Shown here: positions 1 through 64,000 of the stretch, piece by piece | Layout: every line of letters starts with the position of its first letter | Position numbering within the stretch: position 1 is the stretch's first letter | Assembly: GCF_002139935.1 (NCBI RefSeq) | Contig: NZ_CP015578.1 | Location: 372,001-436,000, forward strand | Source: Campylobacter lanienae NCTC 13004 | Lineage (GTDB): Bacteria; Campylobacterota; Campylobacteria; Campylobacterales; Campylobacteraceae | DNA: 64,000 bases | Direction: 5' to 3' | The notes under the pieces: model-generated | What the model was told of the DNA's origin: nothing | The model's input: only the letters and a program-made list of their open reading frames with translations | Database searches by the model: none | Translations under genes and position numbers: made by a program

Positions 1-400
1 TAGCAGGATCAGGTGGATAAAATAGCCCCACTTCTAATGCAGCCTTTTGTAAATCCATATTTATCACACCAGGTTGGACTACGGCTACCATATTTTGCAT
101 ATCTATCTCTAAAATTTTATTCATATGCTTCTCAAAGCTTAGCACCACTCCGCCACCACTAGCCAATGCGCCACCAGTAAAGCCACTCCCAGCACCCCTT
201 GGAACGATTATTATCTTATTTTCGTTACAATATTTTAAAATTTCACTTACATCATTTTCATCTCTTGGGAATAGAACACCATCTGGTTCATATCGCTTTT
301 TTGTTGCGTCATAACAGTAGGCTATCTGATGGGCTTTGTCAAATTTGGCATTATCTTGACCAATTAAATTTTCAAAATATTTTATATGTTTTGTATCCAT
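1..400 (-). CDS. FAD-linked oxidase, GlcD-like, N-terminal part (runs off window)
   Basis: This is the first 133 codons of an oxidase; the rest lies before base 1. The translation opens MDTKHIKYFENLIG and contains the PRGAGSGFTGGALA stretch, which is the pyrophosphate-binding loop of the PCMH-type FAD-binding domain, followed by VAVVQPGVIN. The family includes glycolate oxidase subunit GlcD and D-lactate dehydrogenases, which oxidise 2-hydroxy acids and pass electrons to the respiratory chain. The ATG at 398-400 is preceded on the coding strand by AAGGGGATAAA, a good ribosome binding site. The PgbA-like gene ends only 9 nt upstream on the same strand, so the two may be cotranscribed. The substrate cannot be told from this fragment. 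Confidence 0.85.
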   Translation of the reverse strand, partial: MDTKHIKYFENLIGQDNAKFDKAHQIAYCYDATKKRYEPDGVLFPRDENDVSEILKYCNENKIIIVPRGAGSGFTGGALASGGGVVLSFEKHMNKILEIDMQNMVAVVQPGVINMDLQKAALEVGLFYPPDPA

Positions 401-409
401 TTTATCCCC

Positions 410-1126
410 TTATCTACCTAAAAGTCTATTATAATATCTATTATAATTTGTAATCTTAGCCCCATCAAGCTTCCAAAATACCGTATCTATATCTTTGATT
501 CTTGTATAAAATGGCACCTCATAATAGCTAATCTCACCGGTCTTAAAGCTTTGTAAAACTTCAAAGCTACCACAATCAGCAAATACAGCTTCCCCATCAA
601 GTGCGATAAATATCAGCCCAGCTGCATTTTGCGCACACATTTTGCGAAAATCTGCCTTGCTTGGGTTTGGCTTATACTCATAGCTTAGATAGGCCGCTAC
701 GATATCAGGATGAATAAAGGTGATATGGCTAAAACTCTTAGTAACTTGATCATAAATTTCTTTATTTGGAGTGATTATCAAAGATCTATTATACATGTAA
801 TTTAGTATCACTTCATCGCCAGCTTGTGGCAAGATAGTAGGCAATGGGAGCGCTGATTGTTTTAGCTCATTAAATACTTCAAATCTCAAATTTGCGTATC
901 CGTCCTTTTTTTGTGTGACTACAGCACGGGCTATTATGGTTTTGCTACCATCGTTTAATTTATGCATCACAACGCCGCTTGAACCAACTATGAAGCTATC
1001 ATTATCTAAGATTGTAGCGTTACCATTATTGGTGTTTAATATGAGATTATAACTTGGTTTTAGATCGAATTTAGCCGCAAAGCTCAAAGAGCAGATTGCT
1101 AGTAGTAAAAATGCGATTTTTTTCAA
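410..1126 (-). CDS. PgbA-like plasminogen-binding family protein, exported
   Basis: A 238-residue protein with an N-terminal signal peptide (MKKIAFLLLAICSLSFAA, cleavage near residue 18). The body resembles the N-terminal domain of the Helicobacter/Campylobacter PgbA/PgbB family, surface proteins reported to bind host plasminogen. It lacks the long Lys-rich C-terminal region of full-length Helicobacter PgbA, so whether it binds plasminogen is uncertain. The start is a TTG (1124-1126) with AGGGGA about 7 nt upstream; no ATG gives a complete signal peptide. The stop lies 9 nt before the GlcD-like start. The family call is from sequence impression, not from a search. Confidence 0.6.
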   Translation of the reverse strand: MKKIAFLLLAICSLSFAAKFDLKPSYNLILNTNNGNATILDNDSFIVGSSGVVMHKLNDGSKTIIARAVVTQKKDGYANLRFEVFNELKQSALPLPTILPQAGDEVILNYMYNRSLIITPNKEIYDQVTKSFSHITFIHPDIVAAYLSYEYKPNPSKADFRKMCAQNAAGLIFIALDGEAVFADCGSFEVLQSFKTGEISYYEVPFYTRIKDIDTVFWKLDGAKITNYNRYYNRLLGR

Positions 1127-1209
1127 CTATATCCCCTTTTTGATTTAAAATTTCGCATAATTATATCTTAGTTTAGGTAAATGTTTGAAAAGTATAAATA
1201 ATTTTAAGT

Positions 1210-1215
1210 TATAAT
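1210..1215 (+). promoter_or_regulatory. Putative sigma70 -10 box for the M23 peptidase-mgtE-nudix operon
   Basis: TATAAT in an AT-rich gap, 33 nt before the ATG. Campylobacter vegetative promoters usually lack a clear -35 box, and none is seen here. It faces away from the PgbA-like gene. Confidence 0.5.
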
Positions 1216-1248
1216 TATAGAATCAATCTGCTTATATTAGGATCTTTG

Positions 1249-2412
1249 ATGAAAAAAATTATATTATCTATTTTAGCTTTTATGAATTTAAACGCAGCTA
1301 CAACGAGTGTTGAAGAGCTAATCTGGCCGCAAGGAGATACATTTTTGACCTTTTTAGAAAGGCACAATATACCATTATCGATATATTATAATCTCTCAGG
1401 CGAGGATAAAGAGTTGGCTAGTGAGTTAAGTGCTGGGACAAAATTTCAAATTTTAAGAGATGTTAATGATGATATTAGTCAAATTCTATTGCCTATAAGC
1501 AATGAGATTCAAATTCATATCTTTAAAGATATAAATAACCACTATTCTATGGATTTTATCCCAATTGTCTATGAAGTCGAAGAGATGGTCTTAAATATCC
1601 AAATCCAAGACTCACCATATAAGGATATCAAAAACGCCACAAATGATGAGATATTAGCTAATGCTTTTAATAAATCATTTAATGGTAGTGTGAATTTCAA
1701 AACCTTACAAAAGGGTGATAGATTAGCTATTGTTTATGAACGTAAAAAGCGCTTAGGCAAATATATCGGCGAGCCAAATATCAAAGTTGCTATGATAGAG
1801 ACTAGGGGAAAGCCAAATTATATATATAAATTTAATGATGCGTTTTATGATCCTAATGGAAGAGAGCTTGAAAATTTCTTATTGATTAAGCCTGTGCCAA
1901 ATGCTAGAATTAGCTCAAGATTTAATCCTAAAAGATTTCATCCAGTATTAAAAAGATATAGAGCGCATTTAGGTACTGATTATGCTGCGCCAAAAGGGAC
2001 AAAAATTTATGCTGCTGGTGATGGTGTGGTGAGCTTTGTAGGCAATAAAGGCGGATATGGTAAAACTGTAACCATTCAGCACTCAAGTGGATATATGACA
2101 CTTTATGCGCATTTAAATGGTTATGCTAAAGGTATTAAAAAGGGTAAAAAAGTAAAAAAAGGTCAGTTAATAGCCTATGTAGGAAGCACTGGTTTAAGCA
2201 CTGGACCGCATCTACACTTGGGATTATACAAAAATGGCAACGCTATAAATCCAGAATCTGTAGTCAAAATCACAAAATCTGAACTTAATAAAAACCAAAA
2301 AATTGAATTTAACAAGCTAAAAGATAGCCTAAATAACCAAATTCAAGCTAGTTTCAAAGATCATATAAACAAAGCCCCGCTTGAAGATATAGCAAATATA
2401 ACCGAGATATAA
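1249..2412 (+). CDS. M23 family peptidoglycan endopeptidase (LytM domain)
   Basis: A 387-residue periplasmic metallopeptidase that cuts peptidoglycan cross-links. It starts MKKIILSILAFMNLNAA, a signal peptide. A regulatory N-terminal region (roughly 20-220) precedes a C-terminal LytM/M23 domain. The zinc site is visible as AHLGTDYAAPKGT (HxxxD) and GPHLHLG (HxH), with YAHLN between. Domain order and length resemble the Helicobacter Csd3/HdpA and Campylobacter Pgp3 group that sets helical cell shape; I cannot say which paralogue this is. I chose the ATG at 1249 rather than the TTG at 1246 because AGGAT is well spaced from it. mgtE begins 2 nt after the stop. Confidence 0.85.
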   Translation: MKKIILSILAFMNLNAATTSVEELIWPQGDTFLTFLERHNIPLSIYYNLSGEDKELASELSAGTKFQILRDVNDDISQILLPISNEIQIHIFKDINNHYSMDFIPIVYEVEEMVLNIQIQDSPYKDIKNATNDEILANAFNKSFNGSVNFKTLQKGDRLAIVYERKKRLGKYIGEPNIKVAMIETRGKPNYIYKFNDAFYDPNGRELENFLLIKPVPNARISSRFNPKRFHPVLKRYRAHLGTDYAAPKGTKIYAAGDGVVSFVGNKGGYGKTVTIQHSSGYMTLYAHLNGYAKGIKKGKKVKKGQLIAYVGSTGLSTGPHLHLGLYKNGNAINPESVVKITKSELNKNQKIEFNKLKDSLNNQIQASFKDHINKAPLEDIANITEI

Positions 2413-2414
2413 AA

Positions 2415-3770
2415 ATGCCAAATAAAAATTTAGAAGAGGCCAAAGAGCAACTCCAAAAACACATTATAGAAGAAAATGAGCTAAGTGCTGCTGATATCGC
2501 AAGCCACCTAAAGATATTAAAAACTCACGATGAAGATGAGTATGCTAAATATTTAGAGAAGCTTGATGCTCACACACTTGGTGAAGCAGCTATGGAGATG
2601 CCTGATCACATGCTGCGAGATGTGATAGAAAATCTTCCAAATGACAAGATAGCCGAAGCGATCGATGAGCTAGAAAGTGATGACGCAACTGACCTTATAC
2701 AAACGATAGAAGAGATAGATGAAGAGAAGGCCAAAGAGCTTTTTAGCTCACTTGAAATAGATAGCCAAAAAGAGATTAGCAAGCTTATAAATTATGAGGA
2801 TAACGAAGCTGGCGCATATATGCAAACAGAGCTATTTAGTGCTAGATTAGATGAGAGTTTAAGTAGCGCTATAGCTAGATTTCGCATAATGAAACAAGAA
2901 GATAAGATAGAAAATGTATTTTCTTTGTTTGTTGTGGATAATGAAGGGGTATTAAGGCACACAATTGCTCTTGAGGATCTTATAACATATGATTTTGATT
3001 TAAATTTAAGCCAGATAGTAAATCAAGATGAGGAGAGATTTAAACCACATTTTGCTATTGATAGTGATGATATTAAAGTAGCTGTGGATATTATTATGGA
3101 TTATGATTTGAGCGCTATTGCTGTGACTAATAGAGCTGGTGTGCTACTTGGTCGTATCACAACAGATGATATTCACGATTTTTTAGAAGAGAGTGCAACT
3201 GAGCAAATCTATAATCTAGCAGGTGTTGATGATGATGCTGAAGAAGAGGGACTTGTAAAAACTGGACGTGCTAGGGCTGCTTGGCTGTTTGTGAATTTAA
3301 TCACGGCGATTTTGGGTGTTATTGTGATTGGATTTTTTGAAAAGTCTATTGAGAGCTTGGTTGCTTTAGCTGTTTTGATGCCAATAGTTGCTAGTATGGG
3401 TGGCAACGCTGGTAATCAAACACTAGCTGTTACGGTAAGGAGATTGGCCCTTGGTGAGATAGGGATTGGGGATTTTTGGGTGGTGCTGAAAAAAGAGATT
3501 ATAATGGCTATTTTTAACTCTTTTATCTTTGCTCTGTTTTTAGGTATTTTGGTGGGGCTTTGGTTTGATAAGCCGATGCTTGGAGTGGTCATAGCAATAG
3601 CGCTTGTGGCTAATATCATTATGGCGGCATTTTTAGGAACATTTATCCCGCTTAGTTTAAAGAGAATAGGGCTTGATCCCGCTGTCGGTAGCACTGTGTT
3701 TTTAACTACAGCGACAGATATTATAGGATTTTTTGTATTTTTAGGATTAGCGACATGGATTTTACTATAA
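2415..3770 (+). CDS. mgtE: Magnesium transporter MgtE
   Basis: A 451-residue channel-like Mg2+ importer. An acidic helical N domain (about 20-130) is followed by a pair of CBS domains (about 135-260) that sense cytoplasmic Mg2+. Five membrane segments then run from about 285 to the end. The conserved pore motif is seen as ASMGGNAGNQTLAVTVRRLA. Length is typical of the family. It follows the M23 gene by 2 nt and its last 16 nt overlap the start of the Nudix gene in another frame, so the three form one operon. No Mg2+ riboswitch is visible, as expected for an internal gene. Confidence 0.93.
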   Translation: MPNKNLEEAKEQLQKHIIEENELSAADIASHLKILKTHDEDEYAKYLEKLDAHTLGEAAMEMPDHMLRDVIENLPNDKIAEAIDELESDDATDLIQTIEEIDEEKAKELFSSLEIDSQKEISKLINYEDNEAGAYMQTELFSARLDESLSSAIARFRIMKQEDKIENVFSLFVVDNEGVLRHTIALEDLITYDFDLNLSQIVNQDEERFKPHFAIDSDDIKVAVDIIMDYDLSAIAVTNRAGVLLGRITTDDIHDFLEESATEQIYNLAGVDDDAEEEGLVKTGRARAAWLFVNLITAILGVIVIGFFEKSIESLVALAVLMPIVASMGGNAGNQTLAVTVRRLALGEIGIGDFWVVLKKEIIMAIFNSFIFALFLGILVGLWFDKPMLGVVIAIALVANIIMAAFLGTFIPLSLKRIGLDPAVGSTVFLTTATDIIGFFVFLGLATWILL

Positions 3771-4348
3771 GCGATTTAAGAGTTGTAGCATTAAAAGAGT
3801 CTAAATTTGTTAAGCCATTTAGTATTTTATATAATCAAGATGGCAAAAATAAGCGTTGGGATTGCGTGGAAGCGCATGATAGCGTGAGTTGCTTGCTCTA
3901 TCATAGGGAATTTGAGTCGTTTTTGTTTGTTAGGCAGTTTCGCCCATCTGTATGGTACTATCAAGAAAAAAATCAAACTCCAATCAAAAATGGCCTTACT
4001 TATGAGCTTTGTGCGGGGATTATGGATAAGGGGTTAGATACTAAAGCTACGATAATTGAAGAGATTCTAGAAGAGACTGGATATAGAGTTGGTGGCGTTG
4101 AGAGAGTGACTAGTAGCTTTACTGCTCTTGGATTTGGGGCGAATGCTCAAACGCTATTTTATGGTGAGATTGATGAGAGTATGAAGGTTTCAAGTGGTGG
4201 CGGCGTTGATGATGAGAAGATAGAACTAATCTTTATAAAGCGTGATGAGATTCTAAGCTTTATATATGATGAGAGTAAGGTTAAAGCGCCAAATTTACAA
4301 TTTTCGATTCTTTGGTGGTTGATAAATAAAAAGGCTAAATTTGATTAA
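3755..4348 (+). CDS. Nudix hydrolase, UDP-sugar/ADP-ribose pyrophosphatase-like
   Basis: A 197-residue Nudix enzyme. The box reads ELCAGIMDKGLDTKATIIEE followed by ILEETGY. The metal-binding EExxEE-like core is intact, but the first Glu of the canonical Gx5E and the Arg of REUxEExGU are replaced (Leu and Glu). This pattern, and the ELCAGI lead-in, look most like the UDP-glucose pyrophosphatase (NUDT14-type) branch. It would hydrolyse nucleoside diphosphate sugars to a sugar phosphate plus NMP. The ATG lies inside the mgtE 3' end (16 nt overlap). Its stop overlaps the convergent CDF gene by 4 nt. The exact substrate is inference. Confidence 0.8.
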   Translation: MDFTISDLRVVALKESKFVKPFSILYNQDGKNKRWDCVEAHDSVSCLLYHREFESFLFVRQFRPSVWYYQEKNQTPIKNGLTYELCAGIMDKGLDTKATIIEEILEETGYRVGGVERVTSSFTALGFGANAQTLFYGEIDESMKVSSGGGVDDEKIELIFIKRDEILSFIYDESKVKAPNLQFSILWWLINKKAKFD

Positions 4349-5304
4349 AGCCATTTTGGGTTTTTAGTGAAGCTCACACTTAGCCAAATTTTATAACTTG
4401 GGATATCTAATCCCTGTTCTATCTCATCTCTGATTAGATCCATCTCATCTATATTTTGAATTTTAAATGACTCTCCCATTAAGATATTTACCTCAATCAT
4501 AAAAAATCTTCCGCTTTTTGCTACATGCGTATCATAGTCGCTAAAATTATATTTTTTGGATATATTTTGAAGTAGGGTATCTATCTTATCATCCATATCT
4601 TTTGGTGCGACCATTACCAAATCGGCTAAATTTTTTATAAATACTTTAAGTGGCATTACGGCCAAAATCATAGACAAAACAACCAAAAGCGCAGGATCTA
4701 GATATCTAGCCCAGATAGTTTGACTCTCTTTATCAAATAACCAAACCGCCCCAAATACCAAAAATCCACCCATATAAAGCACACTATCGATAAACCACTC
4801 TAAACTATCAACCGATATCAATGGAGAGCCTAAAATCTTGGCTTGATATGCCGTATAAAGCCAAATTCCAATAGATAAAAGCATCGAAAAAAACGAATAC
4901 AACATAGCTTTATCAAATTTAATCTCATATCCACCATCTAATATCTCTTGAATACCATTAATCAAAGCATAAGCACATAAAATTAACAAAATTAAACTTT
5001 TAAAAAGATTTACCATCGGCTCAAATCTCATATATCCATATTGAAAGATATCATCATCTTCTTTATAGATAAATTTAGAAGTCATAACACTAAGCAAGAT
5101 CAAGATAGTAGATAAAAACGCCACCAAACCATCAAAAATAATAGCTTTTGAGCCAATATATATCCCATAAGTAATCCCAAAAATAGCCAAAATAACAGCA
5201 CAACATAGCGATATTTTTAGAACAAATTGCTCTTTTTGGCTTTGAATTTGGGGTTGTTCTATATTGTTTCTAATTTTCTTATATTTTTGTGGTTGGCTTA
5301 TCAT
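4345..5304 (-). CDS. Cation diffusion facilitator family transporter
   Basis: A 319-residue CDF-type efflux protein with about six membrane segments between residues 28 and 225, then a cytoplasmic ferredoxin-like C-terminal domain. The family exports divalent metals by proton exchange. The metal-site pairs differ from the standard: the TM2 position reads FDGLVA (second Asp of DxxxD replaced by Ala) and TM5 reads DSLEWFID (the His of HxxxD replaced by Glu). The usual HD-HD zinc site is therefore absent and the metal cannot be predicted. It lies 3 nt downstream of the Na/Pi symporter gene on the same strand. Confidence 0.8.
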   Translation of the reverse strand: MISQPQKYKKIRNNIEQPQIQSQKEQFVLKISLCCAVILAIFGITYGIYIGSKAIIFDGLVAFLSTILILLSVMTSKFIYKEDDDIFQYGYMRFEPMVNLFKSLILLILCAYALINGIQEILDGGYEIKFDKAMLYSFFSMLLSIGIWLYTAYQAKILGSPLISVDSLEWFIDSVLYMGGFLVFGAVWLFDKESQTIWARYLDPALLVVLSMILAVMPLKVFIKNLADLVMVAPKDMDDKIDTLLQNISKKYNFSDYDTHVAKSGRFFMIEVNILMGESFKIQNIDEMDLIRDEIEQGLDIPSYKIWLSVSFTKNPKWL

Positions 5305-5307
5305 TTT

Positions 5308-7062
5308 TTATACGCTTGTCATCTCATTTAACTTTTCATCACTATGATGATGAGCAAATATCATCTCAGCTGCTTTTAGCATACCTTTGGTGATATTTTT
5401 CATAAGTGCTGTGTCATTCATCAGTGATGTTGCCATTTTGTTTGTGATTTTTTTGTTGATGATTAGGACATCGAAGTTAAATTCGCTATCATACTCATGA
5501 TAAATTTTACGCAAATTCTTAATCTGATTTTCTAGCTCATCTGGATCTTTGATAGTTGCGATCTTATACATTATGCGAAGACTTTCTAATATCTCAATTC
5601 TTAATTTATCATACTCTTCTTTGGCGTATTGGTTTGAGCTGGTGATGTATTTATAGATATTTGGTTGAGTGTTTTTCATATCTTTTAAGGCTTCAGCCAT
5701 GATAAGAGCTGCCCTTCTAATATCCATAATTTTGCTTAGTTGCTCGGGCTTAGCGTTGCTTCCGGCTAATACAGCGTAATCTATAATTTGGCTATAAATT
5801 TCTTTAAATCTATTATTATATAGCTCATCGTAATCTAAATTTATAGGTATCTGTCTTGCTTTGATTATATCTTTGGCGGGAATATCGCTATGTTGGATAT
5901 CACCGCTGCTAATGCTAATTGATTTTGCTATTATTGAATTTGCGTTAGAGTATAGATGTAAAAGCTCTTTATTTAAGACTTCTAAGGCGCTATCTTGGAA
6001 TTGTAATGCGTGCTCATCAAGGTATTTAGCGCTATGGACTTTACTTCTTTTATGAGTATCTTTCATAAATTTATTTAGCATTTTTTCAATAAATGGAATC
6101 AAAGGATAAAATATAATTACCCCAATAGCATTAAAATATGATAAAAATACAGCAAGTCTAAGCGTATAATCATCCTTAGCAATATTAAAATAATCGCTAG
6201 TTGTATCTGTGATATACATAAATGGAACTATAAAAATAATACTAATAACCGCACATGAAACATTAAATAGCACATGAGCTACGGTGAGCTTTTTACCTTC
6301 TATATTGGCATTTATAGAGCCGATAACTGCCATCACAGTTGAGCCGACATTTGAGCCGATTGCTATCCCAACAGCGTTTTCATAGGTTATCTGACCTACG
6401 CTTAGGGCGGCTATAGCTAGAGTCAAAGATGCGTGAGAGCTTTGGATCAATACAGTAATGACAATCCCAACAAAAGTATAAACTAGCAATCCTATAACGC
6501 CAGACATCGCAAATTGCGATAGATCAATGCTCTCTTTAATATTATCAAAACCGCCTTTCATATATGAAATTCCCAAAAACAAAAGCCCGATACTAAACAA
6601 AAAATATCCAAAGCCTTTGATCTTTTGAGTTTTGTTAATCATACATAGCATACCAATTACGATAAGTGGCATTGCATATGCGCCTATATCAACCTTTAAT
6701 CCAAAACCAGCTAAAAACCAACCAGTGGTGATAGTGGCTAAATTTATCCCATAGATAATAGCAAGACCAGAAGCAAGTGAGATCAATCCAGCACTCAAAA
6801 ATGATATCGCAAGCACGCTAACAAGGCCGCTTGATTGCATTATAGTGGTGGTAACAGAGCCAAAAATAAAGCTTTGGAAATTGCTTTTAGTCATTTTTTT
6901 TAAAAAGCTCTCCAAACTTGCCATCATAGAAAAGCTCTTTTCTAAAACACTCATCGCATATAAAAATATACAAACTCCAAAAATAATAGTCAAAAAGCTC
7001 TGACTAATATACATTAAGATAGATATTAAAATTATAAAGCTAAAAAATAGAATATTTTTCAT
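5308..7062 (-). CDS. Na+/phosphate symporter family protein with PhoU-like tail
   Basis: A 584-residue membrane protein. Two Na/Pi cotransporter repeats carry the QSS signatures (TTTIMQSSGLVS near 80 and VLIQSSHASLTLA near 210). The region after about residue 340 is cytoplasmic and helical, like PhoU. The family (NptA/YjbB) moves phosphate across the inner membrane; YjbB-type members work as exporters. I place the start at ATG 7060-7062, which shares TGATG with the stop of the upstream EI24 gene; a TTG one codon earlier is also possible. It is probably translated by coupling within the dut-EI24-NaPi-CDF operon. Confidence 0.87.
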   Translation of the reverse strand: MKNILFFSFIILISILMYISQSFLTIIFGVCIFLYAMSVLEKSFSMMASLESFLKKMTKSNFQSFIFGSVTTTIMQSSGLVSVLAISFLSAGLISLASGLAIIYGINLATITTGWFLAGFGLKVDIGAYAMPLIVIGMLCMINKTQKIKGFGYFLFSIGLLFLGISYMKGGFDNIKESIDLSQFAMSGVIGLLVYTFVGIVITVLIQSSHASLTLAIAALSVGQITYENAVGIAIGSNVGSTVMAVIGSINANIEGKKLTVAHVLFNVSCAVISIIFIVPFMYITDTTSDYFNIAKDDYTLRLAVFLSYFNAIGVIIFYPLIPFIEKMLNKFMKDTHKRSKVHSAKYLDEHALQFQDSALEVLNKELLHLYSNANSIIAKSISISSGDIQHSDIPAKDIIKARQIPINLDYDELYNNRFKEIYSQIIDYAVLAGSNAKPEQLSKIMDIRRAALIMAEALKDMKNTQPNIYKYITSSNQYAKEEYDKLRIEILESLRIMYKIATIKDPDELENQIKNLRKIYHEYDSEFNFDVLIINKKITNKMATSLMNDTALMKNITKGMLKAAEMIFAHHHSDEKLNEMTSV

Positions 7063-7778
7063 CAAAATCCTCTTGAATTTTTCTCTAATAATATATGAGC
7101 TAAAAATATTACAAAAAATATCTGTAAAAATATCCCCAAAAACGGCATTAAAGTAAGAATATAAAATACAACAGAAGCGCTAAAAAATTTAACTCCACCG
7201 CCCTTTTGTAGGTCTATTTCAAAAATCAAGCTATCAGATGTATTGCTAGCTACATCAATTAACATAAGGCGATAAAATAGATAAAAAAATGGTAAATTTA
7301 AGATAAATAAATTAATAATAGGGATAAATAAAAGTGGAATTGTGATTAAAAAAATGAGTATAAATTTAATAAAAGTTACGCAGATTAAGCCAAAAACTCT
7401 AGCGTTGCTAGGTGATGGAGTTGTGTTGTAATTATAATATTTTTGATTGATAAATTTAACTATATATGGAGTCAAAAATCCTGTTATAATAGCAGCGATT
7501 ATCACACTAAAAATAATAGCTAAAAATATGCTGATTAGATAAAATGATGAAGTTAGCATAAATTGAATTAAGCTAAGCGATAATAGCCAAGCGATGAATC
7601 CATCGCCGTTAGCGTAGGCATCTAAATGGGATTTGGCTAATATATTAAAGATATCATCCCCAAAATATAGTGTAAGCCCCACCAAGCTAATCAAAGAGAT
7701 ACTAAGAGGCAAAAAGGCAAGTAAGATAAATCTAATTGTGAAAAAATCCCTAAATGAGCGTTTGATTATACTATTCAT
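7062..7778 (-). CDS. EI24 domain-containing membrane protein
   Basis: A 238-residue membrane protein with about four to five hydrophobic segments (near 15-40, 65-110, 125-165 and 205-235). It matches the EI24/CysZ-like fold in layout, including the FxxxRxxLxDVA-like stretch around 165-175 (FYRLMLIDVAS). CysZ members take up sulfate, but most epsilonproteobacterial EI24 proteins have no known role and nothing nearby points to sulfur metabolism. The start overlaps the dut stop by 4 nt (ATGA). Confidence 0.7.
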   Translation of the reverse strand: MNSIIKRSFRDFFTIRFILLAFLPLSISLISLVGLTLYFGDDIFNILAKSHLDAYANGDGFIAWLLSLSLIQFMLTSSFYLISIFLAIIFSVIIAAIITGFLTPYIVKFINQKYYNYNTTPSPSNARVFGLICVTFIKFILIFLITIPLLFIPIINLFILNLPFFYLFYRLMLIDVASNTSDSLIFEIDLQKGGGVKFFSASVVFYILTLMPFLGIFLQIFFVIFLAHILLEKNSRGF

Positions 7779-8470
7779 TTTATATTTTTATAGCAAATTT
7801 CAAGTTTAGAGTAAATTTCATCTACGCTATTTACGCCACTTTGTAATATCTCATTCATCACGACATTATCTTCTACGCCGTTCCAAATTTTTTTGTATGT
7901 ACCATCTTTGTAGCCGTGGTCTTGGCGGAATTTGTTTAAGACATTTTTGCCTATATAAATATCAAATAATTTTTGTAAATTCACACCGCATTTTAACGCC
8001 ACTCTAAAATAATCTCTTAAAAGATCAAAGAAATTTAGATTAAACCCGCTACAACGATGGATTATAAGCTCTGTATCGTGTATAATCTCATATATACTAT
8101 ACTCTTTAATATTATAAGGCTCTTTGCAAAATTCATTAAATCCGCTAGTTGCTACTATATCATCGCTTAAATTATCTATATTGCCAATAGCATTTATCTT
8201 ATAATTTTCTAATCCCAAACTCATAATAAAATGCCAAATATCCACAATCTCAATAGCGATATTATCTACATCTAATGGTGCATTTATCGCCTTCCAGTGC
8301 TTCCAAGCAAAGCTATCTATAAGCTCAGCACACTCCATATAAATACAACGCTTCCAGTTGATTAATTTGCCATCTTTGGTTGTGCCTTTTTCCCAGCCAA
8401 TGCCGTTGGTATCATCATTTAGTTGTTGTTGTAGATATAGCATCTCTTTGATTAAATTTCTATATATCAT
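7775..8470 (-). CDS. dut: Dimeric dUTP diphosphatase
   Basis: A 231-residue all-alpha dUTPase of the dimeric MazG-like superfamily, not the trimeric beta type. It hydrolyses dUTP to dUMP and pyrophosphate, which keeps uracil out of DNA and feeds dTMP synthesis. The Mg2+-binding helix motif is seen as YMECAELIDSFAWKHWK (ExxE near residue 45). The second acidic motif is IAIEIVDIWHF (ExxD near 75). The length fits Campylobacter Dut. It heads the minus-strand operon dut-EI24-NaPi-CDF. Confidence 0.9.
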   Translation of the reverse strand: MIYRNLIKEMLYLQQQLNDDTNGIGWEKGTTKDGKLINWKRCIYMECAELIDSFAWKHWKAINAPLDVDNIAIEIVDIWHFIMSLGLENYKINAIGNIDNLSDDIVATSGFNEFCKEPYNIKEYSIYEIIHDTELIIHRCSGFNLNFFDLLRDYFRVALKCGVNLQKLFDIYIGKNVLNKFRQDHGYKDGTYKKIWNGVEDNVVMNEILQSGVNSVDEIYSKLEICYKNIK

Positions 8471-8542
8471 ATTTTTGCCTTGAATTTTTAAAATTAAGGA
8501 TTATACAATAATTTAGTTAATATCTGAAATTAGCAATCAATT

Positions 8543-8567
8543 TAAGCTTGCCAAATCAGCAAGCTTA
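8543..8567 (-). terminator. Inverted repeat after the 8565-9098 gene
   Basis: TAAGCTTGC, a 7-nt loop, then GCAAGCTTA: a perfect 9-bp stem overlapping the stop codon. The T-rich tail on the minus strand is weak, so termination is likely but not certain. Confidence 0.45.
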
Positions 8568-9098
8568 TGCGTAGTAGTTTAGGCTATTTTGCGGTTTTAT
8601 CATATTTTCAAATAGCTTATTGGTCTGTTCTAATAGGGTTTTATTGATATTATTATTTGTAGTTTTATTCTCTTTTAACATCTCATCAAACATATCTAAA
8701 AGCGATCTTTTTAGCTCTATTTTACTCTCATCGCTATTTAAATTTGGCAAGGATTTTTTAAGCGAATTTGCGATATTTGATATGGTTTCATCGCTAAATG
8801 GCTCATTATCTTTGATCTGTTTCATAAAATCATCAATTTTTGGGCGTAGCTCTTCCATCGCTTTTGCGATTTCGACTCTATCTTGTTCGCTTAGACCATT
8901 GTCGCTACTTAGTTCAAATTTATATCCATAAGAGTGTTTTAAGCTAAGAGTTTGCTCTTGGGAATTTTTCGAGCTTTTATTAGAGTAGTTAAGCTCTTTA
9001 TTATCATACATTGATAGGTTTATCGTATCGCCTGAGCTGGTTTTAAAAGAGTAGTTAAAAGCATTGTAAGATGCATTTGCGTAGTTGCTATTTACCAT
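8565..9098 (-). CDS. Hypothetical protein, Asn/Ser/Lys-rich
   Basis: I do not recognise this 177-residue protein. The first 60 residues are low in hydrophobics and rich in Asn, Ser and Tyr, without a signal peptide. The region from about 65 to 150 is predicted helical and charged (EQDRVEIAKAMEELRPKIDD onward), and the last 20 residues are Asn/Lys rich. There are no membrane segments or catalytic motifs. It is a single-gene unit: the ATG follows AAAGGAAAAA and a stem-loop follows the stop. The ordered helical core and good ribosome binding site support a real gene. Confidence 0.65.
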   Translation of the reverse strand: MVNSNYANASYNAFNYSFKTSSGDTINLSMYDNKELNYSNKSSKNSQEQTLSLKHSYGYKFELSSDNGLSEQDRVEIAKAMEELRPKIDDFMKQIKDNEPFSDETISNIANSLKKSLPNLNSDESKIELKRSLLDMFDEMLKENKTTNNNINKTLLEQTNKLFENMIKPQNSLNYYA

Positions 9099-9198
9099 GA
9101 TTTTTCCTTTTAAATATTTGCCTTTAAATCGGCTAAAAAATTATTTGTTTAAGCCAAATTTGGCTAAAATCAAGCAAAAATAGTGCCAAGAAGTAAAT

Positions 9199-9606
9199 AT
9201 GAATGAGAATATAATCAAATTTATCAAAAGTGAGCATATATTAACCTTAGGGGTTAATGGAGAAGATGGGGCTTATCTTTGTAGCTGTTTTTATACATTT
9301 TTAGAGCCAAATTTGATTATTGTGGCTTTTGGTGGGGATAGCTATCACTATAGAGCGATACAAAATGATAATAGGGTTTTTGTAAATATCGCTCTAAAAA
9401 CTAATACAATAGGCAAAATTCAAGGCATCCAAGCCAAGGGGATAATATCTAAAAGCGATCTAAAAGAGCATAAAAAAGCCTATATATCACGCTTTGCATA
9501 TGCTGGATTTGTGAAGCTAAATTTATATAAGATTGAGTTAAAATGGCTTAAATTTACAGACAATAGCTTAGGGTTTGGCAAGAAAATTGAGCTAAATTTG
9601 GATTAA
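9199..9606 (+). CDS. Pyridoxamine-phosphate-oxidase-fold protein (YhbP-like)
   Basis: A 135-residue protein of the split beta-barrel flavin-binding fold. The opening, FIKSEHILTLGVNGEDGAYL, followed by SCFYTF, is typical of small PNPOx-like proteins such as YhbP (UPF0306), which may bind flavin or coenzyme F420 analogues. The residues for pyridoxamine phosphate catalysis are not recognisable, so enzyme activity is unknown. It stands alone on the plus strand and converges on the response regulator gene. Confidence 0.7.
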   Translation: MNENIIKFIKSEHILTLGVNGEDGAYLCSCFYTFLEPNLIIVAFGGDSYHYRAIQNDNRVFVNIALKTNTIGKIQGIQAKGIISKSDLKEHKKAYISRFAYAGFVKLNLYKIELKWLKFTDNSLGFGKKIELNLD

Positions 9607-9628
9607 ATTTATAATTAAATTTAGCTCA
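9588..9628. terminator. Bidirectional stem-loop between convergent genes
   Basis: TGAGCTAAATTT (9588-9599) and AAATTTAGCTCA (9617-9628) form a perfect 12-bp stem with an AT-rich loop. It overlaps both stop regions and would serve both strands. Confidence 0.5.
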
Positions 9629-10000
9629 CCCATTGGCGATCTTTTTGATTAGTTTATTTAGTGGTTTTTTGATAATTGGCTTTACTAAAAAGTCATAAAC
9701 TCCAAATTCCAACGCCTTTTGCTTTTGAGATATATCGGTGCTAATTGCTATTATAGGGATATCTTGTAGATATTGCCTTTGTTTGAAGTTATTTAAAAAC
9801 TCAAACCCATCAAGGCGAGGCATATAGATATCTAGAAGTATTAAATTTATATCAAATCTATGCTCCAAAATCTCCATCGCCTCTAGCCCATCTTTGGCTG
9901 TGATGAAATCATCAATATAGATATTTTCAGCCAAAATTAACTCTAAGAGCTTTAAGGTTATTTCATCATCATCAATCGCAAGAATATTTAATTTTGTCAT
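9626..10000 (-). CDS. Single-domain response regulator
   Basis: A 124-residue CheY-like receiver with no output domain. All key residues are present: the acidic cluster IDDDE near residue 10, phospho-acceptor Asp in LLLDIYMPRLDG near 57, Ser/Thr in AISTD, and Lys in FLVKPI near 106. It is the last gene of a three-gene operon and overlaps the hybrid kinase by 4 nt. It is therefore the likely final phosphate acceptor of that pathway, acting by protein contact rather than DNA binding. Confidence 0.92.
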   Translation of the reverse strand: MTKLNILAIDDDEITLKLLELILAENIYIDDFITAKDGLEAMEILEHRFDINLILLDIYMPRLDGFEFLNNFKQRQYLQDIPIIAISTDISQKQKALEFGVYDFLVKPIIKKPLNKLIKKIANG

Positions 10001-12816
10001 TGTAATAGCTCTTTTATCTCTTTTTCTAGCTCGGATTTGCTGATATTTGTGCTGATTATTTGAGCAAAATGTGCTTTTATATGTGTTGGAATTTTGATAT
10101 TTGGCTCTACAAATAGCGCAACTTTGCTCTTAAATTTATGTAAATCATAGCTAGCTTCTAAGATATTTAATATCCTTTTATCATCAAATTGATCATTATA
10201 ATCTATCAAAATCAACTTATAAGCTCTACTTTGTGTAATCTCTTCTAGCTCATCTATGGATTCTATTGTATCTATCATATGGCAGACTTTAGATAAGACT
10301 GCGTGGTAAATTCTAGTCTCCATTTTGCTTTTTTTAAATAGCAAGATATCTCTTGTATCATCAAGGGCATTTATCGGATCTTTATTATCAATGCTAGATA
10401 AGATCTCTATAATTTGCGATTTTAAAAGCGGTTTTTGTAAGTAGTAATCAAATAGCAAATTTGTCTTATTGATCTTATCTTTAGGATTTGTAAGAATCGC
10501 TATAATAGGTGTTCTTTCTATATCTTTTTCATCTTGGGTGTTGATGATATTTGTTGTGGCGATTATAGCGTTTTGTCTATCTAGCGCAATATCTGTAAAA
10601 ATCGCATCATAATTATTAATCAAAGTAAGCTCATATAGGCTTTTGCCATCATAAACCACATCTACATTACTACAGATCTCTTCAAACATATCTTTTGTTT
10701 TTTTGCTGGTGTCATTAGTGGCAACTAGGATTTTGAGATCGTATTTTTGCGTAGATTTTAAGCTATTTAAAAGGGCATTTATCAAAGAGATCAAGCTAGG
10801 GCTAAATCCGTGATTTAACTCTTGATAATCTATATTTTTCGAATTTTTCTCATCTTTGAATTTGCCTATAACTGGCGTTATATTTGACTCTACTGATACG
10901 CCAAGATATTTTAAATATAGATTTATAATCTCTAAATTCTCTTCATCAATATCATTTTTATTGATCGATACCTTAGAGCCTTTAAAGATATTGGCATAAT
11001 TTTTATCTTTATGCGGATGGAGTTTTAGGGTTAAATTTAGATTAAATTTGCTACCTTTTTTAAGCTGGCTTTGGACTTCTATCTTGCTTCCTAACATCTT
11101 AGCGTAGTGGCTGATTATACTTAATCCAAGGCCTGTTCCGCCATAAGTTCTTGAGAGATTTTCATCTGTGTAGAAGTTTTCAAATATCTTATCAATAGAG
11201 CTTTGAGAAATTCCTATTCCATTATCTTTAACGCTTAGATTAAAGCTGATATTATCATTTGTAGATGAAATTTTCTTTATATAGATAGTGATTTGACCGC
11301 CATTTGGGGTAAATTTGATAGCGTTGTCAATCAAATTTATCGCAATTTGTCTTATCTTCTCTTCATCACTAAAAACAGTTACCATAAGCTCTGGATCTAT
11401 ATAATAAGTCAGATTTAAATTCTTAGCCATTAATCTATTAAAATATGAGCTTATAATATTATCAAATAGATTATAAAGCAAAAACTCACTCTCATAAATT
11501 TCACTATTTCCGCCTTCTATTTTGGCCATATTTATGATATTGTTTATCGCTTTTAATAGAGTTTGGCTGCTTTGTTCTATTATATCAATTAGCTCTTTTT
11601 CATCTTTGCCTAATGAGTGGCTTTTTAAAAGCTCTATAAAGCCCATTATGCCATTTAATGGAGCCTTTATCTCGTGTGATATATTTGTTAAAAATACGGT
11701 TTTAGATCTGCTATCGCTTTGGGCTATATCTTTTTGAGCGATGATTTTATCTAGGGCGTCATTGATGATTTTGTGGCCATTTTCTAAGGATGCTTCTGTG
11801 GTGCCTTCTGGTAGATTAGCTGATGAGACTGATTTTATCTTATCAATAATTTTTGATAGATTATAGATATTGGCTTTGATATAATTTTTCGTATAATATG
11901 ATATCAAAATCAAAGTAATACTAAGAATCCAAACTATAAAAGCGATAATAGAATCATATAAAAGCCATTGAGTGAATTTATCTAATTCAGACTCTATTTG
12001 TGAGCTTATGGACTCTTGAATTTGATAAGCAAATCCCAACTCTTGACTGATTAGATCATAATATTTTTGCGCTAGATATTGGCTTGGAGAGTCGTTTTTG
12101 ATAAGTTCAATCGTAAAGGTGCTAAGATTGTTAATCGTCTGTTTATACTCATTGCTATTAAATATCGATTCTATCGTGCTTTTAGCTAAGCTATCTGGTA
12201 AGTGCCCATAATCTAATTTATTATTTCGTATCAGATCAAGCCATAATAGTAACTCTTCAGAATCTAAGGCTCTGTGATTTATGATATTTGCTACTAAATC
12301 CCTTTTAGCACTTATAGCTATGGTATTTGAGTATGATGAAACAAAGGTAAATATAAATAAATTTAATCTATGAGATATATCGTAATCTCTAAGCTTTAAA
12401 ATCTCATCTTTAATAAGTGAGTTGATATCTCTAAAATAGCTTGAAATTTCAGTTTTATTGAAGTTTGGATCATCTAAGGTGTGGCGAATTTGAGTTAGAG
12501 AGTTAAGTTTATTTAAGATATTGGATAAATCCATTCTATTGTGATGAAGCATATTGATATGTTCAATTGTGCGATCTGTAATTTGGCGATTTAGCTGTTT
12601 GCTTGTAGGGTCGCTTATTATCATCTCTTTATCTAGCTCTTTTGAGAGATTGACTAGATCTAATGCTATGCTAAATTTGTATTTTAAATCTTTTAAATTC
12701 ACATTTATATTATATTGAGAGATTAAATACCAACTAGATATCAAAAATATAATAAACAGAGGTATAGTAGCAATCAAACGCAAAATTCCAAGTAGGCCAA
12801 ATTTTGTTATTTTCAT
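9997..12816 (-). CDS. Hybrid sensor histidine kinase with degenerate receiver domains
   Basis: A 939-residue inner-membrane kinase. TM1 spans about 9-30 and TM2 about 283-306, flanking a 250-residue helical periplasmic sensor. The H-box is FLTNISHEIKAPLNGIMGF (near 385). The ATPase boxes are NLIDNAIKFTPNGG, DNGIGIS and GGTGLGLSII. After the kinase core come regions that look like receivers. One (about 690-810) keeps an Asp (AIFTDIAL) and Lys (YYLQKPL) but has lost the N-terminal acidic pair (ILVATND). The last (about 825-935) keeps only an Asp (LILIDYND). Phosphate is probably passed to the separate regulator encoded next. Confidence 0.9.
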   Translation of the reverse strand: MKITKFGLLGILRLIATIPLFIIFLISSWYLISQYNINVNLKDLKYKFSIALDLVNLSKELDKEMIISDPTSKQLNRQITDRTIEHINMLHHNRMDLSNILNKLNSLTQIRHTLDDPNFNKTEISSYFRDINSLIKDEILKLRDYDISHRLNLFIFTFVSSYSNTIAISAKRDLVANIINHRALDSEELLLWLDLIRNNKLDYGHLPDSLAKSTIESIFNSNEYKQTINNLSTFTIELIKNDSPSQYLAQKYYDLISQELGFAYQIQESISSQIESELDKFTQWLLYDSIIAFIVWILSITLILISYYTKNYIKANIYNLSKIIDKIKSVSSANLPEGTTEASLENGHKIINDALDKIIAQKDIAQSDSRSKTVFLTNISHEIKAPLNGIMGFIELLKSHSLGKDEKELIDIIEQSSQTLLKAINNIINMAKIEGGNSEIYESEFLLYNLFDNIISSYFNRLMAKNLNLTYYIDPELMVTVFSDEEKIRQIAINLIDNAIKFTPNGGQITIYIKKISSTNDNISFNLSVKDNGIGISQSSIDKIFENFYTDENLSRTYGGTGLGLSIISHYAKMLGSKIEVQSQLKKGSKFNLNLTLKLHPHKDKNYANIFKGSKVSINKNDIDEENLEIINLYLKYLGVSVESNITPVIGKFKDEKNSKNIDYQELNHGFSPSLISLINALLNSLKSTQKYDLKILVATNDTSKKTKDMFEEICSNVDVVYDGKSLYELTLINNYDAIFTDIALDRQNAIIATTNIINTQDEKDIERTPIIAILTNPKDKINKTNLLFDYYLQKPLLKSQIIEILSSIDNKDPINALDDTRDILLFKKSKMETRIYHAVLSKVCHMIDTIESIDELEEITQSRAYKLILIDYNDQFDDKRILNILEASYDLHKFKSKVALFVEPNIKIPTHIKAHFAQIISTNISKSELEKEIKELLQ

Positions 12817-13469
12817 TCTATCTCGCTTTTGATTATATTTTCTATATTGTTTATAAGTTGTATATATTTTAAAAACTCTTCATTTAATAGATTTTCATCA
12901 TTTGTAGATTGAATATTAATTAGAATTTGACAAAATTCAGTTAATTTAAGATCCGTTGCCATCTTGGCTAAATCTTTTATATCTTGATTAGCGTCTATTA
13001 ATAAAAGCTTTGCTTCATATAAAGATTCATATTTCTCCTTAGCTATTTTAGTGAATTCTAAAACTCTATGCTTAAACTCAGCAGCATCTAAGCGACTAAT
13101 ATACAAAATATCCCAAAGCCACCTAGTTTGATCGTTAAAAAATGATAATCTATTGCCATCATAGAGCAATTTAACGCTATAATAATGCTCATTTCTATTT
13201 TTTAAATTCACAACTTCAACGGCGATTTTAGCACTTATTATATCGCCATTATCAAGCTTAATTTGCATATCTTGAATATTTGATTGTGATTCAGAGATGA
13301 TGAGGTCTATATAGTGTTTTTTAGCGTTGTATAATGGGCTAGTTTCTAAAAAATACTCACTAACATCATTACAACTTCTAAAAAAATCCTCAGGAGTTAA
13401 AAATCCAAATAATGATAAGCCTTCGCTACTAATACCGATCATTTCATAGTGTTGATTATAAAGTATCAT
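12813..13469 (-). CDS. PAS-like protein with degenerate HPt-like tail
   Basis: A 218-residue cytoplasmic protein and the first gene of the kinase operon (its stop overlaps the kinase start by 4 nt). Residues about 1-110 have a PAS-like pattern (LYNQHYEMIGISSEGLSLFG, then FFNDQTRWLWD near the end). Residues about 135-215 are helical. In that tail, NQDIKDLAKMATDLKLTEFC aligns by spacing with the HPt consensus AHxLKGxxxxxG...L...C, but with Gln in place of the phosphorylated His and Asp in place of Gly. It may be a regulatory, non-phosphorylated partner. I chose ATG 13467-13469, with TTTTGGA upstream, over the TTG four codons earlier. Confidence 0.6.
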   Translation of the reverse strand: MILYNQHYEMIGISSEGLSLFGFLTPEDFFRSCNDVSEYFLETSPLYNAKKHYIDLIISESQSNIQDMQIKLDNGDIISAKIAVEVVNLKNRNEHYYSVKLLYDGNRLSFFNDQTRWLWDILYISRLDAAEFKHRVLEFTKIAKEKYESLYEAKLLLIDANQDIKDLAKMATDLKLTEFCQILINIQSTNDENLLNEEFLKYIQLINNIENIIKSEIE

Positions 13470-13583
13470 ATTAAATTCCAAAATAAATTTCGTGATTTTA
13501 GCGTAATTTGGTTTAGATAGAATTTAAATAGATATAACTAAGGTAAATTTATAAAATTCAAAGCAGTTTAAGTAATATTTAGA

Positions 13584-13589
13584 TACAAT
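13584..13589 (+). promoter_or_regulatory. Putative -10 box for the rpmH-rnpA-yidC operon
   Basis: TACAAT within ATTTAGATACAATCC, 32 nt before the rpmH ATG and followed by AAAGGAAAAG as ribosome binding site. The position fits a vegetative promoter for this strongly expressed operon. Confidence 0.5.
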
Positions 13590-13621
13590 CCAAAACTTAA
13601 TTTTACCCAAAGGAAAAGTTT

Positions 13622-13756
13622 ATGAAAAGAACTTATCAACCACATAAAACACCTAAAAAACGCACTCACGGCTTCCGTGTCAGAATGAAAACAAAAAACG
13701 GCCGTAAAGTAATAAGCGCTAGAAGAGCAAAAGGTAGAGCAAGACTAGCTGCTTAA
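13622..13756 (+). CDS. rpmH: 50S ribosomal protein L34
   Basis: A 44-codon gene. It begins [18 protein letters not shown] and continues with the conserved [20 protein letters not shown] pattern, ending RLAA. L34 is a basic protein of the large ribosomal subunit. The ATG has AAAGGAAAAG in front. It is followed 8 nt later by rnpA, the near-universal bacterial order rpmH-rnpA-yidD-yidC-jag-mnmE. Confidence 0.97.
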
Positions 13757-13764
13757 GAGCTAAA

Positions 13765-14100
13765 TTGAAAATTAATAAATTTGACTCTATTAGCGATGCT
13801 AAGGAGTTTAGCAGAGTATATCAAAATGCCAAGAAGTGGCATTGCGATTTAGCGATTGTCTATTTTTTGGAGTCAGATACGAGTAGATTTGCCGCAGTCG
13901 CAAGTAAAAAGATAGGAAAAGCAGTTGTGAGAAATAGAGTTAAGAGAGTTTTTCGTGCTGCGTTTTCTACTCTTAGCAGTGAGCTAAAAAATGGTATTTA
14001 TATCTTTATAGCAAAAAGCGGAGCTGATAAGGTGCCTTTTGATAAAATTTGTAAGAATTTTAAATGGGCGTTAAAAAGGATGGACTCTATAAAGCAGTGA
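13765..14100 (+). CDS. rnpA: Ribonuclease P protein component
   Basis: A 111-residue basic protein that binds the RNase P RNA and helps it mature tRNA 5' ends. The signature KAVVRNRVKRVFRAAF (near residues 50-65) is the RNA-binding RNR motif. The start is a TTG at 13765, 8 nt after rpmH; no in-frame ATG gives a normal N-terminus. Confidence 0.93.
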   Translation: MKINKFDSISDAKEFSRVYQNAKKWHCDLAIVYFLESDTSRFAAVASKKIGKAVVRNRVKRVFRAAFSTLSSELKNGIYIFIAKSGADKVPFDKICKNFKWALKRMDSIKQ

Positions 14101-14175
14101 GCGCTTTTATCCTTTAAGTAGCGGATTTAGTGCTCTTGTGTTCATTCTGTTTGCAAAATTATAGGTGCAAATTCG

Positions 14176-14517
14176 ATGAAAATTGCTACTAGTTTGGTTG
14201 TTTTTTATAAAAAATATATTTCACCACTATTACCAAGGTCGTGTAGATACTATCCTAGCTGTTCAGAGTATGCTCTTTGGCATTTAAGCCATAGTGGCAC
14301 CATAAGCTCTATATTTGCTATTACTCTTAGAATTCTGCGATGCAATCAGCTCTTTAAAGGCGGTATAGATTATCCTATTATTAAAAGGAAATTCGCCTCA
14401 TCTTATATATTTTTCAAACATAGTTGTGTAGAGCCGAAATTTTGGCTCATTAAACAAAAAAAAGATAAATTTTATTTAATAAAAGCATTTGACTTATCAA
14501 AGGATAAAAAGTGTTAG
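14176..14517 (+). CDS. yidD: Membrane protein insertion efficiency factor YidD
   Basis: A 113-residue protein with the conserved core RSCRYYPSCSEYALW near residues 23-37 and LRILRCNQLFKGGIDYP near 55-70. YidD assists insertion of inner-membrane proteins together with YidC. The core family is about 70-85 residues; this one has a basic C-terminal extension of about 30 residues ending LSKDKKC. Its last 7 nt overlap the GTG start of yidC, so translation is probably coupled. A 75-nt gap separates it from rnpA. Confidence 0.92.
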   Translation: MKIATSLVVFYKKYISPLLPRSCRYYPSCSEYALWHLSHSGTISSIFAITLRILRCNQLFKGGIDYPIIKRKFASSYIFFKHSCVEPKFWLIKQKKDKFYLIKAFDLSKDKKC

Positions 14518-16070
14518 ATAAACTTTCAACCCAAAAAAGATTGATTATAGCTACGGTTATATCTGTGTTATTTTTTATCGTTTATGATGCATTCTTAGCA
14601 CCAAAACGACCACTAGATATCAATAAAACCATAGAGCAAAATCAGAGCGCTCCAGCCACCAAAACAGAGGCAAATCAATCCCCAGCACCAAAACAGACAA
14701 GCAAAACTATCGCTACAATAGATGGCGCTACCTATACAGCTACAATTGATGAATTAGGTAGAATTAGCACTTTTACTTTAAAAGATTCTAAATTTAAAAA
14801 CGAAAATGGCGAACAGATATCTCTTTTAAAGCCTAGCTCACCACTTCCATTAGAAATTCGCTTTTCAAATAGTGCTATAAATAAGGAGTCTTTCAAAGTA
14901 GCATATAGCACAAATAGTGATAAAATAGACGCTAGCACAGCCCCAGCTACCATCACTCTTAGCCAAAAATTACAATCACTAGAGGTGATTAAAAATATAA
15001 CTTTTTATCCAGATGGCTCATACGATCTTGATCTTAAAGTAAGCTCAAATGATGAATACTTCATTAGCGCAGGATTTCGCCCAGTTGTAGCAGTAGATGG
15101 ATATACTGTTCATGGGGTTTTGCTTAGAAAAGATGATGATAGCTTAGAGATAATCGAAGATGGTGATGCAAAGGGCAATGAGATCTTTAGAAGTGTGGAT
15201 TTGCTAGCAAATAGCGATAGATACTATACTACGCTATTTTATGATGATAAGAGATCTATGGAGGTCTTTATCCAAAATGATAATGAAGATAATACTCTAA
15301 GCTTTGTTAGAAATATTGGAAATTTCACTGCTAAGGGTTATATCGGGCCAAAAGATTATAAAATTTTAAAATCGATCAATCCAAGCTTGGTTGATACAAT
15401 TGAGTATGGTTGGTTTACTTTTATTGCTAAACCGGCGTTTTTGTTGCTTGATTGGCTATACTCATTTATAGGCAATTGGGGCTTTGCTATTGTGGCTTTG
15501 ACTATTATTATACGAATAGTTTTATTCCCGCTTACATATAAAGGGATGGTATCTATGAATAAATTAAAAGATCTAGCCCCTAAAATGAAAGAGATCCAAA
15601 CCAAATATAAAGGCGATCCACAAAAGATCAACGCCCATGTAATGGAGCTATATAGAAAACATGGCGCTAATCCTATGGGTGGATGTTTGCCAATTTTAAT
15701 CCAAATTCCAATTTTCTTTGCAATTTATAGGGTTTTACTAAATGCTATTGAGTTAAAGGGTGCTGAGTGGATTTTATGGATTAATGATCTTGCGGAGCTA
15801 GATCCATACTTTATATTACCGATACTTATGGGTGTTACTATGTATATCCAGCAGCACATTACGCCAACGAATTTTACCGATCCTATGCAAGCTAAGATTA
15901 TGAAATTTCTACCTTTGATATTTACATTTTTCTTTATCACTTTCCCAGCGGGGCTTACACTTTATTGGTTTATCAATAATCTATGCTCAATAGCACAACA
16001 AATGGTTGTAAATAGAATATTTGAGCGACATAAATCTCAAGAGATAGCGGAGAAGCGTCATGGGCATTAA
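14511..16070 (+). CDS. yidC: Membrane protein insertase YidC
   Basis: A 519-residue Oxa1/YidC insertase. TM1 is near residues 10-27 (LIIATVISVLFFIVYDAFLA), followed by a periplasmic beta domain (about 50-300). The conserved core of five helices runs from about 310 to 505, with FPLTYKGMVSMNKLKDLAPK leading into the cytoplasmic coiled region and NPMGGCLPILIQIPIFFAIY further on. It inserts inner-membrane proteins alone or with SecYEG. The start is GTG at 14511 inside the yidD end. Its stop overlaps the jag gene by 11 nt. Confidence 0.96.
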   Translation: MLDKLSTQKRLIIATVISVLFFIVYDAFLAPKRPLDINKTIEQNQSAPATKTEANQSPAPKQTSKTIATIDGATYTATIDELGRISTFTLKDSKFKNENGEQISLLKPSSPLPLEIRFSNSAINKESFKVAYSTNSDKIDASTAPATITLSQKLQSLEVIKNITFYPDGSYDLDLKVSSNDEYFISAGFRPVVAVDGYTVHGVLLRKDDDSLEIIEDGDAKGNEIFRSVDLLANSDRYYTTLFYDDKRSMEVFIQNDNEDNTLSFVRNIGNFTAKGYIGPKDYKILKSINPSLVDTIEYGWFTFIAKPAFLLLDWLYSFIGNWGFAIVALTIIIRIVLFPLTYKGMVSMNKLKDLAPKMKEIQTKYKGDPQKINAHVMELYRKHGANPMGGCLPILIQIPIFFAIYRVLLNAIELKGAEWILWINDLAELDPYFILPILMGVTMYIQQHITPTNFTDPMQAKIMKFLPLIFTFFFITFPAGLTLYWFINNLCSIAQQMVVNRIFERHKSQEIAEKRHGH

Positions 16071-16941
16071 AATTGAAGCTAAAGATTTACAAAATGCATA
16101 TATAAAAGCAGCTAACGAGCTTGGCTGCTCTGCTATGAATTTAGAAGTTACAGAGATAAGAGCGCCTAGAAAGGGCTTTTTAGGCTTTTTTCAAAAAGAT
16201 GGGCTTTTTGAAGTAGTTATAAAAAAAGATGATGAAAAAAGAGTCAAAAAGCCTAAAAATGACAGAGTAGAAAGAGTAGAAAAGAGCGAAAAATCGCATA
16301 GATTAGATAAGCCTAAACACCATAAATTCGAATCCAATAGTAACGATGATAAATTTGATACTCCTAGTATTGATATTAAAGCTGAGCCTATAAAGCCAGC
16401 ACCCAAAAAATCCACTTTAAATATAGATCAATCTATTTTTGACTCATTTCATAAATTTGATGATAATCAATCTAGCGTATCTTTGGATAATATCTTATTA
16501 GAGATTAGAGCTGGGCTTGATAGATTGCTTAAGGCTAGTTCATTTGATATTGAGATTGTAGAGCTATCGATTTATGACTCAGATACCATATATATCAAAC
16601 TTGATGGCGGTGACGCAGCACTAATGATTGGTAAAGAGGGTTATAGATATAAAGCACTTTCATATCTATTGTTTAATTGGATAAATGCTAGATATAATAA
16701 AGGAATTCGCCTAGAGATAGCTGAATTTTTAAAAAACCAAGAGAATGGTATGAGTCTGTATCTAAGCACAATTATAGAAAGAGTAGAATTAATAGGCAAG
16801 GCGCAAACCAAGCCACTTGATGGAGTTTTAGTCAAGATCGCATTAGAGCAGTTAAGGCAGAGATTTCCAGATAAATATGTTGGGATCAAAAATAGCGATG
16901 AAGGCAAATTTATCGTTATAAATGATTTTCATAAAAAATGA
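16060..16941 (+). CDS. Jag/KhpB family RNA-binding protein
   Basis: A 293-residue protein in three parts. The N-terminal Jag_N domain (1-55) includes the FLGFFQKDG stretch. A charged, low-complexity linker (about 60-135) is rich in Lys, Asp and Ser. A C-terminal KH-like plus R3H region (about 150-293) carries the KH loop as LMIGKEGYRYKALSYLLFN. It sits directly after yidC and before mnmE, the usual place for jag (khpB), and overlaps both by 4-11 nt. KhpB homologues bind RNA and affect cell division and envelope genes in Gram-positive bacteria; the role here is inferred from the family. Confidence 0.88.
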   Translation: MGIKIEAKDLQNAYIKAANELGCSAMNLEVTEIRAPRKGFLGFFQKDGLFEVVIKKDDEKRVKKPKNDRVERVEKSEKSHRLDKPKHHKFESNSNDDKFDTPSIDIKAEPIKPAPKKSTLNIDQSIFDSFHKFDDNQSSVSLDNILLEIRAGLDRLLKASSFDIEIVELSIYDSDTIYIKLDGGDAALMIGKEGYRYKALSYLLFNWINARYNKGIRLEIAEFLKNQENGMSLYLSTIIERVELIGKAQTKPLDGVLVKIALEQLRQRFPDKYVGIKNSDEGKFIVINDFHKK

Positions 16942-18248
16942 ATATAGTAGCACTCGCAACTCCGTATGGCGTTGGTGCCATATCTATCATTAGGCTTAGC
17001 GGCACAGATGCTTTGAGTATTGCGAAAAAAATTTGTGGTGATTTAACCCCTAGAATCGCACATTTAAGGGATTTAAAGGATAAATTTGGCAATATCTTAG
17101 ATGAAGCAATTGTGATATATTTTAAGGCACCATTTAGCTTTACTGGTGAGGATGTGGTGGAGTTTCAGACTCACGGCGGAGTGGTTGTGGCGAATTTGAT
17201 TATTGATGAGATTTTATCACATGGGGCTAGAATTGCTAATCCGGGTGAGTTTAGCAAAAGAGCACTATTAAATGGCAAAATTGATCTAGCTAAAGCCGAG
17301 AGTATCCAAGGATTGATAAATGCTAGAAGCGAGGGTGCGGCTAAAATTTTAGCTAGAGTTATGAGTGGCGAGTTGGCTCTGTTTTGCGATAATTTGCGAG
17401 ATGAATTGATATCGGCTTTGGCTTATAGCGAGACTTGTATTGACTATGCTGATGATGATTTACCAGCTGATATAATGAATCAAATCAAACAAAAATTAGA
17501 GCAAATTTCATCAAAATTAGATAATATAGTATCTATTTCAAATTCCAAAAAAGGGTTAATCGATGGCTACAAAGTAGCAATAATCGGCACACCTAATGTA
17601 GGCAAAAGCTCTATTTTAAATTCACTTTTAAACTATGAACGAGCCATAATCAGTGATACCCCAGGAACGACAAGGGACACCATCGAAGAACAGATCAAAA
17701 TCGGCACCCATTTAGTGCGTATAATCGACACAGCAGGGATTAGGCATAGCGATCACGATATAGAAAATATCGGCATCGAATATTCCAAAAGAGCAGCAAA
17801 TAACGCCGATATAATCATCTGTGTATTTGATAGCTCAAGGGTGGCTAATAGCGAAGATATGGAGATTTTAAATTTCGTAAATAGTCTAAATAAAAAGGTG
17901 ATTTTTGTTTTAAATAAATCTGATTTGGAATTTAAATTCGATCTTAAACTTGATGCGATTTTGCTTAGTGCTAAAGATAATTCTAACGCTCTAAAATCAT
18001 CAATCCAAGAGTATCTAAACTCACAAGATACAAATGAGATAATGCTAAGCTCAAATAGACAGATAAAGGCGTGCGAAGATGCTAAAAGTGCGATAGATAG
18101 GGCACTTGAGTTATTAGATGAATCCGTGCTTGAGCTATTTGCTTATGAGATAAATATAGCTATAAAAGAGATAGGCAGTATCACAAAACCGCTACAAAAT
18201 TCTGAAATTTTAGATAAAATGTTTAGCAATTTTTGCCTAGGAAAATAA
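16938..18248 (+). CDS. mnmE: tRNA modification GTPase MnmE
   Basis: A 436-residue GTPase which, with MnmG, makes the 5-carboxymethylaminomethyl group on U34 of some tRNAs. The N-terminal folate-binding domain starts [20 protein letters not shown]. The G domain shows [14 protein letters not shown] (P-loop near 218), [12 protein letters not shown] and NKSD. The C-terminal CLGK box carries the catalytic Cys. The start overlaps jag by 4 nt. purL follows 19 nt later behind its own AAAAAGGAGAAA site. Confidence 0.96.
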
Positions 18249-18267
18249 ATTTAAAAAGGAGAAATAT

Positions 18268-20463
18268 ATGGATAAAAAGACAATACAAGCACACAAAATT
18301 AGCGATGATGAGTATGAAAAGATATTAGAGATTTTAGGCCGTGAGCCAAATTTGCTTGAGCTTGGTATATTTTCTGCGATGTGGAGTGAGCATTGTAGCT
18401 ATAAATCTAGCAAAAAATATCTAAATGGCTTTCCTACCAAAGCCCCTTGGGTACTTCAAGGTCCAGGCGAAAATGCTGGGGTGATAGATTGCGGTGATGG
18501 TATTGCAGCTGTATTTAAGATGGAGAGCCATAATCATCCAAGCTTTATAGAGCCATTTGCTGGCGCTGCTACTGGAGTTGGTGGTATTTTTAGAGATATT
18601 TTTACGATGGGTGCGAGAGTTGAAGCGAGCATGAACTCACTTAGATTTGGTCAAGTGCGTGGCGATACAAAGACTAGTCGCCATCAACGCTATTTAGTAA
18701 AGGGCGTAGTATCTGGTATCAGTCACTATGGCAATTGTATGGGTGTGCCAACAGTAGGTGGTGAGACTACATTTGATGAGAGTTTTAATGGCAATATCTT
18801 GGTTAATGCTTTTGGACTTGGAATTTGTAAAAGCGATGAGATATTTTATGCTAAGGCTGAAGGTGTAGGAAATCCTGTTATCTATGTCGGTTCAAAGACT
18901 GGTAGAGATGGCTTAGGCGGGGCTGTGATGTCAAGTGATAGCTTTAATGAAGAGAATAAATCTTTAAGGCCAACCGTTCAAGTAGGCGATCCATTTGCTG
19001 AAAAGCTATTAATGGAGGCTTGTTTGGAGCTATTTAAGTGCGATTATATTGTTGGAATTCAAGATATGGGCGCAGCCGGACTTACATCAAGTAGCTTCGA
19101 GATGGCAGGCAGAAGTGGTAGTGGTATGAAGATGTATCTAGATAGAGTTCCTATGCGTGAGAGCGGAATGACTCCATATGAGCTAATGCTTAGCGAATCT
19201 CAAGAGAGAATGTTGATTTGTGCTAAAAAGGGCTATGAAGATAAGATTAAAGAAATATTTGATAAATGGGATTTGGATGCTGAGATTATAGGTGAGGTAA
19301 CTGATAGTGGTATAATGGAGCTTTATTGGCATGGAGAGCTAGCTGGTAGTGTGCCGATCGCTCCACTTAGCGAGGCTGCACCTATACTAAATCGCCCAAC
19401 TAGCAGACCAAAATACCTTGATGAAATTTCAAAAATCACTATAAATAACCTACCAAAAATCAGTAATCAAGATGCCTTTAATCTACTAATTAGAGATTTA
19501 AATGTATCAAATAAGAGCTTGATCTATGATCAATACGACTCAACAGTAGGCACAAATGTGATTAAAAAAGCTGGTAAATTAGGCGCTGCTGTGATGAGAA
19601 TCAAAGAGAATAATAGATCCATTGCTATGGGTATGGAGTGTAATACAAGGCATAATTATGTCGATCCTAAAATCGGTGCGGCGGCCGCCGTGGCAGCTAG
19701 CGGTAGAAAGGTTGCTATGAGTGGGGCAACTCCACTAGCTATTACTGATTGTCTAAACTACGGCAATCCACAAAATCCAGAAGTTATGTGGCAGTTCGCA
19801 CAAGGTTGTGAAGGGATCAAAGAGGCATGCGCAGCGCTTAATACCCCGGTAGTTAGTGGAAATGTAAGTTTGTATAATGAAACAGATGGAGTTAGCATCC
19901 AGCCTACGCCAAGTATAGTATCAGTAGGCGTTGGCGATAGAGCTGATAGAAATTTGATTAGTGAGTTTAGCCGTGATGGTGTGGGTATCTATCTTTTAGG
20001 CAAAACCACAGGCGAATTCGCCGGATCGCTATATATGAAAGCGGTGGCAAATTTATGCGCAGGAGAGTTAAAAGAGATAGATTATAGAGCTGAAAGAGCG
20101 CTTTGGGATTTGGTGATTGAAGCTAATAAAGATGGAATTTTGGAATTTGCTAATAGCGTTGGAGTTGGCGGTATAGCTATTACTTTGGCTAAGATGGCGG
20201 CTGTTAGCTCTATTGGTTTTAGTGGTGAGATTAAATTTAGCGATGATCGCTTTATCTTTGATGAGAGCTTTTCTAGGGCTATTGTAGGGGTTAAAGATGA
20301 GCTTAAATTTAAAGATTTGGCTAAAAAATATGGAGTTGAGCTTATCAAAATTGGCTTAAGCGGTGGCGATGAGTTTGTTTTAAATGATATTAAAATTAGC
20401 TTAAAAGATCTGCAAGATATCTATTTTAGCGAGTTTGCGACTATTATTAAAAGTGAAGATTGA
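18268..20463 (+). CDS. purL: Phosphoribosylformylglycinamidine synthase subunit PurL
   Basis: A 731-residue small-type PurL. It converts FGAR to FGAM with ATP and ammonia supplied by PurQ, bridged by PurS, which are not in this window. The N-terminal half has [16 protein letters not shown], the ATP-contact and dimer stretch [13 protein letters not shown], and [18 protein letters not shown]. The second half repeats the AIRS-like fold ([20 protein letters not shown]). Length matches single-chain small PurL proteins rather than the ~1300-residue fused form. purH follows after 75 nt. Confidence 0.96.
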
Positions 20464-20538
20464 TAGGTTACTAGGCTAAGTAGTATTAATTAAATAAAAT
20501 TATATTAGATTATGGAATTCAATAGATAAGGGGGTTTT

Positions 20539-22071
20539 ATGAGAGCGTTAATTAGCGTTAGTGATAAGAGTGGTGTAGTGGAGTTTGCCTTAGGACTTGA
20601 GGATTTGGGCTTTGAGATTTTAAGCACAGGCGGGACATATAAAACTTTAAAAGATAGTGGAGTGAAAGTTATAGAAGTTAGCGAATTTACTGCTAGTCCA
20701 GAGATGTTTGAAGGTAGGATAAAGACTCTTCACCCTAAAATTCACGGCGGAATTTTGTATAAAAGAGATAATCTAACTCACATGGAACAAGCTCAAAAGC
20801 ATGATATAAAAAACATTGATCTAGTTTGTGTGAATTTATATCCTTTTAAAGAGACTACAATTCGCACAGATGATTTTGAAGAGATTATCGAAAATATCGA
20901 TATCGGTGGGCCTACAATGGTGCGAAGCGCTGCTAAGAATTTTAAAGATGTTTTGATAGTTACTGATATTAATGATTATAATATCGTCTTAAAAGCCCTT
21001 AAAGAGGGCGCTGATAGCTATGAATTTAGACGAGATTTAATGATAAAAGCATATGAGCATACAGCGTCATACGACTCAATGATAGCAAACTATATGAATG
21101 ATAGATTTAATAGTGGATTTGGTGCTAAGAGATTTATAGCCGGCTCAAAAGTATTTGATACAAGATATGGAGAAAATCCGCACCAAAAGGGCGCTGCGTA
21201 TGAATTTGATAGCTTTTTGAGTCTGAATTTCACTCAATTAAAAGGTGAAGCAAGTTTTAATAATATGACCGATATCAACTCTGCTGTAGCGATAGCTTCA
21301 GCATTTGGTGATGCGCCAGCTGTTGCTATATGCAAGCATGCCAATCCGTGTGGCTTTGCTATTGGAGATAATGAGTTAGATAGCTATATTAAGGCTTTAA
21401 AGTGCGATCCGGTTAGTGCTTTTGGTGGCGTAGTGGCTATAAATGGTACACTCACAAAAGAGTTAGCTCTAAAAACCAAAGAGATATTTATAGAAGTTAT
21501 AATCGCTGCTAATATAGAAGATGGAGTTTTAGAGATTTATAGCGATAAAAAACGCACCAAAATCTTTACACAAAACAATAAATTTCTAGTAACTTCTGGC
21601 AATAAATGGGATTTTAAACATATTGATGGTGGTTTTGTATTCCAAGAAAAAGATAGTATAAGCGATGCTGAAGTAGATAATGCTAAACAAGTTACGATAA
21701 AAGCCGCCAATCCTAGCGAGATAAAAGATCTAAAAATAGCATGGAAAATAGCCGCTTTAACTAAGTCAAACTGCGTTGTATATGTCAAAGATAGCACACT
21801 TTTAGCAATAGGTATGGGGATGACTAGCAGAGTCGATGCAGCTCGTGCCGCAGTAGCGAAAGCTAATGATATGGGTATAGATTTAAAGGGTTGTGCGTTG
21901 GCTAGTGAAGCGTTTTTTCCATTTCCTGATAGTATAGAGATTGCTTCTAGTGTTGGCGTAGCTAATGTGATCCAACCGGGTGGCTCAATCCGTGATGATG
22001 ATGTGATAGAAGCAGCTAATAAAGCTGGGATGAGTATGTATTTTACCGGTATTAGGCACTTTTTACACTAA
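20539..22071 (+). CDS. purH: Bifunctional AICAR formyltransferase/IMP cyclohydrolase
   Basis: A 510-residue enzyme for the last two steps of IMP synthesis. The N-terminal MGS-like cyclohydrolase domain (1-190) starts [15 protein letters not shown] and has [10 protein letters not shown]. The C-terminal formyltransferase (about 200-510) has the catalytic KHANPCG motif near 267 and ends with the conserved FTGIRHFLH. The gene is preceded by AAGGGGG. It lies next to purL; the 75-nt gap may hold its own promoter, but none is clear. Confidence 0.97.
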
Positions 22072-22158
22072 TTTTAAAGGTTAAATTTATCTTATTAAAC
22101 TTTAAATAAGAGTTTAATAAGTATAATTTCATTATATTTGATCTAAAAGAGAGAGAAG

Positions 22159-23748
22159 ATGATAAATACCATAGGTAAAAAAATAGTGCTTAGTATAGTG
22201 GTTGTGCTATTTGTGAGTTTTATAGCTATGCAATTTATTATTATTGCCCAATTTAATAACTCATCTACACAGATTACTAAAGATAGTTTAAATATGCTTA
22301 GTTCGTCGATATTTCAAACCGTTCAAACTGCTATGAATACCGGCGATCCACAAATAATAGAAAAGTCTGTCCATGATGCGAGCTTGATCGATGGGGTGGC
22401 GTCTTTGCAAATATATCGTTCAGATGCTGTATCTGAGGGCTTTGGGCTTGAGAAGGTGGTGCCTAAGGATAGCATCATTAAAAATCAGTTTATAAATCCA
22501 AAAAACTATACCGAAACTATCAAAACTGATAATGACCATCAATTAAGATTAGTTACGCCAATTATAGCTAAAAGCGAGTGCTTAGCTTGCCATGCCTTAG
22601 CTAAAGAAAATGATGTTTTGGGTGTAATGGATCTATCGTATTCTTTAAATGCTATGGATAAAGATCTAAGAGATAAGAGTGTTATGTTTTTGCTGATATT
22701 TGCTATATCGCTCATTGTAACTGTAGTTATAGTTTTGGTGGTGTTAAAAAAAGTTGTTATAACCCCAGTTTTAGAACTACTCAATCGTGCTAAGGATCTA
22801 AGTAGTGGCGATGGCGATTTAAGTGCTAGAATTTCAGTTAAAAGTAGTGATGAGATAGGTCAGACTTGCAAACATATCAATGTTTTTATAGAAAAAATTC
22901 AAGATATAGTCAAAAAAGCTCAAAATAGTGCTAAGAGTGTAGAGAGTGAGACAATGACATTAAATGACAACGCCTCAATCCTCCTAAATAGCACAGAAGC
23001 AGGAAAAGCTCAAGCCAAAGAGTCATACGCAATTAGTAAAAGCATATCCGATGAGTTAGAGATTTCAACTGACAAATCAAGTAAAGCAGCCGGCGCTAAT
23101 AAACAATCTTATGATGAGTTAGAAGAGATGATACACTCTCTTAGTGAAGTTGTAACTCATCTAAATGAAGCAAATGCTAAAGAGCAAGAGATAGCACAAA
23201 AAACAATAAGCGTAGTTAGCCAAACCGAAGATATGAAAAAGGTATTAGATATCATAGGCGATATAGCTGATCAAACTAATTTACTTGCGTTAAATGCGGC
23301 TATAGAGGCAGCGCGCGCTGGAGAGATGGGAAGGGGATTTGCCGTAGTGGCCGAAGAGGTTAGAATACTAGCTGAAAAGACAAATGAATCTTTAGACGGT
23401 ATAAATTCAAATGCTCAAAATATGATAGAATCCACAAGAGAATTAGGCGAAGCTCTCAATAAAAATGCCAAAAATATCGCTTCTATTAGTACAAGTGCCA
23501 ATGAATTAATGGATAGAGCTAAATCCACTCAAGAGGCCACAAGCGAATCTATGCAAATAGTCCAGGAAGTCTCTGCTATGGCAATTGATATTAATAACAA
23601 AATCAAAACTCTATTAAACCAATCTCAAGAGTCTATGGAGGCTTTCAATAATAATGCTAAGATAGTTAATCAATTCTTAGATGTATCAACTAACTTAAAA
23701 GATGTAGCCATCAAGCTAGAAGTCGATCTTAATAAATTCAAAACCTAA
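22159..23748 (+). CDS. Methyl-accepting chemotaxis protein with periplasmic CxxCH motif
   Basis: A 529-residue transmembrane chemoreceptor. TM1 spans about 9-30 and TM2 about 173-198, enclosing a small periplasmic sensor of about 140 residues. Near its end is CLACH (residues 141-145), the covalent haem c attachment motif, in [25 protein letters not shown] domain follows (about 200-250). The signalling hairpin tip is [20 protein letters not shown], then [20 protein letters not shown], so it couples to CheA/CheW. A haem-bearing sensor suggests redox, oxygen or NO sensing (inference). There is no C-terminal CheR/B docking pentapeptide. A strong terminator follows. Confidence 0.9.
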
Positions 23749-23752
23749 TTTT

Positions 23753-23774
23753 AAGCCGTCTTTTGGCGGCTTTT
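23753..23774 (+). terminator. Rho-independent terminator of the chemoreceptor gene
   Basis: AAGCCGTC-TTTT-GGCGGCTT with one T-G pair gives an 8-bp stem ending in TTTT. It starts 5 nt after the stop. Confidence 0.75.
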
Positions 23775-23854
23775 ACCTATAACTTTCTTTTAATTTAATT
23801 ATAATTAATATTTTATAGTTAAAATTTAGTTTTAAGATTTACTAAGGATATTTT

Positions 23855-24259
23855 ATGAAAGATATGGGCGAACCAAGAATCAAAATTGTCGCTATGCCAA
23901 GCGATACAAATCCTGCGGGAAATATTTTCGGCGGGTGGATTTTATCTCAAATAGATTTAGCTGGAGCTATAGCAGCTAGGGAGTTGGCGCAGATTAGGGT
24001 TGTTACAATTTCAATGAAAGAAGTTATCTTTAAAGAGCCAGTTTTTATAGGTGATATTGTCAGTTGCTATGCCAAAATCACGCATGTAGGTAGCACCTCT
24101 ATTACAACAAAGGTAAAGGTAGTAGTCCAAAGATTAAACGCTCAAGGCTTTTGCGAGTGCGTCCCAGTAACTACTGCTGAGGTCACCTATGTAAGTGTAG
24201 ATGAAAAAGGCGAGAAAAAGCCTATAGATAGCGATTGGAAAAGACTTCATGGATTTTGA
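23855..24259 (+). CDS. Acyl-CoA thioesterase, YciA-like hotdog fold
   Basis: A 134-residue single hotdog domain that hydrolyses acyl-CoA. The family pattern is clear: MPSDTNPAGNIFGGWILSQI has the conserved N-GxxFGG-D arrangement with catalytic Asp in SQIDLAGAIAA. MKEVIFKEPVFIGDIVSCYA is the second conserved strand. The closest characterised relatives are YciA-type enzymes, including a Campylobacter jejuni member, acting on short to medium acyl-CoA. It is monocistronic, with a stem-loop just after the stop. Confidence 0.88.
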   Translation: MKDMGEPRIKIVAMPSDTNPAGNIFGGWILSQIDLAGAIAARELAQIRVVTISMKEVIFKEPVFIGDIVSCYAKITHVGSTSITTKVKVVVQRLNAQGFCECVPVTTAEVTYVSVDEKGEKKPIDSDWKRLHGF

Positions 24260-24260
24260 T

Positions 24261-24291
24261 AATTTAGCCACTCTTTTTAAGTGGCTAAATT
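24261..24291 (+). terminator. Terminator of the thioesterase gene
   Basis: AATTTAGCCACT, a 7-nt loop, then AGTGGCTAAATT: a perfect 12-bp stem directly after the stop codon. The remaining 170 nt up to ffh are AT-rich and show no other gene. Confidence 0.65.
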
Positions 24292-24422
24292 TAGCTTATA
24301 GCTATAATTTATATTATAAATTGATATATTAAATTTAATTTTTTTACTTAAATTAAGATTTGAAATTAGATAACAAATATAGACTTTGCTTGAGATTAAA
24401 GAATTTTAAAGTAATTTAAAGG

Positions 24423-24428
24423 TATAAT
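24423..24428 (+). promoter_or_regulatory. Putative -10 box for the ffh-rplS operon
   Basis: TATAAT within AAAGGTATAATTATC, 34 nt before the ffh GTG, placing transcription start about 7 nt later. No -35 consensus, as usual in Campylobacter. Confidence 0.55.
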
Positions 24429-24462
24429 TATCACCTTTTAATAAAACTTCAAAAGGTGTATA

Positions 24463-25809
24463 GTGTTTGAACTTATAGGCGAATCGCTAAAATCGGCTGT
24501 AAATAAACTGAAATTTGTTGATGATGAAAAGGCTTTGAAAAATGCGCTAGATACGCTTAAAAAGTCACTATTAAAAGCCGATGTCTATCATAAGGTTACT
24601 AAGGAGTTAGTATCTCTTGTAGAATCAGATATGAGAAGTGGCACTATAGGTCAAAAGCAATTTTTAGATAGTATAAAATCAAATTTAACCAATATATTAA
24701 CCGCTCCAAATGATGGAAACAAAGGCAGTGGCTTTGTTTTTGCCTCTAATCCTCCAACTATTGTATTAATGGCCGGCTTGCAAGGTGGCGGTAAAACCAC
24801 AACTACTATTAAACTTGCAAATTATCTAAAATCAAGGAAAAAGCGTGTATTAGTTGCTGCTGCTGACTTACAGCGATTAGCAGCGGTTGAGCAGCTTAGA
24901 CAGCTTTGTAGCGCTAATGATATTGAGCTATTTAGCATTGATGGAGAGAACAACCCTATAAATGTAGCTAAAGAAGCACTCAAAAAAGCCAAAGATGGTC
25001 TTTATGATGTGCTTTTAGTCGATACTGCTGGGCGACTAGCGATTGATGAGGCTTTGATGAATGAGTTAAAAGAGATTAAATCGGCCTTAAATCCGCACGA
25101 AATATTCTATGTAGCTGATGCGATGAGTGGTCAAGATGGTGTTCGCACGGCTGCTAGCTTTAATGAAGCGTTGGGAATCACTGGAGTAATTTTAAGTAAA
25201 TTTGATGCTGATACAAAAGGCGGAGTGGCGATAGGCATAGCTCATCAGGTTGGAATTCCGCTTAGATTTGTAGGTGTTGGTGAGAAAGTAGCCGATCTTG
25301 AGAGTTTTATCCCTGATAGAATTGTGGGTAGAATTTTAGGCGAGGGCGACCTTGCTACCTTAGCTGAAAAAGCATCAACAATAATTGATGAAAAAGAGGC
25401 TAAAAAGCTAAATAAAAAGATCAAAAAAGGTGAATTTAACTTCAATGACTTTATCACTCAACTTGAGAGTGTTAAAAAGCTTGGAAGTATGAAGAGTCTA
25501 ATAGGCATGATACCGGGGCTTGGAAATATGGCTAATCAATTAAAAGATATAGATTTAGATAATTCTGATCAGATCAAACATATCAAAGCTATGATTAGCT
25601 CAATGACTCCAAAAGAGAGAGAAAATCCAGATCTTTTAAATAATGCTAGAAAACGCAGAATAGCCGCTGGTGCGGGATTGGATCAGATAACTGTTAATAG
25701 ATTTTTAAAGCAATTTAGTAGTGCAGCCAAGCTAGCTAAGAAATTCTCTAATAAAGATAGTATGAAAGGTTTTGCATCTATGATGGCAAACGCAAATCGC
25801 CCTAGATAA
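24463..25809 (+). CDS. ffh: Signal recognition particle protein Ffh
   Basis: A 448-residue SRP54 GTPase that binds signal sequences of nascent inner-membrane proteins with the 4.5S RNA and delivers them to FtsY. The N domain (1-95) precedes the G domain with GLQGGGKTTTTIKLANYL (P-loop near 107), DTAGRLAID and SKFDADTKGG. The C-terminal M domain contains SMKSLIGMIPG and the SRP RNA-binding stretch NARKRRIAAGAG. The start is a GTG after AAAAGGTG. It leads the translation operon ffh-rpsP-KH-rimM-trmD-rplS. Confidence 0.97.
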   Translation: MFELIGESLKSAVNKLKFVDDEKALKNALDTLKKSLLKADVYHKVTKELVSLVESDMRSGTIGQKQFLDSIKSNLTNILTAPNDGNKGSGFVFASNPPTIVLMAGLQGGGKTTTTIKLANYLKSRKKRVLVAAADLQRLAAVEQLRQLCSANDIELFSIDGENNPINVAKEALKKAKDGLYDVLLVDTAGRLAIDEALMNELKEIKSALNPHEIFYVADAMSGQDGVRTAASFNEALGITGVILSKFDADTKGGVAIGIAHQVGIPLRFVGVGEKVADLESFIPDRIVGRILGEGDLATLAEKASTIIDEKEAKKLNKKIKKGEFNFNDFITQLESVKKLGSMKSLIGMIPGLGNMANQLKDIDLDNSDQIKHIKAMISSMTPKERENPDLLNNARKRRIAAGAGLDQITVNRFLKQFSSAAKLAKKFSNKDSMKGFASMMANANRPR

Positions 25810-25882
25810 TTTAGGGCTTACTTATGGCTATAAATTTTAGCTATAATTAAGCCTTAATCAAAAAAATAATTAGGAGAAAATA

Positions 25883-26110
25883 ATGGCAACAGTAGTTAGA
25901 CTAACAAGAATGGGACGCAAAAAAAGACCATTTTATCGCATTGTGGTAACTGATAGCAGAAAAAGAAGAGATAGTGGCTGGATTGAGAGCATTGGGTATT
26001 ATAATCCGATGGTAGAACCAGAAGTGATTAAATTTGATGCCCAAAGACTTGCATATTGGAAAAGCGTAGGTGCCAAACTAAGCGATAGAGTCGCTCAAAT
26101 TACAAAATAA
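25883..26110 (+). CDS. rpsP: 30S ribosomal protein S16
   Basis: A 75-residue S16 with the standard start [20 protein letters not shown] and [18 protein letters not shown]. It binds 16S rRNA early in small-subunit assembly. AGGAGAAAAT precedes the ATG. Its stop shares one base (TAATG) with the next start. Confidence 0.97.
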
Positions 26111-26355
26111 TGGTAGAAGAATTTTTAAAAGAGTATGCTAAGCTTATAAGTGATTCGCCTGAGATTATTCGCACTGAGCGGATAAATCTTGGTGAAAATT
26201 TTGATGAGATTATCATTTATGCTAGCAAAGCTGATACTGGCAAATTAATCGGCAAAGATGGTAAAATGATAAACGCTATCAAAACTATAGTTATAGGCTA
26301 TAAAGCCAAAGATCCAACTTCATATAGAATTACGGTAAAAGCTATTGAAGAGTGA
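26110..26355 (+). CDS. KH domain RNA-binding protein (YlqC/KhpA type)
   Basis: An 81-residue protein that is essentially one KH domain, with the GxxG loop in GKLIGKDGKMINAIKTIVIG. It lies between rpsP and rimM, the usual site of ylqC (khpA). KhpA pairs with KhpB in Gram-positive bacteria; a KhpB-like Jag protein is encoded at 16060 in this window, so a pair is possible. It overlaps rpsP by 1 nt and rimM by 11 nt. Confidence 0.9.
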   Translation: MVEEFLKEYAKLISDSPEIIRTERINLGENFDEIIIYASKADTGKLIGKDGKMINAIKTIVIGYKAKDPTSYRITVKAIEE

Positions 26356-26875
26356 TTTGGTAGAGGTTTGCTTGCTTGGCAAAACTGTGGGTTTAAAGGG
26401 CTCTTTGAGACTTCATAATCGTAGCGATTTTATAGAACAATACAAAAAAGGTGCTAAATTTTATGATAAATTTGGCAATATATTTTCTATTAAAAGTTAT
26501 GAGCCATCAAATTCTCTTGTGATATTTGACGGATTTGATAGTATTGAAAAGGCAAAAGAGCTTGTAAATAGAACTTTATATCGGACAATTGAAGATACCA
26601 AAAAGAGTTGTAAGCTTAAAAAAGATGAGTATTTTTACTTTGATATTATAGATTCTGATATTTATGAGAGTGGGGTTTTGCTTGGTAAAATAGATGATAT
26701 TTTAGAGGTTGGTGCTGGATATTTATTGAGCGTGAAAACTGATAAAAGCATACTTTCACAAAAATTAGCAAAGCAGTTTTATATCCCTTATCAAGATAAT
26801 TTTATCATCAAAGTTGATACCAATAGTAAAAAAATCGATGTTAAAAACTCTATGGATATACTGCTTAATTCTTAA
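26345..26875 (+). CDS. rimM: Ribosome maturation factor RimM
   Basis: A 176-residue assembly factor for the 30S head, binding S19. The N-terminal barrel has [15 protein letters not shown], the usual GKI-x-GxxGE/S motif. The C-terminal PRC-barrel-like region contains [18 protein letters not shown], where the family normally has DEYYWxDLIG. The Asp/Gly turn is less conserved than in E. coli. The start is TTG 26345 or TTG 26357; both lie inside the preceding gene's end, and I kept the longer. Confidence 0.9.
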
Positions 26876-26883
26876 ATTTAGAT

Positions 26884-27579
26884 ATGAAATTTAATTTTAT
26901 AACTCTATTTCCAAATTTAGTATCACCATACTTTAGTGATTCTATACTTGGCAGAGCAACTCAAAAAGGTATTATAGAGATTAATTATATCAATCCTCGC
27001 AATTACACAAAGCAAAAACACAAAAAAGTTGATGATTATATGATTGGTGGTGGTGCTGGACTTTTGATGAGTGCGCAGCCGCTTTGTGATGCTATTGATG
27101 AGCTTGGAGATACGCATATCATCTATCTGACGCCCGTTGGTAAAAAATTCAATCAAAATGATGCAAAAAGATTAGCGAATTTGAGTAATATTACATTTAT
27201 TTGTGGTAGATATGAGGGTATTGATGAGCGTGTGATTGAAAATAAGGTAAATGAGGTTTTTAGTATTGGGGATTTTGTTTTAACCGGTGGAGAGTTGGCT
27301 GCTATGAGCCTTTGTGATGCTATTAGTCGCAATATTCCTGGTGTTTTGGGTAATATTAACTCTTTGGATATTGAGAGTTTTGAGAGTGGAATTTTAGAAG
27401 CTCCTAGCTTTACAAAGCCAAATATTTTTGATGGTTTGTCTGTCCCTTCAGCTTTTTTAAAGGGTAATCATAGTATAATCATCGCTCTAAAAAATCATAT
27501 GGCGCTTTGCAAAACTCGGTTTTTTCGCCCTGATTTGTATCAACTCTTAAATCGCCAAAACTTTAAGGAAAAAAGATGA
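26884..27579 (+). CDS. trmD: tRNA (guanine37-N1)-methyltransferase
   Basis: A 231-residue SPOUT-class enzyme that methylates G37 in tRNAs reading codons that start with C, using SAM. Conserved pieces are [43 protein letters not shown] and [15 protein letters not shown], which together build the trefoil knot. The length is close to the usual ~235-250. The stop overlaps the rplS ATG by 4 nt. Confidence 0.96.
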
Positions 27580-27932
27580 GAAATAAATATATTGAAGCAT
27601 TTGAAAATGCTCAAATTGCGACTAAGTCTGTGCCTGACTTTCGTGCTGGTGATACTTTGAGAATTGCTATTCACATCAAGGAAGGCGACAAAAGCAGAAT
27701 TCAAAATTTTGAAGGCGTTTGTATAGCTCGCCGTGGTAGCGGTACTGGTGAGACTTTTATAATTCGCAAAATCGGTGCTAATAGCGTAGGTGTAGAGAGA
27801 ATTTTCCCTATTTATAGTGATAGCTTAGAGAGTATCACAGTTTTACGCAAAGGTCGTGTAAGACGCTCTAAACTATTTTATCTACGAGATAGACGCGGTA
27901 AAGCTGCTAGAATTAAAGAGCTTAAAAAATAG
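27576..27932 (+). CDS. rplS: 50S ribosomal protein L19
   Basis: A 118-residue L19, which sits at the subunit interface. It shows [20 protein letters not shown], then [34 protein letters not shown] and the basic end [16 protein letters not shown]. It is the last gene of the ffh operon and a terminator follows. Confidence 0.97.
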
Positions 27933-27947
27933 TTATTTATACTACTT

Positions 27948-27965
27948 AGCCCCTATTTGGGGGTT
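27948..27965 (+). terminator. Rho-independent terminator of the ffh-rplS operon
   Basis: AGCCCC-TATTTG-GGGGTT with a following ATTCTTTTTATT run. It starts 15 nt after the rplS stop. Confidence 0.7.
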
Positions 27966-27990
27966 ATTCTTTTTATTACATTGAATTACT

Positions 27991-28323
27991 ATGGAAAAAA
28001 TTATCTTTAACTTTGATATATTTGATGGTGTGAAAAGTGCTATGCTTTGTGAAACTGAATTTAGCAAAGAGATTCGCATTACAATGTCTAAAGACTCCAT
28101 TATGAAAGAACATAAAGCACCAAGTGCTATAATCGTTCAAGTCCTGCGTGGAGAGATAGAATTTGAGATGAGTGGGGAGATTTTGGTAATGGGTGAATTG
28201 GACATGGTGACTTTACCGGCTTTGAAGCCACACTCTCTAAAAGCCTTAAAAGACTCTATAATCAGGCTTAGTCTATCTAAATCTGATAGCCACACAAGAG
28301 TATTTAGAGCTATCAATAATTAA
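27991..28323 (+). CDS. Small cupin-domain protein
   Basis: A 110-residue single cupin barrel. The pattern KEHKAPSAIIVQVLRGEIEF followed by MSGEILVMGELDMVTLPALK matches cupin motifs 1 and 2. The first motif keeps one His and one Glu and the second keeps the His of PHSL, so a metal may be held with fewer ligands than the classic two-His-one-Glu-plus-His set. Function is unknown. It lies between the ffh operon terminator and the iron uptake genes but does not clearly belong to either. Confidence 0.7.
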   Translation: MEKIIFNFDIFDGVKSAMLCETEFSKEIRITMSKDSIMKEHKAPSAIIVQVLRGEIEFEMSGEILVMGELDMVTLPALKPHSLKALKDSIIRLSLSKSDSHTRVFRAINN

Positions 28324-28463
28324 TAAATATTTTAAATTCATCCATTTCTAAAGTAGTTTAATCTACTTTAATCTTATTATATCTTTTTAAATTTCATAAA
28401 TATAGTGCTAATTTTTTAAATTTAACTCAATTAATCTTTTAAAATATTTTTTAAATTTTCATC

Positions 28464-28477
28464 TATCTTATAAGATA
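28464..28477. promoter_or_regulatory. 14-bp perfect palindrome upstream of efeO (possible operator)
   Basis: TATCTTATAAGATA lies in the 242-nt AT-rich gap before efeO, about 90 nt from its ATG. Iron uptake genes are usually Fur-controlled, and a hexamer inverted repeat here could be a regulator site. It does not obviously match the classical GATAATGATTATC Fur box, and AT-rich DNA makes chance palindromes common. The rest of the gap holds no gene that I can see. Confidence 0.3.
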
Positions 28478-28565
28478 AATTTAAGATATTATTTATTAAA
28501 ATATTGATTGTGAAAATGTTTATCAAAATCTTTATATTTATAAAATATTTATTAAAGGAGCTTAA

Positions 28566-29378
28566 ATGCAATTTAAAAAAATCACTCTTGGCTTATCAGC
28601 TTTGATGCTAGGAAGTAGTCTATATGGCGCAGTTGATCTATCAAAAGAGGCAAATGAGTATAGATCTTATGTTATCGATCAAATAGACAAACTCTTAGAT
28701 AGCACTGAGCAATTTGTAGGATATCTAAAATCTGGCGATACTCAAAATGCCAAAAAACTCTATCCATTAGCTAGAATGTATTATGAGCGTTCAGAGCCGA
28801 TAGCAGAGAGTTTCGGGGAGCTTGATCCTAAGATAGATGCTCGTTTAGCTGATTTAGAAGAAGATGGCAAAAATGAGAGTGATTGGACTGGGTTTCATAA
28901 AATTGAGAAAATTTTATGGGTAGATAACACTACAAAAGGTAGCGAAGCAACAGCAGATAAGTTGCTAGCAGATATCAAAGAGCTAAGAGCTAAGGTGCCA
29001 ACTGTCAAAGTGGATGCAGAGTTAATGCTAACTGGCGCAGTGGATCTACTAAATGAGGTATCAACTAGCAAGATAACAGGCGAAGAAGATATCTTTTCTA
29101 AAACCGATCTTTATGATTTTAAAGCCAATATTCAAGGGGCACAGAAGATCTATGAAATTTTAAAATCTCATCTAGTAAAAAAAGATCCTAAATTAGCAAA
29201 GGATATCGAAGTTCAATTTGCTAATGTAAATAATCTATTAGAAAAACACAATAAAAGCAAAGATGGATATGAATACATAGGCTATGATAAATTATCAAAA
29301 TCTGATATAAAAGAGTTAGCAGAAGCGGTCAATAAACTAGGTGAGCCATTGTCAAAAATGGGTGTAATCTTAGATTAA
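28566..29378 (+). CDS. efeO: Iron uptake protein EfeO-like (imelysin/M75 domain)
   Basis: A 270-residue periplasmic protein with a signal peptide (about 1-21). A single M75/imelysin domain contains the GxHxxE metal motif in WTGFHKIEKILW (near residue 115). EfeO is thought to capture iron for the EfeU permease. This form lacks the N-terminal cupredoxin domain of E. coli EfeO, as do many EfeM-type proteins. It is the first of three genes (efeO-efeB-efeU), with AAAGGAG in front and a 9-nt gap to efeB. Confidence 0.87.
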   Translation: MQFKKITLGLSALMLGSSLYGAVDLSKEANEYRSYVIDQIDKLLDSTEQFVGYLKSGDTQNAKKLYPLARMYYERSEPIAESFGELDPKIDARLADLEEDGKNESDWTGFHKIEKILWVDNTTKGSEATADKLLADIKELRAKVPTVKVDAELMLTGAVDLLNEVSTSKITGEEDIFSKTDLYDFKANIQGAQKIYEILKSHLVKKDPKLAKDIEVQFANVNNLLEKHNKSKDGYEYIGYDKLSKSDIKELAEAVNKLGEPLSKMGVILD

Positions 29379-29387
29379 GGTCTTAAT

Positions 29388-30551
29388 ATGAATTTCAATC
29401 GCCGTAGTTTTATCGGGAGAACTTTAGCGCTTGGACTTGGAGCTAGCACGCTTAGTGCTAGTCAAGTCTTAAATCCACGCATCAAATCAGATGAAAATGA
29501 TATATATCCATTTTATGGAAAGCACCAACAAGGTATCGCTACTAATATTCAAAAGCATATATATTTTATGGTTTTGGATTTACATACTAACTCTATTGAA
29601 GAGATTAAAGAGATGTTTAAAATTTGGACTATCTATTCAGCGAAATTAACAGCTGGAGAGAATGTCAGCAAATATAGTAGCAATAAATTTATCCCTACTT
29701 TAGATACTGGAGAGGCTGATTCTTTAGGGAGTTATGGGCTTACTTTAACCTTTGGTGTGAGTGCGTCGTTTTTTGATAAGCTTGGCTTAGATAAGCTAAA
29801 GCCAAAAGAGCTTAAAGATCTGCCGCATTTTCCAAGGGATCAGATTAGGGCTGAGTTTAGTGGTGGAGATATATGCATACAAGCATGTAGCGATGATCCG
29901 CAAGTGGCCTTTCATGCGGTGCGTAATCTAGTGCGTGTAGCAAGACTTCAAGTTACTATGAAGTGGTCACAAATGGGCTTTAACTCATTTATGAATAGCG
30001 ACACCCCACGCAATCTTTTTGGCTTTAAAGATGGTACAATTAATCCTAAGGGCGATGAGCTTGATAAGGTAGTTTGGATAAAAGGTGGAGCATTTGATGG
30101 TGGGACCTATATGGCAGTAAGAAAGATACAAATGCACTTAGAGACTTGGGATAGGACTCATCTAAAAGGTCAAAATGATACCTTTGGTAGATTTAGAGAT
30201 AGCGGTGCGCCGTATGGTGGTAAGGCTGAATTTGATGAAGCTGATATAGGCTCAAATACTCCATTGCCAGCTGATTCTCATGTGTTTTTATCTAAAAGTG
30301 CAGATACTAAGATACTTAGGCGTTCATACTCTTATGCTAGTGGCGTAGAGCCTAAGACTAATCAGTTTGATGCGGGGCTTTTGTTTATCTCATTTCAAAA
30401 AACTCCAGAGCAGTTTATAAAGATACAAAATGCTTTAGGAAATGTAGATAGGATGAATGAGTATATCACGCATATAGGTTCAGGGCTTTTTATCTGTTTT
30501 GGTGGTGTGAGTGGCGATGGGGATTATCTTGGTAGATCGATTTTGGGGTAA
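29388..30551 (+). CDS. efeB: EfeB-type deferrochelatase, dye-decolorising peroxidase
   Basis: A 387-residue haem enzyme exported by Tat: the N-terminus NFNRRSFIGRTLALGLGAST is a twin-arginine signal. The DyP signature GxxDG is present as LFGFKDGTINP (near 215), with DSHVFLS and the distal Arg region RRSYSYASGVEP further on. EfeB family members act on haem or ferrous iron in the periplasm. Its place between efeO and the FTR1-type permease supports a role in iron acquisition. The length is slightly shorter than E. coli EfeB (~423). Confidence 0.9.
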   Translation: MNFNRRSFIGRTLALGLGASTLSASQVLNPRIKSDENDIYPFYGKHQQGIATNIQKHIYFMVLDLHTNSIEEIKEMFKIWTIYSAKLTAGENVSKYSSNKFIPTLDTGEADSLGSYGLTLTFGVSASFFDKLGLDKLKPKELKDLPHFPRDQIRAEFSGGDICIQACSDDPQVAFHAVRNLVRVARLQVTMKWSQMGFNSFMNSDTPRNLFGFKDGTINPKGDELDKVVWIKGGAFDGGTYMAVRKIQMHLETWDRTHLKGQNDTFGRFRDSGAPYGGKAEFDEADIGSNTPLPADSHVFLSKSADTKILRRSYSYASGVEPKTNQFDAGLLFISFQKTPEQFIKIQNALGNVDRMNEYITHIGSGLFICFGGVSGDGDYLGRSILG

Positions 30552-30560
30552 GGATTTTTG

Positions 30561-32231
30561 ATGTTTAGAGCTTGTTTTGTGATTTTATCTTTGCTTTTTA
30601 CTTTAAGCTTAGAGGCGAGTATGAGTCCATTTTTTATAGGGATTTCAGACGCTTTGAGTGCGGTTAAAAGTGGTGATAGCAAATTAGCAAAAGATATAAT
30701 GATTAAATTCGAAAAAGATTTCAACGCTCTTAATATCAACACAGCCTTATCAGATGATGTCAAACAGAGATTAAAAGATGTTTTAAATGAAGCTAATGTT
30801 GAGAATTTAGAGAGCTTATCTAGTGCGTTGATTGCCCTTGAAAAGGAGCAAAACCCCATAGATTATGAAGCCAAAAGAGTAAAATTCAAACAGAAGGTAA
30901 TGCCACTATATAAGCAACTAACAAAGGTTACTCAAGATAGAGATTTTGAGCAAATTCCAGCTATTTTTAAAAGATTTTATGATTCTTGGCAGAGAAATGA
31001 GCGAGTAGTGGGGGATTTAAGTCCTTGGCATTATGGCAAGATAGAGACTTCAATGGCACTATATAGGATGGCGATGGTAAGCGAGCCTAGAGATGCGGCC
31101 ACTATGGATATACAAATTGTAGAGATAGGGGAGTTTTTAGATGATTTTCTAGCTGGTAATACTAAACAGATAGAAGCTAATGGTGATACATTAGAGGAGC
31201 TTAAGAGAAATTTGGCCTTGCTTGAGAGTACAAAGGAGTTAATCGGTGTTGATAATGCTAAGGCAAAGGGTAATATTTTAAGCGTTATAACAAATTGGCC
31301 GCTTTTTGAAGGTGAGATTAGGACTAGAGATGCGAATTTGTATAATAGGATTGAGAGTTTATTGCCACAAATCGCAGCTGATATAGACTCTAAAAGCTCT
31401 ATAAATACGCTTAATAAACTGATAGATGATATAAATTCATTAGATTTTAATGCTAATTATAATGCTTATGATGTTGCTATCGTGCTTATTAGAGAAGGCG
31501 TTGAGGCTTTGCTTATAGTAATAGCGCTTTTGGCTGTTGTTAAAAGCGGTAGTTTAAAAAGAGCCAAGGCTCATATATTAGGCGGTGCTGGCGTTGGTAT
31601 CGTAGCTAGTATATTGGGTGCGGTGGCTTTGAGTTATCTATTTCCTTTAGCGACTGCTGGGACAAATAGAGAGATTTTAGAAGGTGTAGTCGGGATATTG
31701 GCTGTAGTTGTGATGATATTTGTAGTAGCTTGGCTACACTCCAAAAGCAGCCTTGCAGCGTGGAAGGCCTATATAGCTAAGCAGATTAATAGAGCTACTT
31801 CGAGTGGTAGTGTGTTTTGGTTTGGATTGTTATCATTTTTGGCTGTTTTTAGAGAGGGTGCTGAGACTATACTATTTTATGCTGGGATGTTGCCAAAGGT
31901 TGAAATGTCAAGCTTTATAAGCGGTATAGTTGGGGCTTTGGTGATTTTGGCTTTGATAGCTTATTTTATGAATTTCATTACTTCTAAAATTGCTATGCAT
32001 AATATTTTTAAGCTTATGAGCCTATTGCTTTATGCGCTTGGGTTTAAAATTTTAGGTATTAGCGTTCATACCTTACAACTTACAAATATAGTGCCAAATA
32101 GCATTATACCTAGCATTCCTAGCATTTCATTTATCGGATTTTACAACACATTTGAAGGGGTTATTATACAAATTAGCTATATATTATCTGTGATAATTTT
32201 GGCTTATCTAATGGGCAAAAAGGCCGTTTGA
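30561..32231 (+). CDS. efeU: EfeU/FTR1-type ferrous iron permease
   Basis: A 556-residue protein. After a signal-like start (about 1-20), a helical extracytoplasmic domain reaches to about 300. A seven-helix FTR1 permease then follows, with both iron-site motifs: IREGVEALLIVIAL (near 310) and FREGAETILFY (near 435). E. coli EfeU lacks the long N-terminal domain; similar fused forms occur in Campylobacter. The ATG at 30561, preceded by AAGGAT, fits better than the TTG one codon earlier. It ends in a strong bidirectional stem-loop. Confidence 0.9.
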   Translation: MFRACFVILSLLFTLSLEASMSPFFIGISDALSAVKSGDSKLAKDIMIKFEKDFNALNINTALSDDVKQRLKDVLNEANVENLESLSSALIALEKEQNPIDYEAKRVKFKQKVMPLYKQLTKVTQDRDFEQIPAIFKRFYDSWQRNERVVGDLSPWHYGKIETSMALYRMAMVSEPRDAATMDIQIVEIGEFLDDFLAGNTKQIEANGDTLEELKRNLALLESTKELIGVDNAKAKGNILSVITNWPLFEGEIRTRDANLYNRIESLLPQIAADIDSKSSINTLNKLIDDINSLDFNANYNAYDVAIVLIREGVEALLIVIALLAVVKSGSLKRAKAHILGGAGVGIVASILGAVALSYLFPLATAGTNREILEGVVGILAVVVMIFVVAWLHSKSSLAAWKAYIAKQINRATSSGSVFWFGLLSFLAVFREGAETILFYAGMLPKVEMSSFISGIVGALVILALIAYFMNFITSKIAMHNIFKLMSLLLYALGFKILGISVHTLQLTNIVPNSIIPSIPSISFIGFYNTFEGVIIQISYILSVIILAYLMGKKAV

Positions 32232-32232
32232 T

Positions 32233-32269
32233 AAATTTTACTGATAGCAAATTACTATCAGTAAAATTT
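32233..32269. terminator. Bidirectional terminator between efeU and pbp1A
   Basis: AAATTTTACTGATAG and CTATCAGTAAAATTT form a perfect 15-bp stem with a 7-nt loop. Runs of A and T at both bases supply U tails in both directions. It overlaps the pbp1A stop codon. Confidence 0.75.
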
Positions 32270-34208
32270 AAAATATTATCCCCTCTTTATCTTGTTTGTC
32301 TAAGATACTATTTTGCTCTTTTGGTAGTGGTGAAGTATTGGTATATAGGACATCTTCTCCATTATATAATTTACGATAAACTCCACTAGGCATATCAAAT
32401 TTTCTCTTTGTTTGTGGGTATTGTGCTATGTAGTTTTCCATAAATTTTCTAAATACAGGCGCAGCCGTCCTAGATCCGCCTTCTACATATCTCATTGGTG
32501 TGTTATTGTCATTTCCATACCAGACTAGGACTTGAATTTCAGGAGCAAATCCACAAAACCACGCATCCACGCTATCATTTGTGGTACCTGTTTTGCCACC
32601 TAATTCTATGCCATCTATTTTAGCAGAGCGACCGGTACCGTTATCGACAACATTTTGAAGCATTTTAACCATCAAATAAGCCTGTTCAGGCTTGATAACC
32701 TCACTACTTTTAGGCTCAAATTTAAATATTTCGCCATTTTTATTCTCTACAGAGTTAATTAATCTAGTCTCATGTCTAATCCCAAGTCCAGGAAATATAG
32801 AGTATTGCTCGCTATAATCCATAAGGCTCACACCGAAGCTACCAAGTGCGATTGATAGGTTATTTGGTATATTTTTAAATCCAAATTCGCTTAAATTTGT
32901 TTGGACTACATCTAATCCAAGTAAATTTAAAAGATTTATCGTAGCTAGATTTCTTGATTGTTTTAAGGCGTCATTTAGCGTGATTAGCCCTTTGAAATTT
33001 CCGCTGAAATTCTTTGGTTTCCAGTCTTTATCATCTGGATTATCTTTATTTACACCTTCATAAATTCTAGATATATCAGCAACCTTAGTTTGAGGCGAAA
33101 GCCCTTGATTTAGGGCGATTTGATAGATAAAGGGCTTGAAGCTAGAGCCTGGTTGTCTATAGCTTTGCGTAGCACGGTTAAAATTGCTCTTAGCATAATC
33201 CACGCCACCAACCAAAGCTAGTATCTCGCCATTTGTAGGATTAGTAACTATCATCGCACCATTTAAGATTGTGGTATTGGCGTCTTTATTTCGTTTTAAA
33301 ATTTCATTATAGCCAAATTTTAACGCCTCTCTAGCTATATCTTGGACTTTTAAATCAGCATTTAAAGTGATTTTATAGCCACCATATTTGATATCTTTAT
33401 ATAGCGGAGTTAGCTGTTTTATGGTCTCATCTACTAGATATGGGGCTTTGTTTTGTGTTAGAGTTTGTTCGTAAATTATTGGCCTTTCTTTGATGGCGTT
33501 TTGATACTCATTGGCTGTGATCCAACCTATATTATACATTCTTGAAATAACGCTATTTGCTCTAGATAGTGATAGATCTAAATGCCTAGTTGGATCATAG
33601 CTACTAGGAGCCTTTGGCAAGCCAACTAATATAGCTATCTCTTTTATACTTAGCTCATTTAAATTCTTTTTAAAATACCCAAGAGCAGCTGTTTTGATAC
33701 CATAATAACCATGGCCGAAATATACTTGATTTAGGTATCTTTCTATTATTTGTTCTTTTGTGAGTTTTTGCTCAACTTCATAAGATATGATTATCTCTTT
33801 GAGTTTTCTAGTGAATTTCTTCTCTCTTGTTAGGAGCATGTTTTTGACTAATTGTTGTGTTAGAGTTGATGCGCCCTCGACTAAGGACATAGCTTGAATA
33901 TCCTTAATCGCCGCTCTAAAAATCGCTTCATAATTTATCCCATCATGCTCGAAAAAGGCCGTATCTTCAATAGCGATAAGCGCTTCAATAATGCGTGGCG
34001 GAATCTCATTAAATTTAGCATATTGCCTATTTTCTTCATCGAAAATATACGCCACCAAATCGCCATTTCTGTCATATATATGCGTTGTTAATTTTGGGTT
34101 GTAATCTACAATTTTGGATATATCAATCTTGATTTGAGAGTAAAAATATATCACACCCCCAACACAAGCTAAAATTATTATTATCAAAAAATTAAAAATA
34201 TATTTCAT
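32268..34208 (-). CDS. Class A penicillin-binding protein 1A
   Basis: A 646-residue bifunctional peptidoglycan synthase. TM near 1-22; GT51 glycosyltransferase with EDTAFFEHDGINYEAIFRA (catalytic Glu near 78), GASTLTQQLVKN and YLNQVYFGHGYYG. The transpeptidase has SFKPF (SxxK near 356), SRN and the KTGTTND box near 545. It polymerises and cross-links glycan strands. It ends the operon alaS-membrane protein-maf-pbp, with a 4-nt overlap to maf. The order alaS, maf, pbpA is recalled from Campylobacter jejuni. Confidence 0.95.
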   Translation of the reverse strand: MKYIFNFLIIIILACVGGVIYFYSQIKIDISKIVDYNPKLTTHIYDRNGDLVAYIFDEENRQYAKFNEIPPRIIEALIAIEDTAFFEHDGINYEAIFRAAIKDIQAMSLVEGASTLTQQLVKNMLLTREKKFTRKLKEIIISYEVEQKLTKEQIIERYLNQVYFGHGYYGIKTAALGYFKKNLNELSIKEIAILVGLPKAPSSYDPTRHLDLSLSRANSVISRMYNIGWITANEYQNAIKERPIIYEQTLTQNKAPYLVDETIKQLTPLYKDIKYGGYKITLNADLKVQDIAREALKFGYNEILKRNKDANTTILNGAMIVTNPTNGEILALVGGVDYAKSNFNRATQSYRQPGSSFKPFIYQIALNQGLSPQTKVADISRIYEGVNKDNPDDKDWKPKNFSGNFKGLITLNDALKQSRNLATINLLNLLGLDVVQTNLSEFGFKNIPNNLSIALGSFGVSLMDYSEQYSIFPGLGIRHETRLINSVENKNGEIFKFEPKSSEVIKPEQAYLMVKMLQNVVDNGTGRSAKIDGIELGGKTGTTNDSVDAWFCGFAPEIQVLVWYGNDNNTPMRYVEGGSRTAAPVFRKFMENYIAQYPQTKRKFDMPSGVYRKLYNGEDVLYTNTSPLPKEQNSILDKQDKEGIIF

Positions 34209-34750
34209 AAAAACGCCTTTAAGCTTATAATATCTAGTCCCATAGCTGTAGGTTTGTTGCCTTTTTGGTATTTTATATATTTTTTATTAAATCCTTCTAT
34301 CATCATAGCACCAGCCTTATCTCGCCATAAATTGCTTGCTATATAACGCTCTAAATCATCTTCATCAAATTTAGAAAATTTATAACTTGCCACACTAAGC
34401 ATATCGATGCTTATTTTTTGGCTGATAAATTTCATCGCTGTATAGACGCTAGTTAGATTATCACTTTGAAGGTTTAGCATATATCTAGCCTCCATTTCAT
34501 CTTTTGCCTTGCCTAAAATCACCCCTTGAGATACCACGCTACTATCAGCAAATAGCACTCTATCATAGCGATTTTTAAATTTATCAAAAAACTGCTTGGC
34601 TTTGTTATTTGTGATGCTTGTGGCGTATTTTGCTGGTGGCAAATTTATATCTAAGCTCTCATCATACTCCATACAAACTTGGATAAACTCCACTCCATGC
34701 TCTTTTAAGATCAATGCCCTACTAGCCGAGCTAGAAGCCAAAACTATCAT
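34205..34750 (-). CDS. maf: Maf-family nucleotide pyrophosphatase
   Basis: A 181-residue Maf/YceF protein. These hydrolyse non-canonical or pyrimidine nucleoside triphosphates and have been linked to septum control. The family opening is present as LASSSASRALILKEHGVEF, then the KAKQFF-like segment and LFADSSVV, where most Maf proteins have ADTVV. Its start and stop overlap the neighbours by 4 nt each. Confidence 0.88.
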   Translation of the reverse strand: MIVLASSSASRALILKEHGVEFIQVCMEYDESLDINLPPAKYATSITNNKAKQFFDKFKNRYDRVLFADSSVVSQGVILGKAKDEMEARYMLNLQSDNLTSVYTAMKFISQKISIDMLSVASYKFSKFDEDDLERYIASNLWRDKAGAMMIEGFNKKYIKYQKGNKPTAMGLDIISLKAFL

Positions 34751-35244
34751 AAAAATCCTCTAAAAGTAACACCAAGGTATATATTGATAAATGATAAAAC
34801 CACATTTAATGGTGTAAAATAGTAGATTATGAGAACTAAATTTTCATGGCTCATTAGCATATCATCTTTTATAAATGCCCCTCTGGCTTGGTGATATTTA
34901 TACCAAATATAGGCTAGATTGGCGCAGATGAAGGCTAATATAGCGATTTTGGTTTTGACGATGGCTTCAACCATCGGATCGCCTATTGGAAAGTAATCCC
35001 CATAAGACATATATAACCCACTCAAAAGCAAAAATCCCACCATAGCCAAAGCGCTAAATAAAAATTTGTTAAATTCTTTTAAAATTAGCTTATATCGATG
35101 GGGATTTTGCTCAATATCTCTAAAGCAGTAGTAGCCGCAGATTATAACCGAAATCTCCAAAGCTATAAAAAGAGCCGAACAGCCAATATGAGTAAATGGA
35201 ACTATCTGATCAAGCCTAGCAAATGCGCTATTTAAACTACTCAA
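34747..35244 (-). CDS. Four-helix membrane protein of unknown function
   Basis: A 165-residue inner-membrane protein with about four helices (near 17-37, 52-74, 88-108 and 132-155). His in [12 protein letters not shown] and the overall layout recall small CopD/DUF2214-like proteins, but I do not recognise the family with confidence. It is translationally coupled between alaS and maf (4-nt overlaps both sides), so it is expressed with them even if function differs. Confidence 0.6.
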
Positions 35245-37775
35245 AGTTTGCTCTTTATGATATTTGTCGCTTCGTTTAGTGCGTTTGGAATTTTATCTAT
35301 ATCCTTACCGCCAGCAGTGGCAAAATCATCTCTACCACCGCCACCGCCACCAACTATAGGGGCTATAGCTTTTACTAGCTCACCAGCTTTGATATTACAA
35401 TTTTTAGATCCAGCGCCTAGGCTGACTTTGCCATCTTTTTTACTAGCTAAAAATACTACTACACTATCAAATTTATTTTTTATCTCATCTATTTTAGCTT
35501 TTATATCGCCGTTAAATTCGCCAATTACTACACTTACATTATTTATAATAGTTGGGCTTAGCTCTACTGATGAGTTGGCGTTTTTAATCTCGTTTTGTAG
35601 GGATTTTATCTCATCTTTTAGTTTGGTTATAGCGTTGATTGGATTGGCACCTTTTAGGGCTATTTTGATCTCTTCAAGCTCACTTCTTAGCTCATTTGCG
35701 TAGTTTAATGCCGCCCTAGAACAAACTGCTTCTATACGCCTTACTCCAGCACTTACGCCACTTTCACGGATGATAAAAAAGCTCCCTATCTCATTCAAAT
35801 TCTCTACATGAGTACCACCGCAAAGCTCCTTAGAACATCCCAAGGTTAGCACCCTGACTTGATCGCCATATTTCTCGCCAAAAAGAGCTATAGCGCCACT
35901 ATTTTTAGCAGATTCTATATCCATAATATCAATTTTAGCCTTAGCACCGATTGTGATCTGATCATTTACAAATTTCTCAATTTTATCTAATTCATCTTTA
36001 GAGATAGGCTTTGGATGAGTAAAGTCAAATCTAAGCTTATCAGCCTCAACGCTACTTCCAGCTTGAGATATATGAGACCCAAGTATAGTTCTAAGTGCTG
36101 CGTGGAGCAAATGAGTAGCTGAGTGATGACGGCGAATTTCTAATCTATTTAGGCTAACTTCACAAGGCAAGATATCACCTATTTTTATGCTGTTTTTTGC
36201 CTCTATTGTGCTTAGATTTAATCCAAAATATTTTTTGGTATCAAGAATTTTATTGCCCCCTAAAAGCCCAGTATCACCGCACTGACCACCACTTTGAGCA
36301 TAAAATGGAGTAGAGTCTAGCATAACATATCCAATCTCGCCGTTTTTTAGCTCATTTACTCTTTTAAATTCGCTATTTAAAAGGGCTAAAACCTTGCTAC
36401 TACTTTTTAGATTATCATATCCGATAAACTCATTCTCACCAAACTCTTCAAGCAAGGCTTTAAAATCCCCACTCTCTTTTATAGCATCCCCGCTACCTTT
36501 CCAACTAGCTTTGGCCCTTGCTTTTTGCTCACTCATCAATTCATCAAATTTAGCCTCATCTACGCTAAGCCCCTTTTCTCTTAACATATCAGCTGTTAAA
36601 TCTAGTGGAAATCCATAAGTATCATATAATTTAAAGGCTACTTCGCCGCTAAATATATCTTTGGTTTTTTTCAGCTCTTCATTAAATAGATCTAGCCCAG
36701 CTGAAATAGTGGCTAAAAATCTCTCTTCTTCAATCTTAATAAGCTCTTTGACATACTCTTTTTGCTCTTTTAAATACTCATAATGTTCGCCCATTAGCTC
36801 TACTACTTTATCTACTAATTTATACATAAAAGGCTCTTTTATCCCTAGCAAATATCCGTGGCGAACGGCTCTTCTTAATATTCTTCTTAGGACATATCCA
36901 CGGCCTTCTTTATCGAAATTTACCCCTTGAGCTAGCAAAAATGTAGTTGATCGAATATGATCGCTTATAACTCTAAAGCTAGCCCCACTCTCATACTCAT
37001 ATTTCAAATTCGCAATTCTTGCTACTTCATTAATCAAAGGCATAAAAAGTGAGCTATCATAATTGCTAAATTTACCCTCTTTTATAGCAGTTACTCTCTC
37101 TAGCCCCATCCCAGTATCAATTGAAGGCTTTGGAAGTGGGCTCATACTTCCATCACTGCTTCTTTCAAACTGCATAAATACAAGATTCCAAATCTCTAAA
37201 AATCTATCGCCATCACCGCCCATATAGTCTTCATCGCTGTTAAAATGCTCGCTTCCTTGATCATAAAATATCTCACTACAAGGCCCACAAGGTCCAGTAT
37301 CGCCCATAGCCCAGAAGTTATCTTTATCACCAAATTTATAAATTCTATCTTTATCTATATGTTTTTGCCAAATTTCATATGCTTCATCATCATTTTCATG
37401 GACTGTTACATATAATCTATCTTTTGGTAGTTTTAAAATTTCAGTTACAAACTCCCATGCGTAAGCTATGGCCTCTTTTTTAAAATACTCGCCAAAGCTG
37501 AAATTTCCTAGCATTTCAAAAAATGTATGATGCCTAGCAGTATAACCGACATTATCTAAGTCATTGTGCTTGCCACCGGCTCTAATGCAGGTTTGACAGC
37601 TAGTGCGAATCGGTGGAGTAGGGCGAGGCACATCGCCTGTAAAAATGCTTTTAAAAGGCACCATCCCTGCATTTGTAAATAGCAGCGTAGCATCATCAGG
37701 GACTAGTGGTGCTGATGGTATTATCTCATGGCCTTTGCTTTTAAAAAATTCTAAATACTCTTTTCTGATATCCAT
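35241..37775 (-). CDS. alaS: Alanyl-tRNA synthetase
   Basis: An 844-residue class II synthetase. The aminoacylation domain starts with [20 protein letters not shown] and [10 protein letters not shown]. The editing domain has the zinc motifs [15 protein letters not shown] and [18 protein letters not shown]. The C-terminal DHHA1 domain ends with [19 protein letters not shown]. Length is in the usual range (about 840-880). It is the first gene of the four-gene minus-strand operon. Confidence 0.97.
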
Positions 37776-37936
37776 ATTGATTTCCTAAATTTAAAAAATG
37801 GCTAGATTGTATCATAAAATTACTAAATTTATTAAATCATAATTAAATTTTGTGTTAAAATTTTAATTATAAATGTTATGAAATTTAAGCATTAAATAGC
37901 TATAATTTTTAGCTAAATCAAATCAAGGAAACATAA

Positions 37937-38146
37937 ATGGCAAAAGATTCTAACGGCACAGAGTTAAACGCTGGAGATAGCGTTAGTGTGATTAAGGATT
38001 TAAAGGTCAAAGGTGCTAGTAGCACGATTAAGCGTGGCACAACGATTAAAAATATCAAGCTTACAAGCAAAGATAATGAGGTTGAGTGTAAGATAAATGG
38101 CGTTGGAGTTGTGGTATTAAAGTGTGAATTTTTGAAAAAAATCTAA
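37937..38146 (+). CDS. YjdM/PhnA C-terminal-domain protein, zinc ribbon absent
   Basis: A 69-residue protein that matches only the C-terminal SH3-like domain of the PhnA/YjdM family (DSNGTELNAGDSVSVIKDLK then KGASSTIKRGTTIKNIKL). The N-terminal zinc ribbon (CxxC...CxxC) of E. coli YjdM, about 110 residues, is missing; there is no upstream frame carrying it. Despite the old name, the family has no proven role in phosphonate use. AAGGAAACATAA precedes the ATG. Confidence 0.85.
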   Translation: MAKDSNGTELNAGDSVSVIKDLKVKGASSTIKRGTTIKNIKLTSKDNEVECKINGVGVVVLKCEFLKKI

Positions 38147-38190
38147 ATTAAGAAAAGGCTTAGGCTTTTTCTTTTTATATGGAGATTGCG

Positions 38191-39501
38191 ATGATAGAAA
38201 TTTTAATTGCGATAGTTGTGGTGGCGGTTTGTGTGTGTGTTTGGCTTGGGGTTGTGCTGTTTAAAAAGCATACGCAATTAGTGAGTTTAGGGCAGAAATT
38301 TAGCGATTTAAGTGCGAATTTAAGTATAAAAGATCAAGAGCTAAACTCCATAAAAGATGAGAACAAAAATTTACAAGAGCAAAATATCCAAAATATCCAG
38401 CAAATCACACAATTAACAACAAAATTAGACAGTGCCAATGAGATAAATAACGAGCTTAAAAAGCGTCAAGATGAACTTGATAATAAAACTAGAGAGTATT
38501 TTGAGCTAAAAACTAAGCAGATGAGTGAGAATTTGCTAAATTTAAATAGCAAAGAGATGAGAGAAAACTCCGCAAAAATCTTAGAGAGTTTAATCACGCC
38601 ATTAAAAGATGAGATCAATAAATATCAAAAATCAAATTTAGAGATAAATAACACATTTAAAGTAAATTTTGAGAATTTAAAAAGCGAAACCAAAGGGGTT
38701 ATAACTCAAGCTCGTAATTTAGCTGACGCACTAAAAGGCAATAAAAAAATTCTAGGAAATTGGGGTGAAATTCAGCTTGATAGTGTATTGCAAAGTAGTG
38801 GGCTGATTTTGGGTGTGAATTATGAAAAACAAGTATCTTATAAAGATGAAAATGGAAACCAAAAATATCTTGATGTTGTGGTTAAATTTGATGAGAGTAA
38901 AAGAGCGATAATAGATGCCAAATGCTCACTTATCAATTATAATGAGTATCATAATGCTACAGATGAGAGCCAAAAAGATAGCTACGCTAAGGCCTTGGCT
39001 AAGGATATTAAAAATCATATTGATAATTTAAACTCCAAAGATTACGCATTTTTAGATAGCAAAAATTATGAGTATATATTTATGTTTATACCTAATGATA
39101 ATATGCTATTTGTCGCTCTCAGTGCTGATAGCGCTCTTTATGAATATGCGTATGAAAAGGGTATATTTATCACCACGCCACTTACACTTTTAATGGCTTT
39201 AAAAACCGTCTATATCTGCTGGAAAAATCTAAAAAGCGATGAGAACGCAACTAAGATATTTATAGAAGCTGGTAAGATATATGATAAATTTGATGTATTT
39301 ATCAAAAATTATGAAAGATTAGAAAATCAAGTAATTGCTATGTCTAAGGCGATCGAAGATGGCAAAATCACACTATATCAAGGTCGTGGAAATTTGATAA
39401 GCAAATTTGAAAATCTTAAAAAATTAGGTGCCAAAACTACCAAAACTTTGCCATATACAACTAGCGATGATGAGATATTAATAGAGCCACCGCTATCATA
39501 A
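38191..39501 (+). CDS. rmuC: DNA recombination protein RmuC
   Basis: A 436-residue protein with a membrane anchor (about 1-25), a long coiled coil (about 35-175) and a RmuC nuclease-like domain. The domain shows GNWGEIQLDSVLQSSGL, then YLDVVVKFDESKRAIIDAKC and FMFIPNDNMLFVAL. RmuC limits inversions at short repeats in E. coli. I chose ATG 38191 because GGAGA at 38181-38185 is correctly spaced from it; the upstream ATG at 38179 would contain that site. Confidence 0.9.
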   Translation: MIEILIAIVVVAVCVCVWLGVVLFKKHTQLVSLGQKFSDLSANLSIKDQELNSIKDENKNLQEQNIQNIQQITQLTTKLDSANEINNELKKRQDELDNKTREYFELKTKQMSENLLNLNSKEMRENSAKILESLITPLKDEINKYQKSNLEINNTFKVNFENLKSETKGVITQARNLADALKGNKKILGNWGEIQLDSVLQSSGLILGVNYEKQVSYKDENGNQKYLDVVVKFDESKRAIIDAKCSLINYNEYHNATDESQKDSYAKALAKDIKNHIDNLNSKDYAFLDSKNYEYIFMFIPNDNMLFVALSADSALYEYAYEKGIFITTPLTLLMALKTVYICWKNLKSDENATKIFIEAGKIYDKFDVFIKNYERLENQVIAMSKAIEDGKITLYQGRGNLISKFENLKKLGAKTTKTLPYTTSDDEILIEPPLS

Positions 39502-39509
39502 GTGGCGGT
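39489..39509 (+). terminator. Stem-loop at the end of rmuC
   Basis: ACCGCTAT and GTGGCGGT can pair as an 8-bp stem with two wobble pairs, overlapping the stop codon and followed by TTTGGGCTTT. Moderate terminator. Confidence 0.4.
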
Positions 39510-39647
39510 TTGGGCTTTAATAAATAAATTTAATATTTTTTAATTAAATAAATTCATAAATATTTTAATTTACTTATTTTTATTTTGTTATCTTTAAGTT
39601 TTATTAATATATACTACGGAATTTAAAAATTGTCTTAGGAGTTAAGG

Positions 39648-40994
39648 ATGAAAGAGAAGCACTATGAGGTGGTGATAATAGGTGGCGGCATTAGCGGTGG
39701 TGCGTTACTTTATGAGTTAGCAAGATACACAGATGTAAAAAGCATCGCATTAATAGAAAAATACTCTGGTCTAGCTACGCTAAATTCAAAAGGCACAGCA
39801 AATTCGCAAACTATCCATTGTGGAGATATTGAGACAAATTATACATTTGAAAAGGCTCAAAAAGTCAGCAAAACCGCTAGAATGGTAGTCAAATATGGCT
39901 TACAACACGGATATCAAGGCAAATATATGTTTGATGGCCAAAAGATGGCAATCGGCGTGGGCGATGTAGAGGTTGATTACATTAAAAATAGATTTAATGA
40001 GTTTAAAGAGATATATCCATATTTGGAGTTTTATGACAAAGCAGAACTAGCTAAAATAGAGCCAAAAATTATATTAAATAGTGATGGTACTCATAGAGCT
40101 GAAAATGTCGTTGGTATGGGGGTTAGAAGTGGAGAATATACCACCGTTGATTATGGGGCATTCACAACTACATTTATAGAAAATGCCAAAAAAGAGGGCG
40201 GAGAGTGCGATGTCTATCTAAATTCAAGAGTAGATACTATCACGCAAAACGCAGATAAATACTATATCCAAACAGCAGATGGATTATCTATTAGCGCTGA
40301 TTTTGTCGTAGTAAATGCTGGTGCTCACTCTTTATATTTAGCTCACAAAATGGGATATGGGCTTGATTTTGGTTGTTTGCCTGTGGCTGGTAGCTTCTAT
40401 CTAACTAAGAAAAAACTATTAAATGGCAAGGTTTATATGGTGCAAAATCCTAAATTGCCTTTTGCTGCTTTACATGGTGATCCTGATATTTTGGCTGATG
40501 GTTGTACGAGATTTGGGCCTACGGCTTTGGCGCTACCTAAGCTAGAGAGATATCATGATAACTGGGGAAGTTTTCTTGACTTTTGTAAGACTTTAAATTT
40601 TGACTCAACTATTGCTGGTATATTATTTGATCTATTTAAAGATAGCGATATTCGCAACTATATCTTACGCAATTTCTTATTTGAAGTTCCGTATTTAAAT
40701 AAAAAATTATTTGTCAAAGATGCTAGAAAAATCGTCCCAAGCCTAAGCACTAGCGATATATATTATGCTAAAGGTTTTGGCGGTGTCCGCCCTCAAGTGC
40801 TTAACAAAACAGAGAAAAAATTAATGTTAGGTGAAGCTAGTATAAATCCAAAAACCGGAATAATCTTTAATATGACACCAAGCCCTGGTGCGACAAGCTG
40901 CCTTGGCAATGCGTTAAGAGATGTTCGTGAAGTTTGTGAATATCTAGGTAAAAACTTCAACGAAGCTAAATTAAACGAAGAGTTATTTGATTAA
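39648..40994 (+). CDS. mqo: Malate:quinone oxidoreductase
   Basis: A 448-residue FAD enzyme that oxidises malate to oxaloacetate and reduces the quinone pool at the membrane. The dinucleotide-binding start is VVIIGGGISGGALLYELARY; GTANSQTIHCGDIE and the C-terminal FGGVRPQVLNK follow. It fits the Campylobacter/Helicobacter type, which replaces NAD-malate dehydrogenase in the TCA cycle. It is a single gene, with GGAGTTAAGG before the ATG. Confidence 0.9.
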   Translation: MKEKHYEVVIIGGGISGGALLYELARYTDVKSIALIEKYSGLATLNSKGTANSQTIHCGDIETNYTFEKAQKVSKTARMVVKYGLQHGYQGKYMFDGQKMAIGVGDVEVDYIKNRFNEFKEIYPYLEFYDKAELAKIEPKIILNSDGTHRAENVVGMGVRSGEYTTVDYGAFTTTFIENAKKEGGECDVYLNSRVDTITQNADKYYIQTADGLSISADFVVVNAGAHSLYLAHKMGYGLDFGCLPVAGSFYLTKKKLLNGKVYMVQNPKLPFAALHGDPDILADGCTRFGPTALALPKLERYHDNWGSFLDFCKTLNFDSTIAGILFDLFKDSDIRNYILRNFLFEVPYLNKKLFVKDARKIVPSLSTSDIYYAKGFGGVRPQVLNKTEKKLMLGEASINPKTGIIFNMTPSPGATSCLGNALRDVREVCEYLGKNFNEAKLNEELFD

Positions 40995-40997
40995 TAT

Positions 40998-41020
40998 TTT
41001 AGGCGGATGATCCGCCTAAA
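40998..41020 (+). terminator. Terminator of mqo
   Basis: TTTAGGCGGA-TGA-TCCGCCTAAA is a perfect 10-bp stem 4 nt after the stop. Confidence 0.65.
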
Positions 41021-41057
41021 TTCTGCTAAAATTCTCATCATTTATCCTTAAATTTGG

Positions 41058-41063
41058 TATAAT
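41058..41063 (+). promoter_or_regulatory. Putative -10 box for pyk
   Basis: TATAAT in TTTGGTATAATTACC, 21 nt before the ATG. A GGAGT ribosome binding site lies between. Confidence 0.5.
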
Positions 41064-41084
41064 TACCAAAATTTAGGAGTAAAT

Positions 41085-42527
41085 ATGAAAAAGACAAAAA
41101 TCGTAGCAACCATCGGTCCATCTAGTGATTCTATAGAGGTGATTAAATCCTTAATCCAAGAGGGCGTTAATGTATTTAGGTTAAATTTCTCACACGGCAC
41201 ACACGAGTATCATAAATCCACAATTGAGAAGATCAAAGAAGCATCAAATGACCTTAAAATCAGGGTTGGAGTCTTACAAGATATTTGCGGACCAAAGATT
41301 AGAGTAGGGGCTTTAAATGAGCCTTTTGAGCTAAAAGCTGGTGATAGATTAAATGTCTTAAAAGATAGCATAACAGGGCGTAAAAATGGCGAAATTTATG
41401 AGCTTAGTATCAATCAACCGCAAATTTTGTCTTTGATTAAAGATGGTGAATATATATATTTATATGATGGTAGCATTAAGGCTAAGGTGGTAAAATGCTC
41501 GCCTGATGTTATAGAGACTATTATAGAAAATGATGGGGTATTAAGCTCAAATAAGGGTGTGAATTTCCCAAATACCAAGCTAAATATCGATGTTATCACT
41601 AAAAAAGATAGAGATGATATGCTTTGGGGAGCGCAAAATGGCGTGGATTTTGTGGCTATTAGCTTCGTTCAAAACGCAAATGATATTATAAATGCCAAGG
41701 CGATACTAAAAGAATTTGGCTCTAATGCTAAGGTTTTTGCCAAAATAGAGAAATTCGACGCAGTAGAAAATATAGATAGCATTATAGAAGCAAGCGATGG
41801 AATTATGGTAGCTCGTGGAGATTTAGGAATTGAGGTGCCATACTATAAAGTGCCAAGTATCCAAAAATTAATAATCAAAAAAGCCAACGCAGCCAATCGC
41901 CCAGTAATCACCGCTACTCAAATGATGCTTACAATGGCTAAGAGCCAAAGTGCTACTAGAGCTGAGATTAGTGATGTTGCTAATGCAGTATTAGATGGGA
42001 CGGATGCGGTGATGCTAAGTGAAGAGAGTGCTGTAGGTATCAATCCAGTAGCGGTAGTAAAAGCTATGAGCGCTACTATAGTGCAGAGTGAATCTATATA
42101 TCCTTATGGCAAATTTGATGAGTTTGAATTTAGCGATGAGACAGATATGGTAGCTAGTGCTAGCTCACATTTGGCTCAAAGAATCGGTGCCGATGCGATA
42201 ATCTCTATCACTAGCAGTGGATCAAGTGCGATCAAAATGGCTAGAAATCGCCCATCAATGCCGATAATTGCCGTAACACACGATGAGAGCATAGCTAGAA
42301 GTCTTACAATCGTATGGGGCGTTACTCCAAGCTTAGTTGTATCTAAAAATCAACTGAATTTACTCCTAGCTAATACAATTAAAGGGTTAAAAGATGCCGG
42401 ACTTATCAACTATGAATCGACATACACGCTCACAGCAGGATATCCAACAGGCAAAATAGGTAGCACCAACTATATAAGAATTCTAAGAAAAGATCAAATC
42501 GAGTATTATCTAAATGAGGTAAAATAG
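41085..42527 (+). CDS. pyk: Pyruvate kinase
   Basis: A 480-residue enzyme converting PEP and ADP to pyruvate and ATP. Conserved parts are KIVATIGPSSDS, VFRLNFSHGTHEYH, AKIEKFDAVENI, MVARGDLGIEVP and VMLSEESAVG. The C-terminal domain (about 345-480) is the effector domain. Many Campylobacter cannot run full glycolysis but keep Pyk for the lower branch. The stop shares a base with the GTG of the M16-like gene. Confidence 0.96.
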   Translation: MKKTKIVATIGPSSDSIEVIKSLIQEGVNVFRLNFSHGTHEYHKSTIEKIKEASNDLKIRVGVLQDICGPKIRVGALNEPFELKAGDRLNVLKDSITGRKNGEIYELSINQPQILSLIKDGEYIYLYDGSIKAKVVKCSPDVIETIIENDGVLSSNKGVNFPNTKLNIDVITKKDRDDMLWGAQNGVDFVAISFVQNANDIINAKAILKEFGSNAKVFAKIEKFDAVENIDSIIEASDGIMVARGDLGIEVPYYKVPSIQKLIIKKANAANRPVITATQMMLTMAKSQSATRAEISDVANAVLDGTDAVMLSEESAVGINPVAVVKAMSATIVQSESIYPYGKFDEFEFSDETDMVASASSHLAQRIGADAIISITSSGSSAIKMARNRPSMPIIAVTHDESIARSLTIVWGVTPSLVVSKNQLNLLLANTIKGLKDAGLINYESTYTLTAGYPTGKIGSTNYIRILRKDQIEYYLNEVK

Positions 42528-43753
42528 TGGAGAGATTAAATTTAAAAATCGGCGCTACTGATGTGGCTTTGATATATGAGCATAATAGTGAGTTGCCTTT
42601 GGTGGGTTTGAAACTTGTATTTAAGGTAGCTGGAATTTGTAATGAGAAAAAATATGGCGTAGCAAAATTAGCCGCTGAATTGCTAAGTGAGGGGAGCAAA
42701 AAGCTTAGTAGCAATGAGTTTAATAAAGCTTTGGATATGAGAGCTATTATGCTTGGGGCGAGTGCGGGGTTTGAGACATTTGAGATTAGTTTAGAGAGTT
42801 TGAGTGAGCATTTTGAATTTGGATTTAATATGCTTTTAGAGCTATTATCTAGTCCAAATTATGATAAAAATATCTTAAAAAAATTAAAAACCCAAGCCCT
42901 TGGAGTTATCGCTTCAAATAGCACGGATTACGACTATCAAGCTAGTAACGCATTAAAAGAGATTTTGTATCCTAACTCACGTCTTGCGATCCCTAGCATC
43001 GGGACGCCTAATAGTATTGAGAAAATCACTATTGATGATATTAAAGAGTTTATAGATAGTAATTTAAATCTTGAGAATATGTTTATTGTCTTAGGTGGTG
43101 ATATTGGTGTAGATGAGGTTAAATTTGATAAATTTGCTAAGGTATTAAATAGCGGTAAGAAAAGAAATTTAAGCCAAATTCAAGTAAGCAGCGATGGAAA
43201 TTTAAAGATAATTGATAAGCCAAGTGAGCAAGCTTATATATATTTTGGGTCGCCGATTAAATTTGATTTAAGGGATAAATTTAAGCTTAATGTAGCGATG
43301 TTTATCCTTGGTAGTAGCGGGTTTGGCTCTAGATTGATGGAGGAGATTAGGGTTAGGCGTGGGCTAGCTTATAGTGTCTATTGCTCGGCTAATTTGAACT
43401 TAAGCTATAACTCAATGAACGGATATCTGCAGACTAAAAATGAGAGCAAAGATGAAGCCATAATGATTATAAAAGATGAGATAGCCAAATTCATCCAAGA
43501 TGGAGCCACCAAAGAGGAGCTAGAAGCGGCTAAAAATTTCTTACTTGGTAGCGAGCCACTTACCAAAGAGACGCTATTTAAGCGACTTGCCATAGCGCAA
43601 AAAGAGCATTATCAAGGCTATGAGCTTGGAGAATTTGATATAAATTTAGAGCGAATTAAGGCTTTGGAGTTAGATGAATTAAATAAATTTATATTTAGCT
43701 TAAAAGATTTTAATAATCTTAGTATTGCTTGTTTATATAATGAGCAAAAATAG
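42527..43753 (+). CDS. M16-family protein lacking the zinc motif
   Basis: A 408-residue two-repeat M16 (insulinase/PqqL/MPP-like) protein. It has the family layout (about 1-200 and 210-408) and keeps the substrate-binding motif EEIRVRRGLAYSVYCSAN in the second repeat. Where active members have HxxEH, the first repeat reads AKLAAELLSEGS, with both His missing. It is therefore probably a non-catalytic subunit or binding protein. No active partner is next to it. It starts with a GTG and is coupled to pyk upstream and recG downstream by 1-nt overlaps. Confidence 0.82.
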   Translation: MERLNLKIGATDVALIYEHNSELPLVGLKLVFKVAGICNEKKYGVAKLAAELLSEGSKKLSSNEFNKALDMRAIMLGASAGFETFEISLESLSEHFEFGFNMLLELLSSPNYDKNILKKLKTQALGVIASNSTDYDYQASNALKEILYPNSRLAIPSIGTPNSIEKITIDDIKEFIDSNLNLENMFIVLGGDIGVDEVKFDKFAKVLNSGKKRNLSQIQVSSDGNLKIIDKPSEQAYIYFGSPIKFDLRDKFKLNVAMFILGSSGFGSRLMEEIRVRRGLAYSVYCSANLNLSYNSMNGYLQTKNESKDEAIMIIKDEIAKFIQDGATKEELEAAKNFLLGSEPLTKETLFKRLAIAQKEHYQGYELGEFDINLERIKALELDELNKFIFSLKDFNNLSIACLYNEQK

Positions 43754-45546
43754 TGAAAGAGATTGAGGAGTTAAAAGAGCTGGGCATAGCAAGTTTGCTT
43801 GATCTAGCTTTGATATTACCAAAGAGTTTTGATGATCTAAGAGTTAAAAATATACCAAGTATAGGCGAAAATAGCGTTGAAATAGAGATCAAATCTAGCG
43901 TTAATCGCATTAATACATTTACTATTTTGGCCTATTGTATCTCGTGGGGGTGTAGTGTAAATATCGTTATTTTCAACGCTAAGCCGTGGCATTATGCTAC
44001 ATTTAAGCGTGGTAAAAAGCTCTATATCCACGGCAAAAGCACCTTATATAATGGAATTTGGCAATTTAGCAATCCTAAGATTATAACCAAGGTTGGTCAG
44101 ATCATCCCGCACTATAAAAGAGCGATAAAAGATACCCAAATTCAAAAATTAATTAGCAAATATATAAATTTAGACTCTCTATGCTCACAAGGGCTAAATG
44201 AAGATGAAGCTAAAGAGATTTTGGCTCTACATGAGTTAAGTGATGAGGCGATGAGTGCTGTGCTAAATATCGATAAAAAGGCATTAGAGACCTTAAAATT
44301 TGTTGAGATTTTTAGCTACCTTAAAAAGCTTAGTGTCAAAAAAGTGCTATTTAAGGCTACTGCGATTAAGACATTTGATATTAGTGATTGGCTAAATAAT
44401 TTGCCATTTAAGCCTACTGATGATCAGCTAAAAGCGCTCGATGATATCAGAGATGATCTATCGCAAAATCTCGCCGCAAAGCGTGTAATGATGGGCGATG
44501 TAGGTAGTGGCAAAACCTTAGTTATACTAGGTGCGGCGCTTTTGAATTATCCTAATAGATCTATTTTGATGGCACCTACTACTATCCTTGCTACTCAACT
44601 TTATAGCGAGGCAATACGGCTTTTGCCGAAATTTATGAAGGTGATTTATCTACAAAAAGGCTTAAAAAATTTCAATTTAGAAGATGCGAATTTGATAATT
44701 GGCACGCATGCTCTTTTGTATCAAGAATTACCCAAAAGCACCCTAATAATGATAGATGAACAGCATAGATTTGGCTCAACTCAAAGGCAAAAAATAGATG
44801 AATTAACTCGCAATGAGAGCCTAAGGGCGCACTTTTTACAATTTAGCGCCACGCCGATTCCTAGGACTCTTTGTCTTATTGAATCAGAGCTAGTGAGTTT
44901 TAGCTTTTTAAAGCAAATCCCATTTACCAAACAGATTAAAACGCTAATAATCCAAAATAGCGGATTTAACGCACTTTTAGAGCATATCAAAGCCCAAATT
45001 CAAGCAAACAAACAGACAATAATCATATACCCATTAATAGAAGATAGCGAGGTAAGCAACTACCAAAGCTTAAACACCGCTGCGCCATTTTGGCTAAATA
45101 AATTTGAAAAAGTCTATATCACACACGGCAAGGATAAGCAAAAAGATGAGATTTTAGAGCAGTTCGCAAATGATGGAAATATACTGTTAGCTACTACGAT
45201 TGTTGAGGTTGGGATCTCACTGCCTAGGCTTTCAACCATCGTTATAGTTGGTGCTGAAAAGCTAGGTTTAGCCTCGCTTCATCAGCTTCGTGGTAGAGTT
45301 GGCAGACATGGCGGACTAGGCTGGTGCTATCTATATACCAAGCTTACACAGATACCAAGTAGGCTTAAGGAATTTGCTAAAACTCTTGATGGATTTGAGG
45401 TGGCTAAGATAGATTTAAAAAACCGCCAAGCTGGAGATATTTTAGATGGGACAATTCAGCATGGGGCTACATTTGAGTATTATGATATGGAAGAGGATAT
45501 AGCCCAAAAAGCCAAAAGTAGATTAGCTGCTTTAAGGGGCAAATAG
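43753..45546 (+). CDS. recG: ATP-dependent DNA helicase RecG
   Basis: A 597-residue helicase that remodels stalled forks and branched DNA. It has a shortened wedge domain (about 50-130) compared with E. coli RecG (693 residues). Helicase motifs are MMGDVGSGKTLVILG (I), DEQHRFG (II), QFSATPIPRTL (III) and LHQLRGRVGRHGG (VI). The length is normal for Campylobacter. The start is a GTG overlapping the preceding stop. Confidence 0.93.
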   Translation: MKEIEELKELGIASLLDLALILPKSFDDLRVKNIPSIGENSVEIEIKSSVNRINTFTILAYCISWGCSVNIVIFNAKPWHYATFKRGKKLYIHGKSTLYNGIWQFSNPKIITKVGQIIPHYKRAIKDTQIQKLISKYINLDSLCSQGLNEDEAKEILALHELSDEAMSAVLNIDKKALETLKFVEIFSYLKKLSVKKVLFKATAIKTFDISDWLNNLPFKPTDDQLKALDDIRDDLSQNLAAKRVMMGDVGSGKTLVILGAALLNYPNRSILMAPTTILATQLYSEAIRLLPKFMKVIYLQKGLKNFNLEDANLIIGTHALLYQELPKSTLIMIDEQHRFGSTQRQKIDELTRNESLRAHFLQFSATPIPRTLCLIESELVSFSFLKQIPFTKQIKTLIIQNSGFNALLEHIKAQIQANKQTIIIYPLIEDSEVSNYQSLNTAAPFWLNKFEKVYITHGKDKQKDEILEQFANDGNILLATTIVEVGISLPRLSTIVIVGAEKLGLASLHQLRGRVGRHGGLGWCYLYTKLTQIPSRLKEFAKTLDGFEVAKIDLKNRQAGDILDGTIQHGATFEYYDMEEDIAQKAKSRLAALRGK

Positions 45547-45578
45547 AGTTTGTGAATTTAGATTTTACTAAATTTTAG

Positions 45579-45584
45579 TATAAT
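45579..45584 (+). promoter_or_regulatory. Putative -10 box for the aminotransferase class V gene
   Basis: TATAAT in TTTTAGTATAATTAGAC, 24 nt before the TTG start, with AGGAAGAAG between as ribosome binding site. Confidence 0.45.
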
Positions 45585-45608
45585 TAGACAAAAATCTAGG
45601 AAGAAGTA

Positions 45609-46883
45609 TTGAATATAGATAAAATTCGCCAAAATATAATATTAAAAGATGGAATTTACTATTTTGATTGGACTGCTAGCGGGCTTGGATATATGCCTAT
45701 CGAAGATGAGATTAAACGCATTTTAAAGACTTATGCCAATACACATAGCGAGTGTAGTGAATGCTCAAATATCACTACAAATTACTATGAAAATGCTAGA
45801 GCGGGGATCAAAAAACTACTAAATTTACAAAGCGATTTTTTGCTTTTGCCATGCGGACAAGGTAGTAGCGCAGCGATTAAGAAATTTCAAGAAATTATGG
45901 GAATTTATATCCCACCAGCTACTAAAATGGCGTTAAATATCAATTTTGATAGCATAAGGCGATCCCTACCCTTAGTGATAGTTGGCCCATATGAACATCA
46001 TAGCAACGAGATTAGCTATAGAGTTGGAGCCTGTGAAGTGGTGCGAATACCACTAGCTAGAGATGGTGGATTACACTGGGGAGAACTAGATAAAATTTTA
46101 AAAATCAACGCCAATAGAAAGATTATAGTTAGCATAAGTGCTGCTTCAAATGTAACGGGGATTAAAACCGATATAAAAGCTATAAATTCATTAGCTAAAA
46201 AATATAACGCTATAATCGCAATAGACGCTTCAAGCTTGGTAGCATATGAAAATGTAGATAGCTCTTTGTGTGATGCGATATTTATATCACCGCATAAGCT
46301 TCTTGGTGGGGTGGGAAGTTGCGGGATTTTGGCTATTAGAAAATCCTTATTTAATCTAAATTTACCGACATTTTCAGCTGGTGGTACGGTGAGTTATGTA
46401 AGCAAAAAAAGCGTCAGATATCTAGATGATATAGAACAGATCGAAGATGCTGGGACTCCTGCGATTACTCAGCTTATCCGTGCGTATTTGGCTTTTGAAC
46501 TTAGAAATAGAGTTGGGCTAGAGTTTATAAACCGACAAAAAACTCATCTAATGAGTAAATTCGAATATGGCCTATCTAAGATAAAAGGGCTGATAAATTA
46601 CGCCCCACAAAATCAAGATAAAATCGCTATTTATGCCTTTAATATCAAAGATATTTCGCCATTTGATCTAGCTCAAACTCTAAGCTTAAAATTTGGAATC
46701 CAAAGTCGTGCTGGATGCTCATGTGCTGGGCCATACGGACATGATCTGCTAGGTCTTAGAGATGATGAGCCACTTAGCTTTAAGCCTGGTTGGCTAAGAG
46801 TAAGCCTTCACTGGTCTCATAGCGATGATGATGTGGATTATCTATTGAGTGCGATTAATCAAGCTAGAAAATATCTAGCTTGA
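45609..46883 (+). CDS. Aminotransferase class V, cysteine-desulfurase-like
   Basis: A 424-residue PLP enzyme. The Schiff-base Lys is in FISPHKLLGGVGSCG (near 230), the PLP-contact His in GPYEHHSNEISYR (near 128), and RAGCSCAGPYGHDLLG near 375 places a Cys where SufS-type desulfurases have their catalytic Cys. It could mobilise sulfur from cysteine, but no suf or isc gene is adjacent and the sequence is divergent, so another beta-eliminating or transaminating role is open. The start is TTG at 45609; no ATG gives the conserved FDWTASGLGYMP start region. Confidence 0.8.
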   Translation: MNIDKIRQNIILKDGIYYFDWTASGLGYMPIEDEIKRILKTYANTHSECSECSNITTNYYENARAGIKKLLNLQSDFLLLPCGQGSSAAIKKFQEIMGIYIPPATKMALNINFDSIRRSLPLVIVGPYEHHSNEISYRVGACEVVRIPLARDGGLHWGELDKILKINANRKIIVSISAASNVTGIKTDIKAINSLAKKYNAIIAIDASSLVAYENVDSSLCDAIFISPHKLLGGVGSCGILAIRKSLFNLNLPTFSAGGTVSYVSKKSVRYLDDIEQIEDAGTPAITQLIRAYLAFELRNRVGLEFINRQKTHLMSKFEYGLSKIKGLINYAPQNQDKIAIYAFNIKDISPFDLAQTLSLKFGIQSRAGCSCAGPYGHDLLGLRDDEPLSFKPGWLRVSLHWSHSDDDVDYLLSAINQARKYLA

Positions 46884-46895
46884 TTTTGCTTAAAT

Positions 46896-49463
46896 TTAGC
46901 GATTAAATAAATTTTGAAGGCCGTTTATTAGCTCTTTTGCATCTTGAGTTTTGGTCTCATCACCTTTAAAGAGCTTATTTAGCCCACGATCAATCTCTTT
47001 TGATATCTGATTTCGTAGGTAGTTTGAGCTGATTTTGTATTTTGGTTGGTCGCTTGTGCCTGTGATATCTACAGCTATATCGGTCTTTTCTAAATTCGCT
47101 CTAAGCGGGATATTTATAGTTTTTGAGAGCGTATCTATAGAGCCAGCAGTTATATTGACATCGGATCTTTGTGAGCTTAATTGAGCGTTAAAATTTATTA
47201 AATTTTTATCTATCACGCCATTTAGATAGCCATCTTTATAGACTTCGGCGGTTATATCTTTTTGGATTGTAGCGCTAATTAAATTTGTCAAAGCACTTTT
47301 GGTCAATTGACCTTTGGAAATATCAGCTTTGAAATCGCCTTTTGAGCTATTTAAATCATAATTGGCATTAAATGTGGCCTCACCTTGATAAAATGGCGCA
47401 TAATCTAAAAACTCCAACATCTTAGCTATCTCAAATTTAGCTAACACAGCATTGGCTTTATTGTTTTTGATATCTATTTTGAGTTTAGAACCGATAAAAT
47501 CGCTATTTAAAGTGGCATTGATATTTTCGTTTATAGAGATTTTGCCACTTGGATTTAGTGAGCCATTTAGCTTCATTCCAGTTAAAAACTCTAATCTATC
47601 TAGACTTGGGATATCGGCGCTATATAAGGCTTCAAGGCTATTTTTATTTATATCATAACTTCCATCAAATTTATTTATTGTAGCTAAATTTGAATTAATT
47701 GTGGTGGCAAAATGCACGATGGAATTTGTAAATGTAGGCTTGATATGTGCGTTTATAGTTGTATTTTGTGGGAAATTTTTATCTGTTAGGGCTTTTAAAT
47801 TGGCTGCGTTTAACACTCCATTTTCTAGTTTAATCTCGCCTTTACCATTTAAATTAGCGATATCTATGCTATCAAGATTTAGCTCGCCATTTAACTCACC
47901 ACTTAAAAGCGGTTTTTGCCCTATCATTAAAAAGAGATTTTGAGCTAAGATATTTTGGATATTTGCTTTTAATTTACCATTATCTATAGTTGCTTTAATG
48001 ACTCCATCCATCGCTTTTATATCCAAATTTGCGTTTTTGAGTGGGGATTTTTGGTTATTTAAATCAGCCAATAGATCAGCATTTATAGCGATTTGACCAT
48101 TGAGTTTGGCTCCAGAGATATTACCTAGTTTGGCTAGATCTGGCATTAGTGCTTGGGTGCTAGCTTTTGCGATTTTTTGCGTTAGATTATAGGTGGCATT
48201 TAGGCTATTTAGATTTAGGATTTCAGATTTTAAATTTGCGTTTAAATTCGCATCATCGCCTTTTAAATTCGCTTTTATATCTGAGCTAAAGCTTATATTT
48301 TTAGCCAAATTTGAGCCAATCATATTATTTAACTCACTAGCGTTAAAAAGCCCATTATTAAGATTTATATTGATATCGCCAACTCTTTGAGTAGCGTCAT
48401 TTAAGCCCTTTATAGTAGCGACTCCATTGATACTTCCATCTGCTATTGCTGGCATGGATAGAAGCTTTAAAAGCTCGTTTAATTTAATCTTTTTGATATT
48501 GGCTTCTATCTCATTATTTGCCATTTTGGCAGTGATTATACCACCTAGTCCATTGATATCAGCATCTAGGAATTCTAAATTTGAGCCGATTAATTTCGCA
48601 TTGGCTTTTGCTGTTATCTCGCCATGGAGCTTTTGAGAGATTATCGGCTCAAGTTTAGCAAGATTTGGGATATTTAAATTTATATCGCTATTTAGGGTAT
48701 TTTCATCGATATTATATATTGAATTCAAAGCCGCAAGCACCGCCACAGGCGTGGTAATCACGCTCTTAGCCTTAGCTATGCGACCATCGAGATTTAAATT
48801 TGAATTTGCTTTGATAGTGAAATTTTGTGGTAGTATCAGCCCATAATCACTAGCTATTAGCTCATTGTTTGTAGTGGCATTTGGGATATTTAAAGTAGCA
48901 TTACCATTGTAATTTCCATCTTTACTACCGATATCTGCTATGATATTCATCTTGCCTTTTATATAGGATTTGCCTAAGGCTATGGCGCTAATTTGAGCTA
49001 ATTCTAATGATTTGGCATCTAGTTTTAACTCTAACGGGGTAAAATCAGCAATCCTAGCCGCAAAACGCAAATTTGACCCGACTATTTTACCACTACCATT
49101 AGCGATAAAATTGCTAAATTCACCTACTATAGCACCATTTAAGCTTATATCATCTTTAATCTCTACACCAAAACTACTTAAATCATTTGTAGTAGCGGTA
49201 TAATTGAGATCTAAATTTTGAGTAAATAGGCTGTAATTACCATAAACTCTAGCTTTTAGGGCGTTATTGACATTAGCAGTTATATCAAGATTGCTAATAC
49301 CAAGCTTAAATTCGTCAAGTCTAATATTCATTCCACTTTTTTCAGAAGCGATTTTTTCTATATATGGCTTTGTGATGCTATTGCCAATGCTAGTAAAAAG
49401 CAGTGTATAAATAGCAGCCAAAACTACCACTAAACTACCTAAAATCCAATATACAACTCTCAT
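46896..49463 (-). CDS. AsmA-family-like envelope protein
   Basis: An 855-residue protein with one N-terminal membrane anchor (about 5-27), then a very long repetitive, Asn/Ala/Leu-rich beta-strand region. Segments such as LNGEINGxxxL, SGAKLNGQIAINADL and GMKLNGSLNPSG recur through the chain, and there is a basic C-terminal tail (YLRNQISKEIDRGLNKLFKG). This layout is that of AsmA/TamB-like proteins, which bridge the periplasm and help carry phospholipids to the outer membrane or assist outer-membrane proteins. Which subfamily it belongs to is not clear. It stands alone and converges on the aminotransferase gene. Confidence 0.72.
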   Translation of the reverse strand: MRVVYWILGSLVVVLAAIYTLLFTSIGNSITKPYIEKIASEKSGMNIRLDEFKLGISNLDITANVNNALKARVYGNYSLFTQNLDLNYTATTNDLSSFGVEIKDDISLNGAIVGEFSNFIANGSGKIVGSNLRFAARIADFTPLELKLDAKSLELAQISAIALGKSYIKGKMNIIADIGSKDGNYNGNATLNIPNATTNNELIASDYGLILPQNFTIKANSNLNLDGRIAKAKSVITTPVAVLAALNSIYNIDENTLNSDINLNIPNLAKLEPIISQKLHGEITAKANAKLIGSNLEFLDADINGLGGIITAKMANNEIEANIKKIKLNELLKLLSMPAIADGSINGVATIKGLNDATQRVGDININLNNGLFNASELNNMIGSNLAKNISFSSDIKANLKGDDANLNANLKSEILNLNSLNATYNLTQKIAKASTQALMPDLAKLGNISGAKLNGQIAINADLLADLNNQKSPLKNANLDIKAMDGVIKATIDNGKLKANIQNILAQNLFLMIGQKPLLSGELNGELNLDSIDIANLNGKGEIKLENGVLNAANLKALTDKNFPQNTTINAHIKPTFTNSIVHFATTINSNLATINKFDGSYDINKNSLEALYSADIPSLDRLEFLTGMKLNGSLNPSGKISINENINATLNSDFIGSKLKIDIKNNKANAVLAKFEIAKMLEFLDYAPFYQGEATFNANYDLNSSKGDFKADISKGQLTKSALTNLISATIQKDITAEVYKDGYLNGVIDKNLINFNAQLSSQRSDVNITAGSIDTLSKTINIPLRANLEKTDIAVDITGTSDQPKYKISSNYLRNQISKEIDRGLNKLFKGDETKTQDAKELINGLQNLFNR

Positions 49464-49614
49464 TTAAATTCCTTATAAATTTTTGTTTATTATACTAAAA
49501 TTTAATTTAATAAAATCAAAATCACAAATCTATTTTTATGCGAAATTAATTTAAACTTGAGTGGCTTAGACTAAATGTTTTTGATAAATTCTATTTAAAT
49601 TTGCTAAAAATTTA

Positions 49615-49643
49615 TTGACATATATATAAAATTATGATATATT
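49615..49643 (+). promoter_or_regulatory. groESL sigma70 promoter
   Basis: TTGACA (49615-49620), 17 nt, then TATATT (49638-49643). It is unusual for Campylobacter in having a full -35. It lies directly before the CIRCE element. Confidence 0.75.
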
Positions 49644-49644
49644 T

Positions 49645-49671
49645 TCATCACTCAAATATATAGAGTGCTAA
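49645..49671 (+). promoter_or_regulatory. CIRCE operator (HrcA site)
   Basis: TCATCACTC, exactly 9 nt, then GAGTGCTAA. The right arm is the exact consensus and the left arm matches TTAGCACTC at 7 of 9 bases. Placed at the expected transcription start, it should let HrcA repress groES-groEL without heat stress. Confidence 0.85.
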
Positions 49672-49702
49672 TTTTTAAATCAGATTACATGAAAGGATCA
49701 AA

Positions 49703-49966
49703 ATGAATTTTTTACCATTAGGTAAGCGTGTGCTTATAGAAAGAGAGGAGGAGCTTAAAACTACAGCTTCAGGTATTATCATCCCAGATAATGCGTCCAA
49801 AGAAAAACCAAGTGAAGGCAAAGTTATTGCTGTTAGCAAAGAAGTAGAAGGAATCAGCGAAGGCGATAGAGTTGTATTTGCGAAATATAGCGGTAGCGAA
49901 ATTACGCTTGATAACAAAAAATATTTAGTATTAAATACAGATGATATCTTAGGTATCATAAAATAA
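49703..49966 (+). CDS. groES: Co-chaperonin GroES
   Basis: An 87-residue lid protein of the GroEL chamber. It starts [17 protein letters not shown], shows the mobile loop [20 protein letters not shown] and ends [16 protein letters not shown] precedes the ATG. groEL follows after 15 nt. Confidence 0.97.
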
Positions 49967-49978
49967 TAAAAAGGATAG

Positions 49979-51619
<1,641 letters not shown>

Positions 51620-51656
51620 ACCCTTAAAATCTAGAATTTTATAATTCTAACCTCAA

Positions 51657-51683
51657 AGCTTGGGAATTTTAAATTTCCAAGCT
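51657..51683 (+). terminator. Putative terminator after groEL
   Basis: AGCTTGGGAATT and AATTTCCAAGCT pair over 12 bp with one G-T. The U tail is poor, so readthrough is possible. Confidence 0.5.
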
Positions 51684-51697
51684 AAGGATATTTTGGT

Positions 51698-51703
51698 TAT
51701 AAT
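51698..51703 (+). promoter_or_regulatory. Putative -10 box for the 51734 gene pair
   Basis: TATAAT in TTTTGGTTATAATTATT, 30 nt before the ATG; AAAGGAATATTGGG lies between. Confidence 0.5.
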
Positions 51704-51733
51704 TATTCTAATAAATTAAAGGAATATTGGGAT

Positions 51734-52189
51734 ATGGCAAATAAATATCCTTTTGATGATTTGTTAAGAGATTTTAAACAAGGACTTCGTGAAGCTGGTT
51801 TTAAACCTAAAATATTTTGGATGATTGCCCCATTTGCGATTTTTATACTATTAACAATTCTTGTCAAATATGGAGTTGTTCATCAAAATGTTATACCTTA
51901 TATATTTGCAGTGCCTATGATGTTTGTTCCTCTATTTTTTCATCTTCCAGTTTGGATATTTAAGAAGATTGATGGAATTTGGGATGACATTATTGATGAC
52001 TTAGAAGATAGGTATGAAAAAGAATTTAATGAAAATATTCGTATTACTCGTAAAGTAAAGAAATGGCTTGGAGAGGATAAAATTGATATTATCTATACGA
52101 TTGCTATGGTAAGCGGTATTTTTATATTACTTCTTTGGATAACTATGATTTGTGCTGGATTACCTAGACTTGCGAAAGGTATATTTTAG
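51734..52189 (+). CDS. Hypothetical membrane protein, three predicted helices
   Basis: I do not recognise this 151-residue protein. It has an N-terminal amphipathic cytoplasmic part (YPFDDLLRDFKQGLREAGF), two adjacent membrane helices (about 31-50 and 55-77), a charged loop rich in Asp, Glu and Lys (about 80-115), and a third helix (about 118-140). The gene is 12 nt upstream of the next hypothetical gene, so they are likely co-expressed. It begins the accessory stretch between groEL and the lipid-like operon. Confidence 0.6.
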   Translation: MANKYPFDDLLRDFKQGLREAGFKPKIFWMIAPFAIFILLTILVKYGVVHQNVIPYIFAVPMMFVPLFFHLPVWIFKKIDGIWDDIIDDLEDRYEKEFNENIRITRKVKKWLGEDKIDIIYTIAMVSGIFILLLWITMICAGLPRLAKGIF

Positions 52190-52201
52190 TAAGAAGCTAA
52201 A

Positions 52202-52591
52202 ATGAAAGAGTATATATCTGGTTGGGAAGCTTTGAATATCCCAAATGAAAAAGGCTTGGTGGCAGATTGGCATCCACTTTGCTTTTTAAACAATAAAGAT
52301 GATATAAAAAAATATAAATATAATAAAATTCTAGGAAATAAAGGTATAAAAAAACACTTTATACCTATGCTTAATAGAGATGAATATGTAGCTAGTTTCG
52401 CAAGAGCTATTGCTGATTTGGTCTATATGAAAGAATTCACTGGCTTGAAAAACTGCGTTAGAGACTACTTGGATGACGAAGATGAAAAAGAGCTTTTTGG
52501 CTACTTAAAATCTATAAATTTTGATAAAGAAGTCGATGATTTTATGAAATATGAGCTTACAAAGCTTTATTTTGCTGACAAAGAACAATAA
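52202..52591 (+). CDS. Hypothetical cytoplasmic protein
   Basis: A 129-residue soluble protein. It begins KEYISGWEALNIPNEKGLVA with DWHP soon after, a compact aromatic motif. The C-terminal half is helical and acidic (LKNCVRDYLDDEDEKELFGY). I do not recognise the family. Small proteins opening with a GW-ALN-P...DWH pattern can be partners in two-gene accessory modules, but that is an impression only. The stop overlaps a following ATG (TAATG at 52589-52593) that opens a 15-codon frame, which suggests a third, now broken, coupled gene. Confidence 0.55.
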   Translation: MKEYISGWEALNIPNEKGLVADWHPLCFLNNKDDIKKYKYNKILGNKGIKKHFIPMLNRDEYVASFARAIADLVYMKEFTGLKNCVRDYLDDEDEKELFGYLKSINFDKEVDDFMKYELTKLYFADKEQ

Positions 52592-52638
52592 TGCTAGAAG
52601 AGTATCAACAAGAAAGAATAGATTTCAGTAAATCATAA
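52591..52638 (+). pseudogene. 15-codon coupled frame, possible gene remnant
   Basis: The ATG at 52591 shares a base with the preceding stop. The frame reads MLEEYQQERIDFSKS and stops just before the tandem repeats. The tight coupling is what one sees between operon partners, so this may be the 5' stump of a third gene lost when the repeats or other DNA arrived. It could also be a chance frame. Confidence 0.3.
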
Positions 52639-52700
52639 GCTAATAAACAAATACAAGATCAACAACGCTAAATTTAAGATAAATTAGAAGTTTATAATGA

Positions 52701-52706
52701 TATAAT
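52701..52706 (+). promoter_or_regulatory. Sense -10 box, copy 1
   Basis: TATAAT, with a second TATAAT 8 nt upstream. Start of the RNA is expected near 52713, just before GGGGATATGCC. The same pair is in copy 2. Confidence 0.55.
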
Positions 52707-52722
52707 CTTGTTATGGGGATAT

Positions 52723-52747
52723 GCCATAGGGCTGGAACCCCTACGGC
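52723..52747 (+). other. 5' hairpin of the copy 1 peptide mRNA
   Basis: GCCATAGGG-CTGGAAC-CCCTACGGC pairs over 9 positions with one A-C mismatch on this strand. On the reverse strand the mismatch becomes a G-U pair, so the antisense RNA folds more stably here. The left arm is also exactly complementary to CCCTATGGC at 52878-52886. Confidence 0.7.
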
Positions 52748-52755
52748 AAATTCTG

Positions 52756-52772
52756 TCTCCATAGAAAGGAGA
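52756..52772 (+). promoter_or_regulatory. Sequestered ribosome binding site, copy 1
   Basis: TCTCC-ATAGAAA-GGAGA forms a 5-bp hairpin that covers the Shine-Dalgarno AAAGGAGA (52765-52772), 8 nt before the TTG start. Such hiding of the site is typical of type I toxin mRNAs. Confidence 0.65.
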
Positions 52773-52780
52773 ATAGTATT

Positions 52781-52846
52781 TTGCTAAATATTGCATACTT
52801 ATGTATAATTATACTACTTTGTATAATTGTTGTCAAGGCTTATTAA
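52781..52846 (+). CDS. 21-residue hydrophobic peptide, putative type I toxin (copy 1)
   Basis: The frame starts at TTG 52781, begins MLNIAYLCIIILL and ends CIIVVKAY. A single hydrophobic helix with one Lys near the C-terminus is the pattern of membrane-acting type I toxins; the size and final Ala-Tyr recall the E. coli Ibs peptides, though I claim no homology. It shares ILLCIIVVKAY with the copy 2 peptide. Evidence for translation is a strong AAAGGAGA site 8 nt upstream and conservation of the C-terminal part in the second copy. Copy 1 uses TTG where copy 2 has ATG, so it may be weaker. Toxicity is inferred. Confidence 0.6.
   Translation: MLNIAYLCIIILLCIIVVKAY
52808..52836 (-). promoter_or_regulatory. 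Consensus reverse promoter inside the peptide frame, copy 1
   Basis: On the minus strand TTGACA (52836-52831), exactly 17 nt, then TATAAT (52813-52808): a full consensus sigma70 promoter. The RNA should start near 52800 and run leftwards across the peptide start, ribosome binding site and 5' hairpin. Confidence 0.8.
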
Positions 52847-52852
52847 GTCTTG

Positions 52853-52868
52853 CCCCACGAAAGTGGGG
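52853..52868 (+). terminator. GC-rich hairpin after the copy 1 peptide
   Basis: CCCCAC-GAAA-GTGGGG, a 6-bp stem closed by a GNRA tetraloop, 6 nt after the stop codon. No U run follows, so it may protect or structure the RNA rather than end it. The same hairpin is in copy 2. Confidence 0.5.
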
Positions 52869-53070
52869 ATGCAATCCCCCTATGGCTTTACACAAAACTT
52901 GGTTTTTTATGATTTTAGATAAAATTTAAATTTGCTACTAAAGATATTTTAAATCAAATCAAAATTTTAATTATCCATAGTAACTTTAATGAAAAAGAGA
53001 CACACGAAAACAACGCTAAATTTAAGATAAATTAGAATGTTATAATGATATAATTTCGTTATGGGGATAT

Positions 53071-53095
53071 GCCATAGGGCTGGAACCCCTACGGC
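53071..53095 (+). other. 5' hairpin of the copy 2 peptide mRNA
   Basis: Same as in copy 1: GCCATAGGG (53071-53079) can pair locally with CCCTACGGC (53087-53095, one mismatch) or, without mismatch, with CCCTATGGC at the 3' end (53221-53229). Confidence 0.7.
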
Positions 53096-53103
53096 AAATT
53101 CTG

Positions 53104-53120
53104 TCTCCATAGAAAGGAGA
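53104..53120 (+). promoter_or_regulatory. Sequestered ribosome binding site, copy 2
   Basis: TCTCC-ATAGAAA-GGAGA again hides AAAGGAGA (53113-53120), 6 nt before the ATG. Confidence 0.65.
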
Positions 53121-53126
53121 GCGGTT

Positions 53127-53189
53127 ATGTTGTATTTTGTATTTACGACAATTATACTACTTTGTATAATTGTTGTCAAGGCTTATTAG
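53127..53189 (+). CDS. 20-residue hydrophobic peptide, putative type I toxin (copy 2)
   Basis: The full peptide is MLYFVFTTIILLCIIVVKAY, starting at ATG 53127 behind AAAGGAGA. It is one hydrophobic span with a single Lys, too short to be a normal membrane protein subunit. Residues 10-20 (ILLCIIVVKAY) match the copy 1 peptide, while residues 3-8 differ. It is the better-supported copy because of the ATG and 6-nt spacing. By analogy with type I toxins (AapA, Ibs, TisB) it may insert in the inner membrane; this is inference from architecture. Confidence 0.65.
   Translation: MLYFVFTTIILLCIIVVKAY
53151..53179 (-). promoter_or_regulatory. Consensus reverse promoter inside the peptide frame, copy 2
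   Basis: On the minus strand TTGACA (53179-53174), 17 nt, TATAAT (53156-53151), identical to copy 1. Start is expected near 53144. Confidence 0.8.
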
Positions 53190-53194
53190 CCTTG

Positions 53195-53210
53195 CCCCAC
53201 GAAAGTGGGG
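53195..53210 (+). terminator. GC-rich hairpin after the copy 2 peptide
   Basis: CCCCAC-GAAA-GTGGGG, as in copy 1, 5 nt after the stop. The next 187 nt to the GNAT gene are AT-rich without a visible gene. Confidence 0.5.
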
Positions 53211-53397
53211 AAATACAACCCCCTATGGCTTTAGACAAAACTTTATCTTTTTAGTATTTTGGATATATGGATTATTACTATAAGATTTTTTAATCAAAAT
53301 AATATAGCATTTAGCTACTTCTAAATTTGCTTTTAATTGCGATTAAATAGCATTTAAAAGCGTAAAAATTATAATATTAATCCCACGCCAATCCCAA

Positions 53398-53937
53398 TCA
53401 CGCTAAACCAAGTTTAACTATCAGGCTATCTCGCATTTGGTAGTAATCATCTTTGTCAAGCTCAAAATAGATACATTGATTATCTGTGTGAGTGGTTTGG
53501 AAATTTAGCAATCTTGCCATACGGATGGCTCGTTTGTTTTCTAGTTTGCAATATGCTTTTAGCTTTTTAAGACCTAAATTTTCAAAGCCCATATCATAAA
53601 TAGCGCAGTATGCCCCAAGCGTGATTCTAGCTTCGTCTAGGTGCTGTGGTATGGAGATGATTTCGCCTGGTATAGCAGTGCGGGCTTGCCAATCAATTTG
53701 CTGAAAACAAAAATACCCAATGGCTACGCCACCCACAAAAGCCATGTAATATAGCGAATTTGGCTGATTTTGGATAGAGTTAAACCATTTTAATTGCTCT
53801 TCTTTGGTTATGTGTGTGCCATTTTGGCTTAGCATAACTTTGGCGATTTTAGGGTCATTTCTCCAACTTCGCAAAATCTCTATATCTTTTAGCTTTAATT
53901 TTTCGATTTTGACGCCATATCTGCTAAATTCACTCAT
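53398..53937 (-). CDS. GNAT family N-acetyltransferase (RimJ/RimL or PseH-like)
   Basis: A 179-residue acetyltransferase. It has the GNAT start LKLKDIEILRSWRNDPKIAK, the beta4 region MAFVGGVAIGYFCFQQID, and KLKAYCKLENKRAIRMARLL, where N-x-x-A-x-x-x is the acetyl-CoA-binding part of RimJ/PseH-like proteins. It would acetylate an amine, perhaps on the product of the upstream enzymes. It is the last gene of the eight-gene minus-strand operon, overlapping the carrier protein gene by 8 nt. Confidence 0.8.
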   Translation of the reverse strand: MSEFSRYGVKIEKLKLKDIEILRSWRNDPKIAKVMLSQNGTHITKEEQLKWFNSIQNQPNSLYYMAFVGGVAIGYFCFQQIDWQARTAIPGEIISIPQHLDEARITLGAYCAIYDMGFENLGLKKLKAYCKLENKRAIRMARLLNFQTTHTDNQCIYFELDKDDYYQMRDSLIVKLGLA

Positions 53938-54142
53938 TCATCAAATCCAATATATCACCAACGATTTTAAGCTCTTTTAACTCATCGTATGTAAGTGTAT
54001 GCCCATAATCATTAGCTAGCATAATAATAGTGCTAATCTTACCCATTGAGTCCCACTCAGCTATGGAGTCTAGCGGGGTTTGTGGGTTAAGTGGCTCATC
54101 ACACTCTATTGTATCTTTGAATTTAGCTATCTTTTTATCCAT
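53930..54142 (-). CDS. Acyl carrier protein-like protein (second carrier of the operon)
   Basis: A 70-residue acidic carrier protein. The phosphopantetheine Ser is in SIAEWDSMGKISTIIML, DSM in place of the usual DSL. It ends ELKIVGDILDLMNE, the usual helix IV pattern. It overlaps the GNAT gene and follows the FabH-like gene by 9 nt, so it may carry the substrate for that synthase. It is not the housekeeping AcpP. Confidence 0.82.
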   Translation of the reverse strand: MDKKIAKFKDTIECDEPLNPQTPLDSIAEWDSMGKISTIIMLANDYGHTLTYDELKELKIVGDILDLMNE

Positions 54143-54151
54143 TTTGATCCT

Positions 54152-55108
54152 TTATATGGTTATAATAGTCGCACTCCACGCAAGACCTATGCCAAAACCG
54201 GCTATTAAGACCTTGTGGCCTGGTTTGATCGTGTTATTATTTAAGGCTCTTTTAAGTGCTATTGGTATGCTAGAAGATGAGGTGTTGCCTACATTTTCGA
54301 TATCATAAATCACCTTAGAATTATCTAATTTCAAGCTTTTGGCAATGGCCTGAAGTATCAATAAATTGGCTTGATGAAATACAAAATAGTCTATATCATC
54401 TAAATTTAGATTATTGGCTTTTAGAGTTTGTTTGACTAAATTTGGAATCTCTCTAATGGTAAAGAGAAATATCTCGGGCCCATTCATATTTAGGCTATTT
54501 TGTGAGCTATGAGATGGATATGCGTAGCCACCATATTTTTTATACATACTAAAGTACCCGCTACCATCGGTGCCACAGATGATTTGAGCTATTTTGTGAG
54601 CGTTGCTATCATCGATTAAGGTCGCACTCGCTCCATCGCCAAAGAGTATCCTTTGAGACAGATCGCTATTTTCGAACATTTTATAGCATAGATCGGCTGT
54701 ACATAGCAATACTCTTTTAACGCTTTTAGAATTTATCAAAGATTTGGCTATTAATAGTCCGTGAGCGTAGCCACTACAAGCGATATTGATCTCCATTGCG
54801 TTTGTGGTTTTGGGTAAATTTAATTTATGATGAAGGAGATAAATCATAGCTGGTTGGAGATACTCAGGTGATTGAGTACAGAGCAAAAGCATATCTATAC
54901 TAGCAGGGTCTATATCATATTCGTTAATCAAATTAAAAGCCGCCTTAGTCGCTAGATCACTAGTTAGTTCATCATCGGCGGCTTTATGGCGGTATCTGAT
55001 ACCGGATTTTTTGTAAATTTGCTCGCAGCTATACTCATCACTATTAGCAAGTGCGCTAAAATACTCGTTGCCAATAACCTGACTTGGTAGATAGTATGCT
55101 AATTTCAT
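54152..55108 (-). CDS. FabH-like 3-oxoacyl-ACP synthase III
   Basis: A 318-residue thiolase-fold condensing enzyme. The catalytic triad is visible: Cys in MEINIACSGYAHGLL (near 110), His in YFVFHQANLLIL (near 243) and Asn in IENVGNTSSSSIP (near 274). FabH homologues join a CoA- or ACP-bound acyl group to malonyl-ACP, or transfer acyl groups to other acceptors. It sits between SDR and carrier protein genes in an accessory operon, so it is more likely a pathway-specific enzyme than the fatty acid initiator. A similar set (FabH-like, carrier, amino acid activator) is recalled near the Campylobacter jejuni flagellar glycosylation locus. Confidence 0.88.
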   Translation of the reverse strand: MKLAYYLPSQVIGNEYFSALANSDEYSCEQIYKKSGIRYRHKAADDELTSDLATKAAFNLINEYDIDPASIDMLLLCTQSPEYLQPAMIYLLHHKLNLPKTTNAMEINIACSGYAHGLLIAKSLINSKSVKRVLLCTADLCYKMFENSDLSQRILFGDGASATLIDDSNAHKIAQIICGTDGSGYFSMYKKYGGYAYPSHSSQNSLNMNGPEIFLFTIREIPNLVKQTLKANNLNLDDIDYFVFHQANLLILQAIAKSLKLDNSKVIYDIENVGNTSSSSIPIALKRALNNNTIKPGHKVLIAGFGIGLAWSATIITI

Positions 55109-55139
55109 ATTTTAATCCATCTTAATTTCATTATAAATT

Positions 55140-55904
55140 TCATTTGTCATAACCCCCCCCAGAGGTGATTTTGATACATTCAGCGGTGATTTTACTAGAT
55201 TTAGAACTAAGCAAAAATAGCACCGATTCGGCCACATCTATAGGCTCTATAAGCCCAAAAGGCATAATATCATTTAAGCTCTTCTCGTGAGATTCTTTGG
55301 ATATAAAGTTATTGATAAATTCATCATACATAGGGGTATTGACATATAATGGGGCTATGGCGTTGATCCTTACGCCTTTTTTGGCGTACTCTTTGGCTAG
55401 GCTTTTTATAGCGGAGTTTAGAGCTGCTTTACTAGCGCTATATAGACTAAGTCCAGGCTCACTGCCAAAGGCCGCTAAAGAGCTGATAGCTACTATGTTT
55501 GTGTCGTTTTTGATATATCTATTGTGTTTTAAGGTGGCTTTGGCTAGGGCAAAAAAGCTTAAAAGATTTATATTGATTAGCTCACTCATTTTATCTAAAT
55601 TTAGATTGCGAAGTAGCGTTGGATAGAGTATCCCGGCGCAGTGGATAAAGCCATTAAATTTAAACTTATCAGCGAATTTGCTCACAGCCAATTCAATGCT
55701 ATTTAGATCATTTGAGTCAAATAACGCAACTTCACTAGCTAGCTCACCGATACTATCCAATTGATATTTAATCTCATTTAATCTATTTTCATCTCTACCA
55801 AGTAGTAGCAATCTAGCGCCACTTTTAGCAAGTTCAGTGGCTACGCATCGACCTATGCCTGATGTAGCACCGGTGATGATATAGGTTTTATTCTCAAACT
55901 CCAT
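55140..55904 (-). CDS. Short-chain dehydrogenase/reductase
   Basis: A 254-residue FabG-like SDR. It has the NAD(P)-binding TGATSGIGRCVATEL, the NNAG-like HCAGIL, catalytic Ser in VAISSLAAF, and YSASKAAL (Tyr-x3-Lys near 152). It would reduce a keto group, plausibly the 3-keto made by the FabH-like enzyme. A run of eight G (coding strand; 55153-55160) encodes the Gly-Gly-Gly in the C-terminal SGGGYDK. One more G would cut the last residues and one fewer would extend the protein. The start ATG directly abuts the stop of the preceding gene. Confidence 0.9.
   Translation of the reverse strand: MEFENKTYIITGATSGIGRCVATELAKSGARLLLLGRDENRLNEIKYQLDSIGELASEVALFDSNDLNSIELAVSKFADKFKFNGFIHCAGILYPTLLRNLNLDKMSELININLLSFFALAKATLKHNRYIKNDTNIVAISSLAAFGSEPGLSLYSASKAALNSAIKSLAKEYAKKGVRINAIAPLYVNTPMYDEFINNFISKESHEKSLNDIMPFGLIEPIDVAESVLFLLSSKSSKITAECIKITSGGGYDK
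55153..55160. repeat. Homopolymer C8 (G8 on coding strand) in the SDR 3' end
   Basis: Eight C on the plus strand, 11 nt inside the SDR stop. With 7 G the frame would run about 10 codons further before a stop; with 9 G it stops after SGGGL. Such tracts slip in Campylobacter, which often lacks some mismatch repair genes. Confidence 0.8.
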
Positions 55905-56579
55905 CTACCCCCCCCCATTTAATTTAATATTATGATATAGCTCAATAATGCGATATAATATATCGATTAAGTATATTATCCCAAGAGTATAAAAGCATAG
56001 CTCAAATTTCAAGCTAAAAATTGATATAGATAGGATAATAGCTAGCAAACTAACATCAATCCCAAGCAAAATTCCACGCTCTAAAAGATATTTTTTTAGC
56101 CCAAATCTATAAATTTTATTTAATTTTTTTAATTTAGAGTGGATAAAATGCTTACAAAATTGCTGATGAAATAGCAAGGCAAAAGCGACGAAACTAGCAC
56201 AAAATATACTAATATGATATACATAAGTAGCTAAGATAATAAGCCCAAACCACGCCATATAATCGCAGATATAATCTAGCCAATGGCCAAGCTTCGTGCT
56301 TTGATCTCTTAAGCGAGCTAGCATTCCATCAGTGTGGTCAGCTATGCTATAGATTAAAAACAAAATTCCACTTAAAATATTATGCCCCAAATATAGTAAA
56401 ATAAATGAGCTAGCTACACAAAACATAGCAAAGATGGTTATATGATTTGGCTTTATATTTGTGCGGATAAGTAGTGGTAAGATGAGTTTTGAAACTATCA
56501 AAACACGCCAAATATACTCAGTTATATAATATGTATCTTTGCTCTCTAATCTTTCGGCTTTTTTAAGTTTTGATATCAT
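55905..56579 (-). CDS. CDP-alcohol phosphatidyltransferase family protein
   Basis: A 224-residue inner-membrane enzyme with about six helices. The full family signature DGx2ARx8Gx3Dx3D is present as DHTDGMLARLRDQSTKLGHW followed by LDYICDYMAW (near 80-108). It transfers a phospho-alcohol from a CDP-activated donor to a hydroxyl acceptor; the acceptor is unknown. It is not obviously PgsA or PssA by sequence and is embedded in the carrier protein operon. Its last codons are a G9 tract encoding Gly-Gly-Gly. Confidence 0.88.
   Translation of the reverse strand: MISKLKKAERLESKDTYYITEYIWRVLIVSKLILPLLIRTNIKPNHITIFAMFCVASSFILLYLGHNILSGILFLIYSIADHTDGMLARLRDQSTKLGHWLDYICDYMAWFGLIILATYVYHISIFCASFVAFALLFHQQFCKHFIHSKLKKLNKIYRFGLKKYLLERGILLGIDVSLLAIILSISIFSLKFELCFYTLGIIYLIDILYRIIELYHNIKLNGGG
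55908..55916. repeat. Homopolymer C9 (G9 on coding strand) at the CDP-AP/SDR junction
   Basis: Nine G on the coding strand end the CDP-alcohol transferase, then TAG, then the SDR ATG with no gap. The tract probably also acts as the purine-rich ribosome binding site of the SDR gene. A change in length alters both the last residues of one protein and the coupling and spacing for the next. Confidence 0.8.
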
Positions 56580-57301
56580 AGCTCAACTTCTAAAAACTCA
56601 CCCCAAATTTGAGCGATTTCTTGGTATGTTTGATTGATATCAGAAGTGAATTCATCACTACTCCAAGCTCTTCTAAGCACCATCGCCATCTCTACTTCGC
56701 TCCAAAATTCAGATACCCTATCGCTAGGAATTTCATCTATGATATAGGTGCCAAATTTAGCTTTTATGTAGTTTTGTAAATGCTCTACTACTATTTGAGC
56801 GACTCTAAATATAAATATATAATTTGGGTCTTTTAAAAGCTCTTTTAAATTTGATTTTAGCATATTTTCTATATTTTGTTTTTGTGTTTTGATAAGGGTA
56901 CATGGATGGGTATCATCAGCAAAAAATATATCAAAAATCGTCCCATTAAAAAAGCCTAAAATCTCGCCCCTAGCGTTGATTTTAGGTAAAATCGGATATA
57001 GCTTACAAATCAATGGGCGATTTTGGTGCGGATGACAAAGCCCCTTTTTATCACAATGTAGCCAATGTATAGTGAAGGTTTGACCGCCTTTGAGTTTGAA
57101 TTTCTCACTCTTTTTAGCTACTTCCATACCATCTATTCCGCCTGATTTTAGATACTCCTTATACTCGATATCAAAAAGTGGTAGAGCGATGAAATTTGAG
57201 CGAATTAGCTTAAAATGTGGATTGGCAAATCCAGCGCAGCAGTATCCAGCGCAACTCTCATAACATTTTGGGGAGTAGATATATTCTTGATTGTAATTCA
57301 T
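56576..57301 (-). CDS. Cys-rich YkgJ-like putative metal-cluster protein
   Basis: A 241-residue soluble protein. The N-terminus has C13-x3-C17-x3-C21-C22 (PKCYESCAGYCCAGF), followed by HWLHCDKKGLCHPHQNRPLI with CKLYP just after, and a later HPC. This is the pattern of the YkgJ/CxxCxxCC family, thought to bind zinc or an iron-sulfur cluster. Its biochemical role is unknown. It overlaps the CDP-alcohol transferase gene by 4 nt and directly follows the first carrier protein gene, so it belongs to the pathway. Confidence 0.7.
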   Translation of the reverse strand: MNYNQEYIYSPKCYESCAGYCCAGFANPHFKLIRSNFIALPLFDIEYKEYLKSGGIDGMEVAKKSEKFKLKGGQTFTIHWLHCDKKGLCHPHQNRPLICKLYPILPKINARGEILGFFNGTIFDIFFADDTHPCTLIKTQKQNIENMLKSNLKELLKDPNYIFIFRVAQIVVEHLQNYIKAKFGTYIIDEIPSDRVSEFWSEVEMAMVLRRAWSSDEFTSDINQTYQEIAQIWGEFLEVEL

Positions 57302-57529
57302 TTAAATTCCATAAGCTAATTTAATCATATTATCCAAAGCGGCTATGCTTTGAAAGTTTTCAGCACTTAGGAATTTGGCGTCTAAATCTTTATTATACCT
57401 AGCTTGCATAGCAGCTATAAGTGCGATAATATCGATGCTATCGATAAGTCCATTATCAAGCAAATTTAAATTTTCATCACTTATATCACCTCTGCCTATC
57501 TCGTTTAATAGGATTTTTGCTTCACTCAT
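57302..57529 (-). CDS. Acyl/aminoacyl carrier protein (first carrier of the operon)
   Basis: A 75-residue carrier protein with the phosphopantetheine Ser in LLDNGLIDSIDIIALIAAMQ (near 35). It overlaps the adenylation enzyme gene by 8 nt, the usual pairing of a DltA-like ligase with its own carrier. It is therefore the likely acceptor of the activated acid. Confidence 0.85.
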   Translation of the reverse strand: MSEAKILLNEIGRGDISDENLNLLDNGLIDSIDIIALIAAMQARYNKDLDAKFLSAENFQSIAALDNMIKLAYGI

Positions 57530-58997
57530 TTTTTAGTGCCTCTTTATCTATTTTGCCATTTTGGTTTAGCTTGAAATTTGATTTATGGATGAATTTTCGT
57601 GGGATCATATACTCTGGGAGTTTGGATTTTAAAAACTCTTTTAAATTCTTAATCTCATCTTGGCTTTCGTAAAATGCGATGATTTGAGAATTTTTAAATA
57701 TACAGGCAACTCTATGGATATCTGTGTGTGAGCTTAGAGCCACTTCTATCTCGCCAAGCTCGATTCTAAATCCATTAAGCTTAATCTGAGAATCACACCT
57801 ACCATAATATAGTAGATTGCTATATTTATCATAAGCGACTATATCACCGGTTTTATAAATTAGCTCTTTGTAGGCTGATTGAAGTGGGTTTTGGATGAAG
57901 GCTTGGGCTGTTTTATCAGCGTCATTGTAGTATCCGCTAGATAGGCTAGAGCCTTTGATATATAATTCGCCTTTTAAATTTGGTTTGGTTATAAGATTCA
58001 TATTTTCATCAAATACCAAAAGTTCTGTATTGCTAAACGCCTTACCAATAGGCAAGATCTCATCATCACCAAACTCTCTATCTACCATATAATACGAACT
58101 TGCTAAGGTTGTTTCAGTAGGGCCATACATATTATAAAATTTAGCATTTTTAATGGATTTTATCCAGTAATTTAGCTGTTTTGTAGGCATCATCTCGCCA
58201 CAAGATATTATCATTTTAAGGGATAAATTTGCTCCATTTAGGGCATTAGAATTAGCAAAATATACTAACACACTTGGCACCCAGAGAATGGTAGTAACGC
58301 TATTTGTGATTAGATACTCAACTACTTTAAGCGGAAAAGCAAAAATAGAGCTTGGTAAAATATGAGTAGTAGCACCAATAAAGGTATTAACATAGATATC
58401 AAAAACGCTTAAATCAAAATAAAATGGCGCTTGATTAGCTATAATGCTATCTTGGCTTATATTAAGGTCGCTAGAACAAGCTAAGATAAAGTCTAAAAGG
58501 CTTTTGTGGCTGATACTCACGCCTTTTGGCTCGCCTGTGCTGCCGCTAGTAAATAGCGTGTAGGCTAGGTCTGTGTCTATGATTTTGACGCTATTAAGAA
58601 GGTTATAATCAATCTTAAATTTAGATACATCATCTATAAATATTGTTTTGAGATTTAAATTTATCTTTAAATCTTTGGAGGTGATGAGTAGGGCGGGGCT
58701 TAGCTTTTTAACTATCTTTTCTACTCTTTGAGCCGGCATATTTTCATCTATTATTGTGTAGAAATTGCCACTTTTGAGCACCCCAAAAAAGCTTATAATC
58801 GCCTCTATGGATTTAGGTAAAATTATCAAAATAGGGGATTTATATATTTTATGATTTAAAATTTCACTAGCCAAAGCGGTGCTAAGCTCATCAAGCTTAG
58901 AGTAGCTAATGGTGGTGCCACTTGGCGTTATAAATGCTGGTTTATCTGGTAGGATCTTGGCTGTGTGAACTAGTATTTGATGGGTTGAGTTTAGCAT
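57522..58997 (-). CDS. DltA-like adenylation enzyme (amino acid or acyl activation)
   Basis: A 491-residue ANL-superfamily ligase. Core motifs are YTLFTSGSTGEPKGVSISH (A3), NMYGPTETTLASSYY (A5), LIYKTGDIVAYD (A7), YYGRCDSQIKLNGFRIELGE (A8) and NQNGKIDKEAL (A10 Lys). It makes an acyl-AMP and loads it on a carrier. It is a stand-alone A domain without condensation or thiolation domains, like DltA. The substrate cannot be read safely. It is the first gene of the operon; TTTTAAGGGG precedes the ATG and a C8 tract (coding strand) lies 27 nt upstream. Confidence 0.88.
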   Translation of the reverse strand: MLNSTHQILVHTAKILPDKPAFITPSGTTISYSKLDELSTALASEILNHKIYKSPILIILPKSIEAIISFFGVLKSGNFYTIIDENMPAQRVEKIVKKLSPALLITSKDLKINLNLKTIFIDDVSKFKIDYNLLNSVKIIDTDLAYTLFTSGSTGEPKGVSISHKSLLDFILACSSDLNISQDSIIANQAPFYFDLSVFDIYVNTFIGATTHILPSSIFAFPLKVVEYLITNSVTTILWVPSVLVYFANSNALNGANLSLKMIISCGEMMPTKQLNYWIKSIKNAKFYNMYGPTETTLASSYYMVDREFGDDEILPIGKAFSNTELLVFDENMNLITKPNLKGELYIKGSSLSSGYYNDADKTAQAFIQNPLQSAYKELIYKTGDIVAYDKYSNLLYYGRCDSQIKLNGFRIELGEIEVALSSHTDIHRVACIFKNSQIIAFYESQDEIKNLKEFLKSKLPEYMIPRKFIHKSNFKLNQNGKIDKEALKNE

Positions 58998-59023
58998 ATT
59001 TTCCCCTTAAAATTCAAAAAATA

Positions 59024-59031
59024 GGGGGGGG
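59024..59031. repeat. Homopolymer G8 upstream of the adenylation gene
   Basis: Eight G on the plus strand (C on the coding strand) in the gap between rpoD and the accessory operon, 27 nt before the ATG. It lies in the 5' untranslated or promoter region, so slippage could change expression of the whole operon. Confidence 0.75.
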
Positions 59032-59098
59032 TAGAGCCTTTTGAATTAAATTTAATTTGATAAGAAATCTCAAATTTAAATCTCATCCCCCGCAAAAT

Positions 59099-60955
59099 CT
59101 ATCCTTCTATATAGTTTTTGAGTTTGCGACCGACTTTTGGATGCTTTAGTTTTTTAATTGCTGAGCTTTCTATCTGTCTTACACGCTCTCTTGTTACATT
59201 TAGCTCTTTGCCGATCTCTTCAAGCGTCCTATCACTCTCATCTTCAAGCAAGCCAAAACGCATTCTAATCACAGCTTTTTCTCTATCATTTAACTGATCT
59301 AAAACTTCATCTATCTGCTCTTTTAAATCCGCTTTTAATATCTGTTCCATCGGGCTTAATGCGCTTCTATCTTCTACGAAATCGCCATATTTGCCATCAT
59401 CTTCGCTGCCGATCGGAGCTTCTAGGCTTATTGGCTCTTTGGTGATTTTGATAACTTGCTTAACCTTATCTACGCTTAGCCCAACTTCTTTAGCAATTAC
59501 ACTTACATCTGGCTCTTTGCCTTCTTCTTGGACATATTTTCTATTGATTTTATTAATGCGATTTATGGTTTCTATCATGTGGATTGGAATTCTAATAGTT
59601 CTAGCTTGATCAGCGATAGCTCTGCTGATAGCTTGTCTTATCCACCAAGTGGCGTATGTGGAGAATTTAAATCCCTTTTTATACTCGAATTTATCCACAG
59701 CTTTCATAAGGCCTATATTGCCCTCTTGGATAAGGTCTAAAAACGGCAACCCACGATTAGTATATTTTTTGGCTATGCTGACAACTAGGCGTAAATTTGA
59801 TTTTGCCATTTTGGCTTTGGCGTCATCGCTGATATTTTTGCCTTTTTTGATCTGATCTAAGACATTTTTAAGATCTTTTGGATCTAGGTTAAAGCCGGTT
59901 TTGCTCGCTTCTTTGGTTTGAAATAGCTTTTTGATCTCCATATATGTAGATACCATTGTAGCTTCTGGGACTCTAGCTATTACATCTTCTTTGCTTAGTT
60001 TGGTGATATCTTTTAAGATTTGTTGGTGATTTTTTCTCAATTCAGCGCTAAACATCGGAAGTCTATACTCAAGTCTTTTAAGCTCTTTATCAAAGTCGGT
60101 ATCGCTTTTTAAAGCAGTTTCAATAGACTTTACAATCTCATTTATTAGCTTGCTTGTTGGGCCTAAATCCATTAATTTATCTTTTAAGACCTTTTTTTTG
60201 AATGTTAAATTCAGTTTTGATTGTAGATCGACCTCATTTTCTACGGATATATTTTGCTTAGATGCGATTTTTAGCCAATCTTTTTTAGCTTTTTCAAGTG
60301 CTTTAAAGCTCTCTATTACCTTTTCAGCTCTCTTATCAAGCTTTTTAGGCTGTTTTTTGCTCTCTTCGATCTCTTCATCTTCATTATAGCTCTCTTCGAT
60401 ATCATCTTCTTCTTCGTTGTCTTCTTCATCAAAGCTTTTAAATAGCTCTTTAACTCGGCGCTCTCTATTAATCAAAGGCTCTTTATAATCTAGTATAAAA
60501 TCTATTAGATACGGCACAGAGCAAAAGGCATCTATAATGATATCTTCACCTAGCTCAATCTTTTTGCTTATCTCGATCTCTTCTTCTTTGCTTAGTAGCG
60601 GTATTTGGCCCATTTCTCTAAGATACATACGAACAGGGCTATCAGATCGGCTCCACTCTAATAGATCAGTTTCGCTACTTAGGTCAAATTCGTCTTCTAA
60701 ATTTGCTTCAGATGATTTTTGCGGGTCTGTTGTGGATGATCTTTTGGCCTCTTGGATCGTTTTTTGTTTGGCAGCTTCCACGGCGCTTGTTAGCTGAATT
60801 TTGTGTAATTCGGCTAGGGATTCTATCTTTTTGATCATTGCTGCGGTTGGGGCTTTGTCAAATAGCCTTACTAGTTGCTCAAATGTCACATAGCTTTTGG
60901 CATTTTCTCGAAATAGCTCTTCAATTTGTGTAAATACCTCTTTGGCTGCACTCAT
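59099..60955 (-). CDS. rpoD: RNA polymerase sigma factor RpoD (sigma70)
   Basis: A 618-residue primary sigma factor. Region 1.1 (about 1-80) is followed by an acidic non-conserved part with a [14 protein letters not shown] run. Region 2 has [20 protein letters not shown] and [14 protein letters not shown] (2.4), region 3 [20 protein letters not shown], and region 4 [21 protein letters not shown] set the start at ATG 60953-60955 because AAAGGAT precedes it and [13 protein letters not shown] follows. It is a single gene; its end is about 100 nt before the accessory operon on the same strand. Confidence 0.97.
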
Positions 60956-61085
60956 CAAAATATCCTTTGTATAGGCAAAATAAAGTCGGATATTATACAC
61001 AAAAATTGATTAAATAAATTTGAAATTAATAAAATGAAATATAAATAAGATTATAGAGTGGATTTTGCGAATTTGGCTTAAATTT

Positions 61086-61107
61086 AGCCTAGGATTGCTC
61101 CTAGGCT
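61086..61107 (-). terminator. Terminator of the prpBCD genes
   Basis: AGCCTAGGA-GCAA-TCCTAGGCT on the minus strand, a perfect 9-bp stem 7 nt after the prpD stop, followed by AAATTTAAG. Confidence 0.6.
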
Positions 61108-61113
61108 TTTAGA

Positions 61114-62568
61114 TTATCCTAGCCAAAATAGATCGCTAAATTCATTGAAATTATAGCTCTCTAAAAGCTTTTGATTATTTACTAAATCTTCTATTATTTG
61201 GCAAGTTTTTGGGCTAAATCTTGTAGCTAGATTGGCTTTAAATTTAGCTTTTAATAGTGGAATTCCCTCATCTCTTCTTCTTTTGTGACCGATAGGGTAT
61301 TCTACTTCTACTTTTTTGGATTTTGTGCCATCTTTGTAGTAGATTTCAACTGCGTTTGCGATACTTCTTTTATCGCTATCTAGATACTCTTTTGTGTATC
61401 TTGGATCTACTTCTACTACCATTTTATCTCTTAGGGCATCGATGCGTGGATCTTTGGCTACGCTATCTTCATAATCATCAGCCACTAATCTACCAAATAT
61501 CAAAGGCACAGCCACCATATATTGGATACAATGGTCACGATCGGCAGGATTGGCTAATTCGCCGGTTTTATTGATGATTCTATGGCCTGATTCTTGAGTG
61601 GTGATAACGATTTTTTCTATCTCATCTAGGCGATCTTTGACCTCATTATGAAGTGCCATAGCACACTCAACTGCTGTTTGAGCGTGGAATTCAGCTGGAA
61701 AGCTAATTTTAAATAGCACATTCTCCATTACATACGAGCCAAATTCTTGTGGAATTACTAGCTTTTGGCCTCTCATTTTGACATCTTCAAAGCCCCAGAA
61801 TTTCGCACTTAAAGCTGATGGATAGCCCATTTCACCTGTTTTGGCTTTTAGTGCTAGATCCACCCCACGACTAGATGCATCGCCAGCAGCCCAGCTCTTG
61901 CGACTACCTGTATTTGGTGCGTGGCGATAAGTCCTTAAAGCACCACCATCTATGAAGGCATTTGAGACAGCATTGCGAATTTCATCATAGTTACATCCTA
62001 AAAGCTTAGCCGCAACCGCAGTAGAGGCGATACGAACTAACAAAACATGATCCAATCCAACTTTATTAAAGCAGTTTTCAAGTGCTAAGATACCTTGAAT
62101 TTCGTGTGCTTTTATCATAGCTTCTAAGACGCTTTTGACCTTTAATGGGGCTTTGCCTTGAGATAAATTTTTGCGACTTACATAATCAGCCACCGCCCAA
62201 ATAGCACCTAGATTATCGCTTGGATGTCCCCATTCAGCCGCTAGCCAAGTATCATTATAGTCTAGCCATCTTACCATAGCTCCTACATTAAAGGCCGCAC
62301 GAATCGGCTCAAGTTGATATGAAGTGCCTGGAATTTTGCTACCTAATGGGCGAAATTCCGCCCCTTCAACACTTGGACCAAGCAGTTTAGCGCAAGCTGG
62401 ATATTTAAGAGCCAAAATCCCGCATCCTAATGCATCAATCATAGTATATTTAGCCGTTTCATACGCTAACTCGCTAGTAATCTCAAAGCTATCAGCATAT
62501 TTTGCGATTTTACTTAGCAACTCATCAAATTCAGGACGTTTAGCCTCTAATATTCCCATATTACTCAT
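61114..62568 (-). CDS. prpD: 2-methylcitrate dehydratase
   Basis: A 484-residue PrpD/MmgE family enzyme. It dehydrates 2-methylcitrate to 2-methylaconitate in propionate breakdown. Family signatures include [20 protein letters not shown] (here DYNDTWLA), [20 protein letters not shown] and [17 protein letters not shown]. Length matches the E. coli protein (483). AAGGAGAG precedes the ATG. It lies 9 nt downstream of prpC. An aconitase-type enzyme is still needed to finish the isomerisation and is not in the window. Confidence 0.95.
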
Positions 62569-62577
62569 TTTCTCTCC

Positions 62578-63705
62578 TTATCTTTGGTGTATTTGTATAA
62601 ATTTCATTGGCTCAGGCCCTATGTAGTTGCTACTTGGGCGAATGAGCTTGTTGTTGGCTCTTTGTTCTTTTATGTGAGCGCACCAGCCACTTACTCTACT
62701 CATTATAAATATAGGGGTGAAATACTCAGTTGGTATCCCCATAAAGTGATATGCTGACGCACTATAAAAATCCGCATTTGGCGGCAAACTAGGGCGTTTT
62801 TCTTTCATTACACCCTCAATGGCTTCACTAATAGCAAATAGCTTGTGATTATTGCTTAGGGCTTTTGACCATTTTTTGATAACGGCGTTTCTAGGATCAC
62901 CGCCAACTCCATAAACCCTATGCCCAAATCCCATTAATAGCTCTTTATTAGCTAGTTTTTGATTTACTCCATTTATAGCATCTTCTACATTATCAAAGCT
63001 AGAAATTAGCCCAAATGCCGCCTCATTAGCCCCACCATGAAGTGGCCCACGAAGAGCACCTATAGCACCAGCAACGGCCGAAAAAATATCGCTTTTTGTA
63101 GAGGCACAAATCCTAGCTGTAAATGTAGATGCGTTAAATTCATGCTCAGCATATAAAATTAGTGAGCAATGCATAGCTTTTACAAATTCAGCCGGTGGCG
63201 TTTTTTGGTGTAATTTTTCCAAGAAATACCCAGCTATGCTATCTTCTTTACTCTCAAAATCTATCTCTTTACCGCCATTTATATAGTTATGCCAAAAGCA
63301 AATAACGCTAGGAAGAACTCCAAGAAGGCGAATAATCTTATCATCTTGATCGCTAAAATCATCCTTTTCAGCTTCTAAAGTCCCAAGCAAAGCAACCGCA
63401 CTTTGGCATACATTCATCGGATGAACGCCTTTTGGTATGAGCTTTAGCATAGCTTTAAGCTCAACGCTAAGAGGGCGAGATGCTATAATTTTGCTTTTAT
63501 AATCTTTTAGTTCATTTGCGTTTGGAAGTTTAGCATATTGTAATAAATATGCAACCTCTTCAAATTCACAATGCTCTGCTAAATCCTCAATAGCATAACC
63601 ATAATAATTCAACCCATTGCCAGTCCCGCAAGTACATATCGCACTCTCACCAGCTATAACTCCGGCTAATCCGCCTTGTTTTTTTGCTGCTTCGCTGATA
63701 CTCAT
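62578..63705 (-). CDS. prpC: 2-methylcitrate synthase
   Basis: A 375-residue citrate synthase family enzyme joining propionyl-CoA and oxaloacetate. The catalytic His residues are in LHGGANEAAFG (near 220) and MGFGHRVYGVGGDPRN (near 260); the Asp is near the end (NADFYSA). The short length and prp context favour methylcitrate over citrate synthase. It overlaps prpB by 4 nt. Confidence 0.94.
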   Translation of the reverse strand: MSISEAAKKQGGLAGVIAGESAICTCGTGNGLNYYGYAIEDLAEHCEFEEVAYLLQYAKLPNANELKDYKSKIIASRPLSVELKAMLKLIPKGVHPMNVCQSAVALLGTLEAEKDDFSDQDDKIIRLLGVLPSVICFWHNYINGGKEIDFESKEDSIAGYFLEKLHQKTPPAEFVKAMHCSLILYAEHEFNASTFTARICASTKSDIFSAVAGAIGALRGPLHGGANEAAFGLISSFDNVEDAINGVNQKLANKELLMGFGHRVYGVGGDPRNAVIKKWSKALSNNHKLFAISEAIEGVMKEKRPSLPPNADFYSASAYHFMGIPTEYFTPIFIMSRVSGWCAHIKEQRANNKLIRPSSNYIGPEPMKFIQIHQR

Positions 63706-64000
63706 TTTTTATCCTTTGCAAATAGTTGGTCTAATTTATTTTCAAATTCATAATAATCTAACATTTGATATAGCTCTTCACGAGTTTGCATGATATCTAA
63801 GACATCTTTTTGATGGCCGTTTTTGATAATGCTATTAAAGACTTCAACGGCGGCTTTATTCATCGCTCTATTAGCTGAAAGTGGATATAGCACCAGTTTT
63901 ATACCTACACTTGCTAACTCACTTTGGCTAAAATATGGAGTTTTGCCAAATTCAGTTATATTGGCTAAAACAGGCACTTTAAGAGCCTTTGTATACTCTT
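63702..64000 (-). CDS. prpB: Methylisocitrate lyase, C-terminal part (runs off window)
   Basis: The last 98 codons of a PEP-mutase/isocitrate-lyase superfamily protein. The visible part reads VPVLANITEFGKTPYFS, then LVLYPLSANRAMNKAA and the C-terminal helix EELYQMLDYYEFENKLDQLF, as in PrpB. The enzyme splits 2-methylisocitrate to pyruvate and succinate. The gene begins beyond base 64000; the GTG near 63977 is internal. prpB-prpC-prpD is read as one transcript. Confidence 0.93.
   Translation of the reverse strand, partial: EYTKALKVPVLANITEFGKTPYFSQSELASVGIKLVLYPLSANRAMNKAAVEVFNSIIKNGHQKDVLDIMQTREELYQMLDYYEFENKLDQLFAKDKK

What the first reader, a model, noticed from the sequence alone, without database searches (positions are those of the whole stretch)
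52661..53243. Tandem type I toxin-antitoxin-like elements encoding 20-21 residue hydrophobic peptides
Two direct repeats of ~240 bp each contain a peptide frame with a strong ribosome binding site, a reverse promoter inside the frame, and folding elements shared by known type I systems. The first 112 nt differ at only 4 positions between copies, and a 38-nt block in the frame is identical. The peptides end ILLCIIVVKAY in both. The plan is like AapA/IsoA of Helicobacter and Ibs/Sib of E. coli, but I do not recognise the peptide sequence. Known: those families act at the membrane. Inferred: that these do.
Basis: partly seen in the sequence, partly recalled or inferred. Interest (0 to 1): 0.92.

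Follow-up and report, generated by a model that had tools for sequence, protein, structure and literature searches.

The report
Tandem antisense-controlled toxin peptide genes
Two side-by-side copies of a tiny gene for a 20-21 residue membrane peptide, each with a built-in promoter for an antisense RNA that should silence it, belong to a family found in chromosomes, prophages and hundreds of conjugative plasmids of Campylobacter and Helicobacter, where it is mostly unannotated.

Summary
Two direct repeats (52661-52908, 53009-53251) each hold an extended -10 promoter, a 5' hairpin, a Shine-Dalgarno hairpin, a 21- or 20-codon frame ending IILLCIIVVKAY, and a perfect antisense TTGACA-17-TATAAT promoter inside the frame. 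A third copy lies elsewhere in the genome. A codon-blind peptide search finds the family in 58 of 397 Campylobacterota genomes (my count at E<1e-3), confined to Campylobacteraceae and Helicobacteraceae. Related DNA is on 287 plasmid records (258 conjugative) and in prophages.

In 81 loci found by peptide alone, the codons over the antisense -10 and -35 are frozen as ATTATA and GTCAA; between them the sequence varies with codon periodicity. So both peptide and antisense promoter are selected. The mRNA's 5' and 3' ends pair within each locus and covary between loci, as in AapA/IsoA of H. pylori. The peptide is not detectably homologous to AapA.

Best reading: a type I toxin-antitoxin family with AapA/IsoA-style RNA control and its own toxin. 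Toxicity and transcription are not shown. A 2017 paper (recalled, not held here) reported similar systems in Campylobacter, so novelty is moderate.

The parts
52661..52908 (+). Unit 1 (whole repeat copy)
   Evidence: Direct repeats D1-D4; T-run at 52903-52908 as likely 3' end (sequence)
52698..52706 (+). Sense promoter of unit 1, extended -10 TGATATAAT
   Evidence: TATAAT found in the matching stretch in 76 of 93 family loci
52723..52731 (+). 5' arm GCCATAGGG of the long-distance helix, unit 1 (also in the 5' UTR hairpin)
52756..52772 (+). Shine-Dalgarno hairpin TCTCC-atagaaa-GGAGA, with AGGAG at 52767-52771, unit 1
   Evidence: own arms pair better than swapped arms
52781..52846 (+). Toxin frame 1, TTG start, MLNIAYLCIIILLCIIVVKAY
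   Evidence: family alignment
52808..52836 (-). Antisense (antitoxin) promoter 1, TTGACA-17-TATAAT, inside frame 1
   Evidence: invariant at nucleotide level in the family
52710..52801 (-). Predicted antitoxin RNA 1 (start inferred from the -10; end inferred, covers start codon, Shine-Dalgarno and 5' hairpin)
   Evidence: inference; predicted duplex with its own mRNA -173 kcal/mol
52853..52868 (+). 3' UTR hairpin CCCCACGAAAGTGGGG, unit 1
   Evidence: repeat D4
52878..52886 (+). 3' arm CCCTATGGC of the long-distance helix, unit 1
53009..53251 (+). Unit 2 (whole repeat copy)
   Evidence: syntenic single copy in genome G006
53046..53054 (+). Sense promoter of unit 2, extended -10 TGATATAAT
53071..53079 (+). 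5' arm GCCATAGGG of the long-distance helix, unit 2
53115..53119 (+). Shine-Dalgarno AGGAG of frame 2 (within the hairpin)
53127..53189 (+). Toxin frame 2, ATG start, MLYFVFTTIILLCIIVVKAY
53151..53179 (-). Antisense (antitoxin) promoter 2, TTGACA-17-TATAAT, inside frame 2
53058..53144 (-). Predicted antitoxin RNA 2 (ends inferred)
   Evidence: inference; predicted duplex -169 kcal/mol with its own mRNA, -131 with mRNA 1
53195..53210 (+). 3' UTR hairpin CCCCACGAAAGTGGGG, unit 2
   Evidence: repeat D4
53211..53218 (+). AAATACAA, pairs with the start of frame 2 (TTGTATTT, 53130-53137)
   Evidence: own frame start and own 3' UTR pair better than swapped ones, 0 of 5000 permutations
53221..53229 (+). 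3' arm CCCTATGGC of the long-distance helix, unit 2

Best explanation
Each unit is a type I toxin-antitoxin module with AapA/IsoA-style RNA control and its own toxin family (called here the KAY family, after the C-terminal residues). The sense promoter makes a ~195-nt mRNA for a 20-21 residue, single-helix hydrophobic peptide. In the full-length mRNA the 5' UTR pairs with the 3' end, the start of the frame pairs with the 3' UTR, and the Shine-Dalgarno sits in a hairpin, so translation is low (structure: shown by comparison; effect on translation: inferred). A consensus promoter on the other strand, inside the frame, makes a ~90-nt antisense RNA over the start codon, Shine-Dalgarno and 5' hairpin, blocking translation and exposing the duplex to RNase III (promoter conservation: shown; the RNA and its action: inferred). 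If the antisense RNA is lost, for example when a plasmid or prophage is lost or under stress, 3'-trimmed mRNA would be translated and the peptide would insert in the inner membrane and stop growth (inferred from AapA1 and AapA3). The family travels on conjugative plasmids and prophages (shown), where it probably acts as an addiction module (inferred). The chromosomal pair in this window is a unit with a syntenic single counterpart in a relative, plus a second tandem copy.
For: Peptide selected: searches with the peptide profile, blind to codons, find 58 genomes (my count at E<1e-3) in two families. Of 102 loci collected with that profile, 95 keep the stop at exactly +12 codons from the antisense -10, with no gaps in the core. 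Between the two antisense hexamers, second codon positions are nearly invariant (1.92-2.00 bits for five of the six codons) while third positions vary (0.48-1.62 bits). Antisense promoter selected: among the 81 loci drawn from the peptide search, codons 1-2 are ATT ATA in 81/81 and codon 9 is GTC in 81/81, although in window genes ATT is 26% and ATA 41% of Ile and GTC 14% of Val codons. In this genome 3 of the only 11 perfect TTGACA-17-TATAAT sites are these units. RNA structure selected: own 5'/3' pairing -22.7 versus -18.0 kcal/mol with partners swapped, 0 of 5000 permutations; frame start/3' UTR -14.4 versus -9.4; Shine-Dalgarno hairpin -9.7 versus -8.1. The helix is rewritten many times, e.g. 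GCCATAGGG/CCCTATGGC, GCCACAAGG/CCTTGTGGC, GGCTAGAGG/CCTCTAGCC, TAAGCAGGTGAA/TTTACCTGCTTA. Mobile: 287 plasmid records, 258 predicted conjugative; CJIE4 and other prophages; 58 stretches in viral contigs. Same layout in fetched AapA1 loci: in-frame ATTATA and 5'-3' pairing. AapA3 paper: without IsoA3 the toxin is lethal and only 3'-truncated mRNA is translated (PMC6733600).
Against: No transcript, toxicity or membrane data exist here. Predicted accessibility of the Shine-Dalgarno does not rise on 3' truncation over the family (0.31 to 0.32), although the start codons of the two window copies do open (0.03 to 0.39 and 0.08 to 0.49), so the activation switch is only weakly supported. No canonical terminator was seen for the antisense RNA (sequence inspection). 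A few copies are broken (shifted C-terminus in L005 and L016; no start codon in L009, L020, L205). One negative control of the swap test (5' UTR versus frame core) was also mildly significant (-13.4 versus -12.6, 1 of 5000), so about 1 kcal/mol of such an effect can come from relatedness or composition.
Confidence: 0.85

Rival explanations
1. A small membrane regulator or stress peptide under antisense control that is not toxic at natural levels; the plasmid and prophage copies are passengers.
For: Several characterised small membrane peptides are regulators (general knowledge). Many copies coexist in one genome (8 in G086, 7 in G276), which a strongly toxic gene tolerates only with tight control.
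Against: In-frame antisense promoter, Shine-Dalgarno hairpin and 5'-3' lock are the hallmarks of lethal AapA modules (PMC6733600); repeated carriage by plasmids and prophages; broken copies lose the start codon or the C-terminus.
Confidence: 0.1
2. The antisense RNA is the functional product, a trans-acting small RNA like NikS of H. pylori (proposed to be a type I antitoxin to aapB that also regulates virulence factors, PMC11264685), and the peptide frame is a relic.
For: The antisense promoter is the most strictly conserved element; the predicted antisense RNAs are structured.
Against: The frame is intact in most copies and shows codon-like conservation between the promoter hexamers.
Confidence: 0.04
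3. A non-coding repeat (for example a mobile-element end or processing site) in which a peptide frame arises by chance.
For: Repeated units at several sites, high secondary structure.
Against: Codon periodicity, fixed stop codon, start codon with Shine-Dalgarno in most copies, and codon-blind retrieval across two bacterial families.
Confidence: 0.01

Closest known systems
AapA/IsoA type I toxin-antitoxin family of Helicobacter pylori (aapA1/IsoA1, aapA3/IsoA3)
   Same: Cis-antisense RNA from a promoter inside the toxin frame, ~200-nt toxin mRNA, 5'-3' long-distance pairing, Shine-Dalgarno hairpin, short hydrophobic peptide with a Cys in the hydrophobic stretch and a basic residue near the C-terminus, multiple paralogous loci per genome.
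   Different: Toxin sequence not detectably homologous (hhalign probability 0.2%); 19-25 residues ending VKAY rather than 30 ending KR; the antisense promoter has an invariant TTGAC -35 element at 17 nt, absent from the fetched AapA1 loci (ACCCCA or GCCCCA there); carried on conjugative plasmids and prophages.
Similar structures in Helicobacter and Campylobacter reported by Arnion et al. 2017 (doi 10.1093/nar/gkw1343; recalled from memory, paper not held); T1TAdb (cited in PMC6733600)
   Same: By recollection that paper searched for homologous mRNA structures and reported similar systems in many Helicobacter and Campylobacter genomes; this family may be among them.
   Different: Could not be checked here; the peptide motif occurs in no held paper.
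CjrA antisense antitoxin of Campylobacter jejuni 81-176 (Shen et al. 2016, cited in PMC10470494)
   Same: Described as an antisense RNA antitoxin of a type I system in Campylobacter.
   Different: Sequence of the toxin not compared; relation unknown.
Ibs/Sib of Escherichia coli
   Same: 19-residue hydrophobic peptide repressed by an RNA antitoxin (PMC8309996).
   Different: No Rfam match of any kind in the window; family seen only in Campylobacteraceae and Helicobacteraceae, no link to Ibs found.

Membership tests
Type I toxin-antitoxin system (general kind) | Small hydrophobic peptide frame with its own ribosome binding site, under selection | tested here: met
   95 of 102 loci keep the frame to the same stop; codon periodicity between the antisense hexamers
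Type I toxin-antitoxin system (general kind) | Antisense RNA gene opposite the toxin | tested here: met
   Met at the level of a conserved promoter only: ATTATA and GTCAA invariant in 81 of 81 peptide-found loci; RNA itself not observed
Type I toxin-antitoxin system (general kind) | Toxicity relieved by the antisense RNA | not testable with these tools
   Needs expression experiments
AapA/IsoA family | Antisense promoter -10 inside the toxin frame | tested here: met
   same in fetched AapA1 loci
[quoted passage not shown]
   Own versus swapped pairing -22.7 versus -18.0 kcal/mol, 0 of 5000; compensatory rewriting
AapA/IsoA family | Shine-Dalgarno sequestered by local hairpins | tested here: met
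   Own versus swapped -9.7 versus -8.1, 0 of 5000; mean unpaired probability 0.31
AapA/IsoA family | 3' trimming opens the message for translation | tested here: inconclusive
   Family mean for the Shine-Dalgarno unchanged (0.31 to 0.32); start codons of both window copies open
AapA/IsoA family | AapA toxin sequence, with C-terminal Lys-Arg needed for toxicity | tested here: not met
   hhalign probability 0.2%; C-terminus is KAY. Works like AapA/IsoA, not filed as an AapA toxin
Ibs/Sib | Sib RNA family match | tested here: not met
   No Rfam family reaches its threshold in the window
CjrA system of C. jejuni 81-176 | Identity of toxin or antisense RNA | not tested

The most novel reading that the evidence does not exclude
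The KAY peptides are a toxin family not yet described as such, separate in origin from AapA but converged on, or recombined into, the same RNA lock, and they are the unannotated addiction modules of the main conjugative plasmids and of CJIE4-type prophages of Campylobacter jejuni and C. coli.
Probability: 0.3. Interest if true: 0.68.

Novelty: new member of a known kind. Interest (0 to 1): 0.52.

Why it matters
A codon-blind peptide search plus the plasmid, prophage and chromosome hits show one small toxin-like family spread through Campylobacter and part of Helicobacter, without a family model in Pfam, NCBIfam, PHROGs or PADLOC. Many conjugative plasmids carry it within the conjugation gene cluster, so it may help explain why these plasmids persist. 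The same 39 nucleotides encode a peptide, an antisense promoter and RNA hairpins, which makes it a clean case for studying overlapping constraints and for testing the AapA/IsoA control model outside H. pylori.

Tried and rejected
Rfam search of the window at curated and relaxed thresholds: nothing relevant. The first phylum-wide pattern was one base out of register and returned nothing; it is not evidence of absence and was replaced. RF02202 in the own genome was an irrelevant probe. tblastn of the 20-22 residue peptides against plasmids found nothing and against phages one weak hit, presumably because the low-complexity filter masks them; DNA searches found 287 and 9 records. A block of about 20 one-mismatch hits in genus g4 (ATTATATAGATTTTAATG...) is an unrelated conserved sequence and was discarded. 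The idea that 3' truncation generally frees the Shine-Dalgarno was tested and not supported over the family. Profile comparison with AapA found no homology. The key paper (Arnion 2017) could not be read; the text library holds no paper with the peptide motif.

Full report
WHAT IS THERE. The window lies at C1:372001-436000 of a 1,594,554-base chromosome of a Campylobacter (inferred: contigs of same-genus genomes match named Campylobacter records). Downstream of groES-groEL and two small genes, and next to a GNAT acetyltransferase gene on the other strand, two direct repeats occur at 52661-52908 and 53009-53251. Their first 112 nt differ at 4 positions, a 39-nt block in the frame is identical, and two blocks after the stop are 96% and 88% identical. 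Each has a sense extended -10 (TGATATAAT), a 5' UTR hairpin, AGGAG within a hairpin, a short frame, and a GC-rich 3' hairpin. The frames read MLNIAYLCIIILLCIIVVKAY (TTG start, 52781-52846) and MLYFVFTTIILLCIIVVKAY (ATG start, 53127-53189). Inside each, on the minus strand, is a perfect TTGACA-17-TATAAT. The whole genome has 11 such perfect sites, with 0 for the reversed pattern, and three are the copies of this unit. The third copy is at C1:256576-256789 (-), beside a 321-residue Cas9 fragment.

MORE THAN CHANCE. Folding z-scores are -4.4 and -7.0. A DNA search of 60 relatives found the unit in 11 genomes including other genera. A pattern scan of named genomes found it in Campylobacter jejuni, C. 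coli, C. gastrosuis, C. taeniopygiae, C. aviculae, C. estrildidarum, C. majalis and in Helicobacter mesocricetorum, H. turcicus, H. rodentium, H. valdiviensis, H. burdigaliensis and H. apodemus, among others. The one Treponema record is a metagenome bin and probably a contaminant. In 153 family genomes the corrected pattern gave 65 with a match (about 20 of these an unrelated sequence in genus g4) against one hit for the reversed control.

PEPTIDE-LEVEL TEST. A profile of 23 peptides was run against 397 genomes across the phylum. 73 matched at E<=0.01. By my count 58 matched below 1e-3, all in two families and five genera. I fetched 60 places and re-scored all loci: 102 distinct loci, 95 with the stop at exactly the same codon. 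The core of these shows no insertion or deletion relative to the antisense -10; only the N-terminal part changes length.

TWO LAYERS OF CONSTRAINT. Because one search does not see codons, the codons of these loci are an unbiased sample in that respect. In 81 such loci, codons 1-2 are ATT ATA without exception and codon 9 is GTC without exception, followed by AA in all 81 (AAG 78, AAA 2, AAT 1). These are exactly the complement of TATAAT and TTGAC, 17 nt apart. The isoleucine and valine codons between them use ATA, ATT, ATC, GTT and GTA. Codon use in nine window genes is ATT 26%, ATA 41%, GTC 14%. Between the hexamers the second codon positions carry 1.92-2.00 bits for five of six codons and third positions 0.48-1.62 bits. 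That is the pattern of a protein-coding stretch, and it lies where the promoter hexamers impose nothing. The loci are related by descent, so the counts are not independent events, but the contrast between neighbouring codons of the same loci does not depend on that.

RNA STRUCTURE. For 93 loci with flanks, the 5' UTR of a locus pairs with its own 3' end better than with that of other loci (-22.7 versus -18.0 kcal/mol, 0 of 5000 permutations). The same holds for the start of the frame and the 3' UTR (-14.4 versus -9.4), the Shine-Dalgarno hairpin (-9.7 versus -8.1) and the last codons with the bases after the stop (-6.9 versus -6.2). One control was flat (-3.90 versus -3.88) and one slightly positive (-13.4 versus -12.6), so effects of about 1 kcal/mol, including the last one, are not safe; the first two are well above that. 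The 5'-3' helix has been rewritten repeatedly while staying paired. Shine-Dalgarno accessibility is low (0.31) and does not change on removal of the 3' part over the family, whereas in the two window copies the start codon opens from 0.03-0.08 to 0.39-0.49. The rearrangement proposed for AapA is therefore neither shown nor excluded here.

MOBILITY AND CONTEXT. DNA similar to the core is on 287 plasmid records, 283 of Campylobacter, 258 predicted conjugative, often several places per plasmid. In two of the three plasmid regions read it lies among conjugation genes, and in none is it annotated as a gene of its own. It is also in CJIE4 prophages of C. jejuni, in Helicobacter prophages, and in 58 stretches of viral contigs, all keeping the frame to the stop. 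In the relative G006 a single unit lies at the window's site, aligned with the region of unit 2 and its right flank, so the tandem arrangement is variable between species. At the site of the third copy, relatives that share the neighbouring gene carry more distant units of the same family.

MECHANISM. The layout is that of AapA/IsoA: an in-frame antisense promoter, a long-distance 5'-3' lock and a sequestered Shine-Dalgarno. Fetched AapA1 loci from the H. pylori group show an in-frame ATTATA and strong 5'-3' pairing. For aapA3, loss of the antisense RNA is lethal, the full-length mRNA is not translated, and a 3'-truncated one is (PMC6733600). I infer the same control here, with a membrane-inserting peptide as the toxin, as for AapA1 (PMC8309996). 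Predicted duplexes suggest some cross-pairing between the tandem copies (-173 and -169 for the cognate pairs, -140 and -131 for the others), so the two antitoxins may partly cover for each other, unlike the module-specific IsoA RNAs.

KNOWN OR NEW. The toxin is not detectably related to AapA, and the -35 element of the antisense promoter is invariant here and absent in the AapA1 loci looked at. No family model covers the peptide. From memory, Arnion et al. 2017 reported similar mRNA structures in many Helicobacter and Campylobacter genomes; that paper is not held, so this family may already be catalogued in outline. I therefore rate it a new member of a known kind.

Noticed in passing
L271 (NZ_CP028188.1) about 1655-1886: On C. 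coli plasmid pGMI16-001 the unit lies antisense over the annotated 5' end of trbG; about 75 residues precede a typical signal peptide (LKKLSLIASLLLFIGSSAYA), so the annotated TrbG start is probably too far upstream. Matches under trbG, trbJ or 'type IV secretion system protein' recur on many plasmids.
   Followed up: partly
L023 1843-2808 (genome C1 near 256,900): A 321-residue open frame beside the third copy matches the Cas9 alpha-helical lobe (PF21069, E 2.4e-25) and ends early: a truncated Cas9 remnant.
   Followed up: partly
L044 (JAGBBT010000074.1): A Treponema metagenome bin carries a Campylobacter-type unit; likely binning contamination.
   Followed up: no
L005, L016, L009, L020, L205: Broken copies: a shifted C-terminus in L005 and L016, no usable start codon in L009, L020 and L205.
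   Followed up: partly
G086, G276, G283, G330: Some genomes carry 6 to 8 copies of the family.
   Followed up: no
Genome C1, the 8 other sites listed: The other perfect TTGACA-17-TATAAT sites mostly begin TTGACAAA and may be strong promoters, notable in a genus usually described as lacking a -35 consensus (general knowledge).
   Followed up: no
window 51734-52189 and 52202-52591: Two small genes between groEL and the units (151 and 129 aa) have no Pfam match above cut-off.
   Followed up: no

Follow-up and report, generated by a model that had tools for sequence, protein, structure and literature searches.

Covarying and mutually exclusive mRNA helices in a candidate type I toxin-antitoxin family of Campylobacter and Helicobacter

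The window analyzed here, a stretch of 64,000 nt of the Campylobacter lanienae NCTC 13004 genome (1,594,554 bases, one contig), carries two tandem copies of a tiny peptide unit (copy 1, 52712-52889; copy 2, 53060-53232; Table 1). Each copy is probably, at roughly three chances in four, a type I toxin-antitoxin-like unit whose toxin mRNA has two mutually exclusive states. Five helices are distinguished. P1 joins the 5' arm to the 3' end, P2 the anti-SD to the Shine-Dalgarno, P3 the extreme 5' end to the anti-SD arm, P4 the 5' arm to a local partner, and P5 joins codons 2-8 of the ORF to the 3'UTR. One arm is common to P1 and P4, and another to P2 and P3. In the closed state, expected for the full-length mRNA with its presumed ends, P1, P5 and P2 would be formed and ribosomes excluded. 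In the open state, which the nascent or putatively 3'-trimmed RNA would adopt, P4 would provide the local fold, P3 would take the anti-SD arm and the Shine-Dalgarno would be at least partly free. An antisense RNA from within the ORF, covering the 5'UTR, would bind and silence this open form. Comparison of related loci indicates that all five helices covary and that both promoters are conserved.

The two copies are spaced 348 nt apart and are 96% alike across their first 112 nt. Reading of the translations places groES/groEL-like genes upstream of the pair and an acetyltransferase-like ORF downstream; the two ORFs directly upstream (51734-52189 and 52202-52591) have no Pfam match. A covariance model search of the same genome found three copies. 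Copy 3 (L002) lies elsewhere, on the opposite strand, and an ORF that by eye resembles a type II CRISPR Cas9 adjoins it (L002, position 1843 onward).

Table 1. Features of the two tandem copies, in window coordinates
Copy	Feature	Position	Strand	Basis or remark
1	Sense -10 box TATAAT	52701..52706	+	sequence; putative start point ~52712
1	P3 5' arm TATGGGGA, partner 52756-52763 in the proposed open state	52712..52719	+	folding and comparative tests
1	5' arm GCCATAGGG common to P4 (local) and P1 (distal)	52723..52731	+	sequence, RNAalifold, covariation
1	P4 local 3' arm CCCTACGGC	52739..52747	+	a single mismatch with the 5' arm: A.C in the mRNA, G.U in the antisense RNA
1	P2 hairpin TCTCC-ATAGAAA-GGAGA over the Shine-Dalgarno (TCTCC 52756-52760, GGAGA 52768-52772)	52756..52772	+	sequence and arm-swap tests
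1	ORF, TTG start, peptide MLNIAYLCIIILLCIIVVKAY	52781..52846	+	translation
1	P5 5' arm ATTGCAT, inside the ORF	52790..52796	+	arm comparison across loci
1	Antisense promoter TTGACA-N17-TATAAT (candidate antitoxin RNA)	52808..52836	-	promoter scan
1	P5 3' arm ATGCAAT, in the 3'UTR	52869..52875	+	arm comparison across loci
1	P1 distal arm CCCTATGGC	52878..52886	+	exact match to 5' arm; RNAalifold, covariation
2	Sense -10 box TATAAT	53049..53054	+	sequence
2	P3 5' arm TATGGGGA	53060..53067	+	folding
2	Shared 5' arm GCCATAGGG	53071..53079	+	sequence
2	P4 local 3' arm CCCTACGGC	53087..53095	+	sequence
2	P2 hairpin TCTCC...GGAGA (TCTCC 53104-53108, GGAGA 53116-53120)	53104..53120	+	sequence
2	ORF, ATG start, peptide MLYFVFTTIILLCIIVVKAY	53127..53189	+	translation
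2	P5 5' arm GTTGTATTTT	53129..53138	+	arm comparison across loci
2	Antisense promoter TTGACA-N17-TATAAT	53151..53179	-	promoter scan
2	P5 3' arm GAAATACAAC	53210..53219	+	arm comparison across loci
2	P1 distal arm CCCTATGGC	53221..53229	+	sequence

Direct reading of the sequence finds, in both copies and at the same coordinates, the pairings claimed in a sequence-only reading of this DNA, which are those of the 5' arm with its local and distal partners and the hairpin over the Shine-Dalgarno; P3, P5 and the antisense promoter are absent from that reading. Compared with 200 dinucleotide shuffles, the folding of copy 1 and copy 2 has z scores of -4.89 and -7.48, respectively, and no shuffle is as good. 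RNAalifold, applied unprompted to 23 relatives, returned P1 together with a hairpin in the ORF and one in the 3'UTR. This alignment (A1) comprises 23 of the 29 representatives at ≤85% identity and omits L040, L027, L041, L091, L056 and L094-577, whose 3' ends are short or different, an omission that favors P1. Within the alignment, 94.7% of the P1 cells are paired (84.0% when shuffled, 38-53% when slid), and 24 cells show double changes as compared to 5.9 in the shuffles. Double changes occur at five P1 pairs, the richest of which is C-G in 10, U-A in 9 and A-U in 3 relatives. P4 covaries too, with 85.9% of its cells paired, below P1. Covariation and the unprompted fold together strongly support a conserved 5'-3' helix P1.

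The exchange of arms between loci extends this comparison to all five helices. From 99 core matches and 54 representatives, we set aside L064, L054 and L021 as decayed or outside the family, one match on the opposite strand of the window, six cut-off members, L022 (5' part missing) and L047 and L100 (no start), which leaves 41 loci. Cognate arms scored above the mean of the between-locus swaps in 32 (P1), 34 (P4), 38 (P5), 39 (P2) and 37 (P3) of the 41. In 41 held-out loci, which remained after redundancy removal from 60 picked among the covariance-model matches listed, the corresponding numbers are 31 (P1), 39 (P4), 38 (P5), 32 (P2) and 32 (P3); the model by which these loci were found included P1, and P2-P5 were absent from it. 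The P values of the helix tests ignore the shared ancestry of the loci. P5 shows the clearest co-evolution of the five helices, equally in the held-out loci, and the sequences of its arms vary freely (ATTGCAT/ATGCAAT, GCTTTATCTTAG/TTAAGATAAAGC, CGGAGCTTAA/TTAAGCTCTG). Covariation, arm swaps and the RNAalifold result thus lend comparative support to what the sequence-only reading had proposed in general, namely mutually exclusive helices of the hok/aapA type in which the two RNA ends pair and the Shine-Dalgarno is masked.

The replacement of a first fold by end-to-end pairing, also proposed there, holds for the predictions on copy 1 and fails for those on copy 3. According to equilibrium folding at each length, which is not a kinetic simulation, P3 and P4 dominate the growing RNA of copy 1 at 85-135 nt and leave the Shine-Dalgarno 48-63% unpaired. 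At 145-165 nt, the RNA is predicted to be mostly closed (Shine-Dalgarno 0.02 to 0.28 unpaired), and the 181-nt RNA has P1 and P2 almost complete, P5 formed in part and the Shine-Dalgarno 0% unpaired. Predictions for copy 2 are similar but weaker. For copy 3, which has a perfect local hairpin, P1 is never formed in the prediction and P2 is kept. The further expectation of a clear translational switch upon 3' trimming is not borne out by the predictions, in which the shift in accessibility is small: among the 41 members, the mean accessibility of the Shine-Dalgarno at equilibrium rises from 0.32 to 0.40 without the distal arm (p 0.0017) and to 0.35 without both 3' arms (p 0.16). Copy 1 cut to 145 nt is likewise predicted to be closed (0.02 unpaired). 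P1 reaches a predicted probability above 0.5 in 14 of the 41 members and P5 in 23. The two-state design thus has evolutionary support, but its effect on translation, weak and variable in the predictions, is supported in neither size nor direction.

The idea that an imperfect local and a perfect distal pair are a general feature of the switch amounts to a trend at most. The local pair is worse than the distal one in 15 of 33 loci of the first set (distal worse in 8, equal in 10) and in 13 of 35 held-out loci (distal worse in 8, equal in 14), that is in 28 loci as compared to 16, with 24 equal (p 0.096); the count covers 33 of the first 41 loci and 35 of the 41 held-out loci. Even within the same genome the local mismatch is not fixed, since the local pair of copy 3 is perfect. 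The mismatches themselves show a pattern. True mismatches in the local hairpin of the mRNA are A.C or C.A in 17/20 cases (first set) and 23/27 cases (held-out), and each of these corresponds to G.U in the antisense RNA. The antisense hairpins are predicted to be more stable than those of the mRNA in 32 of 41 loci for P4 and 29 of 41 for P2 (less stable in 9 and 6, respectively), and about 1.5 kcal/mol of this strand difference is also present for perfect hairpins. This hints that the local hairpin may be kept for the antisense RNA and weakened in the mRNA. Transition bias and the relatedness of the loci could contribute to the mismatch pattern, and the predicted strand asymmetry across related loci is suggestive only.

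The encoded peptides are hydrophobic, 20-21 aa long and presumably toxic at the membrane. IILLCII-x-VKAY is conserved at the peptide end in most members, and of the 43 parsed members, 41 combine an in-frame start with a Shine-Dalgarno-like motif, whereas the other 2 lack a usable start with a Shine-Dalgarno. In a further group (L182, L184-L189, L193, L195 and others), the RNA frame is kept and the peptide core is changed, with an end that reads by eye as L-T/M-LCYVKAY; the RNA design hence outlasts the peptide sequence. At E ≤1, Pfam assigns three of the peptides to no family, Hok included, a weak test for sequences this short, and neither NCBIfam nor PADLOC has a match for the peptides. We found no paper on this Campylobacter peptide family in the open literature, subscription papers being largely outside the scope of the search.

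The promoter scan places perfect 12-of-12 sigma-70 promoters on the opposite strand inside both ORFs. The antisense -10 element is TATAAT in 43/43 parsed members, and the -35 element is present in 43/43 as TTGACA (27) or TTGACT (16); the search pattern partly required the -35, and the -10 lies outside the pattern but inside the 32-nt core used alongside. The antisense -10 sits on the Ile codons ATT-ATA, used in 43/43 members, whereas their codon fractions are 0.33 and 0.40 elsewhere (27 long ORFs of the window). On the sense strand, an automatic search for the -10 box returned TATAAT exactly in 40 of the 44 members parsed.

The closest matches elsewhere come from genomes of Campylobacter and Helicobacter as well as from plasmids and phages of Campylobacter. 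A DNA search matched 8 of 16 genomes of the genus (own genome counted), 285 plasmid records (284 Campylobacter, 1 Helicobacter) and 7 phage records. The pattern occurs in 27 of 153 family genomes (reversed control, 0), and a covariance model built on 23 sequences has matches in 57 of the 153, with up to 8 per genome. The pattern scan yielded 40 genome stretches and 35 viral contigs; the genome hosts are Campylobacter, Helicobacter and one contig filed as Treponema. The latter (L032, contig JAGBBT010000074 of a Treponema MAG) is a true, close copy and perhaps reflects a mis-binned Campylobacter contig or a transfer. L054 and L064 were rejected as family members and are chance matches of the pattern scan. 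A tandem arrangement with a spacing of about 310-350 nt, as at 52661-53251 of the window, is seen in several genomes, one of which (G085) has three copies in a row. Across the whole window, no Rfam family matches at gathering scores; three sub-threshold matches of a permissive search are taken as chance.

pTet, a plasmid of the pCC42 type and further plasmids carry the module opposite the start of genes annotated for conjugation. The overlap with their first codons keeps to one frame, and the putative leader encoded on the strand of the conjugation gene precedes a signal-peptide-like stretch. At L025, L026, L133-L137 and others, the module runs antisense and in frame over the N-terminal leader of annotated type IV secretion genes (VirB5-like, TrbM, TrbG, TrbJ or hypothetical proteins), so that transcripts of these genes would be antisense RNAs for the toxin. 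A long opposite frame is found at 21 of 78 distinct core matches, two of which, L054 (not family) and L063 (another frame), are excluded. In L025, L061, L133 and L134, the segment from the toxin core to the signal stretch contains no ATG, GTG or TTG; most other loci have a GTG or TTG there but no ATG. An open frame is in itself no proof of translation. A VirB5-like match occurs in 2542 plasmid records; among the 40 listed, the alignments of the enterobacterial ones begin at residue 64 or beyond, which an added leader would predict. On a Campylobacter fetus plasmid (L136, NZ_CP008812), tandem toxin cores at 924-945 and 1134-1155, 210 bp apart, share one trbJ open frame. An IS607/TnpB element separates the toxin module from the VirB5-like gene on a Campylobacter jejuni plasmid (L203, NZ_CP140348), and H91, considered as a leaderless conjugation gene (empty site), was rejected because an IS607/TnpB element was found between leader and gene. 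We offer only tentatively, as the less likely outcome, that the module is a portable lock-and-addiction cassette. On conjugative plasmids, it would lie codon on codon opposite a candidate leader, some 70 residues long, that is joined in frame to conjugation proteins of unrelated kinds (VirB5-like, TrbJ, TrbM, TrbG). The conjugation mRNA would then also act as antitoxin, loss or silencing of the transfer operon would free the toxin, and the hairpins would be tuned differently per strand (A.C on the toxin mRNA, G.U on the antitoxin). If functional, the overlap would directly tie plasmid-transfer transcription to antitoxin supply.

One rival explanation would do without a trimming switch. End pairing might mainly stabilize the toxin mRNA and hide it from the antisense RNA, with P2 always on and opened by ribosomes or another factor. 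The predictions for the 41 members fit this to a degree, for P2 persists with or without the 3' end and accessibility hardly moves, but P3, which is exclusive with P2, covaries, and aapA3, of like plan, is switched by trimming (PMC6733600), which we count for the two-state explanation; pure stabilization therefore appears unlikely. Less probable still is that the hairpins are maintained chiefly because of the antisense RNA, as kissing hairpins, and that the mRNA structure is a by-product of complementarity. The greater predicted stability of antisense P4 and P2 (32/41 and 29/41) and the prevalence of A.C and C.A mismatches (17/20 and 23/27) speak for such a role. Against it, P1 and P5 covary although an antisense RNA running from the ORF into the 5'UTR would not include the 3'UTR.

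Finally, the repeat could be a functionless, degenerate or mobile-element remnant with complementarity inherited via duplication. The likeness of the tandem copies (96% over 112 nt) and decayed-looking relatives (L021, L022, L056) would suit such an origin, which we nevertheless consider very improbable in view of compensatory changes across divergent loci and the conservation of promoters, ORF and Shine-Dalgarno. The two-state toxin mRNA is the explanation we retain, and the family, which is matched in 57 of 153 related genomes with as many as 8 copies in one, offers a large natural collection in which to examine how a toxin mRNA stays silent during its synthesis, including natural variants such as perfect and mismatched local hairpins.

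The hok/sok system combines 5'-3' pairing, a 5' hairpin, a masked Shine-Dalgarno and an antisense RNA, and the present unit resembles it in all four, the antisense RNA being represented here by a promoter sequence; the Hok peptide differs from the present one in length and kind. Ibs, of the Ibs/Sib system, is not known to have 5'-3' end pairing. It is a 19-aa hydrophobic peptide under the control of an RNA antitoxin (PMC8309996) and is similar to the present unit in its small hydrophobic peptide and, as a candidate here, the RNA antitoxin. CjrA/CjpT of the Campylobacter jejuni plasmid pVir is, like the proposed unit, a type I system in Campylobacter (Shen et al., 2016, as cited in PMC7826846 and PMC10470494). 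Identity with it was rejected: with up to 8 mismatches allowed in 32, the conserved core of the present family does not occur on pVir (NC_005012), and the single site at up to 11 mismatches does not have the conserved peptide motif alongside. In 2017, Arnion et al. reportedly found, by a search for mRNA structure, similar systems in many Helicobacter and Campylobacter genomes; if so, the present family is probably among them.

The closest likeness in plan is to aapA/IsoA. In aapA3 of Helicobacter pylori, the 225-nt full-length mRNA is inert and has a 5'-3' interaction, the mRNA minus its last 35 nt is the translated form, the antisense promoter lies within the ORF, and hairpins of 5'UTR and ORF mask the Shine-Dalgarno during transcription; this folding is reported to be conserved at loci of related species (PMC6733600, the reference list of which also cites coupled covariations in hok mRNAs). 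The present family shares with aapA/IsoA a short peptide, an antisense promoter (TATAAT) in the ORF, an upstream anti-SD and a similar RNA length. Both aapA3-type loci compared (L141 and L142) have the 5'-3' pairing; in the computation on L142, it is the 5' arm that pairs with the 3' end, and the ORF start and the 3'UTR form a P5-like pairing. Unlike aapA, the present peptide ends in VKAY instead of KR, and the 5' end offers the anti-SD arm a second partner (P3); at nascent lengths, P3 is predicted to compete with the covarying, Shine-Dalgarno-masking P2. BLASTP gives no alignment for the one pair compared (copy 2 of the window and the AapA3 peptide of L142), and neither L141 nor L142 is matched by the covariance model (R1) at its aapA3-type place. 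For these two reasons, the family is best described as a relative of aapA in design, by analogy, with membership in aapA not proven. The type of control proposed, a type I system with locked mRNA ends, is already known; it recurs in relatives from Campylobacter and Helicobacter and on plasmids and phages.
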